DNA from: Sporosarcina jeotgali
Lineage (GTDB): Bacteria; Bacillota; Bacilli; Bacillales_A; Planococcaceae
Reading direction: 5' to 3'
DNA: 64,000 bases
Assembly (NCBI RefSeq): GCF_033304595.1
Contig: NZ_CP116341.1
Coordinates: 1,345,001-1,409,000, forward strand
Shown here: piece after piece, positions 1-64,000 of the stretch
Numbering within the stretch: position 1 is the first letter of the stretch
Layout of the letters: each line of letters begins with the position of its first letter
The notes under the pieces: model-generated
Told to the model about the DNA's origin: nothing
Seen by the model: only the letters and a program-made list of their open reading frames with translations
Databases searched by the model: none
Made by a program: the position numbers and the translations under genes

Positions 1-1
1 C

Positions 2-673
2 GTTACGAGTTATCCGGTATTGACTGCAGGCATGGCAATTTCGGGAAATGCACTTAGCCTGCTGAACTTTCAGCCTGCGCTGCTGTTGTTTGCAAATGGA
101 GCTGTGTTTTTTGCAGATAGATTGTTATTGCCTTTGGTCACGGCTGCGTTGCTGTTTGATATTGTTACACGGCTGAATCCCCTTATTTCGTATGCAAAGC
201 TTTCGGACATGCTGCGGACAACTTTATTAGCTGCAGTTTCTTCCATTGTTGCAGCCTATTCAATTTTCATTACTGCAGGAGGGGCGGTTTCTTGGGGGAT
301 TTCAGAAGCCGCAAGCGAACCGTTGAAAGAATTGATTCGACAGAACATCCCTTTCGTCGGTTCATTTGTGACGGACAGCATGGGAACCCTTGGACGCTAC
401 TCGTCTGGGGCTGGATTCATGGTAGGAGGATGGCTGTTAGTTACATTATGGGGGATTGCCATATTACCTGTGGTGCAGACGCTGCTTCTGGCGTTTTTAT
501 ATCGATGGTGTGCAGCTCTAATTGAACCGTTTACATCGATGGAACTATCGGATGTTTTGGATGATATCGGCCGATCTCTATTTGTTCTATGTGCCATTAC
601 ATTCCTAATGATTTTTGCATTTGTCTATACGGTTCTGTTTTTTATCGTTTACGTGAAACTTTCAATTACTTAA
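2..673 (+). CDS. spoIIIAE: Stage III sporulation protein AE, C-terminal part (5' end outside window)
   Basis: The frame is open from the first bases, so the real start lies upstream. About 223 residues are visible. Several hydrophobic membrane segments fit the C-terminal half of SpoIIIAE, a polytopic membrane component of the SpoIIIA-SpoIIQ channel between mother cell and forespore. The motif IPFVGSFVTDSMGTLG and the following segments resemble the B. subtilis family member (family knowledge). The stop is followed 22 nt later by the start of the broken spoIIIAF, then spoIIIAG and spoIIIAH, the normal operon order. That context makes the call firm although the N-terminus is missing. Confidence 0.9.
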   Translation, partial: VTSYPVLTAGMAISGNALSLLNFQPALLLFANGAVFFADRLLLPLVTAALLFDIVTRLNPLISYAKLSDMLRTTLLAAVSSIVAAYSIFITAGGAVSWGISEAASEPLKELIRQNIPFVGSFVTDSMGTLGRYSSGAGFMVGGWLLVTLWGIAILPVVQTLLLAFLYRWCAALIEPFTSMELSDVLDDIGRSLFVLCAITFLMIFAFVYTVLFFIVYVKLSIT

Positions 674-695
674 CGGACTTAGGGGGAGATTTGGT

Positions 696-853
696 ATGAC
701 AAATTTCTGATAGGTGTTGTTCTAATCTCAGTTCTCTCGGGGGTGTTGTCTATGATGCTGCCTGAATCCAGGAAAGAGGAATTTGGACATTTGGCTAAAC
801 TGGCTGCTGGTATGTGGCTGTTACTGAATATCTTTTCATTTCTCAGGTTATAG
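696..853 (+). pseudogene. spoIIIAF: spoIIIAF remnant: frameshifted and truncated
   Basis: A good ribosome site (AGGGGGAG, 681-688) precedes ATG 696, but that frame stops after four codons (M-T-N-F-TGA). A neighbouring frame, open to TAG at 851-853, encodes a hydrophobic stretch followed by SMMLPESRKEEFGHLAKLA, which resembles the N-terminal membrane region and MLLPSSxxxKYAKM segment of SpoIIIAF. The usual protein is about 200 residues, and only about 50 are recognisable here. Just 78 nt separate the stop from spoIIIAG, so the cytoplasmic domain is gone whatever the status of the frameshift. An ATT start at 689 would keep the frame, but it has no spacing from the ribosome site. A short functional protein cannot be excluded. 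Confidence 0.65.
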
Positions 854-931
854 GGACCAGAATTTGTGCATACATTGTTTCATAGATGAACAGGCCCCCG
901 GTCCTAAACAGACAGATGGAATGGTGATGTC

Positions 932-1363
932 ATGCAAAAACCGACTGGGAAAATGCAAGTGATCCTATTTATAGGAATCACGGTTCTCGTATTCATCTTA
1001 CTCAATCCACCCTGGAATTCAGATGGAGCGACGTCCGGGAAGTCCAATGAAAAGGAGGGGAACATCGAAACGACAGCACTCGAATCAGCACTGGAAAAGA
1101 TTGATGGAGTGGGGGAGGTTTCTATTTACCTTCATCCTCCAAAAGGAGCGAAAGAACAATCACCGCTTACGGATTATTTTACGAAGTCAGCGGACTCTAT
1201 CACAGACGAAGTGACGGGCGTACTTGTGGTGGCGGAAGGAGCTGGTAATCCAGGCCTTAAATCTGAACTCACAAGGATATTGGCTGCTGTCCTTCAACTA
1301 CCAGAACATCGAATTGTTATCGTTGAAATGACCAAAAGGGGGAACTATGATGAGAACAAATAA
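932..1363 (+). CDS. spoIIIAG: Stage III sporulation protein AG (short form)
   Basis: This 143-residue protein has one N-terminal membrane segment (about residues 8-25) and a C-terminal ring-building domain seen in LEKIDGVGEVSIYL and GVLVVAEGAGNPGLKSEL. SpoIIIAG homologues form the large ring in the intercompartment feeding-tube channel during sporulation. The B. subtilis protein is about 229 residues, so this version lacks much of the N-terminal cytoplasmic part and the insertion within the ring domain. It sits between the spoIIIAF remnant and spoIIIAH, which it overlaps by 17 nt. The ribosome site before ATG 932 is weak. Confidence 0.88.
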   Translation: MQKPTGKMQVILFIGITVLVFILLNPPWNSDGATSGKSNEKEGNIETTALESALEKIDGVGEVSIYLHPPKGAKEQSPLTDYFTKSADSITDEVTGVLVVAEGAGNPGLKSELTRILAAVLQLPEHRIVIVEMTKRGNYDENK

Positions 1364-1895
1364 ACGTACTGTATGGTTTTTAACACTAATGAGCCTTGTT
1401 GCTGTTATCTCGATTTACTATATTAAAGAGAAAGCACCCATGCCGTTCGACGGAATCTCCATTTTTTCAAGTGATATGACTGAAACGGCTGAAGTTCCGA
1501 AAAAGGGCTCATCCGATAAGCAAACTCCGGTGTTTGCAACGTCATATCTATTCGAAGAAATGCGGATGGAAGTCCGTGATGAGCGCAGTAAAAAGTCAGA
1601 ACAACTGAATGCGAAGATGACATCCCCTGATTATACTGCTGAAGAGAAGAACGAAGCATTCGAGGAAATGTCTGAGCTTAATAAACGAGATTCCGCGGAA
1701 GCGTTATTAGAATTGCAGATCAAGGCGCTCGGATATCCTGAAGCCTTTGTCCGAACAGAAGATGGTGATGTGAAAGTAACTGTGCTTTCAACTGAAGGAC
1801 ATTCTAAACAATTAGCAGATGAAATCACACAATATGTTCTTGCAAGCTGGGACGATGCTAAAAAAGTACAAGTCGATTTCACAGGTAATCAGTAA
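1347..1895 (+). CDS. spoIIIAH: Stage III sporulation protein AH
   Basis: This 182-residue protein has a single N-terminal membrane anchor (about residues 9-26) and a soluble domain on the outer side. Homologues interact with forespore SpoIIQ across the intermembrane space and form part of the SpoIIIA-Q channel. The C-terminal region (ALLELQIKALGYPEAFVRTE, then VKVTVLSTEGHSKQLADEI) matches the YscJ/FliF-like ring-building fold of SpoIIIAH. It is somewhat shorter than the B. subtilis protein (about 218). AAAGGGGG lies just upstream of ATG 1347 inside spoIIIAG, indicating translational coupling. ATG 1350 is an alternative start. Confidence 0.9.
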   Translation: MMRTNKRTVWFLTLMSLVAVISIYYIKEKAPMPFDGISIFSSDMTETAEVPKKGSSDKQTPVFATSYLFEEMRMEVRDERSKKSEQLNAKMTSPDYTAEEKNEAFEEMSELNKRDSAEALLELQIKALGYPEAFVRTEDGDVKVTVLSTEGHSKQLADEITQYVLASWDDAKKVQVDFTGNQ

Positions 1896-1903
1896 TCCGT
1901 TAA

Positions 1904-1928
1904 AGGCCCAAAATCCGGGTCTTTTTTT
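1904..1928 (+). terminator. Rho-independent terminator after spoIIIAH
   Basis: AGGCCC (1904-1909) pairs with GGGTCT (1917-1922), including one G-U pair, and is followed by a run of T. It closes the spoIIIA operon before accB. Confidence 0.75.
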
Positions 1929-2046
1929 CTGTTTACAGATTTTTAGAGGAGAAATGGGGGTTAACTATTTCAAAATCCTTAAAAAACGTCTACTATAGAA
2001 GATGAGGGTGTAAAAACAAAACTTTATGGAGTCAGGAGAATCGTTC

Positions 2047-2571
2047 ATGTTAAAGATTCAGGAAATTAGAGAAATCATTAAACTTATCGATCAGTCTTCA
2101 ATCGACAAATTTACGTATGAAGCAGATGGAGCTAAAATTAAAATTGTCAAGAGTAATACAAGCGCAACAGCTATTGCACCGGTTCAAGTCCAAGCACCAG
2201 TACCAGATGTTCAAGATTCCACTTCAGGAGCACAGTCTGTTCAGCAAGCTGTACCTGAAACTGCGGAGGCACCTAAACAAGCAGCACCGGTTGCAGAACC
2301 TGCAGCTGAGGCGAAAGCTTCTGATGCATCACTAAAGAGCATCGTATCTCCAATGGTTGGTACGTTTTATAAGTCATCATCTCCAGAAGCAGCAGCTTTC
2401 GTTCAAGTTGGACAGAAAGTTGGAGCTGAAGATGTTGTCTGTATCGTAGAAGCTATGAAACTATTCAACGAAATTGAAGCAGAAGTATCTGGTGAAATTG
2501 TTGAAATTCTTGTTAAAGATGGACAGCTCGTTGAGTATGGGCAGCCTCTTTTCCTTGTAAAAGAAAATTGA
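2047..2571 (+). CDS. accB: Biotin carboxyl carrier protein of acetyl-CoA carboxylase
   Basis: This 174-residue protein carries biotin and shuttles CO2 between biotin carboxylase and carboxyltransferase in the first step of fatty acid synthesis. It has an N-terminal helix-rich segment, an Ala/Pro/Gln-rich linker (about 38-100) and a C-terminal biotinyl domain with the VEAMK motif, placing the biotinylated lysine at about residue 138. I chose ATG 2047 because AGGAGA (2034-2039) is correctly spaced from it. ATG 2026, in the same frame, lies upstream of that ribosome site. accC follows 14 nt downstream. Confidence 0.96.
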
Positions 2572-2585
2572 AGGGGGAATGGACG

Positions 2586-3938
2586 ATGAAGAAAATTCTA
2601 ATCGCAAATCGAGGCGAAATTGCCGTTCGTATTATCCGTGCATGTAAAGAGCTCGGTCTTGAGACAGTTGCAGTATACTCTGAAGCCGATCGTGATGCAC
2701 TGCATGTCAAAATTGCCGATGAAGCATTTTGCATCGGACCCAAACTCTCAAAAGACAGTTACTTGAACTTTTCAAATATCATAAGTGTCGCAAAAATGAC
2801 CGATTGTGATGGAATCCATCCAGGGTATGGTTTCCTTGCTGAAAACGCAAGCTTTGCTGAAATGTGTGAAGAAGTGAATATCGAGTTTGTCGGCCCTACT
2901 TCTGATGCGATTGCTCGTATGGGAACGAAAGACGTGGCACGTGAAACGATGCGTCTGGCAGGTGTTCCGATTGTGCCCGGATCTGACGGTCTAGTAGCTG
3001 ATGAAGAGGAAGCGCTTACGGTCGCTGAGGAAATCGGTTTCCCAGTTATAATTAAAGCAACAGCCGGCGGCGGCGGGAAAGGAATCCGTGTAGCGCGTGA
3101 TCCTGAAGAACTTAAAAAAGGTATTAAGATTACACAAAAAGAAGCGGCAGCTGCATTTGGTAATCCAGGAGTGTATCTTGAAAAGTTCATTGAAATTTTC
3201 CGCCACGTTGAAATTCAAGTATTGGCCGATAAGCACGGCAACACAGTCTATCTGGGGGAGCGTGATTGTTCCATTCAACGCCGTATGCAAAAGTTAGTGG
3301 AAGAGGCTCCATCTCCTGCACTAACTCCTGAGATGCGCAAGGAAATGGGACAGGCAGCTGTGAAAGCAGCAGAAGCGGTCGATTACAGAGGTGCTGGTAC
3401 GGTTGAATTCATCTTCGATCACATCAATCAGAAGTTCTACTTCATGGAAATGAATACAAGAATCCAGGTAGAACATCCTGTAACTGAAATGATTACGGGG
3501 ATTGACCTCATTCAACAGCAGTTGAAAGTTGCAGCAGGTGAGAAGCTTCCTTTCAAACAAAAAGACATTAAAATTAATGGCTGGTCCATTGAGTGTCGCA
3601 TCAACGCGGAAAATCCAGAGAAAAACTTTATGCCATCTCCCGGTACGGTTGAAATGTATCTTCCGCCAGGCGGAAACGGAGTCCGTGTAGATTCTGCAGT
3701 TTATCCAGGATACAAAATCCCGCCATTTTATGACTCGATGGTTGCGAAACTGATTGTTCATGCAGATACTCGAGAAGAAGCAGTAGCCCGTATGAAACGT
3801 GCATTAGATGAGTTTGTGGTAGAAGGGGTTAAGACAACGATCCCGTTCCACTATAATCTTATGAATCACGATGTGTTTAAATCAGGAGACTTTGATACGA
3901 AGTTTCTTGAAAAATATGATGTCATGCAGTCAAACTAA
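2586..3938 (+). CDS. accC: Biotin carboxylase subunit of acetyl-CoA carboxylase
   Basis: This 450-residue protein, the usual length for the family, catalyses ATP- and bicarbonate-dependent carboxylation of biotin on AccB. Visible features are the N-terminal [15 protein letters not shown] signature, the glycine-rich ATP loop [11 protein letters not shown] (near residue 160) and the metal/catalytic segment [16 protein letters not shown] (near 290). ATG 2586 follows a G-rich ribosome site (AAGGGGGAA). An in-frame TTG at 2568 would start inside that site. It forms an operon with accB and yqhY. It may also serve the orphan PccB-type subunit encoded at 34.7 kb, but that is speculation. Confidence 0.97.
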
Positions 3939-3955
3939 GGAAGGAGGCGTGCAAT

Positions 3956-4354
3956 ATGGCTGAAAAAGCGAATTCATTTATTGAAGCAAACTCCTCTGCT
4001 GCCGAGAGTCTTGGGCGGATTGAGCTCGCTCCTGAAGTTTTGGAGGTTATTATTGGAATCGCAACTTCTGAAGTACAAGGTATTGCGATGACCTCAGGGA
4101 ATTTTGCATCAGGTGTTGCAGAGAAACTTGGAAAAGTTATGCATGGAAAAGGCGTGAAAACAGACTGGGTGGATAACAAACTCACAATCGATGTTTTTTG
4201 CATTGCAGAAGATGGACAACTAATCCCGCAAGTTGCTGCAAACGTTCAGAAAAAGATTAAGGAAGCAGTGTATCATATGACTTCGATTGAAACTGGTGAA
4301 GTTAATGTTCATGTAACTGGAATCCGTTCTGAAGTGAATTCAGTGACAGAATGA
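3956..4354 (+). CDS. yqhY: Asp23/Gls24 family envelope stress protein (YqhY)
   Basis: This 132-residue Asp23 (DUF322) protein contains the family core LAPEVLEVIIGIATSEVQGI and a C-terminal segment ending in GEVNVHVTGIR. In Firmicutes yqhY is conserved next to accBC. Genetic work in B. subtilis links its loss to acetyl-CoA carboxylase misregulation, and the exact molecular role is unsettled (established knowledge). AAGGAGGCG lies upstream of the ATG. It is the last gene before a strong terminator, so accB-accC-yqhY form one unit. Confidence 0.93.
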   Translation: MAEKANSFIEANSSAAESLGRIELAPEVLEVIIGIATSEVQGIAMTSGNFASGVAEKLGKVMHGKGVKTDWVDNKLTIDVFCIAEDGQLIPQVAANVQKKIKEAVYHMTSIETGEVNVHVTGIRSEVNSVTE

Positions 4355-4356
4355 CG

Positions 4357-4386
4357 AAAAGCATCATCTCCGGATGATGCTTTTGT
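4357..4386 (+). terminator. Terminator after accB-accC-yqhY
   Basis: AAAAGCATCATC (4357-4368), loop TCCG, then the exact complement GATGATGCTTTT (4373-4384). A perfect 12-bp stem with a T tail. Confidence 0.92.
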
Positions 4387-4464
4387 CTATTGTGACTGTA
4401 TCTTCACACAGCATTTGTGCTATGATAAAGCCTAAACGAACCAGTGATGAAGGAGACAAATTGT

Positions 4465-4851
4465 ATGAAACGTAGAGAAGCGAGAGAAAAAGCGGTTCAG
4501 ACCCTTTTCCAGCTTGATGGAACGACACTGCCTGTAGAAGAGGCAATCAGCTATATTGCAGAAGAACCCGTTGATTCTTTTTATGAAATGCTCGTAAAAG
4601 GTACACGAGAAAAGCAAGAATCAATTGATGAAGTACTGACTGGAAAATTGGAAAATTGGTCATTAGACAGACTTCCTAAAATTGAACGGACGGTACTTCG
4701 ACTTGCTGCATATGAGTTGTTGTATAACGAAGAAGTTCCACACAAAGTAGCAGTGAACGAAGCAATCGAACTTTGTAAAACATTTGGAGACGAAAAATCA
4801 GGCCGCTTTGTTAATGGTGTGCTGTCGAAATTTGAACAACAGAGGATGTGA
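4465..4851 (+). CDS. nusB: Transcription antitermination factor NusB
   Basis: This 128-residue all-helical RNA-binding protein joins S10/NusE in rRNA antitermination. Sequence marks are [18 protein letters not shown] at the N-terminus, [17 protein letters not shown] in the middle and [20 protein letters not shown] near the C-terminus, all typical of NusB. ATG 4465 was chosen because GAAGGAGAC lies at correct spacing. The in-frame GTG 4444 would place the ribosome site inside the coding region. The stop codon region carries the ribosome site of folD, so the two genes are coupled. Confidence 0.95.
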
Positions 4852-4856
4852 CACTT

Positions 4857-5717
4857 TTGTCAAGTGTACTAATTGATGGAAAAGCAATCGGCGCAAAAAT
4901 TAGAGAAGAGATTAAAATAGACGTGGAACGGCTCATTGAAAGAGGATGTCGTCCAGGTCTTGCTGTTGTTCTGGTTGGTGACGACCAAGCATCTCGTACA
5001 TACGTGAAAAACAAAGAGAAATCCAGTACTGCGGCGGGTATGAAATCTGAAATGATTCAGTTGCCGATTACTGTGAGTCAGAAAGACTTGCTGGATACTG
5101 TGGACCGTCTAAATAACGATCCAACCATTCACGGAATTCTTGTCCAATTGCCTTTACCCCCTCATATCGATGAGAACAAAGTGATCCGCTCCATTTCTCC
5201 CAAAAAAGATGTGGATGGTTTTCATCCGGAGAACGTAGGGAAAATGATTATTGGCCAAACTTCATATGTATCATGCACACCTGCAGGTATTTTAGAATTA
5301 CTGAAGCATACGGGTACTGATATATCTGGTAAACATGCAGTCATAGTTGGTCGAAGTAATATCGTCGGCAAGCCTATGGGACAATTGCTTCTTCAAAAAG
5401 ATGCGACTGTGACCTATTGTCATTCTAAGACAGAAAACTTAGAGTCATTCACTCGACAAGCGGATATATTGATTGTCGCGATTGGGCAGGCAAAATACAT
5501 TACAGCTGATCATATCAAAGCAGGCGCTACCGTGATTGACGTTGGTATGAATCGGGACGAAAATGGGAAACTCTGCGGCGATGTCGATTTCGAGAGCGTC
5601 AAAGAAAAAGCAGGTGCGCTAACGCCTGTACCTGGCGGTGTCGGCCCGATGACTGTAACTATGCTGCTGAAAAACACATTGAAGAGTGCACAATTAGCAT
5701 GCAGTAATTACATTTAA
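4857..5717 (+). CDS. folD: Methylenetetrahydrofolate dehydrogenase/cyclohydrolase
   Basis: This bifunctional enzyme interconverts 5,10-methylene- and 10-formyl-tetrahydrofolate, supplying one-carbon units for purine and formyl-Met synthesis. The protein of about 286 residues shows the catalytic Tyr-x-x-x-Lys pair (Y49, K53), the motif [11 protein letters not shown], the Rossmann signature [17 protein letters not shown] and the C-terminal [15 protein letters not shown] 4857 is preferred because AGAGGA (4841-4846) is 10 nt upstream. The in-frame GTG 4848 is too close to any ribosome site. It follows nusB directly. Confidence 0.95.
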
Positions 5718-5752
5718 GAAAACGGCTATAGCCGTTACATAGAATACACAGC

Positions 5753-5783
5753 GCTGTTTCTTGTTAGAGAGAGACAGCTTTTT
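5753..5783 (+). terminator. Possible terminator between folD and xseA
   Basis: GCTGTTTC (5753-5760) pairs with GAGACAGC (5771-5778), one G-U pair, followed by TTTTT. A separate short palindrome (AACGGCTATAGCCGTT) lies just upstream, from about 5721. Confidence 0.6.
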
Positions 5784-5803
5784 ATACGCAGGAGGGGAAT
5801 TCG

Positions 5804-7156
5804 TTGTCAGGTAATCCATACTTAACCGTACAAGCTGTCACCAAATACATTAAGAGGAAATTTGATGCTGATCCACACCTGCGAAATGTCTATATTAAAG
5901 GCGAATTATCCAATGTGAAAATTCACCCGACCGGACACATATACTTCACGTTAAAAGATGACAAAAGCAGAATCCAAGCAGCTATGTTTCGTGGAAATGC
6001 CTCTAGTTTGAAGTTCAAACCAGAAAGCGGCATGAATGTCCTGATAACAGGGGATATTAATATATATGAAAGCAGTGGACAGTATCAGCTTTACGTTCAA
6101 TCCATGGAACCGGACGGAATTGGTGCTCTATTCCTCGCCTTTGAGCAGTTGAAAGAACAGCTGGGCAAGGAAGGCTTGTTTGATGTCCGTTGGAAACAGC
6201 AATTACCATGGATTCCTAAGAAAGTCGGTGTCATCACTGCTAAATCAGGAGCTGCGTTCCAAGATATCTGCTCAACGATAGGTCGCAGATTTCCTATGGC
6301 AGAAATAGTCCTGTTCCCTGCAGCTGTCCAAGGTAAACAAGCAGTGCCTTCAATTGTTGAAGCAATCGGACAAGCTGATCGACAAGGTGATATAGATGTT
6401 CTGATAGTTGGAAGAGGCGGCGGCTCAATAGAAGATTTATGGGCATTTAACGAAGAAGCGGTTGCCCGTGCGATTTTCTCATGCCGAATTCCCACAATCA
6501 GTGCAGTAGGTCATGAAACCGATACGACAATTGCGGATTTTGTTGCAGATCACCGGGCTCCTACCCCCACTGCAGCAGCTGAACTTGCTGTCCCGGCGAA
6601 GGAAGAACTGGCAGGCCGGATCTTGGAAAGAAAGCGAGTGATTTACCGTTTTCTCGCGACTCGTCTAACGCAAGAACAAAAACGGTTGGACCGTTTGAAA
6701 AATTCTTATCCGTTTCTTTATCCGGATCGCTTGTATCGGCCATTTATTGAAAAGCAAGTATCTTTTGAAGAGAGACTTTCACGCAGTCACAATGAGTTGC
6801 TCTATCGAAAATCGACTCAATTTACACAAATAAATTCTCGCCTGCAGCTTGTATCGCCAGCTGTTCAGCTGCAACAGCGTTCAAAAGAGGCTGTTGCAGT
6901 TGAAGAAAGACTTCTTCGGGCAATGCGTCAATCCTTAGGTGGAAAACAAGACCGATTTTTAACAGGTATTCGAATGTTGCAAGCACTTAACCCGCTGAGC
7001 GTTATGGATAGAGGATTTACAATCGTTTACAAAGAGGGCGAACTCGTTAAACGTGCTGAATTACTGGCGCCCGGAGATTCAGTCAAGATCAATATGCAGG
7101 ATGGTATTGCAATTGCGGAAATTCAATCAATAGAATCCATTAAGGAGGAATCATGA
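5804..7156 (+). CDS. xseA: Exodeoxyribonuclease VII large subunit
   Basis: This 450-residue catalytic subunit of the single-strand DNA exonuclease VII works with XseB. An N-terminal OB-fold region (about residues 4-100, with YIKGELSNVKIHPTGHIYF) is followed by the nuclease domain containing VGVITAKSGAAFQDI, VGRGGGSIEDLWAFNEE and AVGHETDTTIADFVAD, then a long charged helical region. The TTG start is supported by AGGAGGGG upstream. The xseB start overlaps the stop codon, giving translational coupling. Confidence 0.96.
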   Translation: MSGNPYLTVQAVTKYIKRKFDADPHLRNVYIKGELSNVKIHPTGHIYFTLKDDKSRIQAAMFRGNASSLKFKPESGMNVLITGDINIYESSGQYQLYVQSMEPDGIGALFLAFEQLKEQLGKEGLFDVRWKQQLPWIPKKVGVITAKSGAAFQDICSTIGRRFPMAEIVLFPAAVQGKQAVPSIVEAIGQADRQGDIDVLIVGRGGGSIEDLWAFNEEAVARAIFSCRIPTISAVGHETDTTIADFVADHRAPTPTAAAELAVPAKEELAGRILERKRVIYRFLATRLTQEQKRLDRLKNSYPFLYPDRLYRPFIEKQVSFEERLSRSHNELLYRKSTQFTQINSRLQLVSPAVQLQQRSKEAVAVEERLLRAMRQSLGGKQDRFLTGIRMLQALNPLSVMDRGFTIVYKEGELVKRAELLAPGDSVKINMQDGIAIAEIQSIESIKEES

Positions 7157-7398
7157 TGGAAACTGATTCAATGAAATTTGAAGAAGCGATGCTGGAATTG
7201 GAAAAAATCGTTCAACAACTTGAAACAGGAGATGTTCAACTCGAAGATTCCATCACTTTATATAAAAAAGGGATGGAGCTTTCTGCATTTTGTCAACAAA
7301 AACTGCAACATGCTGAGAAGCAGCTCGTCACAATTGTAGACAAAAATGGAGAAGCCGCGGCGATGGATTCTTCGAAGGGAGAGGACACAAGTGAGTGA
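7153..7398 (+). CDS. xseB: Exodeoxyribonuclease VII small subunit
   Basis: This 81-residue helical protein is the small subunit of exonuclease VII. The motif FEEAMLELEKIVQQLETGD followed by LEDSITLYKKGMEL is diagnostic. TAAGGAGGAATC precedes a tandem ATG (7153, 7156), and the first overlaps the xseA stop. The last 8 nt overlap the GTG start of ispA, so xseA, xseB and ispA are probably co-translated. Confidence 0.93.
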   Translation: MMETDSMKFEEAMLELEKIVQQLETGDVQLEDSITLYKKGMELSAFCQQKLQHAEKQLVTIVDKNGEAAAMDSSKGEDTSE

Positions 7399-8275
7399 GC
7401 AGCTGAAAATGTTTATGGATGAGCAGTTACCACTTTTACATACACACTTCACAGAACTCTTTAAAGGGAAGAATTATCCTGAAACTTTGAATGAGGCGAT
7501 GTCGTACTCTGTACATGCAGGAGGAAAAAGAATCCGTCCTCTCCTGGTTCTGGCAGTGCTTCATGATTTGAAATCTACATCTGATGATGCAGTGCGAGTG
7601 GCTGGTGCGATTGAATTGATTCACACATATTCTTTAATCCATGATGACCTTCCTTGTATGGATGATGATGATTTCAGAAGAGGAAATCCAACGAATCATG
7701 TTGTTTTTGGAGAAGCAGCAGCCGTGTTAGCGGCAGATGCATTGCAAACACTTGCATTCGAAGAACTTGCATCACTCCAGCACACAGATGCAGCAACAAC
7801 GCTTGCCATTTTAAGAGCTGTAAGTATCGCATCTGGACCAGCCGGAATGGTAGGAGGACAGATTCTTGATATGCAAGGGGAAGGAAAACAACTTACCTTG
7901 ACAGAGCTTGAAGAAATCCATGTCCATAAAACCGGGGCATTGCTTGCATGCTGTGTTGAATCGGGTGCGCTTTTAGCGAATGCAACAGATACTGAAATGC
8001 AACAACTTCGTACTTTTTCAAAAAATATTGGATTAGCTTTTCAAATTAAAGATGACATCCTGGACGTCACTGCTTCTACAGAGCAACTGGGTAAGACAGC
8101 AAACAAAGATACAGCTAGTGATAAGAGTACATACCCCGCGCTTCTGGGGCTCGAAGGTGCTCATGCAAAACTTGCTGACCATCACAAAAGGGCACTTGAT
8201 GCATTAGAACAAATTAGTCTGGGAAGTTCTTTGCTCGCACAAATTGCAGACTATATTATTGATCGAAACGCTTAA
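7391..8275 (+). CDS. ispA: Farnesyl/geranyl diphosphate synthase
   Basis: This trans-prenyltransferase of about 294 residues condenses dimethylallyl/geranyl diphosphate with isopentenyl diphosphate. It supplies precursors for undecaprenyl phosphate, menaquinone and carotenoids. The first Asp-rich motif is DDLPCMDDDD (about 85-94), with GGKRIRP upstream and the second Asp-rich motif KDDILD near residue 225. GTG 7391, preceded by GGGAGAGGAC, gives the expected family length; the longer frame would run back into xseB. The next gene, dxs, belongs to the same pathway. Confidence 0.94.
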   Translation: MSEQLKMFMDEQLPLLHTHFTELFKGKNYPETLNEAMSYSVHAGGKRIRPLLVLAVLHDLKSTSDDAVRVAGAIELIHTYSLIHDDLPCMDDDDFRRGNPTNHVVFGEAAAVLAADALQTLAFEELASLQHTDAATTLAILRAVSIASGPAGMVGGQILDMQGEGKQLTLTELEEIHVHKTGALLACCVESGALLANATDTEMQQLRTFSKNIGLAFQIKDDILDVTASTEQLGKTANKDTASDKSTYPALLGLEGAHAKLADHHKRALDALEQISLGSSLLAQIADYIIDRNA

Positions 8276-8311
8276 AATAAGGCGTCTAAATGGTACTGAT
8301 TGTTTGATTGT

Positions 8312-8320
8312 TGATATAAT
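8312..8320 (+). promoter_or_regulatory. Extended -10 promoter upstream of dxs
   Basis: TGATATAAT forms a perfect extended -10 element (TGnTATAAT). No convincing -35 hexamer is visible 16-18 nt upstream, as expected for extended -10 promoters. Transcription would begin about 45 nt before the dxs start. Confidence 0.55.
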
Positions 8321-8372
8321 GAGGAAAATGAACGGAAACAGTAGTATTAACTTATGAAGGTGTGTGATAGAG

Positions 8373-10271
8373 ATGGATCTTACAAAGATCAGCAGTCCAT
8401 CGGATATTAAAAACTTGAACCTAGAAGAGATGAAAGAACTCGCTGCAGACATTCGGAAGTTTCTTATTAACAAATGTTCTGTAACAGGCGGACATATCGG
8501 ACCAAATCTAGGAGTGGTGGAGCTGACAATAGCGCTTCACAAATTTTTTAATAGTCCACAGGACAAATTTATTTGGGACGTAGGACACCAAGCGTATGTG
8601 CATAAGATTTTAACCGGCCGAGCTGGTGATTTTGATACGCTTCGTAAATACAAAGGATTAAGCGGTTTCCCTAAAATGGCAGAAAGTGAACACGATGTCT
8701 GGGAAACAGGGCATAGTTCCACTTCTTTATCTGCAGCAATGGGAATGGCGGCGGCTCGGGATATAAAAGGCGATGACAACTATGTCATTCCTATTATTGG
8801 TGATGGTGCGTTAACAGGCGGTATGGCCCTGGAAGCACTGAATCATATAGGCAGTCAGCAGACAAATATGATTGTCATTTTAAACGATAATGAAATGTCG
8901 ATTGCCCCGAACGTCGGTGCTCTTCATTCCATACTAGGAAAGTTACGCACCGCGGGTAAGTATAACAGCGTTAAAGATGACGTTGAAGAACTTATCAAAC
9001 GAATTCCTGCAGTTGGCGGCAAAATGGCGTCCATAGTAGAACGGCTTAAAGATAGTTTAAAATACTTAGTGGTTTCAGGTGTCTTTTTCGAAGAGCTAGG
9101 ATTTACGTATTTAGGACCAATCGATGGACATGATTTCAATGAATTGGAACGCAATCTTCTCTATGCAAAAAAGATGGAAGGCCCAGTTCTTCTTCATGTT
9201 GTCACGAAAAAAGGAAAAGGGTACCATCCAGCTGAAAACGATAAAGTGGGTACATGGCATGGAACCGGACCTTATAAAATCGAGACAGGGGACTTTGTAA
9301 AATCACCTGCAAAAGGTCCATCTTGGAGTGGCTTAGTTGCGGCTACAGTTGCAAGAATTGCTCGCGAGGACCAACGTGTTGCGACGATTACACCTGCAAT
9401 GCCTGTAGGTTCGAAATTGGAAGCTATTTCAGCTGAATTCCCTGAACGTTTTTACGATGTAGGGATTGCGGAACAACATGCAGCGACAATGGCTGCAGGG
9501 ATGGCGACTCAAGGGATGAAACCGTTCTTGTCCATCTACTCGACATTCCTTCAGCGTGCATATGATCAGTTAGTTCATGATATTGCCCGCCAAAAGTTGA
9601 ATGTATTTATTGGGATTGACCGGGCAGGACTCGTTGGCGCGGATGGAGAAACTCACCAAGGCGTCTTTGACATCGCATTCCTTCGTCACTTGCCAAATAT
9701 GGTCATCATGATGCCAAAAGATGAAAATGAAGGCCAGCATATGGTTAAAACAGCGTTAGCTTATAATGACGGACCGATTGCTATGCGTTATCCTCGTGGA
9801 AATGGTTTCGGAATTCCGATGGATGAAGAATTGAAAGTACTGCCAATCGGTAAATGGGAGAAGTTGACCGAGGGACAAGATGCAACGATCTTAACGTTTG
9901 GAACGACAATCCCGATGGCGTACGAAGCAGCAGAACTCTTGAAAGAGCGTGGAATTTCAGTAAGCATCGTCAATGCTCGGTTCATCAAACCTCTTGACGA
10001 AGCGATGCTAGACGAACTCTTTGCAGTTGGAAAACCGATTATTACTGTTGAAGAAGCGGTTCTTGCAGGAGGATTCGGCAGTGCTGTTTTAGAATATGCA
10101 CATGATTCCGGTGTCAATGCTCCGATTCATAGAATGGGAATTCCTGATCAATTTATTGAACACGGTGACGTTGAAGCATTGCTCGCAGAAATTGGAATGA
10201 CTCCTGGAGCACTAGCTGATCTAACAGCAGATGCTATTTCTGTTCTGGAACGTAAGAAGGAACTGCAATGA
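8373..10271 (+). CDS. dxs: 1-Deoxy-D-xylulose-5-phosphate synthase
   Basis: This 632-residue thiamine diphosphate enzyme makes DXP from pyruvate and glyceraldehyde-3-phosphate, the first step of the MEP isoprenoid pathway. Visible features are [18 protein letters not shown] and [15 protein letters not shown] at the N-terminus, the ThDP motif [15 protein letters not shown] followed by [12 protein letters not shown], and the transketolase C-terminal domains with [18 protein letters not shown] 8373 matches the family N-terminus; GTG 8364 is in frame but poorly placed. It sits next to ispA and overlaps tlyA by 4 nt. Confidence 0.97.
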
Positions 10272-11089
10272 CAAATACGGATCCCAAAGAACGGGTCGAC
10301 GTTTTGCTAGTTCAGCGAGGTCTCGTTGAGACAAGAGAGCAGGCGAAACGATCGATCATGGCGGGTATTGTTTATTCAAATGAAATTAGAATGGACAAGC
10401 CCGGTGAAAAAATAAAAATCTCATTACCGTTACAAGTAAAAGGATCTTCGTTAAAATATGTTAGCCGCGGCGGATTGAAATTAGAAAAAGCATTAGAGGA
10501 ATTTGATGTCACGGTAGGGGAACGAATCATGTTAGACATAGGTTCTTCGACAGGCGGTTTTACAGATTGTGCTCTTCAAAATGGTGCAAAACATTGCTAT
10601 GCTCTCGACGTTGGCACAAACCAGCTTGCTTGGAAGATTCGCTCTGATGCCCGGGTTACCGTCATGGAGAAATGCAATTTCCGATATGCAACCCCAGATA
10701 TGTTTACAGAAGGGCTGCCTGATTTTGCGACGATTGATGTATCTTTTATTTCCTTAGGTTTGATATTACCTCCTTTAAAACAAATTCTGATCCCTGGTGG
10801 AGATGTTTTGGCATTAGTTAAACCGCAATTTGAAGCAGGTAAAGAGAACGTGGGGAAAAAAGGAATTGTTCGTGATGTTGCGGTGCATAAAGAAGTACTG
10901 CGAAAAGTAGCAGATTTTGCTGCGAAAGAAGGATTTAGTTTGAGAGAAATGACGTACTCTCCAGTTACAGGCGGAGAAGGAAATATTGAATTCCTATTCC
11001 ATTTAGTTGCTGAAGAACAGCCTATATCAGAGTTTACGGACAAAGATTTCTCGGAATTAGTGAAGCAGGCTCATTCGGAATTAGCGTAA
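10268..11089 (+). CDS. tlyA: TlyA-family rRNA 2'-O-methyltransferase (YqxC)
   Basis: This 273-residue protein has an N-terminal S4 RNA-binding domain ([20 protein letters not shown]) and an FtsJ-like SAM-dependent methyltransferase domain with the glycine-rich motif [13 protein letters not shown] (near residue 90) and [10 protein letters not shown]. TlyA homologues methylate ribosomal RNA, and some are described as haemolysin-like. The ATG overlaps the dxs stop (ATGA). Position between dxs and ahrC is conserved across Bacillales. Confidence 0.92.
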
Positions 11090-11094
11090 AAGGA

Positions 11095-11137
11095 AACGGG
11101 ATTCATCTAGATTCATTGATGAAATCCCGTTCTGTTT
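11095..11137 (+). terminator. Terminator after tlyA
   Basis: AACGGGATTCATC (11095-11107) pairs with GATGAAATCCCGTT (11118-11131) with one bulged base. The following T-run is interrupted. Confidence 0.65.
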
Positions 11138-11168
11138 TCATACAAATGATGTGCAAGGAGTGATTGAT

Positions 11169-11618
11169 ATGAACAAAGGGCAGCGACATCTGCGCATCCG
11201 GGAAATTATTACATCGCAAGCGATTGAAACACAAGATCAGCTTGTAGATACGTTGAAAAGCTCGGGTGTAGATGTGACGCAAGCAACCGTTTCCCGGGAT
11301 ATTAAAGAACTGCATTTATTCAAAACACCGATGCCTGACGGCCGTTACAAATATAGTTTACCTGCAAATCCGCAATTCAATATTGAGGATAAACTGCACC
11401 GGATGTTGACGGATGCTTTCATAAGTATTGATGGAGCAAGTCATTTTCTTATATTGAAAACGCTGCCAGGAAATGCACATGCAGTCGGATCACTGATTGA
11501 TCATTTGGAATGGGTTGAAATGCTTGGCACAATCTGCGGAGATGACACGTGCATGATTATTTGCCGTGATGAAGCAGGTGCAGGTTCAGTTCGGGATCGC
11601 TTGCTTGCCATGCTTTAA
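11169..11618 (+). CDS. argR: Arginine repressor/activator ArgR (AhrC)
   Basis: This 149-residue protein has exactly the AhrC length. It is a hexameric, arginine-responsive DNA-binding regulator of arginine biosynthesis and catabolism. The N-terminal winged helix contains [17 protein letters not shown]. The C-terminal arginine-binding/oligomerisation domain contains [15 protein letters not shown] and [18 protein letters not shown] 11169 follows AAGGAGTGATTGAT; the in-frame GTG 11151 overlaps that ribosome site. It lies directly before recN, as in most Firmicutes. Confidence 0.96.
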
Positions 11619-11635
11619 GGAAGGGGGAGAATCCC

Positions 11636-13330
11636 TTGTTAAGTGAATTATCCATTAAGAATTTTGCAATTATTGAAGACCTTGATGTTTCATTTGAAGA
11701 GGGACTTACCGTTCTGACAGGAGAAACTGGAGCAGGAAAGTCCATTATTATTGACGCCGTACAGCTTGTAGCGGGGGGAAGAGGTTCTGTCGAATTCATT
11801 CGCCATGGTACTAAAAAGGCTGAGCTTGAAGCAATGTTTACAATTGTTGACCTCAATCATCCTGTTTTTCGGAAAATGGAGGAGTTCGGTATAGAATCGG
11901 AAGAAGGAACCATCATTTTGCGGAGGGAATTAAATCTTAATGGGAAAACGACGTGCCGCGTAAATGGGAAATTGGTTACGATTGCGATTCTTCGTGAACT
12001 GGGAAGCCAATTAATTGATATTCATGGTCAGCATGAGAATCAGGAATTAATGCATCAGAAGAGTCACATCCATTTACTGGATTCGTTTGCCGGCTCGCCT
12101 TTTAAGATGGCAATGAAGAGTTATACTGATTTGTACGAGGATTATGTTAAATTGCACAAAAAGCTAAGTCTCGCCTCAGAAAATGAACAGCAGATAGCTC
12201 AACGAATTGATCTATACACGTTTCAGTTAAGCGAGATCGATGAAGCAGCCCTGCAAATCGGTGAAGAGGAGAAACTTGAATCGGAACGAATGAAACTTCA
12301 GCATTATCATCGACTTTTTGACAGGTTAAATAATGCGTATGAAGCCATACAAGGCGATTCACATGCACTTGATTACCTGGGAACAGCAATGAGTGATCTT
12401 GAAGATGCTGCGTCGGTGGACAGTGACTTGAAAACACTTGCAGAAACCGCTGGTGAAAGTTTTTATTCACTGCAAGATGTTGCACACGACATTAAGGGCA
12501 TGATCGATGAAATGGAATATGATCCGAATCGATTGGAAATTGTAGAAGATCGTTTAGCTTTATTTACAATACTTAAGCGGAAGTATGGTACATCCATTGA
12601 AGATATCTTACTGTATCGGGACAAAATAGCAGATCGGCTCGATGAATTAATAAATCGGGATGACCGTCTTGAAAAAGAACAAGAAAAATTAAAGCATTTA
12701 CGGGCTGACTTAGAAATAGAAGCAGGAGAGCTTTCTGCTATTCGTAAAGAATCAGCATCAATGTTGGAAAAGGCCATTATGGAGCAACTTCATCAACTAC
12801 ATATGGGAAAAGCTGAATTCCAAGTGAAAATCGAGCGTAAAGATACCGGTGTATTCGATTATAATGGATTCGATGATGTTGCATTTTATATATCGACCAA
12901 TGTCGGTGAGCCGATGAAACCTTTAGTTAAAGTCGCTTCAGGCGGTGAGCTTTCACGGGTTATGCTCGCTTTGAAAACCATTTTTTCAAAACACCAGGGA
13001 ATTACATCAATTATCTTTGACGAAGTCGATACAGGTGTTAGCGGTCGTGTGGCGCAAGCGATTGCAGAAAAAATTGCAATGGTCGCCATGAATTCACAAG
13101 TTTTATGTATTTCCCATCTGCCTCAAGTTGCTGCAATGGCTGATCATCATTACCTTATCCATAAAGAGGTAACGGATGAACGCACGCGAACATCGATTCA
13201 AGATGTGCTGGATGGAGATCGTACACGAGAATTATCAAGAATGTTATCGGGCGCTGAAGTAACACCGCTAACATTGCGTCATGCTGACGAATTGTTACAG
13301 CTTGCTGAGGCGCGTAAAAGTACACTTTAA
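11636..13330 (+). CDS. recN: DNA repair protein RecN
   Basis: This 564-residue SMC-like ATPase acts early in double-strand break repair. The Walker A motif TGETGAGKS lies near residues 30-40. Two long coiled-coil arms occupy about residues 150-370. The C-terminal ABC signature VASGGELSRVMLALK and the Walker B segment TSIIFDEVDTGVSG are present. The TTG start is preceded by GGAAGGGGGAG and gives the family N-terminus MLSELSIKNFAIIE. It lies 17 nt after argR, suggesting one operon. Confidence 0.97.
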   Translation: MLSELSIKNFAIIEDLDVSFEEGLTVLTGETGAGKSIIIDAVQLVAGGRGSVEFIRHGTKKAELEAMFTIVDLNHPVFRKMEEFGIESEEGTIILRRELNLNGKTTCRVNGKLVTIAILRELGSQLIDIHGQHENQELMHQKSHIHLLDSFAGSPFKMAMKSYTDLYEDYVKLHKKLSLASENEQQIAQRIDLYTFQLSEIDEAALQIGEEEKLESERMKLQHYHRLFDRLNNAYEAIQGDSHALDYLGTAMSDLEDAASVDSDLKTLAETAGESFYSLQDVAHDIKGMIDEMEYDPNRLEIVEDRLALFTILKRKYGTSIEDILLYRDKIADRLDELINRDDRLEKEQEKLKHLRADLEIEAGELSAIRKESASMLEKAIMEQLHQLHMGKAEFQVKIERKDTGVFDYNGFDDVAFYISTNVGEPMKPLVKVASGGELSRVMLALKTIFSKHQGITSIIFDEVDTGVSGRVAQAIAEKIAMVAMNSQVLCISHLPQVAAMADHHYLIHKEVTDERTRTSIQDVLDGDRTRELSRMLSGAEVTPLTLRHADELLQLAEARKSTL

Positions 13331-13371
13331 AAAAAAGAATGTCGGATGTTCTATGCCGATATTCTTTTTTA
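13331..13371 (+). terminator. Terminator after recN
   Basis: AAAAAAGAATGTCGG (13331-13345) pairs with CCGATATTCTTTTTT (13356-13370) with one mismatch near the middle. Confidence 0.88.
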
Positions 13372-13463
13372 TTTTTGAATTCCACCTTTGCATGTTTTAC
13401 CCTTTCATAACAACCTCCAGAACGCACACTCTATAGGTAATCTAAAAACGAAGGAGGTGACTT

Positions 13464-14438
13464 ATGGAATGGAGTAGACAGCTGAAATTTTTCATGGCGT
13501 CTGTTGTGATGATTGTTGTCATGTCCGGCAGTTCTATCGCTGCGTTCGCTAAAAGCGGCTCATTAATCCCAATGGGGAATTCGATTGGGATTCAGCTGGA
13601 GCTAGCGGGTGTCTTTGTCACAAGTGATGTACCGCTTAGCAAAAAAAACGATTCCCTTAAAGCGGGTGATCAGTTAGTTAGCATAGACGGCACATCTGTG
13701 AATTCCCTGCAGAACCTTCATGAGCAAGTGACTGCGATGAAAGATGAGGCAGTGATAAAACTTGTTCTCCAGCGCGAAGCAAGTGATGTGAAGATCGAGT
13801 CGGATGGGCTGTCGTTTAAGAGAGCCTTACCTTTCTTGAAGGACACAACAGAAGGTACCGGGACGCTGACATATGTCGATCTCGATGATGGGACATATGG
13901 TGCGCTTGGACATCAAATCATCGATAGTTCTTTGAACAGTGCACCCGATTTCGATAGTGGCTCCATTTACTTGTCTGAAATCGAACAAATTAAGAAAAGT
14001 TCCCCAGGAAACCCAGGTTATAAGATCTCTTCAATCATCGATCAGGAAGAGACACTCGGTTCAATTTTGACCAATAGTGTTTATGGAATCTTTGGCGATT
14101 GGAATACTTCTTATAAGGAAGTCTTGACGGAACCATTGGAAGTTATGCAGCCATCAGAGTTAACAGTTGGAAAAGCAGAAATATTAACGACGATTCAAGG
14201 GACAAAAGTTGAATCGTTTGAGATTGAAATATCAAAGCTGTCGAATGATTCATTTCAATTTATACTGACGGATCAGCGTCTTCTGGAAAAAACAGGAGGA
14301 ATTTTACAGGGGATGAGTGGAAGCCCTGTAATTCAAAAAGGGAAATTTGTAGGTGCGGTAACTCATATGTTTGTGGATGAGCCTGAAAAAGGAGCCGGTC
14401 TATTCCTGGGAAAAATGACAGAAGTAGGCGCCAAGTAA
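13464..14438 (+). CDS. spoIVB: SpoIVB-family signalling serine peptidase (short form)
   Basis: This is a 324-residue S55-family peptidase. SpoIVB is made in the forespore, crosses the inner membrane and cleaves SpoIVFA to trigger sigma-K processing. An N-terminal membrane/signal segment (about 9-29) is followed by a PDZ-like domain (LKAGDQLVSIDGTSVNS) and the protease domain. The likely catalytic pair is H150 in GALGHQIID and S287 in GMSGSPV. The B. subtilis protein is about 425 residues; the juxtamembrane region before the PDZ domain is almost absent here. The ribosome site AAGGAGGTGA is very strong. It sits directly before spo0A, as in other Bacillales. Confidence 0.9.
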   Translation: MEWSRQLKFFMASVVMIVVMSGSSIAAFAKSGSLIPMGNSIGIQLELAGVFVTSDVPLSKKNDSLKAGDQLVSIDGTSVNSLQNLHEQVTAMKDEAVIKLVLQREASDVKIESDGLSFKRALPFLKDTTEGTGTLTYVDLDDGTYGALGHQIIDSSLNSAPDFDSGSIYLSEIEQIKKSSPGNPGYKISSIIDQEETLGSILTNSVYGIFGDWNTSYKEVLTEPLEVMQPSELTVGKAEILTTIQGTKVESFEIEISKLSNDSFQFILTDQRLLEKTGGILQGMSGSPVIQKGKFVGAVTHMFVDEPEKGAGLFLGKMTEVGAK

Positions 14439-14442
14439 ATGT

Positions 14443-14482
14443 GAAACAGCCAACTCATTATCTGAGTTGGCTGTTTCTTTTT
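14443..14482 (+). terminator. Terminator after spoIVB
   Basis: GAAACAGCCAACTCA (14443-14457) and its exact complement TGAGTTGGCTGTTTC (14463-14477), loop TTATC, then TTTTT. Confidence 0.95.
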
Positions 14483-14506
14483 CATCTGTTAAAAATTCAA
14501 GAATTC

Positions 14507-14608
14507 TGTCGAAATAAAGAGAAACCGTACGCCAATGGATTCATTTTAACTTTCATTAAAGGAAATTCAGAACCTATGTCGAAATTTTTACCAAGCAAGG
14601 AATCGACA
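14507..14608 (+). promoter_or_regulatory. spo0A control region: Spo0A boxes and a sigma-H-like promoter
   Basis: Two exact Spo0A-box cores, TGTCGAAA, lie at 14507-14514 and 14577-14584, and a reverse-strand TCGACA lies at 14603-14608. AGGAAAT (14560-14566) with an 11-nt spacer to GTCGAAATT (14578-14586) closely fits the sigma-H consensus (AGGAwww / RnnGAATww), and its -10 overlaps the second Spo0A box. In B. subtilis spo0A has a sigma-H promoter and autoregulatory 0A boxes. The same logic here is inference from sequence. Confidence 0.65.
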
Positions 14609-14658
14609 GGGAGTTGCAGCAAGAGACGGCTGCGTGTCAATCAAGGGGGAATTTGAGA

Positions 14659-15456
14659 ATGGGTAAAATTAAAATTGCAATTGCTGATGATAACAAAGAG
14701 CTTGTGAAAACAATGACAGCTTATTTTGAGAAGCATCCTGAAATAGACGTACTTTGGACCGCTCAAAATGGAAAACAATGCTTAGCCAATTTAGAACAAG
14801 GCGTTCCTGATGTGTTACTGCTGGATATTATTATGCCCTACTTGGACGGGATTGCCGTATTGGAGCAAATCCGTAATAATGATGAGAATGCAAATTTGAA
14901 AATCATTATGCTCACTGCCTTTGGACAAGAAGATGTGATGACACAGGCCGCTGGATTAGGCGCGTCATACTTTATGTTGAAGCCGTTTGAGTTTGAACAG
15001 CTTGTTAACCAAATTTTCCAAGCCGCGAGTGTACATAAACCTTCACGCGCGCAGCAACAACATTCACAGGAACCTGTAAAAGCAGAAGAAGGCGTTTCGC
15101 TAAAAGTGCTGGATACCGCGATTACAACGACTATTAAAGAAATTGGTGTTCCCGCCCATATTAAAGGCTACTCATATCTTAGGGAAGCGATTCAAATGGT
15201 CTATAATGATAATGATCTGCTTGGTGCGGTAACTAAAATTTTGTATCCGGAAATTGCAGAAAAGTACAAGACAACGCCCTCCCGTGTAGAACGTGCTATT
15301 CGCCATGCGATTGAAGTAGCATGGAATCGGGGGAATTACGAAGTTATTTCGAAAACGTTTGGCTATACAGTTCATCATTTAAAAAGCAAACCGACAAATT
15401 CTGAATTCATCGCAATGATCGCTGATAAGATCCGTCTTGAGCATATGGCCAGCTGA
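14659..15456 (+). CDS. spo0A: Sporulation master response regulator Spo0A
   Basis: This 265-residue protein is the end point of the sporulation phosphorelay. The receiver domain carries acidic residues D10 and D11, the phospho-acceptor D56 in LLLDIIMP, and a conserved Lys in MLKPFEF. The C-terminal effector domain has the recognition region [18 protein letters not shown] followed by NRGN. ATG 14659 is preceded by AAGGGGGAATTTGAG; the in-frame upstream extension has no suitable ribosome site. Spo0A boxes upstream suggest autoregulation. Confidence 0.97.
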
Positions 15457-15502
15457 AATGTTGATTTGAAATACGATCAACAAATACTAGACGCAACTAT
15501 TA

Positions 15503-15532
15503 AAAAGCAGGAGAATTTGTCCCTGCTTTTTT
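15503..15532 (+). terminator. Terminator after spo0A
   Basis: AAAAGCAGG (15503-15511) pairs with CCTGCTTTT (15522-15530), followed by T residues. Confidence 0.88.
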
Positions 15533-15772
15533 GTGTGTCTATAATACCTGGAATTATTTTGAAGCATTTGATAGCAATTTTACCTATATTAAAAGAATGT
15601 TTTAATAGTCATCCCGAATTCCTTATTTTTCAAGTAGGTAGATCACAACAAACTGAGTGAAAAGATGCAAATGCTAAGGTCTTCCTGAAATCGATTTGTC
15701 TAAGTATAGACGAAATTCCTATTTCTTATATATGTCAAAGACTTATAATGAGTTTAAGGAGAGGTGAAGGTC
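15533..15772. other. Gap between spo0A and the FapA-like gene
   Basis: No gene is supported here. A 64-codon open frame (15466-15660) runs through the spo0A terminator without a ribosome site. TATAAT at 15744-15749 is a possible -10 element for the next gene, without a clear -35. An imperfect palindrome (TTGTCTA / TAGACGA) at about 15697-15715 could be an operator. Confidence 0.4.
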
Positions 15773-17335
15773 ATGTTATTTGAAAACGATTACATTACAC
15801 TTACCAGAAGTGAAAATATAATTTTAATGCATACTAAAAAGAGTGGATTTCCAATTAAGTCTTTTGATAAAATTACACAAGAATTACCCAGATTGAAAAT
15901 CACGTCCTTTCCTGAATTGCGCCGGGCTCTTTCAACGGAAGGAAACGAAGGAGAAATCGCTAGTTACGCATCTGAAATTGAGATAAGCATTTCTCTTGAT
16001 AAAATGAAAGCCGAAGCAGAGATTTATTTAACATCGGAGGAGATTGAAGAACAAAGGCAAGAATTGCCTATGCTAATTGCAGAAGCATTGAAAAGTAAGG
16101 GAATTCGGCCGGGGCAGACTGAAATTAACTGGAACGCCATAAAAACGAAGCAATCGATCGTTGTAGCTGAAGGTATAGCGCCCGTAAAAGGTGACGATGC
16201 GGTTATTACATACATAGAAGTACCAGAAAGACGTCCTGTGATTAGAGAAGACGGCTCCGCAGACTATTATGAGATGAATTTTGTAACTCCTATTAAAAAG
16301 GGAGACTGGTTAGGTGAGAAAATTCCCCCTCAAGAAGGTATAAATGGTTTTGACATCTTTGGAAATGAAATACCAAGTAAAAAAGGATTGGACAATAAGC
16401 TTTATTACGATAGGAAGTCCGTTGAGGAAGTCGAAGAAGACGGGAAGATTGTCCTTAGAGCGGTCCATGGCGGCGTGTTGGAATTTGAAAACGGAGTCGT
16501 AGGTATCGGTCAGCAGCTTCTCATCAACGGAGACGTGGGACCTGAAACCGGATCAATAACTTTTGACGGGACAGTCGTCATCTCAGGAACAGTACTTGCC
16601 GGATACAGTGTCAATGCTACTGGCGATATTTCTGTAGGTGCTAAAGAAGGGGTGACCAATGCAAAAGAGGTAAGATCTGAGCAAGCGGATGTTTACATTA
16701 AAGGCGGCGTCTTTGGGGGCGGTACAACTGTCATTGAAGCGAAAGGAAGTATTTTCATTAAACACGCGAACGAGTGCAGTCTTTTTGCTCAAACGGTTCA
16801 GGTTGGCTCGTATTTGCTGGGGTCCCAGGTAATTGCTGACTTTGTTTATGTTGACCGGCACAAAGGACGAATTATTGGCGGGAATATTGAAGGAAAATAC
16901 CGGATAGAATGTGCTGTTGCCGGTAATCGTCATGAACGGGTAACAGAGCTATGCGCAAAAGGTATCGATAAGGAAGCACTTCATATCGATGTTCAGAAAA
17001 TGGCACAATCTATTAAAAACCTGCAAAAACAGATTACTCAATTAGAAAATCATGTTGAGCCATTAGAAAAAGTTGTGACTTCATTAGTAGGAGCCCAAAG
17101 AGAAGCATACGATAAAATACAAGATACCCTTAAAACAAGCCGTGAAGAAGTATTTGTACTTGACCAGGCAATTCAAGCTAATTTGCACACAATGAAAACC
17201 GCAGTTCCACCACAAATTGAAATTACGCATGTAGCAAATCCGGGTGTATGTATTCAAATTGGTTCAAAAACTTCTACTATTGATTCTTCTACAAAAGGTG
17301 TTTTTGAGATGATTGATGGGGTATTGAATATTTAA
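15773..17335 (+). CDS. FapA (DUF342) family protein
   Basis: This 520-residue protein has an N-terminal DUF342 region, a central repetitive beta-helix region (VGIGQQLLINGDVGPETG, GTVLAGYSVNATGDISVG, VYIKGGVFGGGTTVIEAKG) and a C-terminal coiled coil (about 400-470, MAQSIKNLQKQITQLENHV). FapA was named for an effect on flagellar polar assembly in gamma-proteobacteria; its role in Bacillales is not known. AAGGAGAGG (15756-15764) supports ATG 15773; the in-frame GTG 15764 overlaps it. Position right after spo0A does not reveal its job. Confidence 0.82.
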   Translation: MLFENDYITLTRSENIILMHTKKSGFPIKSFDKITQELPRLKITSFPELRRALSTEGNEGEIASYASEIEISISLDKMKAEAEIYLTSEEIEEQRQELPMLIAEALKSKGIRPGQTEINWNAIKTKQSIVVAEGIAPVKGDDAVITYIEVPERRPVIREDGSADYYEMNFVTPIKKGDWLGEKIPPQEGINGFDIFGNEIPSKKGLDNKLYYDRKSVEEVEEDGKIVLRAVHGGVLEFENGVVGIGQQLLINGDVGPETGSITFDGTVVISGTVLAGYSVNATGDISVGAKEGVTNAKEVRSEQADVYIKGGVFGGGTTVIEAKGSIFIKHANECSLFAQTVQVGSYLLGSQVIADFVYVDRHKGRIIGGNIEGKYRIECAVAGNRHERVTELCAKGIDKEALHIDVQKMAQSIKNLQKQITQLENHVEPLEKVVTSLVGAQREAYDKIQDTLKTSREEVFVLDQAIQANLHTMKTAVPPQIEITHVANPGVCIQIGSKTSTIDSSTKGVFEMIDGVLNI

Positions 17336-17364
17336 GAAAAATCAAATATCCAGGAGGCTGCTGA

Positions 17365-18102
17365 ATGTCTGTAGAGAACAAAGACAATCACCGCAAGGAA
17401 ATATATGCACATAGAGGCTCTTCTGGAAAATACTTTGAAAATACGATGAAAGCTTTCTACGGAGCTGTAGAAGACCAAGCAGACGGTATTGAATTGGATG
17501 TTCAATTGTCTAAAGATGGAGTCTTTTTTGTAATACATGACTCAGAACTTTCCCGATTATCTGGAGTCCGGAAAAACATTTCAGAAATGGATGCAGCCGA
17601 GATCCAGCAAATCCGTATTGGAAAACGTTTTTTTAGAGGTGTAAAAGGCCATTCTATCCCGACCTTGTCATCCGTTATTTCATTTGCTGAGATGGAATCA
17701 ATAGGGTTAAATATTGAGCTTAAAGAGACAATTTCTGCGAATCCAGAGTCATTGGCGAGCTTGCTTGATCAGGTTTCTGTGCTTGAAAAAGTATACGTTT
17801 CCTCATTTGATTATGAGTTAATCAAGAAAGTTAAGGAATTGAACCCTGCTATGGAAGCGGGATTGCTTTTGAAAAAGTCTATGCTGACAGATCACAAGCT
17901 CTTAGATTATCCAGCTGCAGATGCATTTCACTTTCATAAAAGAATGATGAAAGAGCCATATCTAAGTCAATGGAAAGATACAGATAAAACAATTCGCGTC
18001 TATGGGGTGGAAGGAGACGAACCGTTCGTCAAAAATCCGCCTGAGTTTATACATGGATGGATTACAGATTACCCAGCAAAATTTATCAGTAAAAGGCAAT
18101 AA
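17365..18102 (+). CDS. yqiK: Glycerophosphodiester phosphodiesterase (YqiK-like)
   Basis: This 245-residue GDPD-family TIM-barrel enzyme is expected to release glycerol-3-phosphate from glycerophosphodiesters. Catalytic signatures are AHRGSSGKYFENTMKAF at the N-terminus (His and Arg, plus E and N in the ENT motif) and DGIELDVQLSKDGVFFVIHD (metal ligands E and D, second catalytic His). No signal peptide is present, so it is probably cytoplasmic. It lies 29 nt after the FapA-like gene with its own AGGAGG site. Position between spo0A and yqzF matches B. subtilis yqiK. Confidence 0.9.
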   Translation: MSVENKDNHRKEIYAHRGSSGKYFENTMKAFYGAVEDQADGIELDVQLSKDGVFFVIHDSELSRLSGVRKNISEMDAAEIQQIRIGKRFFRGVKGHSIPTLSSVISFAEMESIGLNIELKETISANPESLASLLDQVSVLEKVYVSSFDYELIKKVKELNPAMEAGLLLKKSMLTDHKLLDYPAADAFHFHKRMMKEPYLSQWKDTDKTIRVYGVEGDEPFVKNPPEFIHGWITDYPAKFISKRQ

Positions 18103-18130
18103 ACTGCAGTTTAAGCATTAATAACTTCAA

Positions 18131-18173
18131 AAAAGCAGAAGACCTGGTGTGTTTGCCAAGTCTTCTGCTTTTT
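18131..18173. terminator. Bidirectional terminator between yqiK and yqzF
   Basis: AAAAGCAGAAGACCTGG (18131-18147) pairs with CCAAGTCTTCTGCTTTT (18156-18172) apart from one mismatch. A-rich and T-rich flanks allow it to serve both convergent genes. Confidence 0.92.
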
Positions 18174-18402
18174 ATTTCTTCTTCTTTTGTATTCTGCCTG
18201 TTCGCTGATCCCGTCGAAATAAAAATCCAGCGAAAAAACCGATGCTTACTGCAAGTAGAAGAAACCCTGCAACAAATTGCATCCATATGTATGGGAAAGG
18301 GCTAAATAGGATACCGAACAATGCATCACGCATCAATTTTATACCCAGAGCTGCGGCAATACCTGGTATAACGAGCACTATGAACGCTGCTAAACGAGCC
18401 AT
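18172..18402 (-). CDS. yqzF: DUF2627 small membrane protein (YqzF-like)
   Basis: This 76-residue protein has two hydrophobic segments (LAAFIVLVIPGIAAALGI and the region after FPYIWMQFVAGFLLL) and a Lys/Arg-rich tail. It matches the DUF2627/YqzF family in size, sequence character and position, divergent from bkdR. The function is unknown. The start at 18402 is set by GGAGGAG upstream; the longer in-frame extension has no ribosome site. Its promoter overlaps the bkdR promoter (see that entry). Confidence 0.85.
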   Translation of the reverse strand: MARLAAFIVLVIPGIAAALGIKLMRDALFGILFSPFPYIWMQFVAGFLLLAVSIGFFAGFLFRRDQRTGRIQKKKK

Positions 18403-18425
18403 ACGAACTCCTCCAATCCTTTTTA

Positions 18426-18475
18426 ATTTTACCCGCTGTCGAAAGATTGTCAAGAAGGGAAGTATGTTGTATGAT
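18426..18475. promoter_or_regulatory. Divergent yqzF/bkdR promoters with a Spo0A box
   Basis: On the + strand TTGTCA (18447-18452), a 17-nt spacer and TATGAT (18470-18475) form a sigma-A promoter for bkdR. On the - strand TTGACA (18453-18448), a 16-nt spacer and TAAAAT (18431-18426) form a sigma-A promoter for yqzF. The two -35 elements overlap. A Spo0A-box core TGTCGAAA (18437-18444) lies 2 nt upstream of the bkdR -35 and inside the yqzF spacer. I see no -24/-12 (sigma-54) promoter before bkdR. Confidence 0.6.
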
Positions 18476-18527
18476 TAACTTAGAAATGCAAAAGATTGCA
18501 CAAAGGTGAGAGGGGGATTGAACATCT

Positions 18528-20516
18528 TTGCAAAACTTACTAATTATTGATGCTGACCAAAACAGCCTCCGTGTTTTACAACAACTGGAACAACTTGAAC
18601 ATGTTCGAATTATCGGTATTGTGGACACTAACGCTAACGATAGTGTCAGTAAGTTTGCGAGGCAGAAGGGAATCCCTCACGGACCTGATCCAGAAAGTTT
18701 TCTTTCAGGTAATGTGCAGCTCGTTCTAGACTTTTCTGGTAACTTTCCATTCACTTACAATCCGAAATATCCACAGATAACTGTTCTCTCTAAATCCAGC
18801 AGTCAACTCATAGTCAAATTATTAGCATGTCAGGGAACAGAATTGGAATTATTGCAATCAGACATCCTGATATATAAATCGATTTTTAACTCAGTCGGTG
18901 AAGGTATGATAGGAATTGACGGAATGGGTACCATTAATCTTTTTAATGACAGCGCTTCCAAAATGCTTGGTTTTTCATTTGATGAAGTACTTGGTAAACC
19001 GATTTTATCTGTTATACCTGAATCGGGTTTACCTGATGTTCTGAAAAAAGGTCAGATTGACTCCAATGTGGAACTTCAACTAACGAACGGGTTGGACATT
19101 TTAAGTTCCAGATATCCCCTCGTTATGCCAGACGGCACAATCACCGGAGCGTTTGCTGTTTTTAAAGATATAACCGGTGTCATACGCACTGCGGAAGAGA
19201 TTACTGACTTGAAACGTGTAAAGACTATGCTTGAAGCTATCATCCATTCGAGCGATGATGCGATTTCGGTTGTGGATTCTGAGGGATTGGGAATTTTGGT
19301 CAATCCGGCCTACACTCGTCTAACAGGGTTAACGGACAAAGAAGTGATTGGTCAGCCTGCAACTGTTGATATCAGCTCGGGTGAAAGTATTCACATGAGG
19401 GTTCTGGAAACAAAGCGTCCTGTCCGTGGTGTCAATATGCAGCTTGGTGAAAATAATCGGGATGTCATTGTCAATGTTGCTCCGATCATTGTTGACCAGG
19501 AAGTAAAGGGCAGTGTGGGTGTCATTCATGATATTACAGAAATGCGAAGTCTTATGAAACAGCTCGATCATGCAAAAGCTATGATCCGCGAATTGGAATC
19601 AACCTATACGTTTGATGACATTCTCGGGAACAATGAAGACCTTTTGATTGCCGTCAGCCAGGCTAAAATTGCAGCAGGTTCTGAAATTCCTGTCATGCTT
19701 CGCGGTGAACCTGGAAGCGGGAAAGAACTTTTCGCTCATGCCATTCATACAGGAAGCAAGAGGAAAGAAAGCGAATTCATTCGGGTTTCATGTTCATCAT
19801 TAGATGTAGACGCAATCGAAGCAGCAATAAAGCATACTGAAATCCAACATGAAAAAAGATCTGGAACGCTATTTTTAGACGAGATTACAGAATTAAAACC
19901 AGATGTACAGAAAAAACTTCTAGAATACATAGGTTCGGGAAGTATAACAGCAGCGGGGAAACCTATACAATTGTCTGTTAGAATTATTACTTCTTCTGCA
20001 GCGAATTTAGAGCGCGCTGTGCATGAAGGAGTACTCTGCGAAGAGCTGTATTATCAACTAACCCGAATGTCCATAAGGATTCCTCCATTGCGGATGAGGA
20101 CAGATGATATTGGAATATTGACAGATGCACTTCTTGCGATGCTGAACCAGGAGTTCGGTATGGCCATTCAACAAGTGACGCCTGAAGCTATGCTGCGGCT
20201 TCAATCTTATGAATGGCCGGGGAATGTAAGAGAATTGGAAAATGTGCTGAGCAGAGCGATGATTTTAACGGAGTCAGGTTCTGCAAAGCTTAATGAAGAG
20301 GATATCGTACGGGCACTTTCCTCTCGCAGTGTCCAACAGCCAGATTCTGCACTCCCTGACAAGCGGACACTCGCTTCCCTTATGGAAGATCATGAAAAGT
20401 TATTACTCGAAACTTCGTTGAGAGAGAATAACGGTCAAAAAGTTTTGACTGCGGATCGGCTTGGCATCTCACTCCGATCTTTGTACTACAAATTGGAAAA
20501 ATACAAATTGATTTAA
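18528..20516 (+). CDS. bkdR: BkdR-type regulator with degenerate AAA+ domain
   Basis: This 662-residue protein has an N-terminal Rossmann-like segment (1-95), two PAS regions (about 115-230 and 240-345), an AAA+ domain and a C-terminal Fis-type helix-turn-helix (about 625-660). In B. subtilis BkdR activates the bkd operon with sigma-54. Here Walker A GEPGSGKE (near 393) and Walker B GTLFLDEI (near 445) remain, but the GAFTGA loop that contacts sigma-54 is missing; the FIRVSCSS to GTLFLDEI interval is about 14 residues short. The two positions equivalent to the arginine fingers in FREDLxxRLN read C504 and Q510. It may bind DNA without activating sigma-54. TTG start after GAGAGGGGGAT. Confidence 0.88.
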   Translation: MQNLLIIDADQNSLRVLQQLEQLEHVRIIGIVDTNANDSVSKFARQKGIPHGPDPESFLSGNVQLVLDFSGNFPFTYNPKYPQITVLSKSSSQLIVKLLACQGTELELLQSDILIYKSIFNSVGEGMIGIDGMGTINLFNDSASKMLGFSFDEVLGKPILSVIPESGLPDVLKKGQIDSNVELQLTNGLDILSSRYPLVMPDGTITGAFAVFKDITGVIRTAEEITDLKRVKTMLEAIIHSSDDAISVVDSEGLGILVNPAYTRLTGLTDKEVIGQPATVDISSGESIHMRVLETKRPVRGVNMQLGENNRDVIVNVAPIIVDQEVKGSVGVIHDITEMRSLMKQLDHAKAMIRELESTYTFDDILGNNEDLLIAVSQAKIAAGSEIPVMLRGEPGSGKELFAHAIHTGSKRKESEFIRVSCSSLDVDAIEAAIKHTEIQHEKRSGTLFLDEITELKPDVQKKLLEYIGSGSITAAGKPIQLSVRIITSSAANLERAVHEGVLCEELYYQLTRMSIRIPPLRMRTDDIGILTDALLAMLNQEFGMAIQQVTPEAMLRLQSYEWPGNVRELENVLSRAMILTESGSAKLNEEDIVRALSSRSVQQPDSALPDKRTLASLMEDHEKLLLETSLRENNGQKVLTADRLGISLRSLYYKLEKYKLI

Positions 20517-20534
20517 CGAAAGTGCGGTGATGAG

Positions 20535-21446
20535 ATGAATACTCTATCAGAACTTGTACAACAGGCAGCCGCATTATCTGACAGGCCGTGCACAGCTGTT
20601 GCTTGTGCTGCAGATGCGGATGTTTTGGAATCTGTTGAACTTGCAGTTTCCAGGGGACTTGCGACGTTCAAGCTTTACGATAATAAACACCAGCTGCTCG
20701 AAACAATAAAAGGGAAGTACCCGCAGCTCGCCGATCATCCGGATATCGAGCTCGTCGATTGTAATGGAACTCAGCATGCAGCACAATTAGCGGTAGATGC
20801 AGTTTCTTCTGGAGAAGCCCAAGTGCTAATGAAAGGAAATCTCCCTACGGCAGCATTGATGAAAGTTGCACTGCGTAAAGATGCAGGTTTGAGAACTGGA
20901 AACGTGCTCTCTCACGTAGCAGCATTTGAAATTCCAAGTTTTGAAAAACTTTACTTCGTTACTGATTCAGCCATGAGTATTTTACCGGATCTGCAGGTTA
21001 AAGCTCAAATCATTCAGAACGCGGTAACTGTTGCCAGGGCATGCGGGGTGGAAATGCCGGTTGTTGTCCCGCTGGCTGCAGTCGAATCAGTAAATCCCGC
21101 AATGCAAGCGACATTGGATGCAGCTTCCTTGACGATGATGAATCAGCGAGGACAGTTGAAAAATTGTATTGTAGAAGGTCCAATGGCATTGGATAATGCG
21201 ATTTCACCTGAAGCCGCGCAACATAAAGGACTTTCAGGTCCGGCAGCAGGAAAAGCGGATATTTTAGTGGCCCCCAACTTGGAAGCTGGTAACATTCTCT
21301 ACAAATCATTAACCTATTTCGCTCGTGCGAAAGTTGGTGGAATCATTCAAGGGGCATCCGCTCCAATTGTTGTTACGTCACGGGCGGACAATGCTGAAAC
21401 GAAACTACATTCACTAGCACTTGCATTATTAGTAAGCAAAAACTGA
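20535..21446 (+). CDS. ptb: Phosphate butyryltransferase
   Basis: This 303-residue enzyme interconverts (branched) acyl-CoA and acyl-phosphate. With Buk it conserves energy from branched-chain keto acid breakdown or recycles acyl-CoA primers. Family marks include LMKGNLPTAALMKVALRK, a middle segment FVTDSAMSILPDL and a C-terminal ADILVAPNLEAGNILYKSL. It begins 18 nt after bkdR with the weak ribosome site GGTGATGAG, so it is probably co-transcribed with the regulator, leaving no room for the internal promoter found in B. subtilis. Confidence 0.94.
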   Translation: MNTLSELVQQAAALSDRPCTAVACAADADVLESVELAVSRGLATFKLYDNKHQLLETIKGKYPQLADHPDIELVDCNGTQHAAQLAVDAVSSGEAQVLMKGNLPTAALMKVALRKDAGLRTGNVLSHVAAFEIPSFEKLYFVTDSAMSILPDLQVKAQIIQNAVTVARACGVEMPVVVPLAAVESVNPAMQATLDAASLTMMNQRGQLKNCIVEGPMALDNAISPEAAQHKGLSGPAAGKADILVAPNLEAGNILYKSLTYFARAKVGGIIQGASAPIVVTSRADNAETKLHSLALALLVSKN

Positions 21447-21469
21447 TTGAATAATTGGAGGAATTACAA

Positions 21470-22567
21470 ATGGAAATTATCAAATACATGGAAACTTACG
21501 ACTACGAGCAATTGGTGATCTGCCAAGATAAAACAACTGGGCTTAAAGCATTCATCGCAATTCACGATACAACACTTGGACCTGCACTAGGCGGAACTCG
21601 CATGTGGACATATAACAGCGAAGAAGAAGCAATCGAAGATGCACTTCGGCTTGCACGCGGAATGACTTACAAAAATGCAGCTGCCGGTCTTAACCTTGGC
21701 GGAGGTAAAGCAGTTATCATGGGTAACCCTAAAACAGACAAGAACGATGAATTGTTCCGTGCATTCGGCCGCTTCATCGAAGGACTGAATGGTCGCTACA
21801 TTACTGCTGAAGACGTAGGTACAACTGAAGAAGATATGGATCTTATCCACCTTGAAACAGATTACGTAACAGGTGTATCTGCTGAATTTGGTTCTTCAGG
21901 CAACCCATCACCTGTCACTGCACTTGGTGTTTATGTAGGAATGAAAGCAGCAGCTAAAGAAGCTTTTGGCGACGATTCCCTTAAAGGTAAAACAATCGCA
22001 GTACAAGGTGTCGGAAATGTCGCCTATACAATGTGCGAATACCTTCATGAAGAAGGCGCTAAATTGATTGTTACAGATATTAACGAAGAAGCAGTTCAAC
22101 GTGCAGTAGACAACTTTGGAGCAACAGCTGTTGGCATTAACGAAATCTATGGCGTAGAAGCAGACATCTTCTCCCCATGTGCACTTGGAGCAGTTATCAA
22201 CGATGAAACAATTCCGCAATTGAAGGCAAAAGTCATTGCAGGATCTGCAAACAACCAATTGAAAAATCCTGAACATGGAGACAAGATCCATGAAATGGGA
22301 CTTGTATATGCACCAGATTACGTTATCAATTCAGGCGGAGTTATTAACGTAGCAGACGAATTGGACGGATATAACCGCGAGCGTGCATTGAAAAAAGTTA
22401 ACACAATTTACGATACAATCGAAAAGATCTTCGCGATTTCTAAGCGTGACAACATTCCTTCATATGTAGCAGCAGACCGTTTGGCTGAGGAGCGCATTGA
22501 ACGAGTTTCAAAAGCACGCAACACATTCCTGCAAAAAGAAAAAAGCGTACTCTCAAATCGTCGATAA
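21470..22567 (+). CDS. bcd: Leucine dehydrogenase
   Basis: This 365-residue NAD-dependent enzyme reversibly deaminates Leu, Val and Ile to branched-chain 2-oxo acids. The Glu/Leu/Phe/Val dehydrogenase signature is [18 protein letters not shown], including the catalytic Lys. A second typical motif is [20 protein letters not shown], and the Rossmann motif is [18 protein letters not shown] 21470 follows TTGGAGGAATTACAA, whereas the TTG 21455 frame start lies in the ribosome site. Codon use looks highly adapted, suggesting strong expression. Confidence 0.96.
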
Positions 22568-22604
22568 GGTGCGTTGAGCTGTGCCGTGAAAGGAGACGAT
22601 ACTT

Positions 22605-23735
22605 GTGCACCATGGAGTTGCTAGAATTTTGACGATCAATCCTGGCTCTACCTCTACAAAAATTGGCGTGTTCGATAATGATCAACTCGTCATGGAAGAG
22701 ACATTGCGTCATTCCACCGAACAACTTGCCCAGTTTACTTCTATCACCGCGCAGTACGAATTTCGTAAGTCGATGATTGTGGAAGAGTTAAAACATCATA
22801 AAATTGATCTATCCTCACTATCTGCAGTTTGCGGGCGCGGCGGTTTGCTGCGTCCGATTGCAGGAGGCACGTACCCTGTGAACGACGCTATGCTTGAAGA
22901 CTTGCGGAAAGGATATGCAGGTCAGCATGCATCCAACTTAGGCGGAATCCTTGCGAATGAAATTGCTGCAGAAGCGAATATTCCCGCCTATATTGTAGAT
23001 CCGGTCGTAGTAGATGAACTGCAGCCTTTAGCAAGAGTTTCAGGATTCAACTTATTGGAGCGGCATTCAATTTTTCATGCATTGAACCAAAAAGCAGTCG
23101 CTAGAAGATATGCGCAGCATACTGGGAAAAAGTATGAGGAACTTAAACTGATTGTGACTCACATGGGTGGCGGAATTACTGTTGGCGCCCATCATCATGG
23201 AGAAGTCATTGACGTGAATAACGGACTTCATGGTGACGGTCCCTTTAGCCCGGAACGTGCAGGTACAGTTCCTGCAGGTGATTTAGTCGATATCTGTTTC
23301 TCGGGAAAGTATTATCGTCAAGAGATTATGGAGATGCTCGTCGGCAAAGGCGGTATGACAGGGTACCTAGGTACGAATGATGCCGTTCAAGTCGAAAAAC
23401 GAATTGCAGCCGGGGACGAACGTGCAAAAGAAGTTTACAGCGCTATGGCTTATCAAGTCGCGAAGGAAATCGGCAGTGCAGCGTCAGTCTTGAAAGGCAA
23501 TGTAGATGCAATAATTTTAACGGGTGGACTTGCATACGGTAAAGAGTTTACTGAAGAGATCCGAAGATATGTGAACTGGATAGCAGAAGTAGTTGTCTAT
23601 CCGGGGGAAGACGAATTGCAAGCCCTTGCGGAAGGGGCAATCCGTGTTCTTACCGGTGAAGAAGAAGCAAAAGAATATCCATTAGGACAGACAAACATGG
23701 AAATGGAGGCTGATCACATTGGCACAAGAGTATGA
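22605..23735 (+). CDS. buk: Butyrate kinase
   Basis: This 376-residue ASKHA-family acyl-phosphate kinase makes ATP and branched short-chain acids from acyl-phosphates produced by Ptb. Motifs include [16 protein letters not shown] at the N-terminus (phosphate-1 loop), [13 protein letters not shown], and [20 protein letters not shown] near the C-terminus. The GTG start is supported by AAAGGAG 9 nt upstream. The 3' end overlaps lpdV by 17 nt. Confidence 0.94.
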
Positions 23736-25146
23736 TGTAGTAATTCTTGGCGGTGGAACAGGCGGATATGTCGCTGCCATTCGTTCTGCACAATTAGGTC
23801 TGAAAACAGCGCTCGTTGAAAAAGGGAAATTAGGCGGTACGTGCTTACATAAAGGGTGTATTCCTAGTAAAGCGTTGTTGAAAAGCGCAGAAGTTTATCA
23901 GCTGACGAAAGAAAAAGCTCAAAGCTTCGGTGTTGAAACAGAAGGAGTTACTCTTAATTTCTCAGCTGTCCAAGAAAGAAAGAAGTCCATTGTCGACCAG
24001 CTTTATAAAGGCGTTCAAGGGCTAATGAAAAAGGGCAAGATCGATGTCTATGAAGGAACAGGCAGAATGCTCGGACCATCCATCTTCTCCCCGATGCCTG
24101 GAACGATATCAGTTGAAATGAACAACGGTGAAGAGAATGAAATGCTCATCTTGAAAAACCTTGTCCTTGCAACTGGTTCACGCCCTAGAACATTGCCGGG
24201 TCTAGAGTTGGATGAACAGCAAATTCTATCTTCAGACGGCGCACTTGCTCTTGAATCATTGCCCTCTTCTATGTTAATCATCGGAGGCGGCGTAATTGGA
24301 ATCGAATGGGCTTCAATGCTGAACGATTTCGGTGTTGACATTACTGTTGTGGAGTATGCAGATCGTATTCTGCCAACTGAAGACGAAGACATTTCCAAAG
24401 AAATGAAGAAACTTCTTGAGAAAAAAGGCATCAAGTTCGTCACAGGCGCAAAAGTTCTTCCTGAAACAGTTGAAAAAACTTCAGAGAATGTAACCATAAC
24501 AGCAGAAATTGGTGATGCTGCTCAAAGCTTCACTGCAGAAAAAGTTCTAGTTTCAGTTGGCCGTCAAGCAAATACAGAAGGTATCGGCATCGACAATACG
24601 GAAATTGAAATTGAAAAGGGTTACATTAAAACACGCCCGACGTTCCAAACAAAAGAAAGTCATATCTATGCGATTGGAGATTGTATCGGCGGACTTCAAC
24701 TGGCGCACGTTGCCTCTCACGAAGGAATCGCTGCAATTGAACATATTGCAAACCAGACTCCAGAGCCGATGGACTATGAAAAAATTTCACGCTGTATCTA
24801 TTCAAGCCCTGAAGCTGCGAGCGTGGGAATCACCGAAAAACAGGCGAAAGAACGCGGATTCACTGTAAAAGTCGGCAAGTTCCCATTCCAAGCAGTTGGA
24901 AAAGCGCTGGTGAATGGAAAAGCTGATGGTTTTGTGAAAATAGTTGCGGATGAAAAAACAGATGATATTCTCGGTGTGCACATGATTGGTGCGGGTGTTA
25001 CAGATATGATCTCTGAAGCAGGCCTAGCTATGGTATTAGACGCAACACCTTGGGAAGTCGCGGACACAATTCATCCGCATCCATCACTCTCTGAAGTGAT
25101 TGGTGAAGCAGCACTTGCTGTAGATGGTAAAGCAATCCACATGTAA
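23719..25146 (+). CDS. lpdV: Dihydrolipoamide dehydrogenase, branched-chain complex E3
   Basis: This 475-residue FAD disulfide oxidoreductase reoxidises lipoamide of BkdB. It has the FAD-binding motif [18 protein letters not shown], redox cysteines in [13 protein letters not shown], an NAD-binding [13 protein letters not shown], a second FAD motif [10 protein letters not shown] and the active-site His-Glu in [12 protein letters not shown]. The TTG start after GGAGGCTGATCAC overlaps the end of buk. It is dedicated to this complex by position, though it could serve others. Confidence 0.95.
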
Positions 25147-25162
25147 AAAGGGGGAAACACTG

Positions 25163-26170
25163 ATGGCAACAAATCGCCACGAAGAGCTTGGGCTCACGAA
25201 TGATGATGTTTTACAAATCTACGAAACAATGTTAATGGCACGAAAAATAGATGAGCGCATGTGGCTCCTTAACCGTGCAGGTAAGGTTCCATTCGTTATT
25301 TCTTGTCAAGGACAAGAAGCAGCTCAAGTCGGAGCCGCTTATGCACTCGATAAAGAAAAAGATTGGACTGCACCTTATTACCGTGATATGGGAGTAGTCT
25401 TGCATTTCGGAATGACACCTAGAGATTTGATGCTTTCAGCATTTGCAAAAGCTGAAGATCCGAACTCAGGCGGACGCCAGATGCCAGGTCACTTCGGACA
25501 GCGTAAGAATCGTATTTTGACAGGTTCTTCACCTGTAACGACACAGCTGCCGCACGCGGTGGGAGTTGCACTTGCAGCGAAGATTAAAGGCGAAGACTTC
25601 ATTACATTTACGACACTTGGGGAAGGTTCTTCTAACCAAGGAGATTTCCATGAAGGCATGAACTTTGCAGGCGTACACAAATTGCCTACTGTTGTCATGG
25701 TAGAAAACAATAAATACGCAATTTCAGTTCCTGTTGAGAAGCAGCTCGCGTGCGAACATGTTGCCGATCGCGCAGCTGGTTATGGTATGCCGGGTACAAC
25801 AGTCGACGGAACTGATCCGCTTGAAGTTTATAAAGTCGTAAAGGAAGCGGCTGACAGAGCCCGTCGCGGAGACGGACCAAGCCTTGTCGAAGCAGTATGT
25901 TATCGCTTGACGGCTCACTCATCTGATGATGATCACCGTTTATATCGTGATGCTGAAGAGCTGGAAACAGAGCGCAAACTCGATCCAATCCCTAAGTTTG
26001 CTAATTATTTGAAAGAAGCTGGTGTGCTTACAGATGAGCTGAATAGCGAAATCGAAGAGCGAATCATGAAGCAAGTGAACGAAGCGACAGATTATGCAGA
26101 GGCAGCTCCATACGCAGATGCAGAGTATGCACTTCGTCACGTATATGCGGAACAAGGAGGGAACGACTGA
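25163..26170 (+). CDS. bkdAA: 2-Oxoisovalerate dehydrogenase E1 alpha subunit
   Basis: This 335-residue ThDP-dependent decarboxylase alpha subunit of the branched-chain 2-oxo acid dehydrogenase oxidatively decarboxylates the keto acids of Val, Leu and Ile. The products feed catabolism or prime iso/anteiso fatty acids. Typical motifs are QGQEAAQVGAAYAL, GSSPVTTQLPHAVG and the ThDP-binding run GEGSSNQGDFHEGMNFA to VVMVENNKYAIS. ATG 25163 follows AAAAAGGGGGAAA. It overlaps bkdAB at TGATG. Confidence 0.96.
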   Translation: MATNRHEELGLTNDDVLQIYETMLMARKIDERMWLLNRAGKVPFVISCQGQEAAQVGAAYALDKEKDWTAPYYRDMGVVLHFGMTPRDLMLSAFAKAEDPNSGGRQMPGHFGQRKNRILTGSSPVTTQLPHAVGVALAAKIKGEDFITFTTLGEGSSNQGDFHEGMNFAGVHKLPTVVMVENNKYAISVPVEKQLACEHVADRAAGYGMPGTTVDGTDPLEVYKVVKEAADRARRGDGPSLVEAVCYRLTAHSSDDDHRLYRDAEELETERKLDPIPKFANYLKEAGVLTDELNSEIEERIMKQVNEATDYAEAAPYADAEYALRHVYAEQGGND

Positions 26171-27153
26171 TGGCGGTCATTTCATATATCGATGCAATTA
26201 CAAGTGCTATGGCAGAAGAAATGGAACGTGACGAAAACGTCTTCGTACTAGGAGAAGACGTAGGCCGTAAAGGCGGCGTTTTCAAAGCGACAACAGGTTT
26301 ATACGATAAATACGGTGAGTACCGTGCGCTCGATACACCACTTGCTGAATCGGCAATTGCAGGTGTCGCAATTGGTGCAGCAATGTACGGTATGCGTCCG
26401 ATCGCTGAAATGCAGTTCGCAGATTTCATTATGCCGGCAGTGAACCAGATTGTTTCGGAAGCAGCTAAAATACGCTATCGTTCAAACAATGACTGGTCTT
26501 GTCCTCTAGTTGTTCGCGCACCGTTCGGTGGTGGTGTTCACGGAGCCCTTTACCATTCACAATCTGTGGAATCGATGTTTGCAGGAACTCCTGGACTTAA
26601 AATTGTCATTCCATCCACTCCATATGATGCGAAAGGTCTTTTAAAAGCAGCAATCCGCGATGAAGATCCGGTTTTGTTCTTTGAGCATAAACGAGCATAT
26701 CGTCTTATCAAAGGCGAAGTGCCTGAAGAAGAATATGTAATTGAAATCGGTAAAGCAGATGTGAAGCGTGAAGGCGAAGACATTACGATTATCACATATG
26801 GTCTTTGTGTCCACTTTGCGCTGCAAGCTGCAGAGCGTCTTGCTGAAGACGGGATTTCAGCACATATTCTTGACCTGAGAACGATTTATCCACTGGATAA
26901 AGAAGCGATCATTGAAGCGGCTAAAAAGACAGGAAAAGTTCTTCTTGTTACAGAAGATAACAAAGAAGGCAGCATCATAAGCGAAGTGGCAGCGATTATT
27001 TCAGAAAACTGCTTATTCGACTTGGACGCTCCGATTCAACGTCTTGCTGGACCAGATGTGCCTGCAATGCCGTACGCGCCGACAATGGAGAAGTTCTTTA
27101 TGGTAAATCCCGATAAAGTAGAAAAAGCAGCACGCGATTTAGCTGAATTTTAA
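26170..27153 (+). CDS. bkdAB: 2-Oxoisovalerate dehydrogenase E1 beta subunit
   Basis: This 327-residue E1 beta subunit pairs with BkdAA. It shows the transketolase pyrimidine-binding region (VFVLGEDVGRKGGVFKATTG, PLAESAIAGVAIGAAMYG) and the C-terminal region ITIITYGLCVHFALQAAE to LDLRTIYPLDKEAI. Its ATG overlaps the bkdAA stop, a typical coupling of stoichiometric subunits. The ribosome site is AAGGAGGGAACG. Confidence 0.96.
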   Translation: MAVISYIDAITSAMAEEMERDENVFVLGEDVGRKGGVFKATTGLYDKYGEYRALDTPLAESAIAGVAIGAAMYGMRPIAEMQFADFIMPAVNQIVSEAAKIRYRSNNDWSCPLVVRAPFGGGVHGALYHSQSVESMFAGTPGLKIVIPSTPYDAKGLLKAAIRDEDPVLFFEHKRAYRLIKGEVPEEEYVIEIGKADVKREGEDITIITYGLCVHFALQAAERLAEDGISAHILDLRTIYPLDKEAIIEAAKKTGKVLLVTEDNKEGSIISEVAAIISENCLFDLDAPIQRLAGPDVPAMPYAPTMEKFFMVNPDKVEKAARDLAEF

Positions 27154-27174
27154 TAATGAACGGAGGTAAATCCA

Positions 27175-28488
27175 GTGGCAATTGAATCCATTAAAATGCC
27201 CCAGCTCGGCGAGAGTGTTACAGAAGGTACGATTGAAAAATGGCTTGTAAAGCCTGGGGATCATGTAGAGAAGTATGACTCGCTTGCAGAAGTGAATACA
27301 GACAAAGTGACAGCTGAAGTACCTTCCTCATTCACAGGGACGATTAAAGAAATCCTTGTTCAAGAAGGCCAAACAGTGGCTGTAGGTGAAATCGTTTGTA
27401 CCATCGAAACTGAAGGCGGAAGCAGTGATGCTGTCCAGCCTGAAGCCGCACCAGCAAAAAATGAGCCAGCGAACGAAATGCCGGCAGAAGGTTCACAAAA
27501 ACCAAACAGTCCCGTGAAGAAAGAAAAGGGAGCTGCTGCGGGCCGTTACTCACCAGCTGTCCTTCGTCTTTCCCAGGAGCATGATATCAACCTGGCGGAT
27601 GTGGATGGTTCTGGACGTGATGGACGGATTACACGTAAAGACATCCAAGCAATTATTGATAGTGGCGAAAAGCCGCAGCCTAAACCAGCCGTTGAGGCAC
27701 CAGCTCCTGTTCAGCAATCTGCACCAGCAGCGGCACCGGCTTCGAGTGCACCTGCACAAAGTGCAACAAATGTACCTGTTGCAGCAGGTGATATTGAAAT
27801 TCCTGTTACTGGAGTTCGCCGGGCAATCGCAAACAATATGCTGAAGTCTAAACACGAAGCACCGCATGCATGGACAATGATCGAGGTCGACGTAACGGAA
27901 ATGGTGAAATACCGCGATTCATTGAAAGCAGAATTCAAGCAAAAAGAAGGCTTCAACTTGACGTACTTCGCATTTTTCGTCAAAGCAGTTTCTCAAGCAC
28001 TAAAAGAATTCCCGATGATGAATTCAATGTGGGCTGGCGACAAAATCGTACAGAAAAAAGACATCAACATTTCGATTGCTGTAGCAACAGATGAGGCATT
28101 ATATGTCCCAGTAATCCAGCAAGCGGATGAGAAAACAATTAAAGGCATTGGCCGTGAAATTACTGAGCTTGCCGGAAAAGTTCGTTCGGGCAAACTGAAA
28201 TCACAGGAAATGCAAGGCGGTACGTTTACTGTGAATAACACAGGATCATTCGGTTCTGTTCAGTCAATGGGAATCATTAATCACCCGCAGGCAGCAATCC
28301 TCCAAGTTGAATCGATTGTTAAACGTCCAGTTGTTATGGACAATGGCATGATCGGCGTACGGGATATGGTTAACCTTTGTCTGTCACTGGACCACCGTGT
28401 ACTAGACGGACTCGTAGCTGGTCATTTCCTGGCACGTGTAAAGGAAATACTAGAGAACGTTACACCAGAAACAACATCTGTCTACTAA
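27175..28488 (+). CDS. bkdB: Branched-chain 2-oxo acid dehydrogenase E2 (lipoyl transacylase)
   Basis: This 437-residue protein has one N-terminal lipoyl domain (lipoyl Lys in VNTDKVTAEV, near residue 44), Ala/Pro/Glu-rich linkers, a peripheral subunit-binding domain (SPAVLRLSQEHDINLADV, about 125-160) and a catalytic acyltransferase domain ending in LSLDHRVLDGLVAGHFL with the active-site HxxxDG. GTG start after CGGAGGTAAATC. It is the last gene of the bkd operon, followed by a terminator. Confidence 0.96.
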   Translation: MAIESIKMPQLGESVTEGTIEKWLVKPGDHVEKYDSLAEVNTDKVTAEVPSSFTGTIKEILVQEGQTVAVGEIVCTIETEGGSSDAVQPEAAPAKNEPANEMPAEGSQKPNSPVKKEKGAAAGRYSPAVLRLSQEHDINLADVDGSGRDGRITRKDIQAIIDSGEKPQPKPAVEAPAPVQQSAPAAAPASSAPAQSATNVPVAAGDIEIPVTGVRRAIANNMLKSKHEAPHAWTMIEVDVTEMVKYRDSLKAEFKQKEGFNLTYFAFFVKAVSQALKEFPMMNSMWAGDKIVQKKDINISIAVATDEALYVPVIQQADEKTIKGIGREITELAGKVRSGKLKSQEMQGGTFTVNNTGSFGSVQSMGIINHPQAAILQVESIVKRPVVMDNGMIGVRDMVNLCLSLDHRVLDGLVAGHFLARVKEILENVTPETTSVY

Positions 28489-28490
28489 AT

Positions 28491-28545
28491 TAGACACACC
28501 AACCCCCTCGGCCATATTAAGAAATGGACGTGGGGGTTGTCTTTT
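28491..28545 (+). terminator. Terminator of the bkd operon
   Basis: AACCCCC (28501-28507) pairs with GGGGGTT (28532-28538), extended by flanking AGACA/TGTCT, with a long loop and a T-rich tail. Confidence 0.82.
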
Positions 28546-28604
28546 CAAAAAGGATCCATTTCAGGTACACTATGAGGTAACAGTTATACAGGGAGGGATT
28601 TTAA

Positions 28605-30275
28605 ATGAGCAGCTCTGACATACATAACATGATGCAACAGCGATTTGAACTTCCAGATTGGAACGAATGGGAAGAAGCAGCAGAGAGATCATTGAAAGGG
28701 AAGACCGTAGACTCCCTTAAAACAATGACGGCAGAAGGAATCACACTTCATCCGTTATATTCAGCACCCGCCGAGTCAAATGAAAATATACGTCCGAGTC
28801 AAAGGAAATGGATAAGCGCGCAGCCCGCGGCTGGACGTACAGGCTCTGAGTGGATTGCTTCAATGTCTGAAAGTCTTGAAAAGGGAAATGAAGCGCTTTA
28901 TATAGAAGGCAGAACGTCGATTGAATGGGACGATGCTTCCTTACATGCTCTTGCTGAACTAATGAAACAGCATCCAATAGCCTTCATGCACATTGACCCG
29001 CAAGATCATTTGCTTGAAGTATTTGAGATGATTCCGCCTCATGAACGTAAAAAGGTGACAGGTCTTTTGATGGCTTCTGAATTTGAGCTGACTTTAGGAT
29101 ATGAGCAAATCAGAACAATCGGTATTGATTTGGAACCTCTTCATATGGATGGAGCCGATAGTGTTACTGAGCTTGCAATTGCATTAACAGAAGCAGCAGA
29201 TCACGCAGCGAAAGCGCCTTCCTTTGATCAATTTAGGGAAAATGTCTTTTTCAGATTTCCTGCAGACACCCACTTCTTTATGGAAATCTCAAAATTTAGA
29301 GCCTTCCGTACCTTATGGCAATTGTTCAGCAGTGCATACGGTGAAAGCGAGTTAACTTCCGTGCCTTTGATTGGAGTAACTTCACTTCGATCATTTTCTA
29401 AAATAGATCCTTATGTGAACTTGCTAAGGGCGGGAAATAGCGCATTTTCCGCAGTGTTAGGCGGAGCGGACTGGCTGACGGTTTATCCCTATAACGAGTT
29501 GACGGGAAATTCAGCACAATCGCTCAGATACGCTCGAAATGTACAACTCATTATCCGAGAAGAAACACATGCTGACAAAGTCATCGATCCCGGCGGCGGT
29601 TCGTATTTCATTGAACAGCTAACAGAAGAACTTGTTCAAAAAGCATGGGAACGATTCCTGGAGATTGAGGAAAGCGGCGGCAGAGAGGTCTTCTTGCAGT
29701 CTGGTAAGTTGCAACAGCTTGCTGATGAACGAAAAACTGATGCTGCAACTGGAGTCACTTCTTTGATAGGAACAAGTGTCTATGCAAATCCGGAGAATCA
29801 TAATGCAGCCGATAATGCTTTTAGAATCGAAACATCGCGTCCAGCTTATCCATTTGAGGAACTGCGTAAAAAGGCAGCTGAAGGGCCGATTGATATTCGA
29901 CTGCTTGTTTTCGGAAGCTTGAAATCGTATAAACCCCGGGCCGATTTTGCAACAGGATTTTTGGCAGCTGGCGGGTTAACTGCCCTGCATAGTCCAGCGT
30001 TTTCAGATGCCGCGTCTGCAATTGAATGGCTATGTGTTGAGAAACCAGACTATGCAATTGTCTGTGCTGCTCCAGATATGACGGAACAGGTTACTCCAGA
30101 CCTAATTGCGAATAAGCCTGCAAGTCTGCTATTGGATGTTGCTGGGCGTGTCAGTGAAGAGCTAACGAGCGAATGGCTGTCCAGGGGACTAAATGGGTTT
30201 GTGTACAACGGACAAAATCGTATAGAGAAGATTACTCAAATCCTCAATCGCTGTAAAGGAGGTGCAGAAGCATGA
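28605..30275 (+). CDS. mutA: Methylmalonyl-CoA mutase small (beta) subunit
   Basis: This 556-residue subunit is homologous to MutB but has no cobalamin-binding DxHxxG motif in its C-terminal domain. That is normal for the non-catalytic partner of heterodimeric methylmalonyl-CoA mutases. The barrel region keeps homologous segments such as [21 protein letters not shown] and [19 protein letters not shown]. The ribosome site is GGGAGGGATTTTAA. Its 3' end overlaps mutB by 4 nt. The enzyme pair isomerises methylmalonyl-CoA to succinyl-CoA. Confidence 0.94.
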
Positions 30276-32431
30276 AAAAGCCTGATTTTAGCAAAGTGGA
30301 TATTAAGCAAGTGATTCAGAACACGGGATCTAGTCAGAACGATGTCACGGAACCTTTCCTAACAAATGAAGGGATTCTAGTTAAACCTCACTATACTTCT
30401 GAGGATAGTGAAGGACTTGATCACTTGGGGGATTTTCCGGGAATCGCACCGAATACAAGAGGACCGTATCCGACTATGTATGTCGCGCGCCCATGGACTG
30501 TCCGCCAATATGCCGGGTTTTCAACTGCTGAAGAAAGTAATGCGTTTTACCGAAGGAATCTTGCGATGGGTCAAAAAGGGTTATCCGTGGCTTTCGATTT
30601 GGCGACACATCGAGGTTATGATTCCGATCATCCGCGTGTAACGGGAGATGTAGGAAAAGCAGGAGTTGCGATCGATTCAGTTGAAGATATGAAAATCCTA
30701 TTTGATGGAATTCCTTTAGACCAGATGTCCGTATCGATGACGATGAACGGTGCAGTCTTGCCGATTATGGCATTTTACATTGTTGCTGCGGAAGAACAAG
30801 GGGTACCTCCAGAGCAACTTGCAGGTACCATTCAAAATGATATTTTAAAAGAATACATGGTGCGCAATACGTATATTTTCCCTCCAGAAATGTCGATGCG
30901 CATCATTGCTGATATTTTTGACTATACCTCAAAGAATATGCCGAAGTTCAACTCGATTTCGATTTCTGGTTATCACATGCAAGAAGCGGGTGCAACGGCT
31001 GATATTGAACTGGCCTATACGCTTGCTGACGGTTTGGAATATGTGCGAACAGGGTTGAAAGCCGGCATAGACATTGACTCATTTGCTCCGCGGTTGTCGT
31101 TCTTCTGGGCAATCGGCATGAATTATTTCATGGAGATTGCCAAGATGCGGGCAGCACGGATTATTTGGGCAAAAATGATGAAAACGTTCGAACCGGAAAA
31201 CTCAAAGTCTTTGGCACTTAGAACTCACTCACAGACTTCAGGCTGGAGTTTAACTGAACAAGATCCTTTCAACAATGTAACACGTACATTAATTGAAGCG
31301 AATGCGGCTGCAATGGGTCATACCCAATCGCTGCACACGAATGCTCTCGATGAAGCGATTGCACTGCCTACAGATTTTTCTGCACGAATTGCAAGGAATA
31401 CTCAGCTGTTTTTGCAAGAAGAAACGATGATGACGAAAACAATTGACCCATGGGGAGGCTCCTATTACGTGGAGTCCCTTACCAATGAGCTCGTTGACAA
31501 AGCTTGGGAATTAATCGAAGAAATTGAAGAACTTGGAGGGATGGCAAAAGCGATTGAAACCGGGCTTCCGAAAATGAAAATCGAAGAGGCCGCTGCCAAA
31601 CGACAAGCGAAAATCGATTCGAAAAGTGAAACAATAGTAGGTGTGAATAAATATCGTTTAGACCAGGAAGAACCAATTGATATTTTAGATATCGATAATA
31701 CGTTAGTCCGTCAAAAACAAATCGATCGAATTCATCGAATGAAGGAAGAACGTGATGATCAGTTGGTTGCACAATCCCTTGCGCAGCTCACTCAAAGTGC
31801 AAAAGAAGGAACTGGTAACTTACTTGCGCTTGCAGTAGATGCAGCTAGAGCGCGCGCTACAATTGGCGAAATCTCTGATGCAGTAGAAGTGGTGTCTGGC
31901 AGACATAAAGCGGTCATTCGTTCTGTCAGCGGTGTGTACAGTCAAAATTTCTCCAACTCAGAAGAAATTGATGAAGTGAAATCAATGACAGATGAGTTTT
32001 TGGAAAACGAAGGGCGGCGTCCGAGGATTCTTGTCGCTAAAATGGGCCAAGACGGCCATGACCGCGGTGCGAAAGTCATCGCATCTTCGTTTGCGGATCT
32101 AGGTTTCGATGTAGATATCGGACCGCTTTTCCAAACGCCAGAAGAAACAGCGCTGCAAGCTGCGGAAAACGATGTCCATGTCATAGGGGTCAGTTCGCTC
32201 GCTGCTGGACACAAAACGCTAGTACCGGCACTCCGCGCTGAATTAGCAAAAATAGGAAGACCTGATATTCTTGTCATTGTCGGAGGGGTTATCCCTGCAC
32301 AAGATTACGAATTTCTCAGGGAAAATGGGGCCGCTGCAATATTCGGTCCGGGTACCGTCATTCCGGTAGCTGCCCAAAAAGTAATTGAAGAGATCTATCG
32401 CCAACTAGGATATGAGGAAGTGATGGAGTGA
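30272..32431 (+). CDS. mutB: Methylmalonyl-CoA mutase large (alpha, catalytic) subunit
   Basis: This 719-residue adenosylcobalamin-dependent catalytic subunit has a TIM-barrel domain ([36 protein letters not shown]) followed by a C-terminal B12-binding domain with DGHDRG (D594, H596 as lower cobalt ligand), GVSSLAAGH and VGGVIPAQD. The arrangement mutA-mutB-meaB is canonical. With the epimerase at 34.3 kb and the PCC-type subunit at 34.7 kb it forms the propionyl-CoA to succinyl-CoA pathway. The upstream bkd operon provides propionyl-CoA from Val and Ile. Confidence 0.97.
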
Positions 32432-33522
32432 ACCGGCGTGATGAGGATATGCGGGAAGAGAGCGCACTCAACGTTATGGAAGGTCTGCATTCGTCTCATG
32501 ATGGCATGAAGTCTGTAAAAAGAAGAAAGTTTAAAAGAAACAAACCGCCGATCGATATGAATGAGCTCGCGCGGGGAATTGCGGAAGGCTCTCGGCTTAG
32601 TCTGGCAAAAGGAATTACTCTTCTTGAAAGTGTCGCCCTTCATGACAAACCGGCTGGTCAAGAATTGCTTCGTACGCTGCTGCCTAAAACCGGAAAAAGC
32701 ATACGGATCGGAGTTACTGGAGTCCCAGGAGCGGGGAAAAGCACTTTTATCGAAGCGTTCGGACTTATGCTGACAAAGGCTGGCCATAAAGTAGCTGTTC
32801 TTGCAGTCGATCCAAGCTCATCCATTACGGGGGGAAGTATTCTAGGTGACAAAACTCGGATGGAATTGCTGGCACGCGATCCTCAAGCTTTCATCAGACC
32901 ATCACCAACCGCCGGAACGCTCGGCGGGGTTCACCGAAAAACACGGGAAACGATGCTGCTATGCGAAGCTGCGGGCTATGACGTCATTCTGGCAGAAACT
33001 GTGGGTGTTGGTCAATCCGAAACTGCGGTTAGGGAAATGACGGATTTCTTCTTACTTCTTGCATTAACAGGAGCCGGAGATGAACTGCAAGGGATGAAAA
33101 AGGGAATTATGGAACTTGCGGATGGCATCATAGTCCATAAAGCGGATGGTGAAAACGAACGGCTTGCGAAGAAAACAGTGAGGGATTATCGCCAGCTTGC
33201 GCATTTTCTTCAACCTGCATCTCCTGGTTGGACAACGCGGGCACTGGCAGTATCTTCCATAAAGGAAACCGGATTGGCTGATACTTGGGAGATGATTCAA
33301 GAGTTTAGAACCGTAATGGAGAAGTCGAACTATTGGACAGACAGACGCCAATCCCAGACACGCAGCTGGTTCTATTCAATGATCAATGATCACTTGATTG
33401 ATTCGTTCTACGAAGAACCAGGACGCAAGCAGGAAGTGTCAGAGTTGGAAAAAAAGTTATTAAGTGATCAGATAACAGTTGCTGGAGCAGTTAAGCAGCT
33501 ATTCGACAAGCAGAAGGATTAA
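32428..33522 (+). CDS. meaB: MeaB-family GTPase, methylmalonyl-CoA mutase chaperone
   Basis: This 364-residue G3E P-loop GTPase loads adenosylcobalamin and protects methylmalonyl-CoA mutase from inactivation. Walker A GVPGAGKS lies at about residues 98-105, switch regions include [20 protein letters not shown], and a base-recognition segment follows [10 protein letters not shown]. The first ~40 residues are Arg/Lys-rich and variable. GTG 32428 overlaps the mutB stop; other starts further in are possible. Confidence 0.93.
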
Positions 33523-33629
33523 TTGGGAACTCCGTATTGTTGAATAATCCGGTCAAATTGCTGAACTGTTTTCATTGAACTCGTAAACTGGTATGATGGA
33601 TGTATTATGCATCAGAGGGGGACAACTAT

Positions 33630-34070
33630 ATGTCAATGGATTTTAATTTTTATATGGATGATATAACAAGCCAAGCTCGCGGGGAAATGGAAGCTGGCGG
33701 CTATGAGCAGTTGAAAACAGCGGAGGACGTGGAAAATGCGTTCAAACGTGAAGGTACAACTCTTGTCATGGTGAATTCTGTATGTGGATGTGCAGGCGGT
33801 ATCGCACGCCCGGCAGCACTTCATGCAATTCATTTTGATAAGCGTCCAGATCATTTGGTTACAGTATTTGCAGGACAAGACAAAGAAGCGACTGCTCAAG
33901 CACGCATGCACTTTGGAGATTACCATTTGCCATCATCACCTTCATTCGTTCTCATGAAAAACGGTGAAATGGTTGCTGAAGTCGGTCGTCATGAAATTGA
34001 AGGCCACGATCCAATGTCTGTTGTAACGAACTTACAAGATCAGTTTGATCAGCATTGCGAAGAACTATAA
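33630..34070 (+). CDS. brxB: Bacilliredoxin BrxA/BrxB family (YqiW-like)
   Basis: This 146-residue UPF0403/DUF1094 thioredoxin-fold protein has the Cys-Gly-Cys redox motif (C52-G53-C54) in [16 protein letters not shown]. Bacilliredoxins remove bacillithiol from S-bacillithiolated proteins after oxidative stress. ATG 33630 is supported by GAGGGGGAC. A perfect terminator follows. Position between meaB and the epimerase is unrelated in function; it is convergent with prli42. Confidence 0.93.
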
Positions 34071-34074
34071 AAAA

Positions 34075-34112
34075 CAGGCCGGCATCAGTCAAACTGATGC
34101 CGGCCTGCATTT
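34075..34112. terminator. Terminator between brxB and prli42
   Basis: CAGGCCGGCATCAGT (34075-34089) and its exact complement ACTGATGCCGGCCTG (34093-34107) around a 3-nt loop. Likely to act on both convergent genes. Confidence 0.95.
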
Positions 34113-34124
34113 TCGTGTCTTCTA

Positions 34125-34220
34125 TTAAAATAGTGTGCTGAGACCGAACAAGACACTGGAAGCAACCATGGCAGCAATCATAATAATGACGATTGTTTTT
34201 TGGACTTTTTTATTGCTCAT
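34125..34220 (-). CDS. prli42: Prli42-like stressosome-anchoring miniprotein
   Basis: This 31-codon gene on the reverse strand encodes M-S-N-K-K-V-Q-K, then one hydrophobic helix, ending in GLSTLF. Prli42 was described in Listeria as a conserved membrane miniprotein that tethers the stressosome (RsbR). The Lys-rich start, single transmembrane helix, length and C-terminal pattern agree. AAGGGG lies at proper distance upstream of the start. It is too short for usual gene callers. Family assignment is by resemblance to remembered Bacillales members, not by search. Confidence 0.75.
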   Translation of the reverse strand: MSNKKVQKTIVIIMIAAMVASSVLFGLSTLF

Positions 34221-34331
34221 GCGCAAAAACCCCTTAATTGGTTTGATACTTTTAGTTTAACAGAATCTGCAGATTTCTCAACTGGTGGCGCAATATTTTA
34301 GAAGCGGTTACAATAGAAGAGGGGTGTAATC

Positions 34332-34745
34332 TTGGAAAAAGTTGACCATATTGGTATTGCAGTAAAAAATCTTGATGATTCAATAGATTATTATATACAT
34401 ACACTTGGGTTAAAATTGTTAGGCGTAGAAAAAGTACCGCAACAGCATGTGACGGTGGCATTTTTAGATGCTGGTAATATTAAGCTCGAATTGCTTGAGC
34501 CGATCGGCAATGAAGGGGCCGTTGCAAGTTTCCTGGAAAAACGCGGGGAAGGGGTCCATCATATTGCTTTCGGTGTTCGGAATATTCGCCAGCGTATGGA
34601 GGAACTCCGGACAAGTGGTGTCCGGCTGCTGCAAGAAGAACCGAAAATAGGTGCAGGTGGAGCGGAAGTTGCATTCATGCACCCAAAATCTTCGTTTGGA
34701 GTTCTTTATGAACTATGTGCCAAGCGCTCATTGGGGGATGAGTAA
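34332..34745 (+). CDS. mce: Methylmalonyl-CoA epimerase
   Basis: This 137-residue VOC/glyoxalase-fold enzyme interconverts (S)- and (R)-methylmalonyl-CoA, supplying the stereoisomer used by MutAB. Expected metal ligands are seen in VDHIGIAVKNLD (His near residue 5), GVHHIAFGVRNI (second His) and the C-terminal VLYELC (Glu). TTG start after GAGGGGTG. The following carboxylase gene starts at its stop codon, so the two are coupled. Confidence 0.92.
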   Translation: MEKVDHIGIAVKNLDDSIDYYIHTLGLKLLGVEKVPQQHVTVAFLDAGNIKLELLEPIGNEGAVASFLEKRGEGVHHIAFGVRNIRQRMEELRTSGVRLLQEEPKIGAGGAEVAFMHPKSSFGVLYELCAKRSLGDE

Positions 34746-34746
34746 G

Positions 34747-36294
34747 GTGGATATTTACGATAAAATTAACGAACTTTACGATAGAAAACGTAAGATTGAA
34801 CTAGGCGGAGGCGATGAACGCATTGCACGCCAGCATGAAAAAGGAAAGTTAACTGCACGTGAACGGATTGATTTGCTAGTAGACAAAGGAACCTTTGTTG
34901 AATTGAACCCATTTGTTGTTCATCGTACTCGTGATTTTGGAATGGACAAAATGGAAGGTCCTGGTGATGGTGTAGTTACGGGGTATGGAAAAGTGAACGG
35001 CCGTGCCATTTATTTATTCTCTCAAGACTTCACAGTTTTCGGTGGAGCTCTTGGGGAAATGCATGCTATGAAAATCGCAAACGTCATGGATTTAGCTGCA
35101 AAAAATGGTGCTCCATTCATTGGACTTAATGATTCAGGCGGAGCCCGCATTCAAGAAGGGGTTGTCTCTCTGGATGGCTATGGCGAAATCTTCTATCGTA
35201 ACTCTATTTACTCAGGCGTCATACCGCAAATATCTGTCATTTTAGGACCGTGTGCAGGCGGAGCTGTCTATTCACCAGCGATTACAGATTTCGTTTTCAT
35301 GACCGATGATACGAGCCAAATGTTCATCACAGGACCGAAAGTCATTGAAACAGTCACTGGAGAAAAAATTTCATCTGAAGACCTGGGCGGCTCAAAAGTG
35401 CATAACTCAATTAGCGGTAACGCACACTTCCGAGGAGCGGATGAGCAGACAGTACTTCAAGAAGTTCGCCGTCTATTAACATACTTGCCTCAAAATAATG
35501 AAGAGAAAACACCGGTACAGCCATTGTCTGATCAAGATGATTACCGTCCAGACTTAGCGGATGTCGTACCATTTGAAACCATCAGACCGTATGACGTTCG
35601 GAAAGTGATTGAGCAAATTGCGGATGCAGACTCATTCATGGAAGTTCAAAAAGAATTTGCGCGAAATGCAGTGGTAGGATTCGCTAGAATAAAGGGAGAA
35701 TCGGTAGGATTTGTTTGCAATCAGCCAAAAGTGATGGCGGGCGGACTTGATATTGATTCTTCGGATAAAATTTCGAGGTTCATTCGGACTTGTGATTCCT
35801 TTAACATTCCGCTGATTACGTTTGAAGATGTGACTGGATTCTTCCCAGGAGTTAAACAAGAGCATGGCGGCATTATCCGTCACGGTGCAAAAATCTTGTA
35901 TTCCTATTCGGAAGCAACAGTACCCAAAATCACAGTGATTTTGCGCAAAGCATTTGGCGGAGCGTACGTAGCACTTAATTCAAAAGCAATCGGTGCAGAT
36001 CTTGTGTTCGCCTGGCCGAATGCTGAAATTGCAGTAATGGGTGCTGAAGGTGCAGCGAACATTATCTTCGCACGCGATATAGCGGGAAGTGAAAACCCAG
36101 AAGCAACTCGAGCAGCTAAAATCGCGGAATATCGTGATAAGTTCTCGAATCCATATGCAGCGGCTGCAAACGGAATGGTCGATGATGTCATTGACCCCCG
36201 TGAAACGCGCATTAAACTAGTGCAAGCGCTAGATATGATGAGAAATAAGAAAGAACAGCGCCCTAAAAAGAAGCACGGCAATATGCCATTATAA
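34747..36294 (+). CDS. pccB: Propionyl-CoA carboxylase beta-type carboxyltransferase (YqjD-like)
   Basis: This protein of about 515 residues belongs to the biotin-dependent carboxyltransferase family. N- and C-terminal crotonase-like halves are visible (LNDSGGARIQEGVVSLDGYG and GPCAGGAVYSPAITDF; FEDVTGFFPGVKQEHGGII and KAFGGAYVALNSK). The context (mce, mutAB) indicates propionyl-CoA to methylmalonyl-CoA. GTG 34747 is favoured because GGGGGATGAG is correctly spaced. ATG 34738 is in frame but abuts the G-run. No biotin carboxylase/carrier subunit lies beside it, so AccC/AccB or a distant PccA must serve it. Confidence 0.92.
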   Translation: MDIYDKINELYDRKRKIELGGGDERIARQHEKGKLTARERIDLLVDKGTFVELNPFVVHRTRDFGMDKMEGPGDGVVTGYGKVNGRAIYLFSQDFTVFGGALGEMHAMKIANVMDLAAKNGAPFIGLNDSGGARIQEGVVSLDGYGEIFYRNSIYSGVIPQISVILGPCAGGAVYSPAITDFVFMTDDTSQMFITGPKVIETVTGEKISSEDLGGSKVHNSISGNAHFRGADEQTVLQEVRRLLTYLPQNNEEKTPVQPLSDQDDYRPDLADVVPFETIRPYDVRKVIEQIADADSFMEVQKEFARNAVVGFARIKGESVGFVCNQPKVMAGGLDIDSSDKISRFIRTCDSFNIPLITFEDVTGFFPGVKQEHGGIIRHGAKILYSYSEATVPKITVILRKAFGGAYVALNSKAIGADLVFAWPNAEIAVMGAEGAANIIFARDIAGSENPEATRAAKIAEYRDKFSNPYAAAANGMVDDVIDPRETRIKLVQALDMMRNKKEQRPKKKHGNMPL

Positions 36295-36307
36295 GAGGAG
36301 AGATACT

Positions 36308-37444
36308 ATGAATTACGAACGCATGCTGGACGAATTTTTTGAATTAGTAAAGATAGATTCTGAAACGCTGCACGAGGAACAGATTGTAGGCGTTTTGAAA
36401 GAAAAGATGGAGCAAATGGGCTTTGATGTTTTCGAAGATGACTCAAAAGTACGCACTGGCCATGGTGCCGGAAACTTAATTGCAACGATGAAAGGTACTG
36501 TTCCGGAAGCAGATCCAATTTACTTCACTTGTCATATGGATACCGTGACGCCTGGAGCAGGAATTGAACCCGTCTTAAAAGAAGATGGATATGTCTATTC
36601 TGCAGGAGAAACGATTCTAGGTGCAGACGACAAAGCGGGACTTGCTGCATTGTTTGAGATGATGCGGACGCTTAAAGAAAGCGGAGAAGCGCATGGTGAT
36701 CTGCAATTTATCATTACTGCCGGGGAAGAAAGCGGTCTAGTAGGTGCGCGGGAAATTGATAGAACGGTTATGCATGCAAAATACGGCTACGCAGTTGACA
36801 GTGATGGAAAAGTCGGAGGAATCGTCACAGCTGCTCCATATAATGCAAAATTGAAGACAATCATTCATGGACGGACAGCACACGCTGGAGTAGAACCTGA
36901 AAAAGGTGTTTCCGCGATTACGATTGCTGCAAAATCAGTTGCAGCCATGAAACTTGGAAGAATTGACTCAGAGACAACAGCGAACATCGGAATGTTTTCT
37001 GGCGGACAAGCAACGAATATTGTTTGTGATGAAGTTAACATCGTCTCAGAAGCTCGGTCCATCGATTATGAGAAGTTACAAGCTCAAACTGAACATATGG
37101 TAAAAGCGTTTGCCGAAACTGCTGAAAAAATGGGAGGTACGGCTGAGACGGAAGTGCGTCTTATGTCACCAGGGTTCCATTTTGACGAGAATGACGAAGT
37201 CGTTCAAGTAGCTTCGGAAGCAATTCGTGCGATCGGCCGTACACCGGAATTGAAGACGAGTGGCGGAGGCAGTGACGGTAATATCTTTAATGGACATGGC
37301 TTCCCTACAGTTACATTGTCTGTCGGTTATGAAGAAATCCACACTAAAAACGAGCGTATGCCTGTTGAAGAGCTCAACAAACTTGCGGAGTTACTGCTTG
37401 AAATTGTGCGTACCGTGACTAACCGCGGAAAGAAGGTTCAATAA
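36308..37444 (+). CDS. yqjE: M20-family peptidase, PepT-like (YqjE)
   Basis: This 378-residue zinc-dependent exopeptidase has the metal motifs FTCHMDTVTPG, ILGADDKAGLA (bridging Asp) and ITAGEESGLVGA (catalytic Glu), followed by a dimerisation domain (IHGRTAHAGVEPEKGVSAI) and a C-terminal metal His segment. The fold and length fit PepT-like tripeptidases, but substrate specificity cannot be set from sequence. It follows pccB by 13 nt with AAGAGGAGAGA upstream, as yqjD-yqjE do in B. subtilis. Confidence 0.9.
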   Translation: MNYERMLDEFFELVKIDSETLHEEQIVGVLKEKMEQMGFDVFEDDSKVRTGHGAGNLIATMKGTVPEADPIYFTCHMDTVTPGAGIEPVLKEDGYVYSAGETILGADDKAGLAALFEMMRTLKESGEAHGDLQFIITAGEESGLVGAREIDRTVMHAKYGYAVDSDGKVGGIVTAAPYNAKLKTIIHGRTAHAGVEPEKGVSAITIAAKSVAAMKLGRIDSETTANIGMFSGGQATNIVCDEVNIVSEARSIDYEKLQAQTEHMVKAFAETAEKMGGTAETEVRLMSPGFHFDENDEVVQVASEAIRAIGRTPELKTSGGGSDGNIFNGHGFPTVTLSVGYEEIHTKNERMPVEELNKLAELLLEIVRTVTNRGKKVQ

Positions 37445-37445
37445 T

Positions 37446-37922
37446 ATGGAAAACACGAAAGCGATAGTCGTTCGCTGCGGCAATGAAGAATATGCCATTC
37501 CAGTTGAACAAACGGTTTCCATTGAAGAATTGGAAAAAGTGAATCCGATTCCTCATTTACCGGAATACCTTCTTGGATTAATGAAAATACGAGGAGAGCT
37601 CGTTCCGATTTTGGATTTCCAGCAAATTTTATATGGCAACTCTGCAAAAGATGATCCAAATGCTAAAGTTGTGGTTGTCCAGACGGAAGGAGTCTACTTT
37701 GGCTTACTCGTGCTGGAAGCAAAAGAAATTCTTGATATTTCCGAGGATACGTTGACGTCAAAAGGGCTGATGGCTTATTCTAAAACCCCTTATTTCTCTT
37801 CAGTAGCTAATTTGGAAAATCGAGTCATTACAATGATTGATCCGACCATTCTTTCTGATACATTGGCAGGTATGGATGATATTACTGACTATGTGGATCA
37901 GCAAGTTTCAGAAAACGTGTAA
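37446..37922 (+). CDS. Single CheW-domain protein
   Basis: This 158-residue protein consists of one CheW-like domain with the expected cores (IVVRCGNEEYAIPVEQTVSI, LPEYLLGLMKIRGELVPILD, VVVVQTEGVYFGLLVLEAKE). CheW couples chemoreceptors to the CheA kinase. No receptor, kinase or other chemotaxis gene is nearby. It starts 2 nt after the peptidase gene and ends at a terminator, so it may be the last gene of the pccB-yqjE unit. It may be the main CheW or a second adaptor. Confidence 0.88.
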   Translation: MENTKAIVVRCGNEEYAIPVEQTVSIEELEKVNPIPHLPEYLLGLMKIRGELVPILDFQQILYGNSAKDDPNAKVVVVQTEGVYFGLLVLEAKEILDISEDTLTSKGLMAYSKTPYFSSVANLENRVITMIDPTILSDTLAGMDDITDYVDQQVSENV

Positions 37923-37927
37923 CTGTG

Positions 37928-37956
37928 AAAACCGGGGAGTACGCTGCCCGGTTTTT
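37928..37956 (+). terminator. Terminator after the CheW gene
   Basis: AAAACCGGG (37928-37936) pairs with CCCGGTTTT (37947-37955), followed by T residues. Confidence 0.88.
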
Positions 37957-37979
37957 TCTTGAAGGTGAGGGGAGAATAA

Positions 37980-39164
37980 ATGGATCGCAAAGAACATGTC
38001 AACCGTCGAGTCATTCTTCATTTGGATATGAATTGTTTCTTTGCGTCTGTTGAACAAGCGCATAATCCAGATTTGAAAGGACTCGCATTGGCTGTGGCAG
38101 GGGACCCAAAAGCACGGAGAGGAATCTTAGTTACCTGTTCATATGAAGCGCGTGCATTTGGAGTCTACACGACAATGACTGTCGGCGAAGCGAAACGACT
38201 GTGCCCTCAGCTGGTCCTGATACCTCCAGACTTTGAAAAGTACAGACAAGCTTCCCAGGCAGTGTTTGATATACTCAGGACATATACAGAGTTAGTGGAA
38301 CCGGTCTCGATTGACGAAGCCTACATCGACATTACAGCTATTGGCGGATTAGAGGACGCACTGGGGATTGCTAAAGATATGCAGGAACGGATATTACGTG
38401 AACTGGACTTACCGTGTTCAATTGGAATTGCTCCGAATAAATTTTTAGCTAAAACTGCTTCCGACATGAGGAAACCAATGGGGATCACGATACTAAGAAA
38501 GCGGGAAGTTCACAAAGTCTTATGGCCGCTTTCCGTAATTGAGATGCATGGAATTGGTAAAAGCAGTGCCGAAAAGCTTGCTCAGGCAAAAATTCAAACA
38601 ATTGGCGACCTTGCTACTGCAGATGATTTGAAGATGAAAATGACGCTTGGTAAAAGAGGACTAAGATTGAAAGAGCGTGCCAATGGAGAAGATCATCGAA
38701 TTGTGGATCCTGAAGCATCAGCAGAACGAAAAAGTGTTGGAAGTTCTACTACACTTGCCATTGATGAAACCGAGTTGGAACCGTGTCTAGCCGTATTTCA
38801 AAAACTCGCAGAAAAAGTGGCCAGCCGGTTGGAAGCTAAACAGCTGGCGGGCACAGTTATTTCTATTCAAATCCGTACAGCAGCTTGGAGGAACCAATCT
38901 AGAAGTAAAACTGTCTTGAATCCATTATATCGCTCAAACGAGATCTATACAGAAGCCGCACAGCTGTTTCGTCTGCACTGGGATGGAGAACCTATCCGAC
39001 TTTTGGGAATTACAGTATCCAATGTCATTCCATTTGAAGAATTGCACGAACAGCTTTCTTTCGATACCTTTGAGCGTCATGATAAAGAAGTGTCCATGCA
39101 AAAATTAGTTTCACGAATGAATGATCGATTTGGTCCGGGTACGATTCATAAAGGAAAACAATAG
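37980..39164 (+). CDS. dinB: DNA polymerase IV (Y-family)
   Basis: This 394-residue lesion-bypass polymerase has palm-domain motifs LHLDMNCFFASVEQ (first metal Asp), VTCSYEARAFGVYTTM and VEPVSIDEAYIDIT (catalytic SIDE), helix-hairpin-helix thumb residues in MHGIGKSSAEKLAQ and a little-finger domain to about residue 350. QLSFDTF near the C-terminus resembles a beta-clamp binding motif. Ribosome site GAGGGGAGA. It matches B. subtilis yqjH by position. Confidence 0.95.
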   Translation: MDRKEHVNRRVILHLDMNCFFASVEQAHNPDLKGLALAVAGDPKARRGILVTCSYEARAFGVYTTMTVGEAKRLCPQLVLIPPDFEKYRQASQAVFDILRTYTELVEPVSIDEAYIDITAIGGLEDALGIAKDMQERILRELDLPCSIGIAPNKFLAKTASDMRKPMGITILRKREVHKVLWPLSVIEMHGIGKSSAEKLAQAKIQTIGDLATADDLKMKMTLGKRGLRLKERANGEDHRIVDPEASAERKSVGSSTTLAIDETELEPCLAVFQKLAEKVASRLEAKQLAGTVISIQIRTAAWRNQSRSKTVLNPLYRSNEIYTEAAQLFRLHWDGEPIRLLGITVSNVIPFEELHEQLSFDTFERHDKEVSMQKLVSRMNDRFGPGTIHKGKQ

Positions 39165-39180
39165 AAAGGAGGAGTTGATT

Positions 39181-40131
39181 ATGGATTTACAGTTTTTAGG
39201 TACTGGCGCAGGGATGCCTTCAAAATTGCGCAATACGACGTCAATTATTTTGAATCTGTCTTCCGAAGAGCGAGGATATTGGATGTTTGACTGCGGGGAA
39301 GCGACACAGCATCAAATGCTTCATACAACATTAAAGCCGAGAAAAGTGACAAAAATATTTATTACACACTTACATGGAGATCATTTATTTGGAATACCGG
39401 GATTTATCGGTTCCCGCTCATTCTTGGGCGGAGACAGTCCGCTTGATATTTATGGGCCAGCAGGAATCGAAGAGTGGATCCAAACGACATTACGACTAAC
39501 GAAAACTCACCTTACATACCCGTTAAAAATCCATGAGATTAAAGAAGGTAATGTATTTGAGGATGACGACTATATCATTACTGCGCGCGAGTTATCGCAT
39601 GTCGTCCCATGCTTTGGATTCAGGGTCGTTCAAAAGCCGCTTCCTGGAAAGTTATTGATCGACAAAGCTACGGAAGCTGGTGTGCCGAAGGGTCCTCTTC
39701 TGCAGCAGCTCAAAAACGGAAATGATATTACATTAGAAGATGGGAAGATTGTTACAAGCGCCTCTGTCATAGGTGAGCCGAAATCAGGATTTGTTGTAAC
39801 GATTCTAGGAGACACCAGTGTGTGTGAAGCGTCCATAGAACTTTCAAAGGGTGCTGATCTAGTCGTGCATGAAGCGACATTCAACGAAGAAACGGGCCAG
39901 CTGGCAAAAGATTTTGGGCATTCTACGATTCAACAGGCCGCAGAAATTGTGAAAACAGCCGGTGCAAAAGCGCTCATCGCGACACATATTAGTTCCCGCT
40001 TTCTTCCAAGTGACATTGATGCATTTAAGAAAGAAGGACAAGAAGTTTACCCTGACGTTTTTGTAGCAAGTGACTTTGCTCAATATTCTTTACATAATGG
40101 GAAAGTCATTGAAAGTAATTTTAAGAAATAA
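39181..40131 (+). CDS. rnz: Ribonuclease Z (tRNA 3'-end processing)
   Basis: This 316-residue metallo-beta-lactamase-fold endonuclease matures tRNA 3' ends lacking encoded CCA. The zinc motif HLHGDH is at residues 63-68. Further ligands lie in ARELSHVVPCFGFRV, ILGDTSVCEA and ALIATHISSRF. ATG 39181 follows AAAGGAGGAGTTGATT; the longer in-frame extension overlaps dinB. It is the last backbone gene before the accessory island. Confidence 0.95.
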   Translation: MDLQFLGTGAGMPSKLRNTTSIILNLSSEERGYWMFDCGEATQHQMLHTTLKPRKVTKIFITHLHGDHLFGIPGFIGSRSFLGGDSPLDIYGPAGIEEWIQTTLRLTKTHLTYPLKIHEIKEGNVFEDDDYIITARELSHVVPCFGFRVVQKPLPGKLLIDKATEAGVPKGPLLQQLKNGNDITLEDGKIVTSASVIGEPKSGFVVTILGDTSVCEASIELSKGADLVVHEATFNEETGQLAKDFGHSTIQQAAEIVKTAGAKALIATHISSRFLPSDIDAFKKEGQEVYPDVFVASDFAQYSLHNGKVIESNFKK

Positions 40132-40316
40132 CAAACTTCTTCAATTCATTGGATTGCCTGCAAGTGAACGCTTAAATGACTGCTCAAACAGTAGTATCCT
40201 TTAATAGTGAGACGAGTACTCTGGAATTCAAGGATCTTTTCAGATGAAAACTTTCAGAAGTAAGACAAACACTAAATGCCTCCATTCATAATAAGATGGT
40301 ATAGGAGGCGATGAGG

Positions 40317-40541
40317 ATGAACTGGCATTATAAAATAGACACTTTAATCAATCAGCCTGTTGGAATTTCATTGTCAAATGGGCAAGGGACGTCAGGGATT
40401 TTATGCGGAGTTACTAATGGTCAACTTCATGTAATTGAATACTTATACCAAGCGCAATTTGCTTTAAAAAAGTACGATTTCTATATGATTCAGGATATAA
40501 ATGGATTTCCTCCTTGTCAGAATCAAAGCCGGCTCTATTAG
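40317..40541 (+). CDS. Small protein, possibly Sm-like/YuzF-type
   Basis: This 74-residue protein contains LINQPVGISLSNGQGTSGIL followed by a short beta-rich pattern and a C-terminal GFPPCQNQ. The arrangement resembles small beta-barrel (DUF2642/YuzF-like) proteins of Bacillales, but I cannot confirm it. ATG 40317 is 8 nt from GGAGG (40304-40308); ATG 40311 is too close. No partner is evident. It starts the accessory stretch between rnz and namA. Confidence 0.55.
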   Translation: MNWHYKIDTLINQPVGISLSNGQGTSGILCGVTNGQLHVIEYLYQAQFALKKYDFYMIQDINGFPPCQNQSRLY

Positions 40542-40707
40542 AAGCAGTGGGTGAGCTGTGAAATAATGCTATTGAAATAATGAGAAGATGAGACTATGTA
40601 TCAACTTCTGATTTCTATTTGCAAAAACGTGAGTCAGTCTAAAAATATCCAGTTTTGCAATAGTGAAACCAACAATAAATTCACATCAAAATAAAGTCTT
40701 GTTAGTA

Positions 40708-40733
40708 GCATCGCAATTAGCGATGCTTTTTTC
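40708..40733 (+). terminator. Terminator in the rnz-downstream gap
   Basis: GCATCGC (40708-40714), loop AATTA, GCGATGC (40720-40726), then TTTTTT. Confidence 0.88.
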
Positions 40734-40762
40734 ATTTTTTTGAAAATTTTTATGGATATCTT

Positions 40763-40771
40763 TGGTATAAT
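40763..40771 (+). promoter_or_regulatory. Extended -10 promoter upstream of the 83-residue membrane gene
   Basis: TGGTATAAT is a perfect extended -10 element. It directs transcription towards the gene at 40954 with a long leader. Confidence 0.5.
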
Positions 40772-40953
40772 GATGTTAGCGTTGTAGTAGTTTTTGATAT
40801 TCAGCAAAAATGGCGAAACAATATTGCATATAAACTGTTAGTTTCCGTACCTCCGAACACTTTCCGAAGGAAGAAGCTTAATCCGTTTCCTTCAGGCATA
40901 AGATCCATACAAAAATCCAGTCATTTAACAGACTTTTTGAAAGGAAGAATTTT

Positions 40954-41205
40954 ATGGATGGAGAAGTGAAGAAAAAAGACGTCCAAGAAATTGATGGCAT
41001 TCATATTATGATTATTTTAGGCATTGTCATTTTAACCAGCCTTTTGCACCTTTCAGACACTATCCAGTGGTTTTTACTAGTAGGATACGCTTTAGTAATG
41101 ATCTTTTTTCATGAAAAAGGGAATCTTAAACGTTCTCTGGTTTTTGTTGCAATTGGTTTTGGGCTTGTTTTATTGAAAATGGTTTATATGAAATTAAACA
41201 TTTGA
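40954..41205 (+). CDS. Small membrane protein, unknown
   Basis: This 83-residue protein has a charged N-terminus and two or three hydrophobic helices (IHIMIILGIVILTSLLHL; WFLLVGYALVMIFF; LVFVAIGFGLVLLKMVY). No family is recognised. GAAAGGAAG precedes the ATG. It is a single gene with its own promoter, in the accessory island. Confidence 0.6.
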   Translation: MDGEVKKKDVQEIDGIHIMIILGIVILTSLLHLSDTIQWFLLVGYALVMIFFHEKGNLKRSLVFVAIGFGLVLLKMVYMKLNI

Positions 41206-41318
41206 AAAATAAAGTCAGCGTATTCTTGATTTATAAACTGGCGTTTTAACCGTATATGGTTTGGGCTTCAAACGGTCCATTTTTTGGTTAATACAAAAAA
41301 TTTAGATGGAGGATAGCA

Positions 41319-42593
41319 ATGAAACCCAAATTCCATGTTACACAAAACAGTTCCTTTATAGATACAGCATTGGAAATCCGAATCACCAATCTTCCACCGT
41401 GTGAGGTTGTAACGTTAAAAGCTGAAATGTGCGATAACCTTGGCAAGAATTGGGGGTCGTTTGCAGAATTTATATCTAATGACGAAGGGGAAATTAATTT
41501 AGCAACTGCGAAGCCTAGATCAGGTACATATTTAATTCCTGATGTGACTGGTCTTTTTTGGTCTATGTCACCTATCTTGAATGATAAACCGAAAGGAAAG
41601 ACCCCTTTAAAGCCATTGGAAACAAAGCTGTTTCTAATGAGAGGGCAAGAAGTCTTGACATTCACCTCGATAATTCGTGAGGTTGTTTCGCCTAAAGTGG
41701 ATAGATTTCCTGTACGTCAACAAGGAATTGTTGGAACATTCTTTTTTCATTCTAAGGCCGGACCGTTACCCACAGTAATCGTATTAGGTGGATCTGAGGG
41801 GGGATTAAGAGAAAGTAATGCCGGATTGTTGGCATCGCATGGATTTAACACGTTAGCATTGGCGTACTTTGGTATTGGAGACTTACCAAAAGAGCTTGTG
41901 AATATTCCCTTGGATTATATCGAAGGAGCAATAGATTGGTTGACCGGTAATCCGAATGTTGACTCCAAAAAAATAGGTGTATTTGGAACATCTAAAGGTG
42001 CGGAACTAGCTTTATTAAGTGCATCAATCTTTCCATCAATCAAAGCCGTTGTTGGATATGTACCTAGTGGAGTTGTTTACCCAGGATTAGGTCAATCCGC
42101 ACTTGGTTTAACCTCTTGGCAATATAAGGGGCAATCGTTACCATTTGCCAATGGTAAGATTCCCAGGGAGGTCACAGAGAAATTGGAACAGTCAATACGT
42201 ACAGGTAAACCGATATCCTGGCGTGAAATCTACCAATATTGGGCAAAAGATGAGAAACAAGCAGAGATTGCAGTCGAAGATATTCAGGGTCCTATTCTTT
42301 TGATTTCAGGAGGGGATGATCAACTTTGGCCTTCTGATTTCTTGTCTGAAAAAGTAATATTTAGATTAAAAGAACATAACCATCCTCACAATTTCATGCA
42401 TATCAACTTTCCGAAAGCTGGTCATTCATTGTCGATTCCAGGATTTCCAACTACACAAACAGTCATATCACCATTTGGAAATGGGAAGTTATTACTTGGG
42501 GGAACACCTCAAGATAACTCGCAGGCTCAATATACCGCTTGGCGAAGAATAGTCGCTTTTTTAAATGAAACCCTAACTTCTAGATTAGATTGA
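41319..42593 (+). CDS. Acyl-CoA thioesterase/BAAT-family alpha/beta hydrolase
   Basis: This 424-residue protein has an N-terminal beta-sandwich of the acyl-CoA thioester hydrolase/BAAT type (about 1-130) and a C-terminal alpha/beta-hydrolase domain. The nucleophile elbow is GVFGTSKGAELALL (Ser in GTSKG), with later catalytic Asp in LLISGGDDQLWPS and His in FPKAGHSLS. The members hydrolyse acyl-CoA or transfer acyl groups; substrate unknown here. GGAGGATAGCA precedes the ATG. It stands alone in the island. Confidence 0.85.
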   Translation: MKPKFHVTQNSSFIDTALEIRITNLPPCEVVTLKAEMCDNLGKNWGSFAEFISNDEGEINLATAKPRSGTYLIPDVTGLFWSMSPILNDKPKGKTPLKPLETKLFLMRGQEVLTFTSIIREVVSPKVDRFPVRQQGIVGTFFFHSKAGPLPTVIVLGGSEGGLRESNAGLLASHGFNTLALAYFGIGDLPKELVNIPLDYIEGAIDWLTGNPNVDSKKIGVFGTSKGAELALLSASIFPSIKAVVGYVPSGVVYPGLGQSALGLTSWQYKGQSLPFANGKIPREVTEKLEQSIRTGKPISWREIYQYWAKDEKQAEIAVEDIQGPILLISGGDDQLWPSDFLSEKVIFRLKEHNHPHNFMHINFPKAGHSLSIPGFPTTQTVISPFGNGKLLLGGTPQDNSQAQYTAWRRIVAFLNETLTSRLD

Positions 42594-42674
42594 TTCATGG
42601 AAGTTCAGCAAAAAGGGACAATTCTGGAATTAAGATTATGCCGTCAATGGGCCATTTTGAGGGAGAGGAAATAA

Positions 42675-43271
42675 TTGCTTGAAGAAATAATTAATCACTG
42701 GAACTCGTATTGTAAAGATGAAAACTTTGTTGGTATTGGCTCTACACGAAAAGTATTTAAAGTATCGAATTATGTAATTAAAGTACACTTGCACACAAAC
42801 GGGTATAAGCAATCACAAAATGAACTCAAAGTTTTCAGAGCAATGGAGAAAAAAGGGCTTGCTTCAATACTTGCCAAAACTTATTACGTGGATGACTTCA
42901 TTTCCATACAAGATTTCTATCATCCTTTAGAACTTATAGATAATCAATCCTATGAAATCAATTCTGGAATTCACAGTCACCTCATCCCAGATCTTTTTGA
43001 AACGGTTATGAATGAGTTGGATAAAAACTTCGATTGCTTTGATTTAAAAGACAGCAGTAATTTTGGTTTAAATAATAGCGGGAAACTTGTTTTAACTGAT
43101 TATGGCATGACAAAAGAGTTGTACGAAAAAGAATGGGTTCCATTAGCTGAAGAAGGTTTGCTTCCACAAATATATTTTGAGTCATGTAACACTTGTGGAG
43201 AAAAGAAAGAGTTACGGATATATGGTGATAATGATATAGACAAACGTTGCTATGATTGCGGGAAAGAATAA
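42675..43271 (+). CDS. Degenerate protein-kinase-fold protein with C-terminal zinc ribbon
   Basis: This 198-residue protein has kinase-like features: a glycine loop region VGIGSTRKVFKV (19-30), an IK motif (K36), a possible helix-C Glu (E50), DLKDSSN (123-129) in place of the HRD loop, and TDYG (141-144) in place of DFG. The C-terminus carries two Cys-x2-Cys pairs (C171/C174 and C192/C195), a probable zinc ribbon. Whether it phosphorylates anything is unknown. TTG start after GGGAGAGGAAA. A+T-richer than its backbone neighbours, consistent with acquisition. Confidence 0.6.
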   Translation: MLEEIINHWNSYCKDENFVGIGSTRKVFKVSNYVIKVHLHTNGYKQSQNELKVFRAMEKKGLASILAKTYYVDDFISIQDFYHPLELIDNQSYEINSGIHSHLIPDLFETVMNELDKNFDCFDLKDSSNFGLNNSGKLVLTDYGMTKELYEKEWVPLAEEGLLPQIYFESCNTCGEKKELRIYGDNDIDKRCYDCGKE

Positions 43272-43313
43272 CATCCCTGTTAACGGAAAATTGGCAAATC
43301 CGTCTGCCGTTAG

Positions 43314-43500
43314 TGGGGGCGATTCTTTGGTAATACATCCTTAGTTGATTGGAGTGCAAGCCGTCGACTCTGAGAGGATTAGCGTGCGCTTGAGACCCTG
43401 GACGTAGCGAAGCGAAGGAAGCGGCTCAAGCCACGTCCTCCGGAAAACGTGCGGCTGGAACGCAAATCAACGTGCTTAACATTATTCCAGATATGGGGGC
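43314..43500 (+). repeat. ~187-bp structured repeat, copy 1
   Basis: Near-identical to 47151-47338, with roughly 15 differences by eye. Both ends carry TGGGGGC. The outer arms GTTGATT...AGCCG and CGGCT...AATCAAC pair. Inner arms near CTTGAGACC and GGCTCAAGCC, and near GGATTAGCG and CGTCCTCC, also tend to pair, so the whole unit could fold as one long imperfect hairpin. Confidence 0.85.
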
Positions 43501-43600
43501 TATTCACTAAAATGATCCGTTCTTCAAACGGACCATTTTCATATATTTGAAACTTTTCTATAGCATCAACGATTAACCTTTATAAAGGTGGAGAGAAAAA

Positions 43601-44104
43601 ATGAAAAAACTTACTTTCTTAGGAGTTTTGTTCATTGCGATGATATTAGGTGCTTGCGGGGTTTCAAATAATAAAAATGCTGACACGATTTTAAGCGGAG
43701 ACAAACCACCAAATGTAGTTGTAAAAATTAACGGCGAAAAATACGAAACGGTATTAGGTACATATTGTTGGGAAATCCGTTCTACTGGTGATAAAAAGAC
43801 AGGTGAATGTGTCGACACTGCGGGTCCAGTAGATTTATTAAAGGATAAAGAGCCCATCCAAATTACGGCAGGTGAGGAAGTCACATTGATTATGGATTAC
43901 ACACCAAAGCCTAATGAAATGCATCTTTCACAGGTAAAGAGTCATAACGATGAAATGGAAATTGAAGTGAAAGACAATCAATTTATAGCTCCCAATGAAA
44001 AGGGTATATACTTTTATAGTTATGGCGTCTGGTGGATGGATGAAGAAGATAAAGATTTATCCCATGGTGATGCTTTTTATGCTTTTTCTTTAGAAGTTAA
44101 ATAA
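43601..44104 (+). CDS. Lipoprotein, unknown
   Basis: This 167-residue protein has a lipoprotein signal peptide; the lipobox LGAC puts the lipidated cysteine at residue 19. Downstream are two Cys residues (YCWEIR and GECVDT) and a beta-rich domain ending in KGIYFYSYGVWWMDEE. No family is recognised with certainty. Ribosome site AAAGGTGGAGAG. It would be anchored on the outer face of the membrane. Confidence 0.75.
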   Translation: MKKLTFLGVLFIAMILGACGVSNNKNADTILSGDKPPNVVVKINGEKYETVLGTYCWEIRSTGDKKTGECVDTAGPVDLLKDKEPIQITAGEEVTLIMDYTPKPNEMHLSQVKSHNDEMEIEVKDNQFIAPNEKGIYFYSYGVWWMDEEDKDLSHGDAFYAFSLEVK

Positions 44105-44182
44105 ACGGTTGCGTTTGCGTGATAAGGACAATGCATCAAACTTAAGATATTGGATTGGACCTAGGTAAAGGGAGAGATTTAA

Positions 44183-44890
44183 ATGAATCAGGAAAAGGCG
44201 GAAATTCTTATACTTGGCAGCTTTCACATGTCCGAAATCGAGGGACTAGATACGCATCAAAGGCAAATGGAAATCGAGGAATTGGTTTCGAAAATAGGGA
44301 ATTTCAAACCGACCAAGATTGCGGTTGAAATGGAACCGAAGGAGAGTAAGACATGTAATGAGCTATATAAGCGATATCAATCGGGTTCTTTTTCATTACC
44401 AATCAATGAAATCTACCAGGTAGGCTTCCGGCTAGGGGTTGAGCTTAAGCATAACGAAATCTATCCGACCGATTGGATGGGGACTGAAGACATGAGCTTC
44501 GGGGAAGTTCAGAGTTGGGCGGAGGAACACCAATCGGAGATGTTAAAAGAAATTCTTGCAGGAGTCGAGGATATACCTGTATGGACTGAGGATAAAACTG
44601 TACTGGGCTACTACAGAGAGTTAAATGAGCCAGCTTTTCTAGACCTGTTACATAAAGTCCATTTAAACATTGCGCGTATTGGTGAAGTAGATCACTATGT
44701 GGGTATAAACTGGCTCAGTTGGTGGTATAAGAGGAATCTAATCATGTTCTCCAACTTATCCCGTCTCATTGAATCCAAGGAAGAACGCATTCTATTCATT
44801 GTAGGGATCGGACACTCTTCCATTGTCACGAAGTTTATTGAGGAAAGTGAACTTTGCGAGGTAGTTAAACCCCTTCATTATTTGTCTTGA
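44183..44890 (+). CDS. TraB/DUF5694-like protein
   Basis: This 235-residue protein begins with EILILGSFHMSE, continues with KIAVEMEPKESK and ends with LFIVGIGHSSIV. A small-residue-His motif, a conserved Glu and a C-terminal GxGH are the pattern of TIKI/TraB-like and related DUF5694 proteins, which are putative metal-dependent hydrolases. Exact activity unknown. GGGAGAG precedes the ATG. Single gene in the island. Confidence 0.65.
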   Translation: MNQEKAEILILGSFHMSEIEGLDTHQRQMEIEELVSKIGNFKPTKIAVEMEPKESKTCNELYKRYQSGSFSLPINEIYQVGFRLGVELKHNEIYPTDWMGTEDMSFGEVQSWAEEHQSEMLKEILAGVEDIPVWTEDKTVLGYYRELNEPAFLDLLHKVHLNIARIGEVDHYVGINWLSWWYKRNLIMFSNLSRLIESKEERILFIVGIGHSSIVTKFIEESELCEVVKPLHYLS

Positions 44891-45006
44891 AAATATATTT
44901 TTTGAAGGATTCTTCAGAATCTGGGAGCGTTTGCTTTATAAGAGATTTAGTCTATATCGCAATGGACCATTTTGCTAGATAACTTTGTTTGAAAGGCGTG
45001 AGTAAA

Positions 45007-45267
45007 GTGGGGAAAGAAAATATAAAATTATTCGGGATTCCTATTGTCTTCTTATTGTTGGGTATTTTGTTTTTAATATTGGGAGCAAATGGGGATAGTA
45101 TTGCGGTAAACTTTTCAAGACCACCTGGTGCTACATCGTGGACGACTTCAGGCAGTACCGCTGATGCTTTTACATCAGTCTTAATGATTATAGGTATCTC
45201 TTTTCAAATATTGTTTATTAGCACTTTTTCTATATCATTTTATCTCTGGCAAAAGGGCAGTCGCTAA
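45007..45267 (+). CDS. Small two-helix membrane protein, unknown
   Basis: This protein of about 86 residues has two hydrophobic segments (GIPIVFLLLGILFLILGA; VLMIIGISFQILFISTF) separated by a polar loop rich in Ser, Thr and Gly. No family recognised. GTG 45007 is chosen from AAAGG at 44992-44996; TTG 44989 and GTG 44998 are in the same frame. Confidence 0.55.
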   Translation: MGKENIKLFGIPIVFLLLGILFLILGANGDSIAVNFSRPPGATSWTTSGSTADAFTSVLMIIGISFQILFISTFSISFYLWQKGSR

Positions 45268-45283
45268 ATTTGACCTTCTGCAA

Positions 45284-45319
45284 AAGGGTGCGATTCCGAA
45301 ATTGGGACCTGCACTCTTT
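45284..45319 (+). terminator. Hairpin downstream of the small membrane gene
   Basis: AAAGGGTGC (about 45283-45291) pairs with GCACTCTTT (45311-45319). It is followed by the GGGCCACTTTG motif, the same order as at 46.65 kb. Confidence 0.5.
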
Positions 45320-45408
45320 GAACAAAAGGGCCACTTTGCGGTGTAAATATATTCTTTAAAAAAGGAACTTTTACTATTTGAAAAGACGTGTTTTGGGGAG
45401 GGGCAGAC

Positions 45409-45978
45409 ATAAATATAGCAGAATTCAAGAAAAATCTATCCACTGTAAACTAGATTATTTACTTCGATAAAGGTCAGTATCTTCGTGAAAAGACCTCTAA
45501 TCCTGTAATGTTAAACCAAATTATTAGCCAAGGAAAAGGCTTATTAGAAGACAGTAATGAAAACGATAAGTATTTTCTTTATGGGGCTTTAGGAAATTTA
45601 TACAGAATAAATGGGCAACCCAAAAAAGCAATTAACTGTTTAACATATTGTCTTAATCAAGCAGTAGTAGAAAGAAACCCCACAAGGAAAATCGTTGCTT
45701 CAATTCGTCTTGGTGAGGTTCTTAAATACGATAGCAATCATAAAATGGCTTTGGACCATTTTAATAAATCTTTGAGAATGTGTGAAGCCCACAAGATTGA
45801 CGAATACTTGGATTTCGTACTGCAACACAAAGGTAAATGTCTAATGGAATTAGCAAATCTAAACGAAGCCGAAGAATGCTTTCAAAAAGCATTGATACTA
45901 AGAAAATCAAAAGAAAATCGCTCCTTAATTGACTCGACTGAACAAGCAATTGGATTAGTAAGAGAAATGCAAAGATAA
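45409..45978 (+). pseudogene. TPR protein gene with lost start and internal stop
   Basis: From ATA 45409, 6-8 nt after GGGGAGGGGC, the frame reads I-N-I-A-E-F-K-K-N-L-S-T-V-N, meets TAG at 45451-45453, then continues through YFDKGQYLREK into a 156-residue TPR-like region (start at ATG 45508). Repeats such as YGALGNLYRINGQPKKAINC and LDFVLQHKGKCLMELANLNE are tetratricopeptide-like. The original start was probably ATG, now ATA, and the amber codon separates it from the body. ATG 45508 has no clear ribosome site, so the gene is probably dead. Confidence 0.65.
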
Positions 45979-46120
45979 ATAGGTGCAATAAGCCTGTGTA
46001 TTAAGTTAACAGGGGCCATAGTTCAGTGACTGCTGAAATAAAAACGGGCCAATTACTGAAAAGTATGCCCTACAAGGTTAAGCAACAACTGCTAAATTAA
46101 ACTTGGAGGTTTGAAAAAAC

Positions 46121-46612
46121 ATGAGACAATTGGGGACGTTATATTTTTTCTGCGGGAAAATGGGTGCAGGAAAATCAACTAAATCAAAACAATATGCAAT
46201 AGATAAGAATGCAGTACTATTATCTGAGGATGAATGGCTTTCATCTCTTTATCCCAATCAGATCGAATCATTTGAAGATTTTCTGAAGTTTTCGGCGCAG
46301 ATTAAGCCGTTGGTGAGAAAACATGTCCAAAATATATTAAGTGTAGGTACAGATGTAGTAATGGATTTTCCCGCTAATACTCAAAAGCAACGTAAGTGGT
46401 TTTTGGATATGGTGTCCGATGTCAATGCAAGCCATCAATTAATTTTCCTTAATCTAAATAACGAACAATGCTTACGTCAAATTGCACAAAGACGTAACGA
46501 ACAACCTGAAAGAGCGGATTTTGATACTGAAGAAATGTTTACCCATGTTACTAACTTTTTTGAGGCACCAGAAGCATCAGAGGGATTAAATATTTTAGAG
46601 TTTAATGGATAA
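46121..46612 (+). CDS. AAA_33-type P-loop ATPase/kinase
   Basis: This 163-residue protein has Walker A GKMGAGKS (12-19), LSEDEWL in the substrate-binding region, VVMDFPANTQKQRKWFLD (Walker B-like) and a lid region with RQIAQRRNEQPERADFD. The family includes zeta-toxin-like and polynucleotide-kinase-like enzymes that phosphorylate small substrates or detoxify antibiotics. No antitoxin-like partner is adjacent. Ribosome site CTTGGAGGTTTG. Single gene in the island. Confidence 0.75.
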   Translation: MRQLGTLYFFCGKMGAGKSTKSKQYAIDKNAVLLSEDEWLSSLYPNQIESFEDFLKFSAQIKPLVRKHVQNILSVGTDVVMDFPANTQKQRKWFLDMVSDVNASHQLIFLNLNNEQCLRQIAQRRNEQPERADFDTEEMFTHVTNFFEAPEASEGLNILEFNG

Positions 46613-46651
46613 TAACAAGGAGTTCAATATAACATTGTCGTACATTGCAAC

Positions 46652-46689
46652 AATAGGGCGCAATTCTTGAAGAAGGATTGCGCCTATTT
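46652..46689 (+). terminator. Hairpin downstream of the P-loop gene
   Basis: AATAGGGCGCAAT (46652-46664) pairs with ATTGCGCCTATT (46677-46688) with one bulged G. The GGGCC motif follows at 46698. Confidence 0.7.
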
Positions 46690-46781
46690 CAGTAATCGGG
46701 CCAAAGAGTTGAATTAGAACTTAACTTCTTCTGCTAAGGGGTAGTGGAGTGAAGAGGATGACTTGTCTTATGGGGGAGTTT

Positions 46782-47150
46782 ATGAAAAAGATAATTATAT
46801 CGTTTGTTCTTGTAATATTAGTTGTTGTAATTCTGGTGAATTTAGATACAGTATACCTAAAATTACAAGAAAGTAATGTGAGTAATGGAGATTACTATGT
46901 CAGTGAGATAAATGCCGAAAGAGATAGAAAAGGACAAAATATCTTAGATATAACTGACCTTAACTTTTATACAAAATACTCCGGAAACAACATTTATTTA
47001 ACACAAGTATTTTTTGAAAATAAACTTGAAATGATTTTTTTAACGAAAGCGTCTAAAAACGGTTTCCTTGACTGGGAATATCACACGCTCCCATTTACAA
47101 CCACAGAAAACATTACTAAAGAATCGTTGGACGATTGGATCTTAAACTAA
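46782..47150 (+). CDS. Small secreted/membrane protein, possibly DUF3139-like
   Basis: This 122-residue protein has an N-terminal membrane segment (IIISFVLVILVVVILVNLD) and an extracellular domain with FYTKYSGNNIYLTQVFF and a C-terminal LDDWILN. It resembles short anchored proteins of the DUF3139/YxeA type in layout only. ATG 46782 is close to GGGGGAG; an upstream GTG at 46749 is in frame. The repeat copy 2 begins right at its stop. Confidence 0.5.
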   Translation: MKKIIISFVLVILVVVILVNLDTVYLKLQESNVSNGDYYVSEINAERDRKGQNILDITDLNFYTKYSGNNIYLTQVFFENKLEMIFLTKASKNGFLDWEYHTLPFTTTENITKESLDDWILN

Positions 47151-47338
47151 TGGGGGCGATTGTTTGGTACTACACTCTTAGTTGATTGGAGTGCAAGCCG
47201 TCGACTCCGGGAGGATCAGCGTGAGCCTTGAGACCCTGGACGTAGCGAAGCGAAGGAAGCGGCTCAAGCCACGCCCTCCGGAAAGCGTACGGCTGGAACG
47301 CAAATCAACGTGCTTAACACTATTCCAGATATGGGGGC
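47151..47338 (+). repeat. ~188-bp structured repeat, copy 2
   Basis: Direct repeat of 43314-43500, same orientation, same TGGGGGC at both ends. The central 48 nt (around GACGTAGCGAAGCGAAGG) is essentially identical in the two copies, while differences cluster at the flanks. A 65-codon frame inside (47182-47379) is a by-product of the repeat. Confidence 0.85.
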
Positions 47339-47671
47339 GTTTCTTGCATAAGGTGTTTACTTCAAACGGGCCATTTTGAAACTTAATAATTTATATGCTT
47401 AAGGGAAAGAGTCAACATTACTCTAACTTTTTTCAGGTTTGTATAATTTTTTAGTTTTAGAAAGGTTACAGAATTTACTAAAATTAACTATATACCTCTG
47501 AATGCAATAAAAAACCGCAATTTCATTTTTGAATTTGCGGTTTTTCACGTCTGTAATTTGTTTTTTGTAATTTACATTTTTAGCAGGTCATCTGGACAAA
47601 AGCTATGACTTTATAGAAAGATTTGATGTATTTAAGAAAATAGCTTGATTGTGACACTTAGGACAACCATT
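47339..47671. other. Gap at the end of the island
   Basis: Holds the last GGGCCATTTTG motif (47368-47378), an A+T-rich stretch with no supported frame, and the terminator at 47510-47545 before the 3' end of namA. Confidence 0.5.
47510..47545. terminator. Bidirectional terminator between the island and namA
   Basis: AAAAACCGCAA (47510-47520) pairs with TTGCGGTTTTT (47535-47545). A-rich and T-rich sides allow action on both strands. Confidence 0.88.
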
Positions 47672-48691
47672 TTAAAACGTCCATCCTCTGCTGTATTGAG
47701 CAGGAGCCTCAATTTCTGTATGAAGTTCACGAGCAGCTCGATATGGCCAATACGCGTCTCGCAACAGTTCTCTGCCGATTAATATGAGGTCAGCACGGTC
47801 ATTCCTTAAGATTTCCTCGGCTTGGAGACCTGAAGTGATTAATCCTACTGCGCCAGTTGCGATATCTGCACCTGTTCGGATGGTCTCGGAGTAGGGAACT
47901 TGATAACCGGGAAATGGATCGATTTTTGCAGGGACCACAGCTCCGGAGCTCACGTCAATTAAGTCTACTCCTTGATCCTTCATCCACTTAGCCATTTCAA
48001 TATAGTGTTCAGAAGTCATGCCGCCAACCGTATAGTCTTCAGCAGAAATTCGTACAAATAAGGGTCCTTCCCACGAAGTTCTGACGGCATCGATGATTTC
48101 ACGAAGGAACCGGTAGCGATTTTCAGCGCTTCCGCCATATTCATCAGTACGATGGTTGGATAGCGGGGATAGGAATTCGTTGATGAGGTAACCATGCGCC
48201 CCGTGAAGTTCCAATAAGTCGAATCCCGCATCTGCTGCACGTTTTGCGGCTGCAGCGAATGCTTGAATGGTTTCTTGAATCGCATCTTTGCTCATTTCAA
48301 CTGGTGTTTTGTATTGATCACTAAACGCTAGGACGCTTGGTGCCTGGATGGCGCCGTCCACTGTTGCTTTCCTGCCTGCGTGTGCAAGCTGGATTCCTGC
48401 AGCTGCACCGTGTTGTTTAATGAGACGTGTCAGTTCAGTTAAGCCTTCAATATGAGCATCTTCCCAAATCCCGAGATCTTGGGGACTGATTCGCCCCTGT
48501 GGCTGAACGGCAGTCGCTTCTAGAATGATTAATCCCGCCTGACCGACAGCCCTTGAGCCGTAGTGCACGCGATGCCAATCTTCCACTTGACCATCTTCGT
48601 TATGCGATGAGTACATGCACATTGGCGCCATCGCGATTCTATTTTTCAATGTGAGATTGCGAATCGTGTAAGGTTCGAATAATTTAGCCAT
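47672..48691 (-). CDS. namA: NADPH dehydrogenase NamA (old yellow enzyme family)
   Basis: This 339-residue FMN-dependent ene-reductase is close to B. subtilis YqjM (338). Family marks are [17 protein letters not shown] at the N-terminus (including the YqjM-type Cys), [20 protein letters not shown], the substrate/FMN segment [19 protein letters not shown] and [19 protein letters not shown]. Start at 48691 follows AGGAGTGACTTAGAA; the longer frame overlaps it. Reads opposite to the island genes. Confidence 0.95.
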
Positions 48692-48750
48692 TTCTAAGTC
48701 ACTCCTTTTCATGAATGACTATACTATAGCAAAAAAACTTAAAAAGTCCT

Positions 48751-49584
48751 TTATGAAGAGCTCGGACTTTCTTTAAACGTATCGGACCCAAGTTCCCTGG
48801 AACGTTTCTCAGCATGTTGGATGCAACTGAAAACTGCTTCATGAAACCCGCCGGCAGTGAGTGCCCGAAGGCCGGCTTCCGTCGTACCGCCAGGACTGGT
48901 TACATTTTCTCTAAGTGCGGCTGGCTCTTCATTCGTTTGGCGCAGCATGGATGCAGCGCCTTCAATCGTTTGGATGATAAGATTACGAGCAGTCGGCTGA
49001 TCAATTCCAGCATGCATGGCAGCTGTCTCTAAGGCTTCGGCCAAATAGTAGATATAGGCAGGGCCGCTTCCTGAAAGAGCAGTAACGGCGTGCAAGTCAT
49101 CTTCTTCAACTTCTGCTACGATTCCTATTGAACTTAATAAGGTTAGAATTTCTTGTTTTACTTCTGAAGTCACCGAACAATTGAATGCCACACCTGTAGC
49201 AGACTTACCAATGGCTGCTGATGTATTTGGCATAGATCGGGCAATCGCGTGTTTTCCTAAACCTGATTCGATGGTAGCGATTGAAATTCCAGCAAGTACA
49301 GAAAGGATAGCTGCATGTTCATTTATAAAAGGAGAAATTTGTTCCATGACCGTATAGACATCTTTAGGTTTAGTAGCCATTACAATTAAATCTGCACTGG
49401 TTAGCTCTGATTTGTCTGCACTTACTAAAGAAATACCGTATGTACTTTTCAACAGTTGAAGACGTGATTCATCTGCACGGTTCATGACATAAATATGAGA
49501 AGGGTTAATCGTCCCTTGCTTACAAATCCCGGAAATTACAGCTTCAGCCATCGATCCGGCTCCTACAAATACGATTTTCTCCAT
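48751..49584 (-). CDS. proI: Pyrroline-5-carboxylate reductase
   Basis: This 277-residue NAD(P)H enzyme makes proline from pyrroline-5-carboxylate. The Rossmann motif is IVFVGAGSMAEAVISGI. The catalytic/C-terminal helical domain shows HAVTALSGSGPAYIYYLAE and ENVTSPGGTTEAGLRAL, the ProC signature. Its position beside namA and yqjP matches B. subtilis yqjO (proI). Ribosome site AAGAGGGAATTCC. A stem (AAAGTCC / GGACTTT) at its 3' end may act as terminator. Confidence 0.95.
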   Translation of the reverse strand: MEKIVFVGAGSMAEAVISGICKQGTINPSHIYVMNRADESRLQLLKSTYGISLVSADKSELTSADLIVMATKPKDVYTVMEQISPFINEHAAILSVLAGISIATIESGLGKHAIARSMPNTSAAIGKSATGVAFNCSVTSEVKQEILTLLSSIGIVAEVEEDDLHAVTALSGSGPAYIYYLAEALETAAMHAGIDQPTARNLIIQTIEGAASMLRQTNEEPAALRENVTSPGGTTEAGLRALTAGGFHEAVFSCIQHAEKRSRELGSDTFKESPSSS

Positions 49585-49734
49585 GGAATTCCCTCTTTTC
49601 CTAAATGCGTGTATTCCATCAGTGTATGCGTTTATGGAAATAAGTCAACAGACGATTCAGTCATCGATACATGACGAACGTACAGAAAGCATGTACAATG
49701 GAATGAATAGCGATTCAATAATGGAGGCAAAACC

Positions 49735-50679
49735 ATGATTCAACAACTAACGATTCCCACGCCTTATGCTGTAGGCGATGTTAATGCATTTTTAGTAAAA
49801 GGAGATACACTGAGTCTTTTCGATGCGGGTCCTAGAACTCCAGAAGCTTTAGAAGCAATCAAGGCGGGACTTAACGATTCGGGCTATTCACTGGAGGATA
49901 TTGAACAAGTCATTCTAACCCATCATCATCCAGATCATTCAGGCTGGGCTGATGGATTTCCAAATGCAGAGCTTTACGGTCATGAGTATAATAATCTATG
50001 GTTAACGAGAGATCCCGATTTCATCAAATTTCATGACGAATTTTATATGGACCGATTTATAGAACAAGGGGTTCCTGAAAAAGCGCTGGGAATTGTCGGG
50101 AAGATGAAGCGTGCGGCTGACTTGATGGCGCATCGTCCACTTGATCATATTTTAATGGAAGGGGACGAAATTCCGGGACATCCAGGTTGGATAGCTCTTG
50201 AAACGTTAGGGCATGCTCAAAGTCATTTATCATTTTGGAATTCTAAACGGAGCGAACTTATAGGCGGAGATTTGTTACTGGAAAAAGTTTCTTCCAATCC
50301 GCTTGTAGAACCCCCTAAAGGTCCTGACGATCCTCGACCTAAAACAATGCTGCAATATAATGCATCATTAAAACGATTGCTGGATCTGCCAGTTGAGAAG
50401 GTCTTCAGCGGACATGGAATGCCTGTAACGGGTGTTCATGAACTTGTTGAAAAACGTCTGCAAAAACAGCACGAGCGGGCAATGAAAGTTTACGATATGC
50501 TGTCACCGGGTCCGCGGTCTGTCTTTGAATTGACCGTGCAATTATTTCCAGCTGCCTATAAAAGAGAGCTGGGGCTGACACTCTCCGAGACACTTGGTCA
50601 AATGGATTACTTATTAGAGCTTGGCAAGGTTATAAGAAAAACAGACGAGCAGGGAATTCATCGGTATGAGAAATCTTAA
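49735..50679 (+). CDS. yqjP: Metallo-beta-lactamase-fold hydrolase (YqjP-like)
   Basis: This 314-residue protein has the metal motif LTHHHPDHSGW (HxHxDH type), ETLGHAQSHLSF (next metal His) and VFSGHGMPV (last His), typical of MBL-fold hydrolases, with a C-terminal winged-helix-like region. Substrate unknown. Ribosome site AATGGAGGC. It overlaps yqjQ by 14 nt, so the two are expressed together, divergent from proI and namA. Confidence 0.88.
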   Translation: MIQQLTIPTPYAVGDVNAFLVKGDTLSLFDAGPRTPEALEAIKAGLNDSGYSLEDIEQVILTHHHPDHSGWADGFPNAELYGHEYNNLWLTRDPDFIKFHDEFYMDRFIEQGVPEKALGIVGKMKRAADLMAHRPLDHILMEGDEIPGHPGWIALETLGHAQSHLSFWNSKRSELIGGDLLLEKVSSNPLVEPPKGPDDPRPKTMLQYNASLKRLLDLPVEKVFSGHGMPVTGVHELVEKRLQKQHERAMKVYDMLSPGPRSVFELTVQLFPAAYKRELGLTLSETLGQMDYLLELGKVIRKTDEQGIHRYEKS

Positions 50680-51424
50680 AAAGATTTTAATAACAGGGGC
50701 TACTAGCGGAGTAGGTTATGAAACCGCGGTGAGGCTAATATCGGAAGGTCACCGCGTTCAAGTAACGGGGCGCTCATTGGAAGGTCTGGCCTTGCTTGAA
50801 GCTCTTGGGGCAGATGTGATTCAACTGGATTTAACAAGTGAGGGTGCCGCAGACCGGTTGCTGTGTGAAATGGAGATGCCGGATGTCATTATATTCTCAG
50901 CGGGAGTGGCAAAGTTTGCGCTTGCACATGAAACGGAGGATCAGCAGCTTGAGCAAATGTTTTCAGTTAATGTGATGGCACCGATTCAACTTACACAAAG
51001 AATCATCCCTTTATGGATGGAGCGCAAGGCCGGACATTTAATTTACATTGGCTCCCAAGCAGGAAAAGTTGCTACCCCTAAAGCCGCTGTTTATGCAGCG
51101 ACGAAACATGCGCTTATTGGCTACACAGATGCAGTGCGTATGGAAGTTTCACAATATGGGATTGACGTATCTGTTATCCATCCAGGTCCAATCGATACAG
51201 CCTTTTTAGATAAAGCAGATGACGCCGGAACTTATAGAAAATCTTTGGGTAAGCATTTACTGTCGGTTGAGGAAGTTGCAAAGGCCGTCGTAAAGACAGT
51301 TCATCTACCAAAACGGCAAATCGATTTGCCAAGGGTGATGGGCATCACAAGTAAACTTCACGCAATAGCTCCAGACTGGGTAGAACGCATAGGAAGACCA
51401 TTTTTCATGAAAAAGATGCAGTAA
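50666..51424 (+). CDS. yqjQ: Short-chain dehydrogenase/reductase (YqjQ-like)
   Basis: This 252-residue SDR has the nucleotide motif ILITGATSGVGYETAV, the IFSAGV segment, catalytic Ser in YIGSQAGKV and the YxxxK motif in VYAATKHALIGYTDAV. Arg in the second strand (TGRSLEG) favours NADP(H). Substrate unknown. It follows yqjP as in B. subtilis and is closed by a strong terminator. Confidence 0.9.
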   Translation: MRNLKKILITGATSGVGYETAVRLISEGHRVQVTGRSLEGLALLEALGADVIQLDLTSEGAADRLLCEMEMPDVIIFSAGVAKFALAHETEDQQLEQMFSVNVMAPIQLTQRIIPLWMERKAGHLIYIGSQAGKVATPKAAVYAATKHALIGYTDAVRMEVSQYGIDVSVIHPGPIDTAFLDKADDAGTYRKSLGKHLLSVEEVAKAVVKTVHLPKRQIDLPRVMGITSKLHAIAPDWVERIGRPFFMKKMQ

Positions 51425-51455
51425 ATCTAAACTTAACAATTAATTGAGCAATGAA

Positions 51456-51488
51456 GAAGAGGCGTCCATGTCGTTCGGACGCCTCTTC
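51456..51488 (+). terminator. Terminator after yqjQ
   Basis: GAAGAGGCGTCC (51456-51467) and its exact complement GGACGCCTCTTC (51477-51488). The tail is not strongly T-rich. Confidence 0.8.
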
Positions 51489-51953
51489 ATTCGCGGAAAA
51501 TTTGTTTGAGTTCGCTGCATGTAGCTGACGTATTACTCGAAAGCGTACTGCAAATTCATCTTGCACGCATTTCACTTCATGGTTCTTTAATCGAAGAGAA
51601 ACGGTTGTTCATGTTGCACTTACACAAAAAACTTACTTCTTACTGGTTTTACAAACACACGTAACTCTTCTTACGGTGATGCTTCGTCAGTACAGCAAAT
51701 TTCCCGCCAAGGCTGTGCATTTCTCCAAGTCAGCGCTAAGCGCCTTCCTTGATTTCGCCTTGTAATTATCTATACCCGGCAACACAAACTATAAACCTGT
51801 TTTTAAAAATTCTTTTGTTTTTTATTTTAAAAAGTTTCTAATCGCTTAAGCTGTTAGTCAACCTGGTATGAATCCAGCAATAGAGGCACTGCATTTAAAA
51901 AGTGTTTATGCTAAACTGAGACTAAACAATCCGATCAGGAAAGGTGTTCCTTC
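51489..51953. other. Gene-poor gap upstream of the HPr kinase-like gene
   Basis: About 465 nt without a supported frame on either strand. No tRNA, T-box or riboswitch is recognised. Several short motifs read like decayed coding sequence, but I cannot name a source. The final 100 nt are A+T-rich and probably hold the promoter of the next gene. Confidence 0.4.
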
Positions 51954-52874
51954 ATGAAACAGTTAACTGTACAAAACATTGTACAAAAATTTTCTTTTGA
52001 GATCCTATCTGGGAGCGATCATTTAGGAAGACCGCTGAAAAAAACAAAAGTGCGCCGTCCGGGTTTGGAGTTCATGGATACGTTCGACTTTATAGCACGG
52101 GGACATATTCAAATACTCGGGAAAAACGAAGTGAATTATTTACATACCCTTACAGACGATGAATGCAAATGCCGGATTTCGAATCTGGTAGAATATGATC
52201 CTCCTTGTATTCTAATCACTTCCAATCAGGAGCAGCCTTATGGATTGCACACTTATTGTACCGAAAACGGAATACCTGTATTAAGAACTCCGGACTCGAT
52301 GGGTGTCGCAAGTGCGAAACTGGATGCATTTGTCATAAGCTCAATGGCTGAAGAAATTGCAATCCATGGAGTCGTTGTAAATGTTGCAGGAATTGGTGTT
52401 TTACTAAGAGGTAAATCGGGTGTTGGGAAGAGTGAGACTGCACACACTTTAATTGGCCGCGGGCATCGCCTGGTAGCAGATGATATTGTTGTACTCCGAA
52501 AACTCAGTCCGCAAACGCTGCTCGGTACCCATAACCAAACTAACCGAGAGTTTTTGGCACTTAGAAGTATCGGTTTGATGAACGTGGTCCGTTTATATGG
52601 CCGCGCTGCTTTTCAAGAAGAAACCAGAATCGCTCTAGATATCGAATTGACGGAGTGGAAAGACAACTCACTTAACAACGAGCTGGAATTGGACGAGAAG
52701 TTCACAGAGTATATGGGAGTGCCTGTTCCTTACATTCAGATTCAGCTGCAACCAGGACGGGATGTGGCTGGATTGATTGAAGCAGCTGCAAACAACTGGT
52801 ATTTAAAACAGCAAGGATATAGTGCTCTTGAGGAATTCATGGAGCGGCTGGAACCTGAATTTAATCAAGAATGA
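51954..52874 (+). CDS. HPr kinase/phosphorylase-like protein, divergent
   Basis: This 306-residue protein aligns along its whole length with HprK: an N-terminal domain (SRPGLE-like VRRPGLEFM), H138 in AIHGVVV, Walker A GKSGVGKS (153-160), GHRLVADD and the C-terminal PGRDVAGLIEAAANNWYLK. HprK phosphorylates Ser46 of HPr in carbon catabolite repression. Here the family signature usually reading LEIRGLG is LALRSIG (202-207): the Glu and Gly are replaced. It is also far from the usual lgt/uvrA neighbourhood, so it is likely a second, specialised copy. Ribosome site GAAAGGTG. Confidence 0.85.
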   Translation: MKQLTVQNIVQKFSFEILSGSDHLGRPLKKTKVRRPGLEFMDTFDFIARGHIQILGKNEVNYLHTLTDDECKCRISNLVEYDPPCILITSNQEQPYGLHTYCTENGIPVLRTPDSMGVASAKLDAFVISSMAEEIAIHGVVVNVAGIGVLLRGKSGVGKSETAHTLIGRGHRLVADDIVVLRKLSPQTLLGTHNQTNREFLALRSIGLMNVVRLYGRAAFQEETRIALDIELTEWKDNSLNNELELDEKFTEYMGVPVPYIQIQLQPGRDVAGLIEAAANNWYLKQQGYSALEEFMERLEPEFNQE

Positions 52875-52943
52875 ATTGGCATGCATAGAATCTCTTTCCC
52901 TGGGAAAACTAGAGGGACACTAGTTTTTGAAGGAGGATTCCAA

Positions 52944-53081
52944 ATGACTGAGAAAAAAGAACCGTATGAAATGATGACAGAGAAAAATAACAACCTTTCC
53001 TCAGCACAAGAAGTTGAGTATCCAAGCGATTTCAAGAAAGCAGACAACGCAGATGATACTAAGAAAAAACGTAAAAATTAA
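52944..53081 (+). CDS. Small hydrophilic protein, unknown
   Basis: This 45-residue, highly charged protein ends in KKKRKN. ATG 52944 has the near-ideal ribosome site AAGGAGGA, which argues for real translation. No family recognised. It lies 69 nt after the HPr kinase-like gene and before a strong terminator, so the two are probably co-transcribed. Confidence 0.6.
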   Translation: MTEKKEPYEMMTEKNNNLSSAQEVEYPSDFKKADNADDTKKKRKN

Positions 53082-53089
53082 TCATAACA

Positions 53090-53126
53090 AAAAGTCCGGA
53101 AACGACTCATGGTTTCCGGACTTTTT
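53090..53126. terminator. Bidirectional terminator
   Basis: AAAAGTCCGGAAAC (53090-53103) and its exact complement GTTTCCGGACTTTT (53112-53125). Shared by the convergent small gene and protease gene. Confidence 0.95.
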
Positions 53127-53128
53127 GT

Positions 53129-54040
53129 TTACTTAACTTTCTTCAATAATTCCAATACTTCATTCGACCGTATGAACATTCCCACTTTACCATAGGGGTC
53201 TAACTCGGTTATTGCAAAAACAACGCCGATGACTTCGTCATTCTGAAAAACAGGACTTCCACTGTTTCCTCTGTAGACCGGTGCATCCAAAAGGATAATG
53301 GGAACATCCCGACCCGCCCAGCTGCTTTCGCCAATTAATTCACCTTCATTGGCAATCCCAAAAAAATTCAACGGATTTCCGATAAACCTGACTTTCGTAT
53401 CCGGGGTATAAGCAGGAGATTCCGCTAGTTTAAGAGCAGGAATGTCCGGCGGATCATTTATTTGTAAAATAGCCAAATCATTTACGGAATCCTGTGCAAC
53501 GAGCGATGCCGCAAAGCGACCTTGTTCTTCAAAAGATACTGTAATTTGCTTTGTATTTTCAACTACATGATTATTGGTAACAATCAGTCCATCAGGGGAT
53601 ACGGAAAACCCAGTGCCTTTCCCATCTTCGGTCAATACAACAGCAACGGATTGTTTCCACTTCGTAATATCTTCACGTTTTGAAAGCTTTGCAGACGTTT
53701 TCAAAAAATCAATCGCTGGCAATGAATAAATATCAAAAATGAAAGCGACAGGCTGAAATAGAAGAACAAGTGCCATGATCCATACAATCCATTTAGGGAC
53801 CCTGCGTTTACTTGCCTGCGGATTCGTTCGAAGTGCAGCCTCCTTCGCAAGGGCCTCTCGCTGTGCTTCTAAAACGAGTTGACGAAACTCCTCTTCTTCG
53901 ATTTCTTCTTGTGTCAGTTCAGAAGTGTCTAAGCAATCCGAGTTATCGAATCTAACTTCCGAATCACCGGTATCTTCTGCTGGTGACACTTCATTATTCA
54001 GGCTATCTCCATGTTCATCTTGAGTATCGTCTTGGTTCAT
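53129..54040 (-). CDS. Membrane-anchored trypsin-like serine protease without PDZ domain
   Basis: This 303-residue protein has a long acidic N-terminal cytoplasmic region (1-80), one transmembrane helix (about 83-104) and an extracytoplasmic S1C-type protease domain. The catalytic triad is H158 (TNNHVV), D188 (NDLAIL) and S260 (GNSGSP). HtrA/DegP relatives usually carry a PDZ domain, and none follows here. Start at 54040 follows AAAGGTGTGTACAT. A role in surface protein quality control is inference. Confidence 0.85.
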   Translation of the reverse strand: MNQDDTQDEHGDSLNNEVSPAEDTGDSEVRFDNSDCLDTSELTQEEIEEEEFRQLVLEAQREALAKEAALRTNPQASKRRVPKWIVWIMALVLLFQPVAFIFDIYSLPAIDFLKTSAKLSKREDITKWKQSVAVVLTEDGKGTGFSVSPDGLIVTNNHVVENTKQITVSFEEQGRFAASLVAQDSVNDLAILQINDPPDIPALKLAESPAYTPDTKVRFIGNPLNFFGIANEGELIGESSWAGRDVPIILLDAPVYRGNSGSPVFQNDEVIGVVFAITELDPYGKVGMFIRSNEVLELLKKVK

Positions 54041-54222
54041 ATGTACACACCTTTCAATGATCTTCATTGAATTTCAATAAAACGCAGGTCACCAAAAGTG
54101 TACCATACATTCTATTTGAACAATTTGACAAGAAGTTGACAAAAGACTCTATCTACTTCCCATTATACTTGATATACTTTTTATAAGTGTATTTATGTTT
54201 ATCTGAGAGGAGATGTGTTACG

Positions 54223-54459
54223 GTGGATGAAAATGCATTGCAGAAAACGGAACCGGAACGGTATCCAAGCACCGTATCTGACGAAGTGTATACTCTTACC
54301 ACTAAAGTGAGAGCACTTGAAGAGGAAATCAGTGAACTGAAAAAAGACATACACGCTATCGATTTTTTACAAAAGAAGCCAATTATTTCAGGTGATACGA
54401 TTGCGGTGGGCGGCTTCTGGATTGTAGCAGCACTCGCAGTAATCGGAATATTTTTCTAA
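54223..54459 (+). CDS. Small coiled-coil membrane protein, unknown
   Basis: This 78-residue protein has a coiled coil (VRALEEEISELKKDIHAIDF) and a C-terminal transmembrane helix (IAVGGFWIVAALAVIGIFF), a tail-anchored layout. GTG start after GAGAGGAGATG. It is followed 18 nt later by the TM2-like gene, and both are divergent from the protease gene. Confidence 0.65.
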   Translation: MDENALQKTEPERYPSTVSDEVYTLTTKVRALEEEISELKKDIHAIDFLQKKPIISGDTIAVGGFWIVAALAVIGIFF

Positions 54460-54477
54460 CGGAAGGGGAACTGCAGT

Positions 54478-54708
54478 ATGATGAAAAGCCCAGGACTGGC
54501 AGCAGTACTTAGCTTTTTTTGGACAGGTGTTGGACAGATCTATAATGGTCAAATTCTGAAAGGTCTTATTCTAATCGGGGTCCAAATTATTAACTCGCTT
54601 CTTATGTTTGTTTTAATTGGATTTATTACGTACCCTATCGTTTGGATATGGGGCATGTATGATGCATACAAAACCGCAGAAAGACACAATATGCGCCAGG
54701 CCATTTAA
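54478..54708 (+). CDS. TM2-like small membrane protein
   Basis: This 76-residue protein has the pattern SPGLAAVLSFFWTGVGQIYN followed by GQILKGLILIGVQ and WGMYDAYKTAE. This is the TM2-type arrangement of two helices joined by a short loop, ending in a D-A-Y-K motif. Function unknown. Tandem ATG at 54478/54481 after GGAAGGGGAAC. Probably co-expressed with the preceding gene. Confidence 0.75.
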   Translation: MMKSPGLAAVLSFFWTGVGQIYNGQILKGLILIGVQIINSLLMFVLIGFITYPIVWIWGMYDAYKTAERHNMRQAI

Positions 54709-54730
54709 TCTGAAAAACCTGTCAATATTC

Positions 54731-54771
54731 AAAAGGACGTCCACTCATTCGTTGAGGGACGTCCTTTTTTT
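54731..54771. terminator. Terminator after the TM2 gene
   Basis: AAAAGGACGTCC (54731-54742) pairs with GGACGTCCTTTT (54757-54768), followed by more T. Also suited to the convergent BCCT gene. Confidence 0.9.
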
Positions 54772-56263
54772 ATTTCCGTCTCGCTTTAATCAAGTTTAAT
54801 TCTGAACTTAACGCTTTCATAAGAGAGAAGATCATTAACAAGATTACGAATGAGAATGGAAGTGCGGCAATGATTATTGTATTTTGCAGAGCTTCTAATC
54901 CATTGACCGATAGTAAAATTAACGCAATGGCTGACTGAAGTACTCCCCAAACGAGCTTGATGCTATTTGGCGGTGTCAATGATCCATAACTGGATTGCAT
55001 ACCTAACACAAATGTCGCTGAATCCGCTGATGTGATAAAGAAAGATGCGATAAGGATGATTGCAACAATTGAAATGAATACACCCCAAGGCATTGTATTA
55101 AACAACTCGAAGACTACAAGTTCAGTAGCTTTATCCGCAAGTTTAACACCGGCTTTTTGAGCTTCAATTGCGGTGGTTCCAAACGCTGTGAACCAGAATG
55201 TACATAGGATTGTCGGAGCAATCATAACGCCAATCATGAATTCGCGGATTGTCCGTCCTTTAGAAACACGCGCAATGAACATACTGACGAATGGTGCCCA
55301 AGAGATCCACCAAGCCCAGTAGAAAATGGTCCAGGCATCCAGCCACTGACGATTTTCAGAATTCAATGGGGAAGTGGAGAAACTCATTTTTACAAAGTTC
55401 GCCATGTAACCGCCTAGTGAATCTGAGTACATATTAAATATTAATAAAGTTGGTCCAAGAATTACAACAAGAATTAGCAAAGCAACAGCTAGGACAAGAT
55501 TCAAGTTGGATAAATATTGAATTCCTTTACTTAGACCGCTCCAAGCAGAAATTATAAACAGTACAGTTACTATGAAAATAATAAAGAACTGTGATTGAAT
55601 TCCTATTGAAACTCCAAATAAATAATTTAAACCTGCATTAATTTGAACAGCGCCAAAGCCGAGGGTTGTTGCAACACCGAAAGCGGTTGCAAAAACAGCG
55701 AGAACATCGACAAGAACACCCCAAGGACCGTTCATTTTATCACCAAAGATCGGCTTTAATGTTGATGAAATTAAACCAGGTTCCCCCTTGCGGAATTGGA
55801 AGAATGCGAGGGATAAGGCAACAAAACCATACATTGCCCATACGTGGATTCCCCAGTGGAAAAAAGATTGGCGCAAGCCTTCTTTAAAGGCAGCGGGAGT
55901 ATTGAGCTCACCGTTCGACGACATGACAGCGTAATGTGAAAGCGGCTCAGCCGCGCCATAAAACACGAGACCGATTCCCATTCCAGCTGAGAACAGCATG
56001 GCAATCCATGATACTGTCGAAAACTCAGGTTTATCTGTATCTTTGCCAAGACGAATTTTTCCGAATGGACTAAAGATCAGGAACAGACAAATGATAACGA
56101 GTACGGATAATAACATTAGATAGTACCAACCAAAGGCAGATGCGACGAAGTTTTGAATCTTTCCTGTTTGTTCGGCAAAGCTTTTCGGCGCGAGCACACC
56201 ATAGCCAACTGCCAAGACGATCAGTCCGATCGTAATGTAAAAAACATTTGAAATTTTTCTCAT
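54770..56263 (-). CDS. BCCT-family betaine/choline/carnitine transporter
   Basis: This 497-residue protein has 12 hydrophobic segments. Family signatures are WIAMLFSAGMGIGLVFYGAA followed by EPLSHY, and the Trp-rich stretch FYWAWWISWAPFVSMFIAR. The family takes up osmoprotectants such as glycine betaine with Na+ or H+, and OpuD is the nearest well-known type. C-terminal tail is short and basic. Located apart from osmotic genes, so substrate is unassigned. Confidence 0.9.
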   Translation of the reverse strand: MRKISNVFYITIGLIVLAVGYGVLAPKSFAEQTGKIQNFVASAFGWYYLMLLSVLVIICLFLIFSPFGKIRLGKDTDKPEFSTVSWIAMLFSAGMGIGLVFYGAAEPLSHYAVMSSNGELNTPAAFKEGLRQSFFHWGIHVWAMYGFVALSLAFFQFRKGEPGLISSTLKPIFGDKMNGPWGVLVDVLAVFATAFGVATTLGFGAVQINAGLNYLFGVSIGIQSQFFIIFIVTVLFIISAWSGLSKGIQYLSNLNLVLAVALLILVVILGPTLLIFNMYSDSLGGYMANFVKMSFSTSPLNSENRQWLDAWTIFYWAWWISWAPFVSMFIARVSKGRTIREFMIGVMIAPTILCTFWFTAFGTTAIEAQKAGVKLADKATELVVFELFNTMPWGVFISIVAIILIASFFITSADSATFVLGMQSSYGSLTPPNSIKLVWGVLQSAIALILLSVNGLEALQNTIIIAALPFSFVILLMIFSLMKALSSELNLIKARRK

Positions 56264-56421
56264 GATTCCCCCTAAGGTAATTGTAGTGTTTTAACGGTTA
56301 TTAACTATAGCAATAAAGAAATGAAAATGCAAAAAAATATAAAAAAGGAGAATGCCGCAACATCCCCCTTTTTCTAAATGCGAAAAAATACTGTCCTCAC
56401 AGGTTTTTATAAGAAATCAAT

Positions 56422-57831
56422 TTAAGATAAGCGATCTTGCTCATTAATATTTTCAGGTTCAAACTTTAAATAGTACTTTCCTTTTGTGGCTTTCGCTAAA
56501 ATAACTGTAAGGATGGAAGCTAATACTGCAGCGAAAAATGCAGCGGTAGACTCCAAGAAAACTCCCATATAACCTAGAGCTGCAAGTGTTCCGATGAAAC
56601 TTGATATAAGAAGAGAGGCAACACCTACTGGATTCCAGCGATATAAAAATTCTTGACGGGCGACATAATAGTTAGGACCAATCTTCATAAGTTTTTTGAC
56701 GACAAGTGCATCTGTAACCAAGATTGCAGCCCAAGAAAGTAAAAATACACCTTGGAACGTCATCATTGTGCTTAAATGATCGACGATATTTCCGAGCATG
56801 AGCAAAATTGCACTTATCCCTGATACAACTACCCAAAAACGTCTTCCAGGTGTAAATCGGAACATATTTTCAAAGAAGTTGGACAGCGATAAGGAACTGC
56901 TGTAAATATTTGTTACATTAATACGTATTTGGGTAAGCATCGTAAATAATGCTCCGCCGATTCCGAGCAGCAGGACAATGTATACGCCTGGATCTGGTTC
57001 CATAAAACGAACACCAAACCAAATACCGAGGCCGCCCATGACGCCAAAACAAAAAATTTGTGGGATAAATCCAATCATCACGGAGCCGAGTTTAATATCT
57101 TTCGGCTTTAAAAAACGTGCATAATCGGAAGCAAGAAGGGCTGTGAGTCCCATAATCCCATTGTGCATGCCAATACACATAAGTAATGCTGTACCTCCAA
57201 CTGCAACACCTTCAGGCATGTATGAAAAAACTGCGCCTGTATAAACAGCTGGTTTATAAAATGAGATAACGATTGCAGCGATTAAAAACACAACAAATAT
57301 AGGCATTGACCACTTTTGCAATTTATCAAGTTGTTCAATTCCGAACCAATTCAAGGGGATGACAATTGATCCGAATACTATGATGAGAATCCACTTTGGG
57401 AGGGTAGGGAAAAAGTGGTGAACTGCAGATACTAAAATTAATCCTTCAAATGCACAATACATAATAAAATTAGAGGCGTATATCAAGGAGGTAAGGGAGG
57501 ACCCTACATATCCAAAGCCTCCGCTTCGTGACAATAGATTTACATTCATCCCTGATTTAGCGGATAAATAGGCGATGACTGTACCTAAAATTCCTGCGAC
57601 AATGATTGCGTAGGCTGACGAAATCATCGCATTGACAGCCCCGTATGAGAGAGCCATAACACTGCCCATCTGGAAGTAGAAAATAGCAGTTGCGATGCCG
57701 AATGTAATATTGGTAATACTTAACCAGCCTTTTGTACGTTCGTCTCGAGGAACGCGATCAAGCGTATAGTCATTTTCCAACTCTTCGATTTCTTCGTTAT
57801 ATACATTTGTAGTGTCAGATATTTCTTTCAT
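56422..57831 (-). CDS. NCS1-family nucleobase/cation permease
   Basis: This 469-residue protein has about 12 membrane segments. An acidic N-terminus is followed by WLSITNITFGIATAIFYFQM, SKSGM-type segment SAKSGMNVNLLSRSGGFGYV and NWFGIEQLDKLQKW, which resemble the cytosine/purine/allantoin (CodB/PurCyt) permeases. Substrate cannot be deduced and no catabolic gene lies beside it. Same strand as the BCCT gene but separated by about 160 nt. Confidence 0.85.
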   Translation of the reverse strand: MKEISDTTNVYNEEIEELENDYTLDRVPRDERTKGWLSITNITFGIATAIFYFQMGSVMALSYGAVNAMISSAYAIIVAGILGTVIAYLSAKSGMNVNLLSRSGGFGYVGSSLTSLIYASNFIMYCAFEGLILVSAVHHFFPTLPKWILIIVFGSIVIPLNWFGIEQLDKLQKWSMPIFVVFLIAAIVISFYKPAVYTGAVFSYMPEGVAVGGTALLMCIGMHNGIMGLTALLASDYARFLKPKDIKLGSVMIGFIPQIFCFGVMGGLGIWFGVRFMEPDPGVYIVLLLGIGGALFTMLTQIRINVTNIYSSSLSLSNFFENMFRFTPGRRFWVVVSGISAILLMLGNIVDHLSTMMTFQGVFLLSWAAILVTDALVVKKLMKIGPNYYVARQEFLYRWNPVGVASLLISSFIGTLAALGYMGVFLESTAAFFAAVLASILTVILAKATKGKYYLKFEPENINEQDRLS

Positions 57832-58118
57832 TCAATTCCTCCTATTCGATATGTACATCTCCTTCTGCTCAGTCAATTATTTTTTCGCATATTAAACCCT
57901 TAGTAAGCATAACAAAAAAACTATGGATTTTTCAAGGAGAGTAAATTAACCTCCCTATATTCTGTATATAAATGCTGAAATATATCCATTATTGGAACCC
58001 CTAACTATGAATTCAAGCCTTTGTGTACGGTAAACAAATTAGGGTAGAATAAAACAGGAATGTTTATTTTCTATTCTTTAAGTGTTAAACTAGTATTGAT
58101 AAAAAGGAGTGGATATAA

Positions 58119-58874
58119 TTGGGTAAATTAGATGGTAAAGTAGCAGTTATTACTGGCGGTGCTGGCGGAATCGGAAGCGGAATGGCGAAAGCTTATGTTA
58201 AAGAAGGCGCAAAGGTTGCAATCGTTGACTTAAACGCTGAAACTGGTGAAGCTATGGTGAAAGAACTTCAGGAATTCCAACCTGAAAGCATGTTTATTCA
58301 AGCGGATCTAACAGACCGCGACAAGTTGAAAGATATCATTACAACTGTCGTTGATAAGTATGGCAGACTCGACATTCTGATCAACAACGCGCACGCTTCT
58401 CGTCAAGTATTACTTGCAGATGCTACTCAAGCAGATATGGACTTTTCCTTTAACACAGGATTCTACCCTACATTTTACTTGATGCAAGCCGCATATCCTC
58501 ATTTGAAAGAATCTGAAGGGACAATCATCAACTTCTCTTCAGGCGCTGGCATTAATGGAGACGTTATGCAAGGGACTTATGCAGCTGCTAAAGAAGCAAT
58601 TCGTGCGATTACACGCGTTGCAGCAAATGAATGGGGCCAGTTCGGAATTAACGTGAACTTGATTTCACCGATTGCCAATTCACCTGGTATCCAGCAGTGG
58701 AAGAAAGACCAGCCTGAAGCTTACGACAAAATGCTTAACAACATCCCTATGCGCCGTCTAGGCGAATTGGAAGGCGATATTGGCCGAGTTGCAGTTTTCC
58801 TCGGCAGTGAAGATGCATCTTACATCACTGGACAAACTATAATGGTTGACGGTGGCGCAACTAAATTACGCTAA
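58119..58874 (+). CDS. Short-chain dehydrogenase/reductase
   Basis: This 251-residue classical SDR has the NAD(P) motif VITGGAGGIGSGMAKAY, IVDLNAE (Asp in strand 2 favours NAD), LINNAHASR, catalytic Ser in NFSSGAGI, TYAAAKEAI (YxxxK) and a C-terminal GQTIMVDGGATKLR. Substrate unknown. TTG start with AAAAAGGAGTGG. It is monocistronic, ending at a strong hairpin. Codon choice is highly adapted, suggesting good expression. Confidence 0.9.
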   Translation: MGKLDGKVAVITGGAGGIGSGMAKAYVKEGAKVAIVDLNAETGEAMVKELQEFQPESMFIQADLTDRDKLKDIITTVVDKYGRLDILINNAHASRQVLLADATQADMDFSFNTGFYPTFYLMQAAYPHLKESEGTIINFSSGAGINGDVMQGTYAAAKEAIRAITRVAANEWGQFGINVNLISPIANSPGIQQWKKDQPEAYDKMLNNIPMRRLGELEGDIGRVAVFLGSEDASYITGQTIMVDGGATKLR

Positions 58875-58880
58875 CTATAT

Positions 58881-58918
58881 AAAAACACGATCCTCAATAT
58901 CGAGGATCGTGTTTTTTA
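58881..58918. terminator. Bidirectional terminator between the SDR and fhu operon
   Basis: AAAAACACGATCCTC (58881-58895) and its exact complement GAGGATCGTGTTTTT (58902-58916). Confidence 0.95.
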
Positions 58919-59923
58919 TTTTCGTAACAATAAATAAATAAAATAGGGAGCGCCTATTAAAGAAACGACTAACCCTGCTGGGATTATCCCTAAGCTGGAT
59001 ACATTTCTGCCGATAGTATCCGAAAGCAATAGCAGCCAGCCCCCTAGCAGAATGGCGATGGGAAGATAGAGCTGACTCCGCGGACCAATTAATGACTTGG
59101 CAATGTGTGGAGCCATTAGCCCGACGAATGCAATTCCTCCAGTAACGGATACGGCCGAAGCTGCAAGTGCTACAGCAGTAATGAGAAGAATAATGCGCTC
59201 TCGCTCAACTGAAACACCGATTCCGATGGCAACAGATTCACTTAGTCCCAACACGTTTAATCGACTCGCTTTATACAAAGCGAAAGGGACAAGAATCATT
59301 AGCCAGGGAAGAAGAGCAATGACAAACGGCCAATCAGATCCCCAAATATTTCCTGCCAGCCATTTTGAAATGAAATCTACTTTGTCACGATCCGCTGTAG
59401 AAGTAAGGACGATCATAACCCCGGAAAGTGCTAAAGAGAACCCCACGCCTGTTAACACCAATCGAATTGGCTGCATGCCTGTCTTTTTATCATACGCAAA
59501 AAGATAGATGAGAAATGCGGTAACAAAAGCACCAACGAAACCGACAATCGGCATCAAATAGACAAACGCACCTGCCTCCACAGGCACAAAAAGAAAGAAT
59601 ACGGCAATTGAAGCCCCGGCCCCAGCGTTAATGCCTATAATTCCAGGGTCGGCTAAGTCATTTCGTGTAATCCCTTGAAGAATTGAACCAGAGAGTGCAA
59701 GTGCTGCGCCTGCTAAGAACGTGATAGCAATGCGAGGTAACCGAACTGAAAATAATACGAATTCCTCTTTAAAAGTACCATTTCCAAAAAGTGCTGGGAA
59801 GATTCGGGCAGGATCTACTGATGCCGGCCCAAGTGCAATGGCTGCAACTGCTGTTCCAACAGTAAGAAGGCTGAAAACAATCAATAACAAACGTTGTTTT
59901 CTTAAAACTGCAGATTGAATCAT
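58916..59923 (-). CDS. fhuG: Iron-siderophore ABC transporter permease (FhuG-like)
   Basis: This 335-residue FecCD-family permease has about 9-10 hydrophobic segments. Family motifs include LPRIAITFLAGAALALSGSI, GITRNDLADPGIIGINAGAG and VGLMAPHIAKSLIGP, which includes the segment contacting the ATPase. It overlaps the preceding permease gene by 4 nt (ATGA) and pairs with it. Last gene of the iron uptake operon. Confidence 0.92.
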   Translation of the reverse strand: MIQSAVLRKQRLLLIVFSLLTVGTAVAAIALGPASVDPARIFPALFGNGTFKEEFVLFSVRLPRIAITFLAGAALALSGSILQGITRNDLADPGIIGINAGAGASIAVFFLFVPVEAGAFVYLMPIVGFVGAFVTAFLIYLFAYDKKTGMQPIRLVLTGVGFSLALSGVMIVLTSTADRDKVDFISKWLAGNIWGSDWPFVIALLPWLMILVPFALYKASRLNVLGLSESVAIGIGVSVERERIILLITAVALAASAVSVTGGIAFVGLMAPHIAKSLIGPRSQLYLPIAILLGGWLLLLSDTIGRNVSSLGIIPAGLVVSLIGAPYFIYLLLRK

Positions 59924-60918
59924 GAGAATGCTCGCCCTCCTTTACGGACAATGATGAGGAAGAATGGCAAGCCCATCACAGCTACAAGTGCAGCAACGGG
60001 TGTTTCATAGGGGGCATTCATCGTTCTGCCTAATGTATCTGCAAGTAACATGAAGGCACCGCCAATAACTGCAGACATAGGAAGTATAAAACGATAATCT
60101 GTTCCAACTGTTGCTCGTACGATGTGAGGGATCATAAGTCCAACAAACGCTAGGTTTCCTACTAGAGCTACAGCAGAACCCGCCAGGAGAATAATTAGAA
60201 TGAACAGAATCATTTTTGTTCTGAACGTGTGCTGACCTAATCCGACAGCCACTTCTTCACTTAAACTTAACAAGGTTAATTGTTTCGACAATACAAGTGC
60301 GATGACAATTCCGATTAGAATGACCGGTGAAATAATTTGAAGCTGGGACCACGTAGTCCCAATGACACCGCCAGCGGTCCACATGGAAATGTCTTTCGAT
60401 ACCTTGAAATAGATTCCTACTCCTTCGGCAATTGCAAAAAAGAACGTCGACACGGCTGCTCCTGCCAATACAAGTCGAAAAGGGGAGAACCCGCCGCGTT
60501 TTGCGGAGGCAATTCCAAATACGATTAGCGCCCCGATTGCCGCACCTAAAAAGCAAGCAGCCATAATTCCATAATAATTGAGTGAAGGGACTAGAGCGAT
60601 GGCGATAGCCAGTGCAGCATTGGCTCCTGCGGTTAAGCCAAGCAAACCGGGGTCAGCAAGAGGATTTCTGGTCATCCCTTGCATGATGGCACCTGAAACA
60701 GCTAAAGCAGAACCAACGAGTAACGCCGCCAGTTCTCGCGGAATCCGAATTTCCTGTAATATTAAGCTGTTTTTACTTGTGTCGCCGATAATAGCAAGCC
60801 ACACATCGGAAACGGAAATGGTTGCTGCACCAAGGATCATTGCCAGGAATAAAGAAGCAACAAGACCTATACATGCAATAACAAATTTAATTGAAAATGG
60901 CATGGTTCTACGATTCAT
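59920..60918 (-). CDS. fhuB: Iron-siderophore ABC transporter permease (FhuB-like)
   Basis: This 332-residue FecCD permease contains IRIPRELAALLVGSALAVSG, GMTRNPLADPGLLGLTAGAN and VGLMIPHIVRATVG. Start at 60918 with AAAGGAGTCC, which follows directly on the hairpin between it and the binding protein gene. Forms a heterodimer with the next permease. Confidence 0.92.
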   Translation of the reverse strand: MNRRTMPFSIKFVIACIGLVASLFLAMILGAATISVSDVWLAIIGDTSKNSLILQEIRIPRELAALLVGSALAVSGAIMQGMTRNPLADPGLLGLTAGANAALAIAIALVPSLNYYGIMAACFLGAAIGALIVFGIASAKRGGFSPFRLVLAGAAVSTFFFAIAEGVGIYFKVSKDISMWTAGGVIGTTWSQLQIISPVILIGIVIALVLSKQLTLLSLSEEVAVGLGQHTFRTKMILFILIILLAGSAVALVGNLAFVGLMIPHIVRATVGTDYRFILPMSAVIGGAFMLLADTLGRTMNAPYETPVAALVAVMGLPFFLIIVRKGGRAFS

Positions 60919-60944
60919 TAGCCAGGACTCCTTTCACAAAAGAA

Positions 60945-60973
60945 AAGGACTCTTTCAAGGTGAAAGAATCCTT
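60945..60973 (-). terminator. Intra-operon hairpin between fhuD and fhuB
   Basis: On the - strand AAGGATTCTTTC pairs with GAAAGAGTCCTT across a 5-nt loop, followed by a T-rich stretch. Probably a partial terminator that makes the binding protein more abundant than the permeases. Confidence 0.75.
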
Positions 60974-60985
60974 CTTGAACAACGA

Positions 60986-61912
60986 TTACTTTAAAAAGTT
61001 TTCTTTGAAAAACTCAAGCTGATACTCAAGTGTTAGCGGATCATTGAAGTAGAATTCACTCGCTTCTGCTTCAAATACATGGCCATCCTTAACAGCTGGT
61101 GTGTTTTTAAATGTTTCAGTTTCCATAAAGGAATTATCCCCATCATTGTTGCGGCTTAAAACAACATAGTCACCCATATATTCAGGAAGCACTTCTGTGG
61201 AAAGAGCGAAGTATCCATCTTTTAATGCATCTGCTTTCACTTTTTCCGGCATAGGAAGCTTCATTTCCTGGTATAGGATTTCAGTTCCGCGAGCCCAGTT
61301 ATCGCCGTATACATACAGTTGCTTGTCAAAATTTTCAATAACCGAAACGGTTTTATCTTCACCGATTTTAGCTTTGATTTCTTCACCAGCATCTTTTGCA
61401 CGGGCTTGAAAATCAGTGACCCACTCCTGTGCTTCGTCACCTTTGTTCAGTAATTTACCGATTTCAACTTGTTGAGTCAAATAATCGACTTTGCCGTATG
61501 TGAACGTAACGACAGGAGCAATTTCTTTCAGTCGATCAATATTATTCATTGTTGATAATCCGATGATCAAATCCGGTTCCAATTCAATGATTTTTTCTAG
61601 ATCTTCGTCAGTTACTTCTTCAGCGTCTTTTAAATATTTGTCAAAACGAGGATTCGTTTTTGACCAAGAGTCTACACCGACAATCGGAACGTCCAGTGCT
61701 GCAACGTGACCTGCATAAGTAGATAAAACAACAACACGCTGAGGATCAGCAGGAACTTCAATTGGACCATTTTCAGATTCGTAAGTGATAGTACCTGTTT
61801 CTTTCGCAGGTTCTTCTTTAACGGGTTCCTTAGAAGTATCTTCATTTTTCGACGAGCAAGCTCCTAAAACAAGTACGAGTGCAAGTGCTAAGAATAACAA
61901 TGCTTTTTTCAT
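60986..61912 (-). CDS. fhuD: Iron-hydroxamate-binding lipoprotein (FhuD-like)
   Basis: This 308-residue substrate-binding lipoprotein has the lipobox LGAC with lipidated C19. The mature part has the helical-backbone SBP pattern: PQRVVVLSTYAGHVAALDV, LEPDLIIGLSTMN, LYVYGDNWARGTEILYQEM and FYFNDPLTLEYQLEFF. The last two resemble B. subtilis FhuD and YxeB (hydroxamate siderophores) more than FeuA or YclQ. The exact siderophore is not proven. It follows fhuC by 1 nt. Confidence 0.9.
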   Translation of the reverse strand: MKKALLFLALALVLVLGACSSKNEDTSKEPVKEEPAKETGTITYESENGPIEVPADPQRVVVLSTYAGHVAALDVPIVGVDSWSKTNPRFDKYLKDAEEVTDEDLEKIIELEPDLIIGLSTMNNIDRLKEIAPVVTFTYGKVDYLTQQVEIGKLLNKGDEAQEWVTDFQARAKDAGEEIKAKIGEDKTVSVIENFDKQLYVYGDNWARGTEILYQEMKLPMPEKVKADALKDGYFALSTEVLPEYMGDYVVLSRNNDGDNSFMETETFKNTPAVKDGHVFEAEASEFYFNDPLTLEYQLEFFKENFLK

Positions 61913-61913
61913 G

Positions 61914-62708
61914 TCAATTTTCTCCTTTTAATAAATCGTATGTAATACACATCGGTTTACCGCTTCTTGGATCTATTCCAATTTCTGCGTCGATCCTAAA
62001 AACTTCACGCAACGTAATAGGTTCGATCACTTCTTCGGAAGGACCTGCCTTAATAACTTTGCCATCTTTCATCGCTATCAAATAATCAGCGAAGCGGGCA
62101 GCTTGATTTAAATCATGCAGCACCATGATGATTGTTCGCTCTTGTTCGACATTCAATTTTTGAAGCAATTCCAGAACTTCCAACTGATGAGCCATATCTA
62201 AATAGGTTGTCGGTTCATCGAGAAAAATAATGTCTGTTTCTTGTGCGAGTGCCATTGCGATCCACACTCGCTGGCGCTGACCACCTGATAATGCATCTAC
62301 TTGACGATCCCGAAAAGCATCCGTATTTGTAACAGAGAGTGCCCAGTTAATGACATCGAAATCATTCGCTGTTAACCTGCCTAATCCTGTTTGATAAGGA
62401 AACCTTCCATAAGAAACGAGCTCTGATACTGTTAGTCCGCTCGCTGCCTCTTGTGTTTGCGGAAGTATAGCCATTTTACGGGCTAGGGCTTTTGTCTTAT
62501 GGTCAGCGATATCTCCTCCATCCAGCAAAACTTTTCCAGAATGGCGGGGGATTAAGCGTGTCATTCCTTTTAGAAAAGTCGACTTACCACACCCGTTAGC
62601 CCCGATAATCGCAGTGATTTGCTTATTTGGAATCGTAACGGATAGGTCGTCCACGATGATTTGTTCACCGTAAGCAATTTGTAAGTTCTCGGTTGCTAAG
62701 CGTACCAT
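61914..62708 (-). CDS. fhuC: Iron-siderophore ABC transporter ATPase (FhuC-like)
   Basis: This 264-residue ATPase has Walker A GANGCGKST, Q-loop ILPQTQ, signature LSGGQRQRVWIAMAL, Walker B IIFLDEPTTYLD and switch His in VLHDLNQAARF. Start at 62708 follows GGAGTGTTCCGA; the upstream GTG is inside the ribosome site. First gene of the operon, under the Fur box region. Confidence 0.94.
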   Translation of the reverse strand: MVRLATENLQIAYGEQIIVDDLSVTIPNKQITAIIGANGCGKSTFLKGMTRLIPRHSGKVLLDGGDIADHKTKALARKMAILPQTQEAASGLTVSELVSYGRFPYQTGLGRLTANDFDVINWALSVTNTDAFRDRQVDALSGGQRQRVWIAMALAQETDIIFLDEPTTYLDMAHQLEVLELLQKLNVEQERTIIMVLHDLNQAARFADYLIAMKDGKVIKAGPSEEVIEPITLREVFRIDAEIGIDPRSGKPMCITYDLLKGEN

Positions 62709-62742
62709 TCGGAACACTCCAATCTTTTATACACGATAATCG

Positions 62743-62771
62743 TTGATAATGATTCTCATTGTCGGTATAAT
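62743..62771 (+). promoter_or_regulatory. Promoter of the yumC-like gene with Fur box
   Basis: TTGATA (62743-62748), a 17-nt spacer and TATAAT (62766-62771) form a strong sigma-A promoter. A Fur box, 62745-62763, reads GATAATGATTCTCATTGTC and matches the 19-bp consensus at 17 positions. It covers the spacer and so should block transcription when iron is plentiful. The same site lies upstream of divergent fhuC. Confidence 0.85.
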
Positions 62772-62826
62772 GATACTATAAAGAGTGAACCCAAGGAAGT
62801 CAAATATAAATTTAGGGGGATGAAGT

Positions 62827-63873
62827 ATGTCTCAAGCAACGCTCGTAGATGTAACGATTATTGGTGGTGGACCTGCAGGATTATATGCTGCTTTTTATAG
62901 CGGTTTACGCGGGATGTCCACAAAAATCATTGAATTCCAACCGGAACTTGGCGGGAAACTGCATGTTTATCAAGAAAAAATGATATGGGACATTGGCGGC
63001 GTGACACCTGCACCTGCAGCCGAGATGATTGGCAAGTTAGTAGAGCAAGGCATGACCTTCAACCCCGAAGTTGTTTTGAATGAAAAAGTGACAACCATTG
63101 ATAAGGATGACGAAGGCAATTTCGTCCTGACTAGCTCAACAGGAGCTAAACATTATAGTAGAACAGTCATTCTTGCGGTTGGCGGAGGTATCTTGAAACC
63201 ACAAAAGGTCGAAATAGAAGGAGCAGAGCGATTCGAAGTTTCGAATTTACATTACACAGTAAAATCACTGCAGCATTTTAAAGGAAAACGGGTATTGATT
63301 TCAGGCGGGGGGAACGCTGCAATCGACTGGGCTAACGAACTCGAGCCAATTGCAAAAGAAGTGATTTTAACGTATAGAAAATGTGATTTGAATGGTCATG
63401 AAGCTCAAGTTGAACAATTACTGCAAAGCAAGGTAGTATGCCATTTCAATACTCGCATCGACAAACTGGTTGCTTCAGATGATCATCATTCAATAGAAAA
63501 AGTTGAATTGAAACATTGTTTGGAGGAATCTGGTTTAGTGTTAGAAGTTGACGAAGTGGTGATTAATCACGGGTATGAAGTAGATACGTCTTTAATAGGA
63601 AGTGAAGCAAAAATTGAGCTCACGAACGATTACAGAATTGCAGGAACACCAATGAGCGGAACATCAGTTTCTGGCATTTTTGCAGCTGGCGATGTTCTAT
63701 TCCATGAAAGTAAAGTTAATCTTATCGCGGGTGCATTCCAAGACGCGGCAAATGCCGTAAATAGTGCTAAAATGTATTTAGATCCAAAAGCATCGCAAGC
63801 AGGAATGGTCAGTTCACATAATGAAGTTTTCAAGGAACGCAACAAAAAACTTGTTGAACAATTGATAGGTTGA
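62827..63873 (+). CDS. yumC: Ferredoxin/flavodoxin-NADP reductase (YumC/TrxR-like)
   Basis: This 348-residue flavoprotein has the FAD motif IIGGGPAGLYAAFYSGLRG (about 10-28), a GGGNAAIDWANEL NADP motif and a C-terminal FAD segment GIFAAGDVLFHESK. It lacks the CxxC redox pair of thioredoxin reductase, as in YumC-type enzymes. These transfer electrons between NADPH and ferredoxin/flavodoxin and may help reduce iron taken up as siderophore. The Fur box and divergent fhu operon support an iron-linked role. Confidence 0.93.
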   Translation: MSQATLVDVTIIGGGPAGLYAAFYSGLRGMSTKIIEFQPELGGKLHVYQEKMIWDIGGVTPAPAAEMIGKLVEQGMTFNPEVVLNEKVTTIDKDDEGNFVLTSSTGAKHYSRTVILAVGGGILKPQKVEIEGAERFEVSNLHYTVKSLQHFKGKRVLISGGGNAAIDWANELEPIAKEVILTYRKCDLNGHEAQVEQLLQSKVVCHFNTRIDKLVASDDHHSIEKVELKHCLEESGLVLEVDEVVINHGYEVDTSLIGSEAKIELTNDYRIAGTPMSGTSVSGIFAAGDVLFHESKVNLIAGAFQDAANAVNSAKMYLDPKASQAGMVSSHNEVFKERNKKLVEQLIG

Positions 63874-63893
63874 GTAATTGAATATAGTTTTCC

Positions 63894-63935
63894 AAAAGAA
63901 AGAAGCAGATTCAACAAACCTGCTTCTTTCTTTTG
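63894..63935. terminator. Terminator after the yumC-like gene
   Basis: AAAAGAAAGAAGCAG (63894-63908) and its exact complement CTGCTTCTTTCTTTT (63920-63934). Bidirectional in form. Confidence 0.95.
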
Positions 63936-63940
63936 CGTTT

Positions 63941-64000
63941 TTATCCCCAGAAATGGCTAATGACAGCAAGTACGAGAATATGAAAGACTTGGTCTGCCAT
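63941..64000 (-). CDS. 3' end of a reverse-strand gene, cut by the window edge
   Basis: The last 60 bases read on the - strand as an open frame ending in HILVLAVISHFWG and TAA, convergent with the yumC-like gene and just past its terminator. Only 19 residues are visible. They are hydrophobic, so a small membrane protein is possible. ATG at the very edge could be the start or an internal Met. Confidence 0.35.
   Translation of the reverse strand: MADQVFHILVLAVISHFWG

Follow-up and report, generated by a model that had tools for sequence, protein, structure and literature searches.

The island of single genes between rnz and namA is, with a probability that we put at roughly 0.85, a mobile gene-cassette array of an integron-like system run by site-specific recombination. 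Our reading of the window (the whole 64-kb stretch of DNA analysed) as carrying an integrase-less array of this kind rests on the occurrence of the same junction elements across the genus, on homology breakpoints that fall in the element cores, on an array exchange between two strains, on a recombinase elsewhere in the same genome and on the variable content of the rnz–namA interval. Somewhat less firmly, we favour the view that the system is an independent class of cassette capture in Gram-positive Planococcaceae that evolved from an Xer-type recombinase, in which every gene lies between two different crossover sites (B before it and A after it), platforms are delimited by a constant B on the left and a constant A on the right, and a single gene, a linker or an entire array can be swapped in the manner of recombinase-mediated cassette exchange.

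The first-pass annotation, made from the sequence alone, had described a recurring motif in the gaps between unrelated genes. With up to one mismatch, GGNCCATTTTG matched the window 14 times, against 5.5 ± 2.3 times in shuffled sequence, and seven of these matches lay on the + strand inside 40132–47600, against an expectation of about 0.3 there; the one at 45753 is a chance match within the TPR gene. A profile of the complete element recovered exactly eight elements in the window, every one of them on the + strand and within 41235–47376, bearing out the motif; a ninth junction (core 46046–46051) was too degenerate for the element model. The annotated TTCAAACG was likewise present before the motif at three places. 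This motif is only box B, one half of a two-box element: each junction pairs two directly oriented core sites of the Xer type at a spacing of about 35 or 42 bp, box A (AATC-GGGNGC-GATTG-like) following one gene and box B (AAAC-GGGCCA-KWTTG-like) preceding the next. An Rfam search of the window gave no match, and the elements had no consensus fold or covarying structure. When 160 elements were folded as DNA, the short, common class did not differ from shuffles on either strand (z about 0), and the longer class folded (z −1.6) and looked terminator-like. Hairpins, which the first-pass annotation had placed before the motif in at least two gaps, occur mainly in the longer class. An exact 16-mer search of genome contigs returned mostly chance matches in unrelated phyla.

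The island also proved narrower than annotated, with the array proper running from about 40914 to 47373 (Table 1). Most of the assigned gene types stood (BAAT hydrolase, TPR, AAA_33 P-loop kinase and lipobox proteins); the 'TraB-like' protein is DUF5694, and the protein called kinase-like has no Pfam match. No clear attI-like site stands at the start of the array, some of the elements in it have decayed and no integrase adjoins it. Full or partial copies of the REP-like module at 43315–43494 were found in other arrays of the same genome and in those of relatives, with differing right halves of the element.

Table 1. Features of the rnz–namA array (window coordinates)
Feature	Position	Strand	Remarks
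76-aa gene beside rnz	40311–40541	+	Kept in five species; probably the array's left neighbour, not a clear cassette
Degenerate left box B (AATCCA)	40914–40919	+	Homologs of the next cassette start here
Cassette 1: 83-aa membrane protein (40954–41205)	40920–41238	+	Copies with 84–88% identity in other arrays, both in G007 and in the same genome
Junction element 1: box A core 41239–41244, box B core GGTCCA 41274–41279	41235–41286	+	
Cassette 2: BAAT/acyl-CoA hydrolase (41319–42593)	41280–42613	+	Pfam; G076 has a 91% copy that begins 3 bp past a box B
Junction element 2: box A core 42614–42619, box B core GGGCCA 42649–42654	42610–42661	+	
Cassette 3: 198-aa protein (42675–43271)	42655–43314	+	No Pfam match
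ORF-less REP-like module between two box A cores (43315–43320, 43495–43500)	43315–43494	+	
Junction element 3: box A core GGGGGC 43495–43500, box B core GGACCA 43530–43535	43491–43540	+	
Cassette 4: 167-aa lipoprotein (43601–44104)	43536–44106	+	G020 has a 94% copy, from +1 to −28 relative to box B
Junction element 4: box A core 44107–44112	44103–44160	+	Box B decayed
Cassette 5: DUF5694 protein (44183–44890)	44161–44922	+	72% copy in G007
Junction element 5: box A core GGGAGC 44923–44928, box B core GGACCA 44964–44969	44922–44976	+	
Cassette 6: small membrane protein (about 45007–45267)	44970–45285	+	
Junction element 6: box A core GGGTGC 45286–45291, box B core GGGCCA 45328–45333	45282–45340	+	91–94% matches to G020 elements
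Cassette 7: TPR protein (45508–45978)	45334–46045	+	
Junction 7: box B core GGGCCA	46046–46051	+	Box A degenerate (about 45981–45986); read directly, below model threshold
Cassette 8: AAA_33 P-loop kinase (46121–46612)	46052–46655	+	87% copy in G076
Junction element 8: box A core GGGCGC 46656–46661, hairpin, box B core GGGCCA 46698–46703	46652–46703	+	
Cassette 9: 133-aa membrane-anchored protein (46749–47150)	46704–47151	+	96% copy in the same genome (array at 2.046 Mb) and in G083; 87% in G013
Second copy of the ORF-less REP-like A–A module	47152–47332	+	
Junction element 9: box A core GGGGGC 47333–47338, box B core GGGCCA 47368–47373	47329–47379	+	Best-scoring match; last element before namA

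Matches to the element model form about nine arrays in the same genome, with constant orientation within each, and occur in 66 of the 68 Sporosarcina genomes searched; arrays with these elements occur across a Gram-positive family, the Planococcaceae. The rnz–namA interval is empty in four relatives, where the flanks are too diverged to place the exact insertion point, and holds different genes in four others. Cassettes of the window were found again in other arrays and species, in other orders. Across 270 cassettes (median 596 bp), 314 genes lie on the strand of the element and 19 on the opposite strand; their products are mostly small proteins of unknown function, along with acetyltransferases and hydrolases.

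An all-against-all comparison of 93 array loci, with jittered element positions as the control, placed the limits of homology at the elements. Homology ended within 20 bp of box B on the 5' side in 193 of 471 cases (28 with jittered positions) and on the 3' side in 99 of 488 (31 with jittered positions). Single-base mapping put the crossover within GGGCCA (box B) in 35 and 14 pairs and within GGGNGC (box A) in 35 pairs. At an identity of at least 90%, observed breakpoints exceeded the control at all four borders (34 versus 6 at 5'A, 61 versus 7 at 5'B, 85 versus 4 at 3'A and 34 versus 6 at 3'B). The strains G088 and G008, whose flanks of 8.4 and 5.2 kb are 99.8% and 99.5% identical, respectively, differ in that one 315-bp cassette stands in place of a different 4.4-kb array; the breakpoints are exactly the lone box B (attI, GGGCCA) and the lone box A (right border, GGGCGC), and the letters in common at each amount to one short box. 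Judged from these alignments, units begin and end inside the 6-bp cores of B and A, and whole arrays swap between a lone B and a lone A in near-identical strains. The first-pass annotation had suggested integron-like, modular gain of cassettes, to be checked by looking for the motif beside different single genes and for gene presence or absence at identical boundaries. Both were found, the former throughout Sporosarcina and the latter, together with swapping, with boundaries at the motif; matches were confined to arrays, so that the refuting outcome of hits as common elsewhere was not seen. To that proposal we add the two crossover sites per element and the distinction from true integrons.

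Most platforms carry an Xer-like tyrosine recombinase of about 280 aa, 95–350 bp upstream of a lone box B; in the genome that contains the window (G000) and in G018, G073 and G068, it immediately precedes a lone box B and an array. The annotated absence of an integrase therefore holds for the island only, as the matching recombinase of this genome stands at 2.862 Mb (C1, 2862246–2863085), beside another array and 1.5 Mb from the window. Downstream of most recombinase copies of at least 73% identity, and on the same strand, stands a lone GGRCCA box B, which is absent at four (L265, L269, L272 and L277). A conserved lone box A forms the right border of about seven platforms, and some platforms have no recognizable lone box B or right border. 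The catalytic residues R138, K162, H229xxR232 and Y264 are invariant in 26 homologs, and H255 is nearly so. The protein scored about 95–109 bits against the IntI model (TIGR02249; cut-off 265), about 190–207 bits against the XerC and XerD models (cut-offs 335 and 330) and 212–218 bits against XerA, just below the cut-off of 220; its alignment to XerD has no long insertion in the catalytic domain. Genomes with an intact or decayed recombinase had a median of 25 elements, compared with 8 in those without (P = 0.00015, uncorrected for relatedness). The family was undetected in the element-rich genomes G007, G020 and G019, suggesting either that the recombinase has been lost or that another enzyme is able to act. 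Tandem tyrosine recombinases near a G007 element (L246) were rejected as a candidate, as a comparable tandem set in G068 (L247) is without elements in its vicinity, and a phage origin was set aside, phage records giving only distant recombinase matches (34–38% identity).

A full platform, as seen elsewhere, comprises the recombinase, the attI-like lone box B 95–350 bp downstream, the cassettes and, in several cases, the lone box A, each cassette usually being one gene that probably lacks its own promoter. That the recombinase moves the cassettes is an inference, with no experiment on these sites: it would catalyse B × B and A × A exchange through circular cassettes, none of which was observed, or through double exchange. 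The window array may have been built in trans by the 2.862-Mb integrase, or may be a relic. A promoter near attI might drive cassette expression; the support is weak, comprising an extended −10-like match there in several platforms, and a generic promoter scan gave no array-strand site at that place.

Reshuffling by RecA-dependent or illegitimate recombination between ordinary 50-bp repeats of a terminator or REP-like kind would account for the terminator-like hairpins of the longer elements and for the REP-like modules; moreover, the elements have conserved stretches in common, so any exchange would tend to land in them. However, breakpoints lie inside two 6-bp cores rather than being spread over the whole element, and arrays are accompanied by a dedicated recombinase and lone border sites. 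RecA needs tens of bases of homology, far more than the one short box in common at each G088/G008 breakpoint, and we regard this explanation as quite improbable. A stable operon whose intrinsic terminators are conserved by chance, which would fit genes all on one strand and the hairpins in some elements, is refuted by the gene content of relatives, in which the interval is empty or differently filled and the cassettes are reordered; we see practically no room for it.

Alternatively, host XerC/XerD or an unrelated recombinase could move the cassettes as in dif modules, with the dedicated recombinase a mere passenger. The cores, with short inverted arms 6 bp apart, have an Xer-like spacing and element-rich genomes without the dedicated enzyme exist, but the sites are unlike published pdif sites and all in direct orientation instead of alternating, and the dedicated recombinase adjoins the lone border site, its presence being correlated with the number of elements, making this account unlikely. 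A genuine, if divergent, integron (IntI plus attC) would follow the same logic, with an integrase, an attI-like site, an array of single-gene cassettes and arrays without an integrase. We nonetheless consider it very improbable: the recombinase falls short of the IntI model and, as single-stranded DNA, the common element class folds no better than shuffles, so the system is not an integron, and the absence of a long catalytic-domain insertion or covarying structure, the two crossover sites per junction and the right border also speak against it.

No description of such a system was found in the open-access literature searched, which did not extend to subscription papers and preprints. To our knowledge, Firmicutes are regarded as almost devoid of integrons. 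Should the system be confirmed, it would represent a second answer to gene capture, built separately and common in one Gram-positive family, many of whose scattered accessory genes it would explain. It would also offer a natural two-site cassette-exchange tool, recombination sites that are easy to test, and a case in which to ask how an Xer recombinase gives rise to an integron-like system; the cassettes are a reservoir of unstudied genes.

The system works like an integron with different parts. As in integrons and CALIN, a dedicated tyrosine recombinase stands beside an attachment site that serves as the entry point (a lone box B in most platforms, with an array breakpoint exactly there), the cassettes are co-directional, mostly single-gene and each end in a recombination site, and ORF-less cassettes and arrays without an integrase occur. 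Unlike in integrons, the recombinase is Xer/XerA-like, lacks the IntI-specific insertion and is co-directional with the array; the sites have cores GGGCCA/GGGNGC in place of the GTTRRRY/RYYYAAC ends of attC, an imperfect palindrome that recombines as a folded single strand; each junction has both an A and a B crossover site, and the right border is a conserved lone box A; and the hosts are Gram-positive, among which IntegronFinder 2.0 reported one complete integron only, in Limnochorda (PMC9024848). The dif/pdif modules of Acinetobacter plasmids similarly place genes between tyrosine-recombinase sites with a 6-bp centre, have crossovers inside the sites and undergo module shuffling, but pdif sites serve host XerC/XerD, and C and D modules alternate in site orientation (PMC13141974, PMC6449649), whereas here the sites differ in sequence, nearly all elements of an array share one orientation, most arrays lie on chromosomes and there is a dedicated recombinase with border sites. 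XerA, XerC and XerD provide the closest protein families and solved structures for this recombinase, which has the catalytic R-K-HxxR-H-Y set of tyrosine recombinases but falls below the cut-offs of their models and has a different genomic role.

The genome of Sporosarcina jeotgali is complete (3.2 Mb); in it, the island occupies the rnz–namA interval. The first-pass annotation had described a motif recurring in the island's gaps, an observation borne out by the element profile, whose matches across the 64-kb window number exactly eight, every one of them on the + strand within the island. The sequence GGNCCATTTTG, allowing at most one mismatch, was also enriched in the window (14 versus 5.5 ± 2.3); seven of the 14 matches are on the island + strand, including a chance match within the TPR gene. 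Alignment of window and genus elements resolved two boxes per element in direct orientation, with a spacing of ~35 or 42 bp. Box A consists of AATCGGGNGC followed by a right arm with ATTG or TTTG at its end; box B is A(A/T)C-GGGCCA-TTTTG. In each box, a 6-bp centre is flanked by short inverted arms, a nucleotide pattern that reads as the form of an Xer-type core site.

We compared 93 array loci all against all, with jittered positions as the control. Of 471 5′ ends of homology, 193 fell no more than 20 bp from box B (jittered, 28); of 488 3′ ends, 99 did (jittered, 31). At ≥90% identity, counts were 34 for 5′A, 61 for 5′B, 85 for 3′A and 34 for 3′B, against 6, 7, 4 and 6, respectively, for jittered positions; many of the pairs underlying these boundary counts are non-independent events. 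Where the same cassette occurred in unrelated contexts (35 pairs), identity rose from random level at −6 to ~0.9 past +1, and at cassette 3′ ends (14 pairs) it fell from ~1.0 at −7 to random level at +1. Because identity switches between −6/−7 and +1 in both sets, we place the crossover inside GGGCCA. A second switch was located in box A, where homology was lost inside GGGNGC in 35 pairs. Two REP-like repeats in the window proved to be modules without ORFs bounded by box A cores (A–A); in the same genome, the element right half that follows differs from one full copy of this module to the next, and partial copies also exist.

Coordinates and relatives of features in the window and compared loci
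Feature	Position	Observation
Window	G000:C1:1345001-1409000	
76-aa gene beside rnz	40311-40541	Conserved in five species with a filled rnz–namA interval, absent where empty
REP-like repeat	43315-43494	88-89% identical to the other repeat
REP-like repeat	47152-47332	88-89% identical to the other repeat
Ninth junction	46046-46051	Too decayed for the profile model
Hydrolase cassette		91% copy in G076; order reversed relative to kinase
Kinase cassette		87% copy in G076; order reversed relative to hydrolase
Lipoprotein cassette		94% copy in G020
133-aa gene cassette		96% copy elsewhere in own genome
83-aa gene cassette		84-88% relatives in other arrays
DUF5694 gene cassette		72% relative in another array
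Platform in G068	L249:13038-14495	One 112-aa cassette in triple tandem copy; two identical 407-aa transposase-like insertions
Recombinase run in G007	L246:8174-11944	Four tandem tyrosine recombinase matches; cassette element ≤3 kb after the run
Recombinase run in G068	L247	Four tandem tyrosine recombinase matches; no cassette element near

Gene content differs between genomes at the rnz–namA locus. The gap is only 114–119 bp in four genomes (G025, G008, G088 and G022) and 4.7 kb in G007; three others (G010, G076 and G020) carry different genes after rnz, with elements present in all three. For six of the window's nine cassettes, a relative was found in another array. G007 and G010 differ by a single-cassette insertion within flanks of more than 3 kb at 94% identity, the G010 element there being degenerate. 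The 76-aa gene beside rnz is possibly the founder of the hotspot.

In S. jeotgali (locus L243) and in G018, G073 and G068, a ~280-aa tyrosine recombinase immediately precedes a lone box B, and cassettes come next. Most recombinase copies of at least 73% identity have a lone GGRCCA box B 95–350 bp downstream on the same strand; none was found at that distance and strand for four such copies (L265, L269, L272 and L277). The strain pair G088 and G008 provides a natural experiment: identity is 99.8% across 8.4 kb of left flank and 99.5% across 5.2 kb of right flank, and between them the former carries one cassette and the latter a different 4.4-kb array. The breakpoints are the lone box B located 3′ to the recombinase (left) and a lone box A (right). 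Arrays in G000, G073, G068, G001 and G010 also terminate at a lone box A of similar sequence. The best named families for the recombinase were XerA (212–218 bits; cut-off 220) and XerC and XerD (190–207 bits; cut-offs 335 and 330); the IntI model scored only ~95–109 bits, below its cut-off of 265. Catalytic residues are conserved across 26 homologs, and decayed copies containing stops occur in several species.

Model R1, the junction-element profile, matched this genome 46 times at E ≤ 0.1 and 51 times at E ≤ 1, in about nine arrays of one direction each. GC skew assigns every array checked to the leading strand, a placement for which host gene strand bias could account. Elements were matched in 66 of 68 Sporosarcina genomes (0 to 58 per genome). 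Across the order, 154 of 261 genomes, from 18 of 19 genera, had at least one at E ≤ 0.01, and recombinase matches were present in 66 of the 261 genomes, from 7 of the 19 genera. Genomes with an intact or decayed recombinase had a median of 25 elements versus 8 without (P = 0.00015, uncorrected for relatedness).

The 270 inter-element segments (median 596 bp) held 314 genes co-directional with the element and 19 on the opposite strand. These 314 cassette proteins formed 239 families, 186 of them singletons; among 134 scanned, acetyltransferases ranked top (8) and most other families appeared once. Single cassette proteins of alignment A4 matched the anti-phage defence models PtuA, AriA, AbiLi and RmrA.

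A second recombinase subfamily, ~60% identical to the first, occurs on plasmids of S. psychrophila, Peribacillus and one filed as Arthrobacter citreus (L367, L368 and L369). On the S. psychrophila and A. citreus plasmids, the two examined in detail, it adjoins genes whose two-box grammar is similar yet distinct and whose orientation with respect to the recombinase is opposite. The recombinase of the plasmid filed as A. citreus NEB 577 (L368) is otherwise seen in Bacillales, and that species label may be wrong.

Comparison establishes, at the level of sequence, that exchange occurs at the A and B cores, that lone border sites exist and that a recombinase sits beside the lone box B. We infer that this adjoining recombinase would carry out the exchange, that circular intermediates would arise and that A–B heterospecificity may play a role in single-gene exchange; a promoter near the attI-like site is also inferred, on weak evidence. 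The system appears undescribed in the open-access literature searched, subscription papers and preprints being outside the search. In Firmicutes, the only complete integron reported by IntegronFinder 2.0 is in Limnochorda, alongside a few clusters lacking an integrase (PMC9024848). Dif modules share a 6-bp centre with the Sporosarcina elements, but their sites differ in sequence and, unlike those of the Sporosarcina arrays, alternate in orientation. Integrons follow the same logic, although an integron-type integrase and folded attC sites were not found in the Sporosarcina system, and the window array, without an integrase of its own, parallels integrase-less attC clusters.
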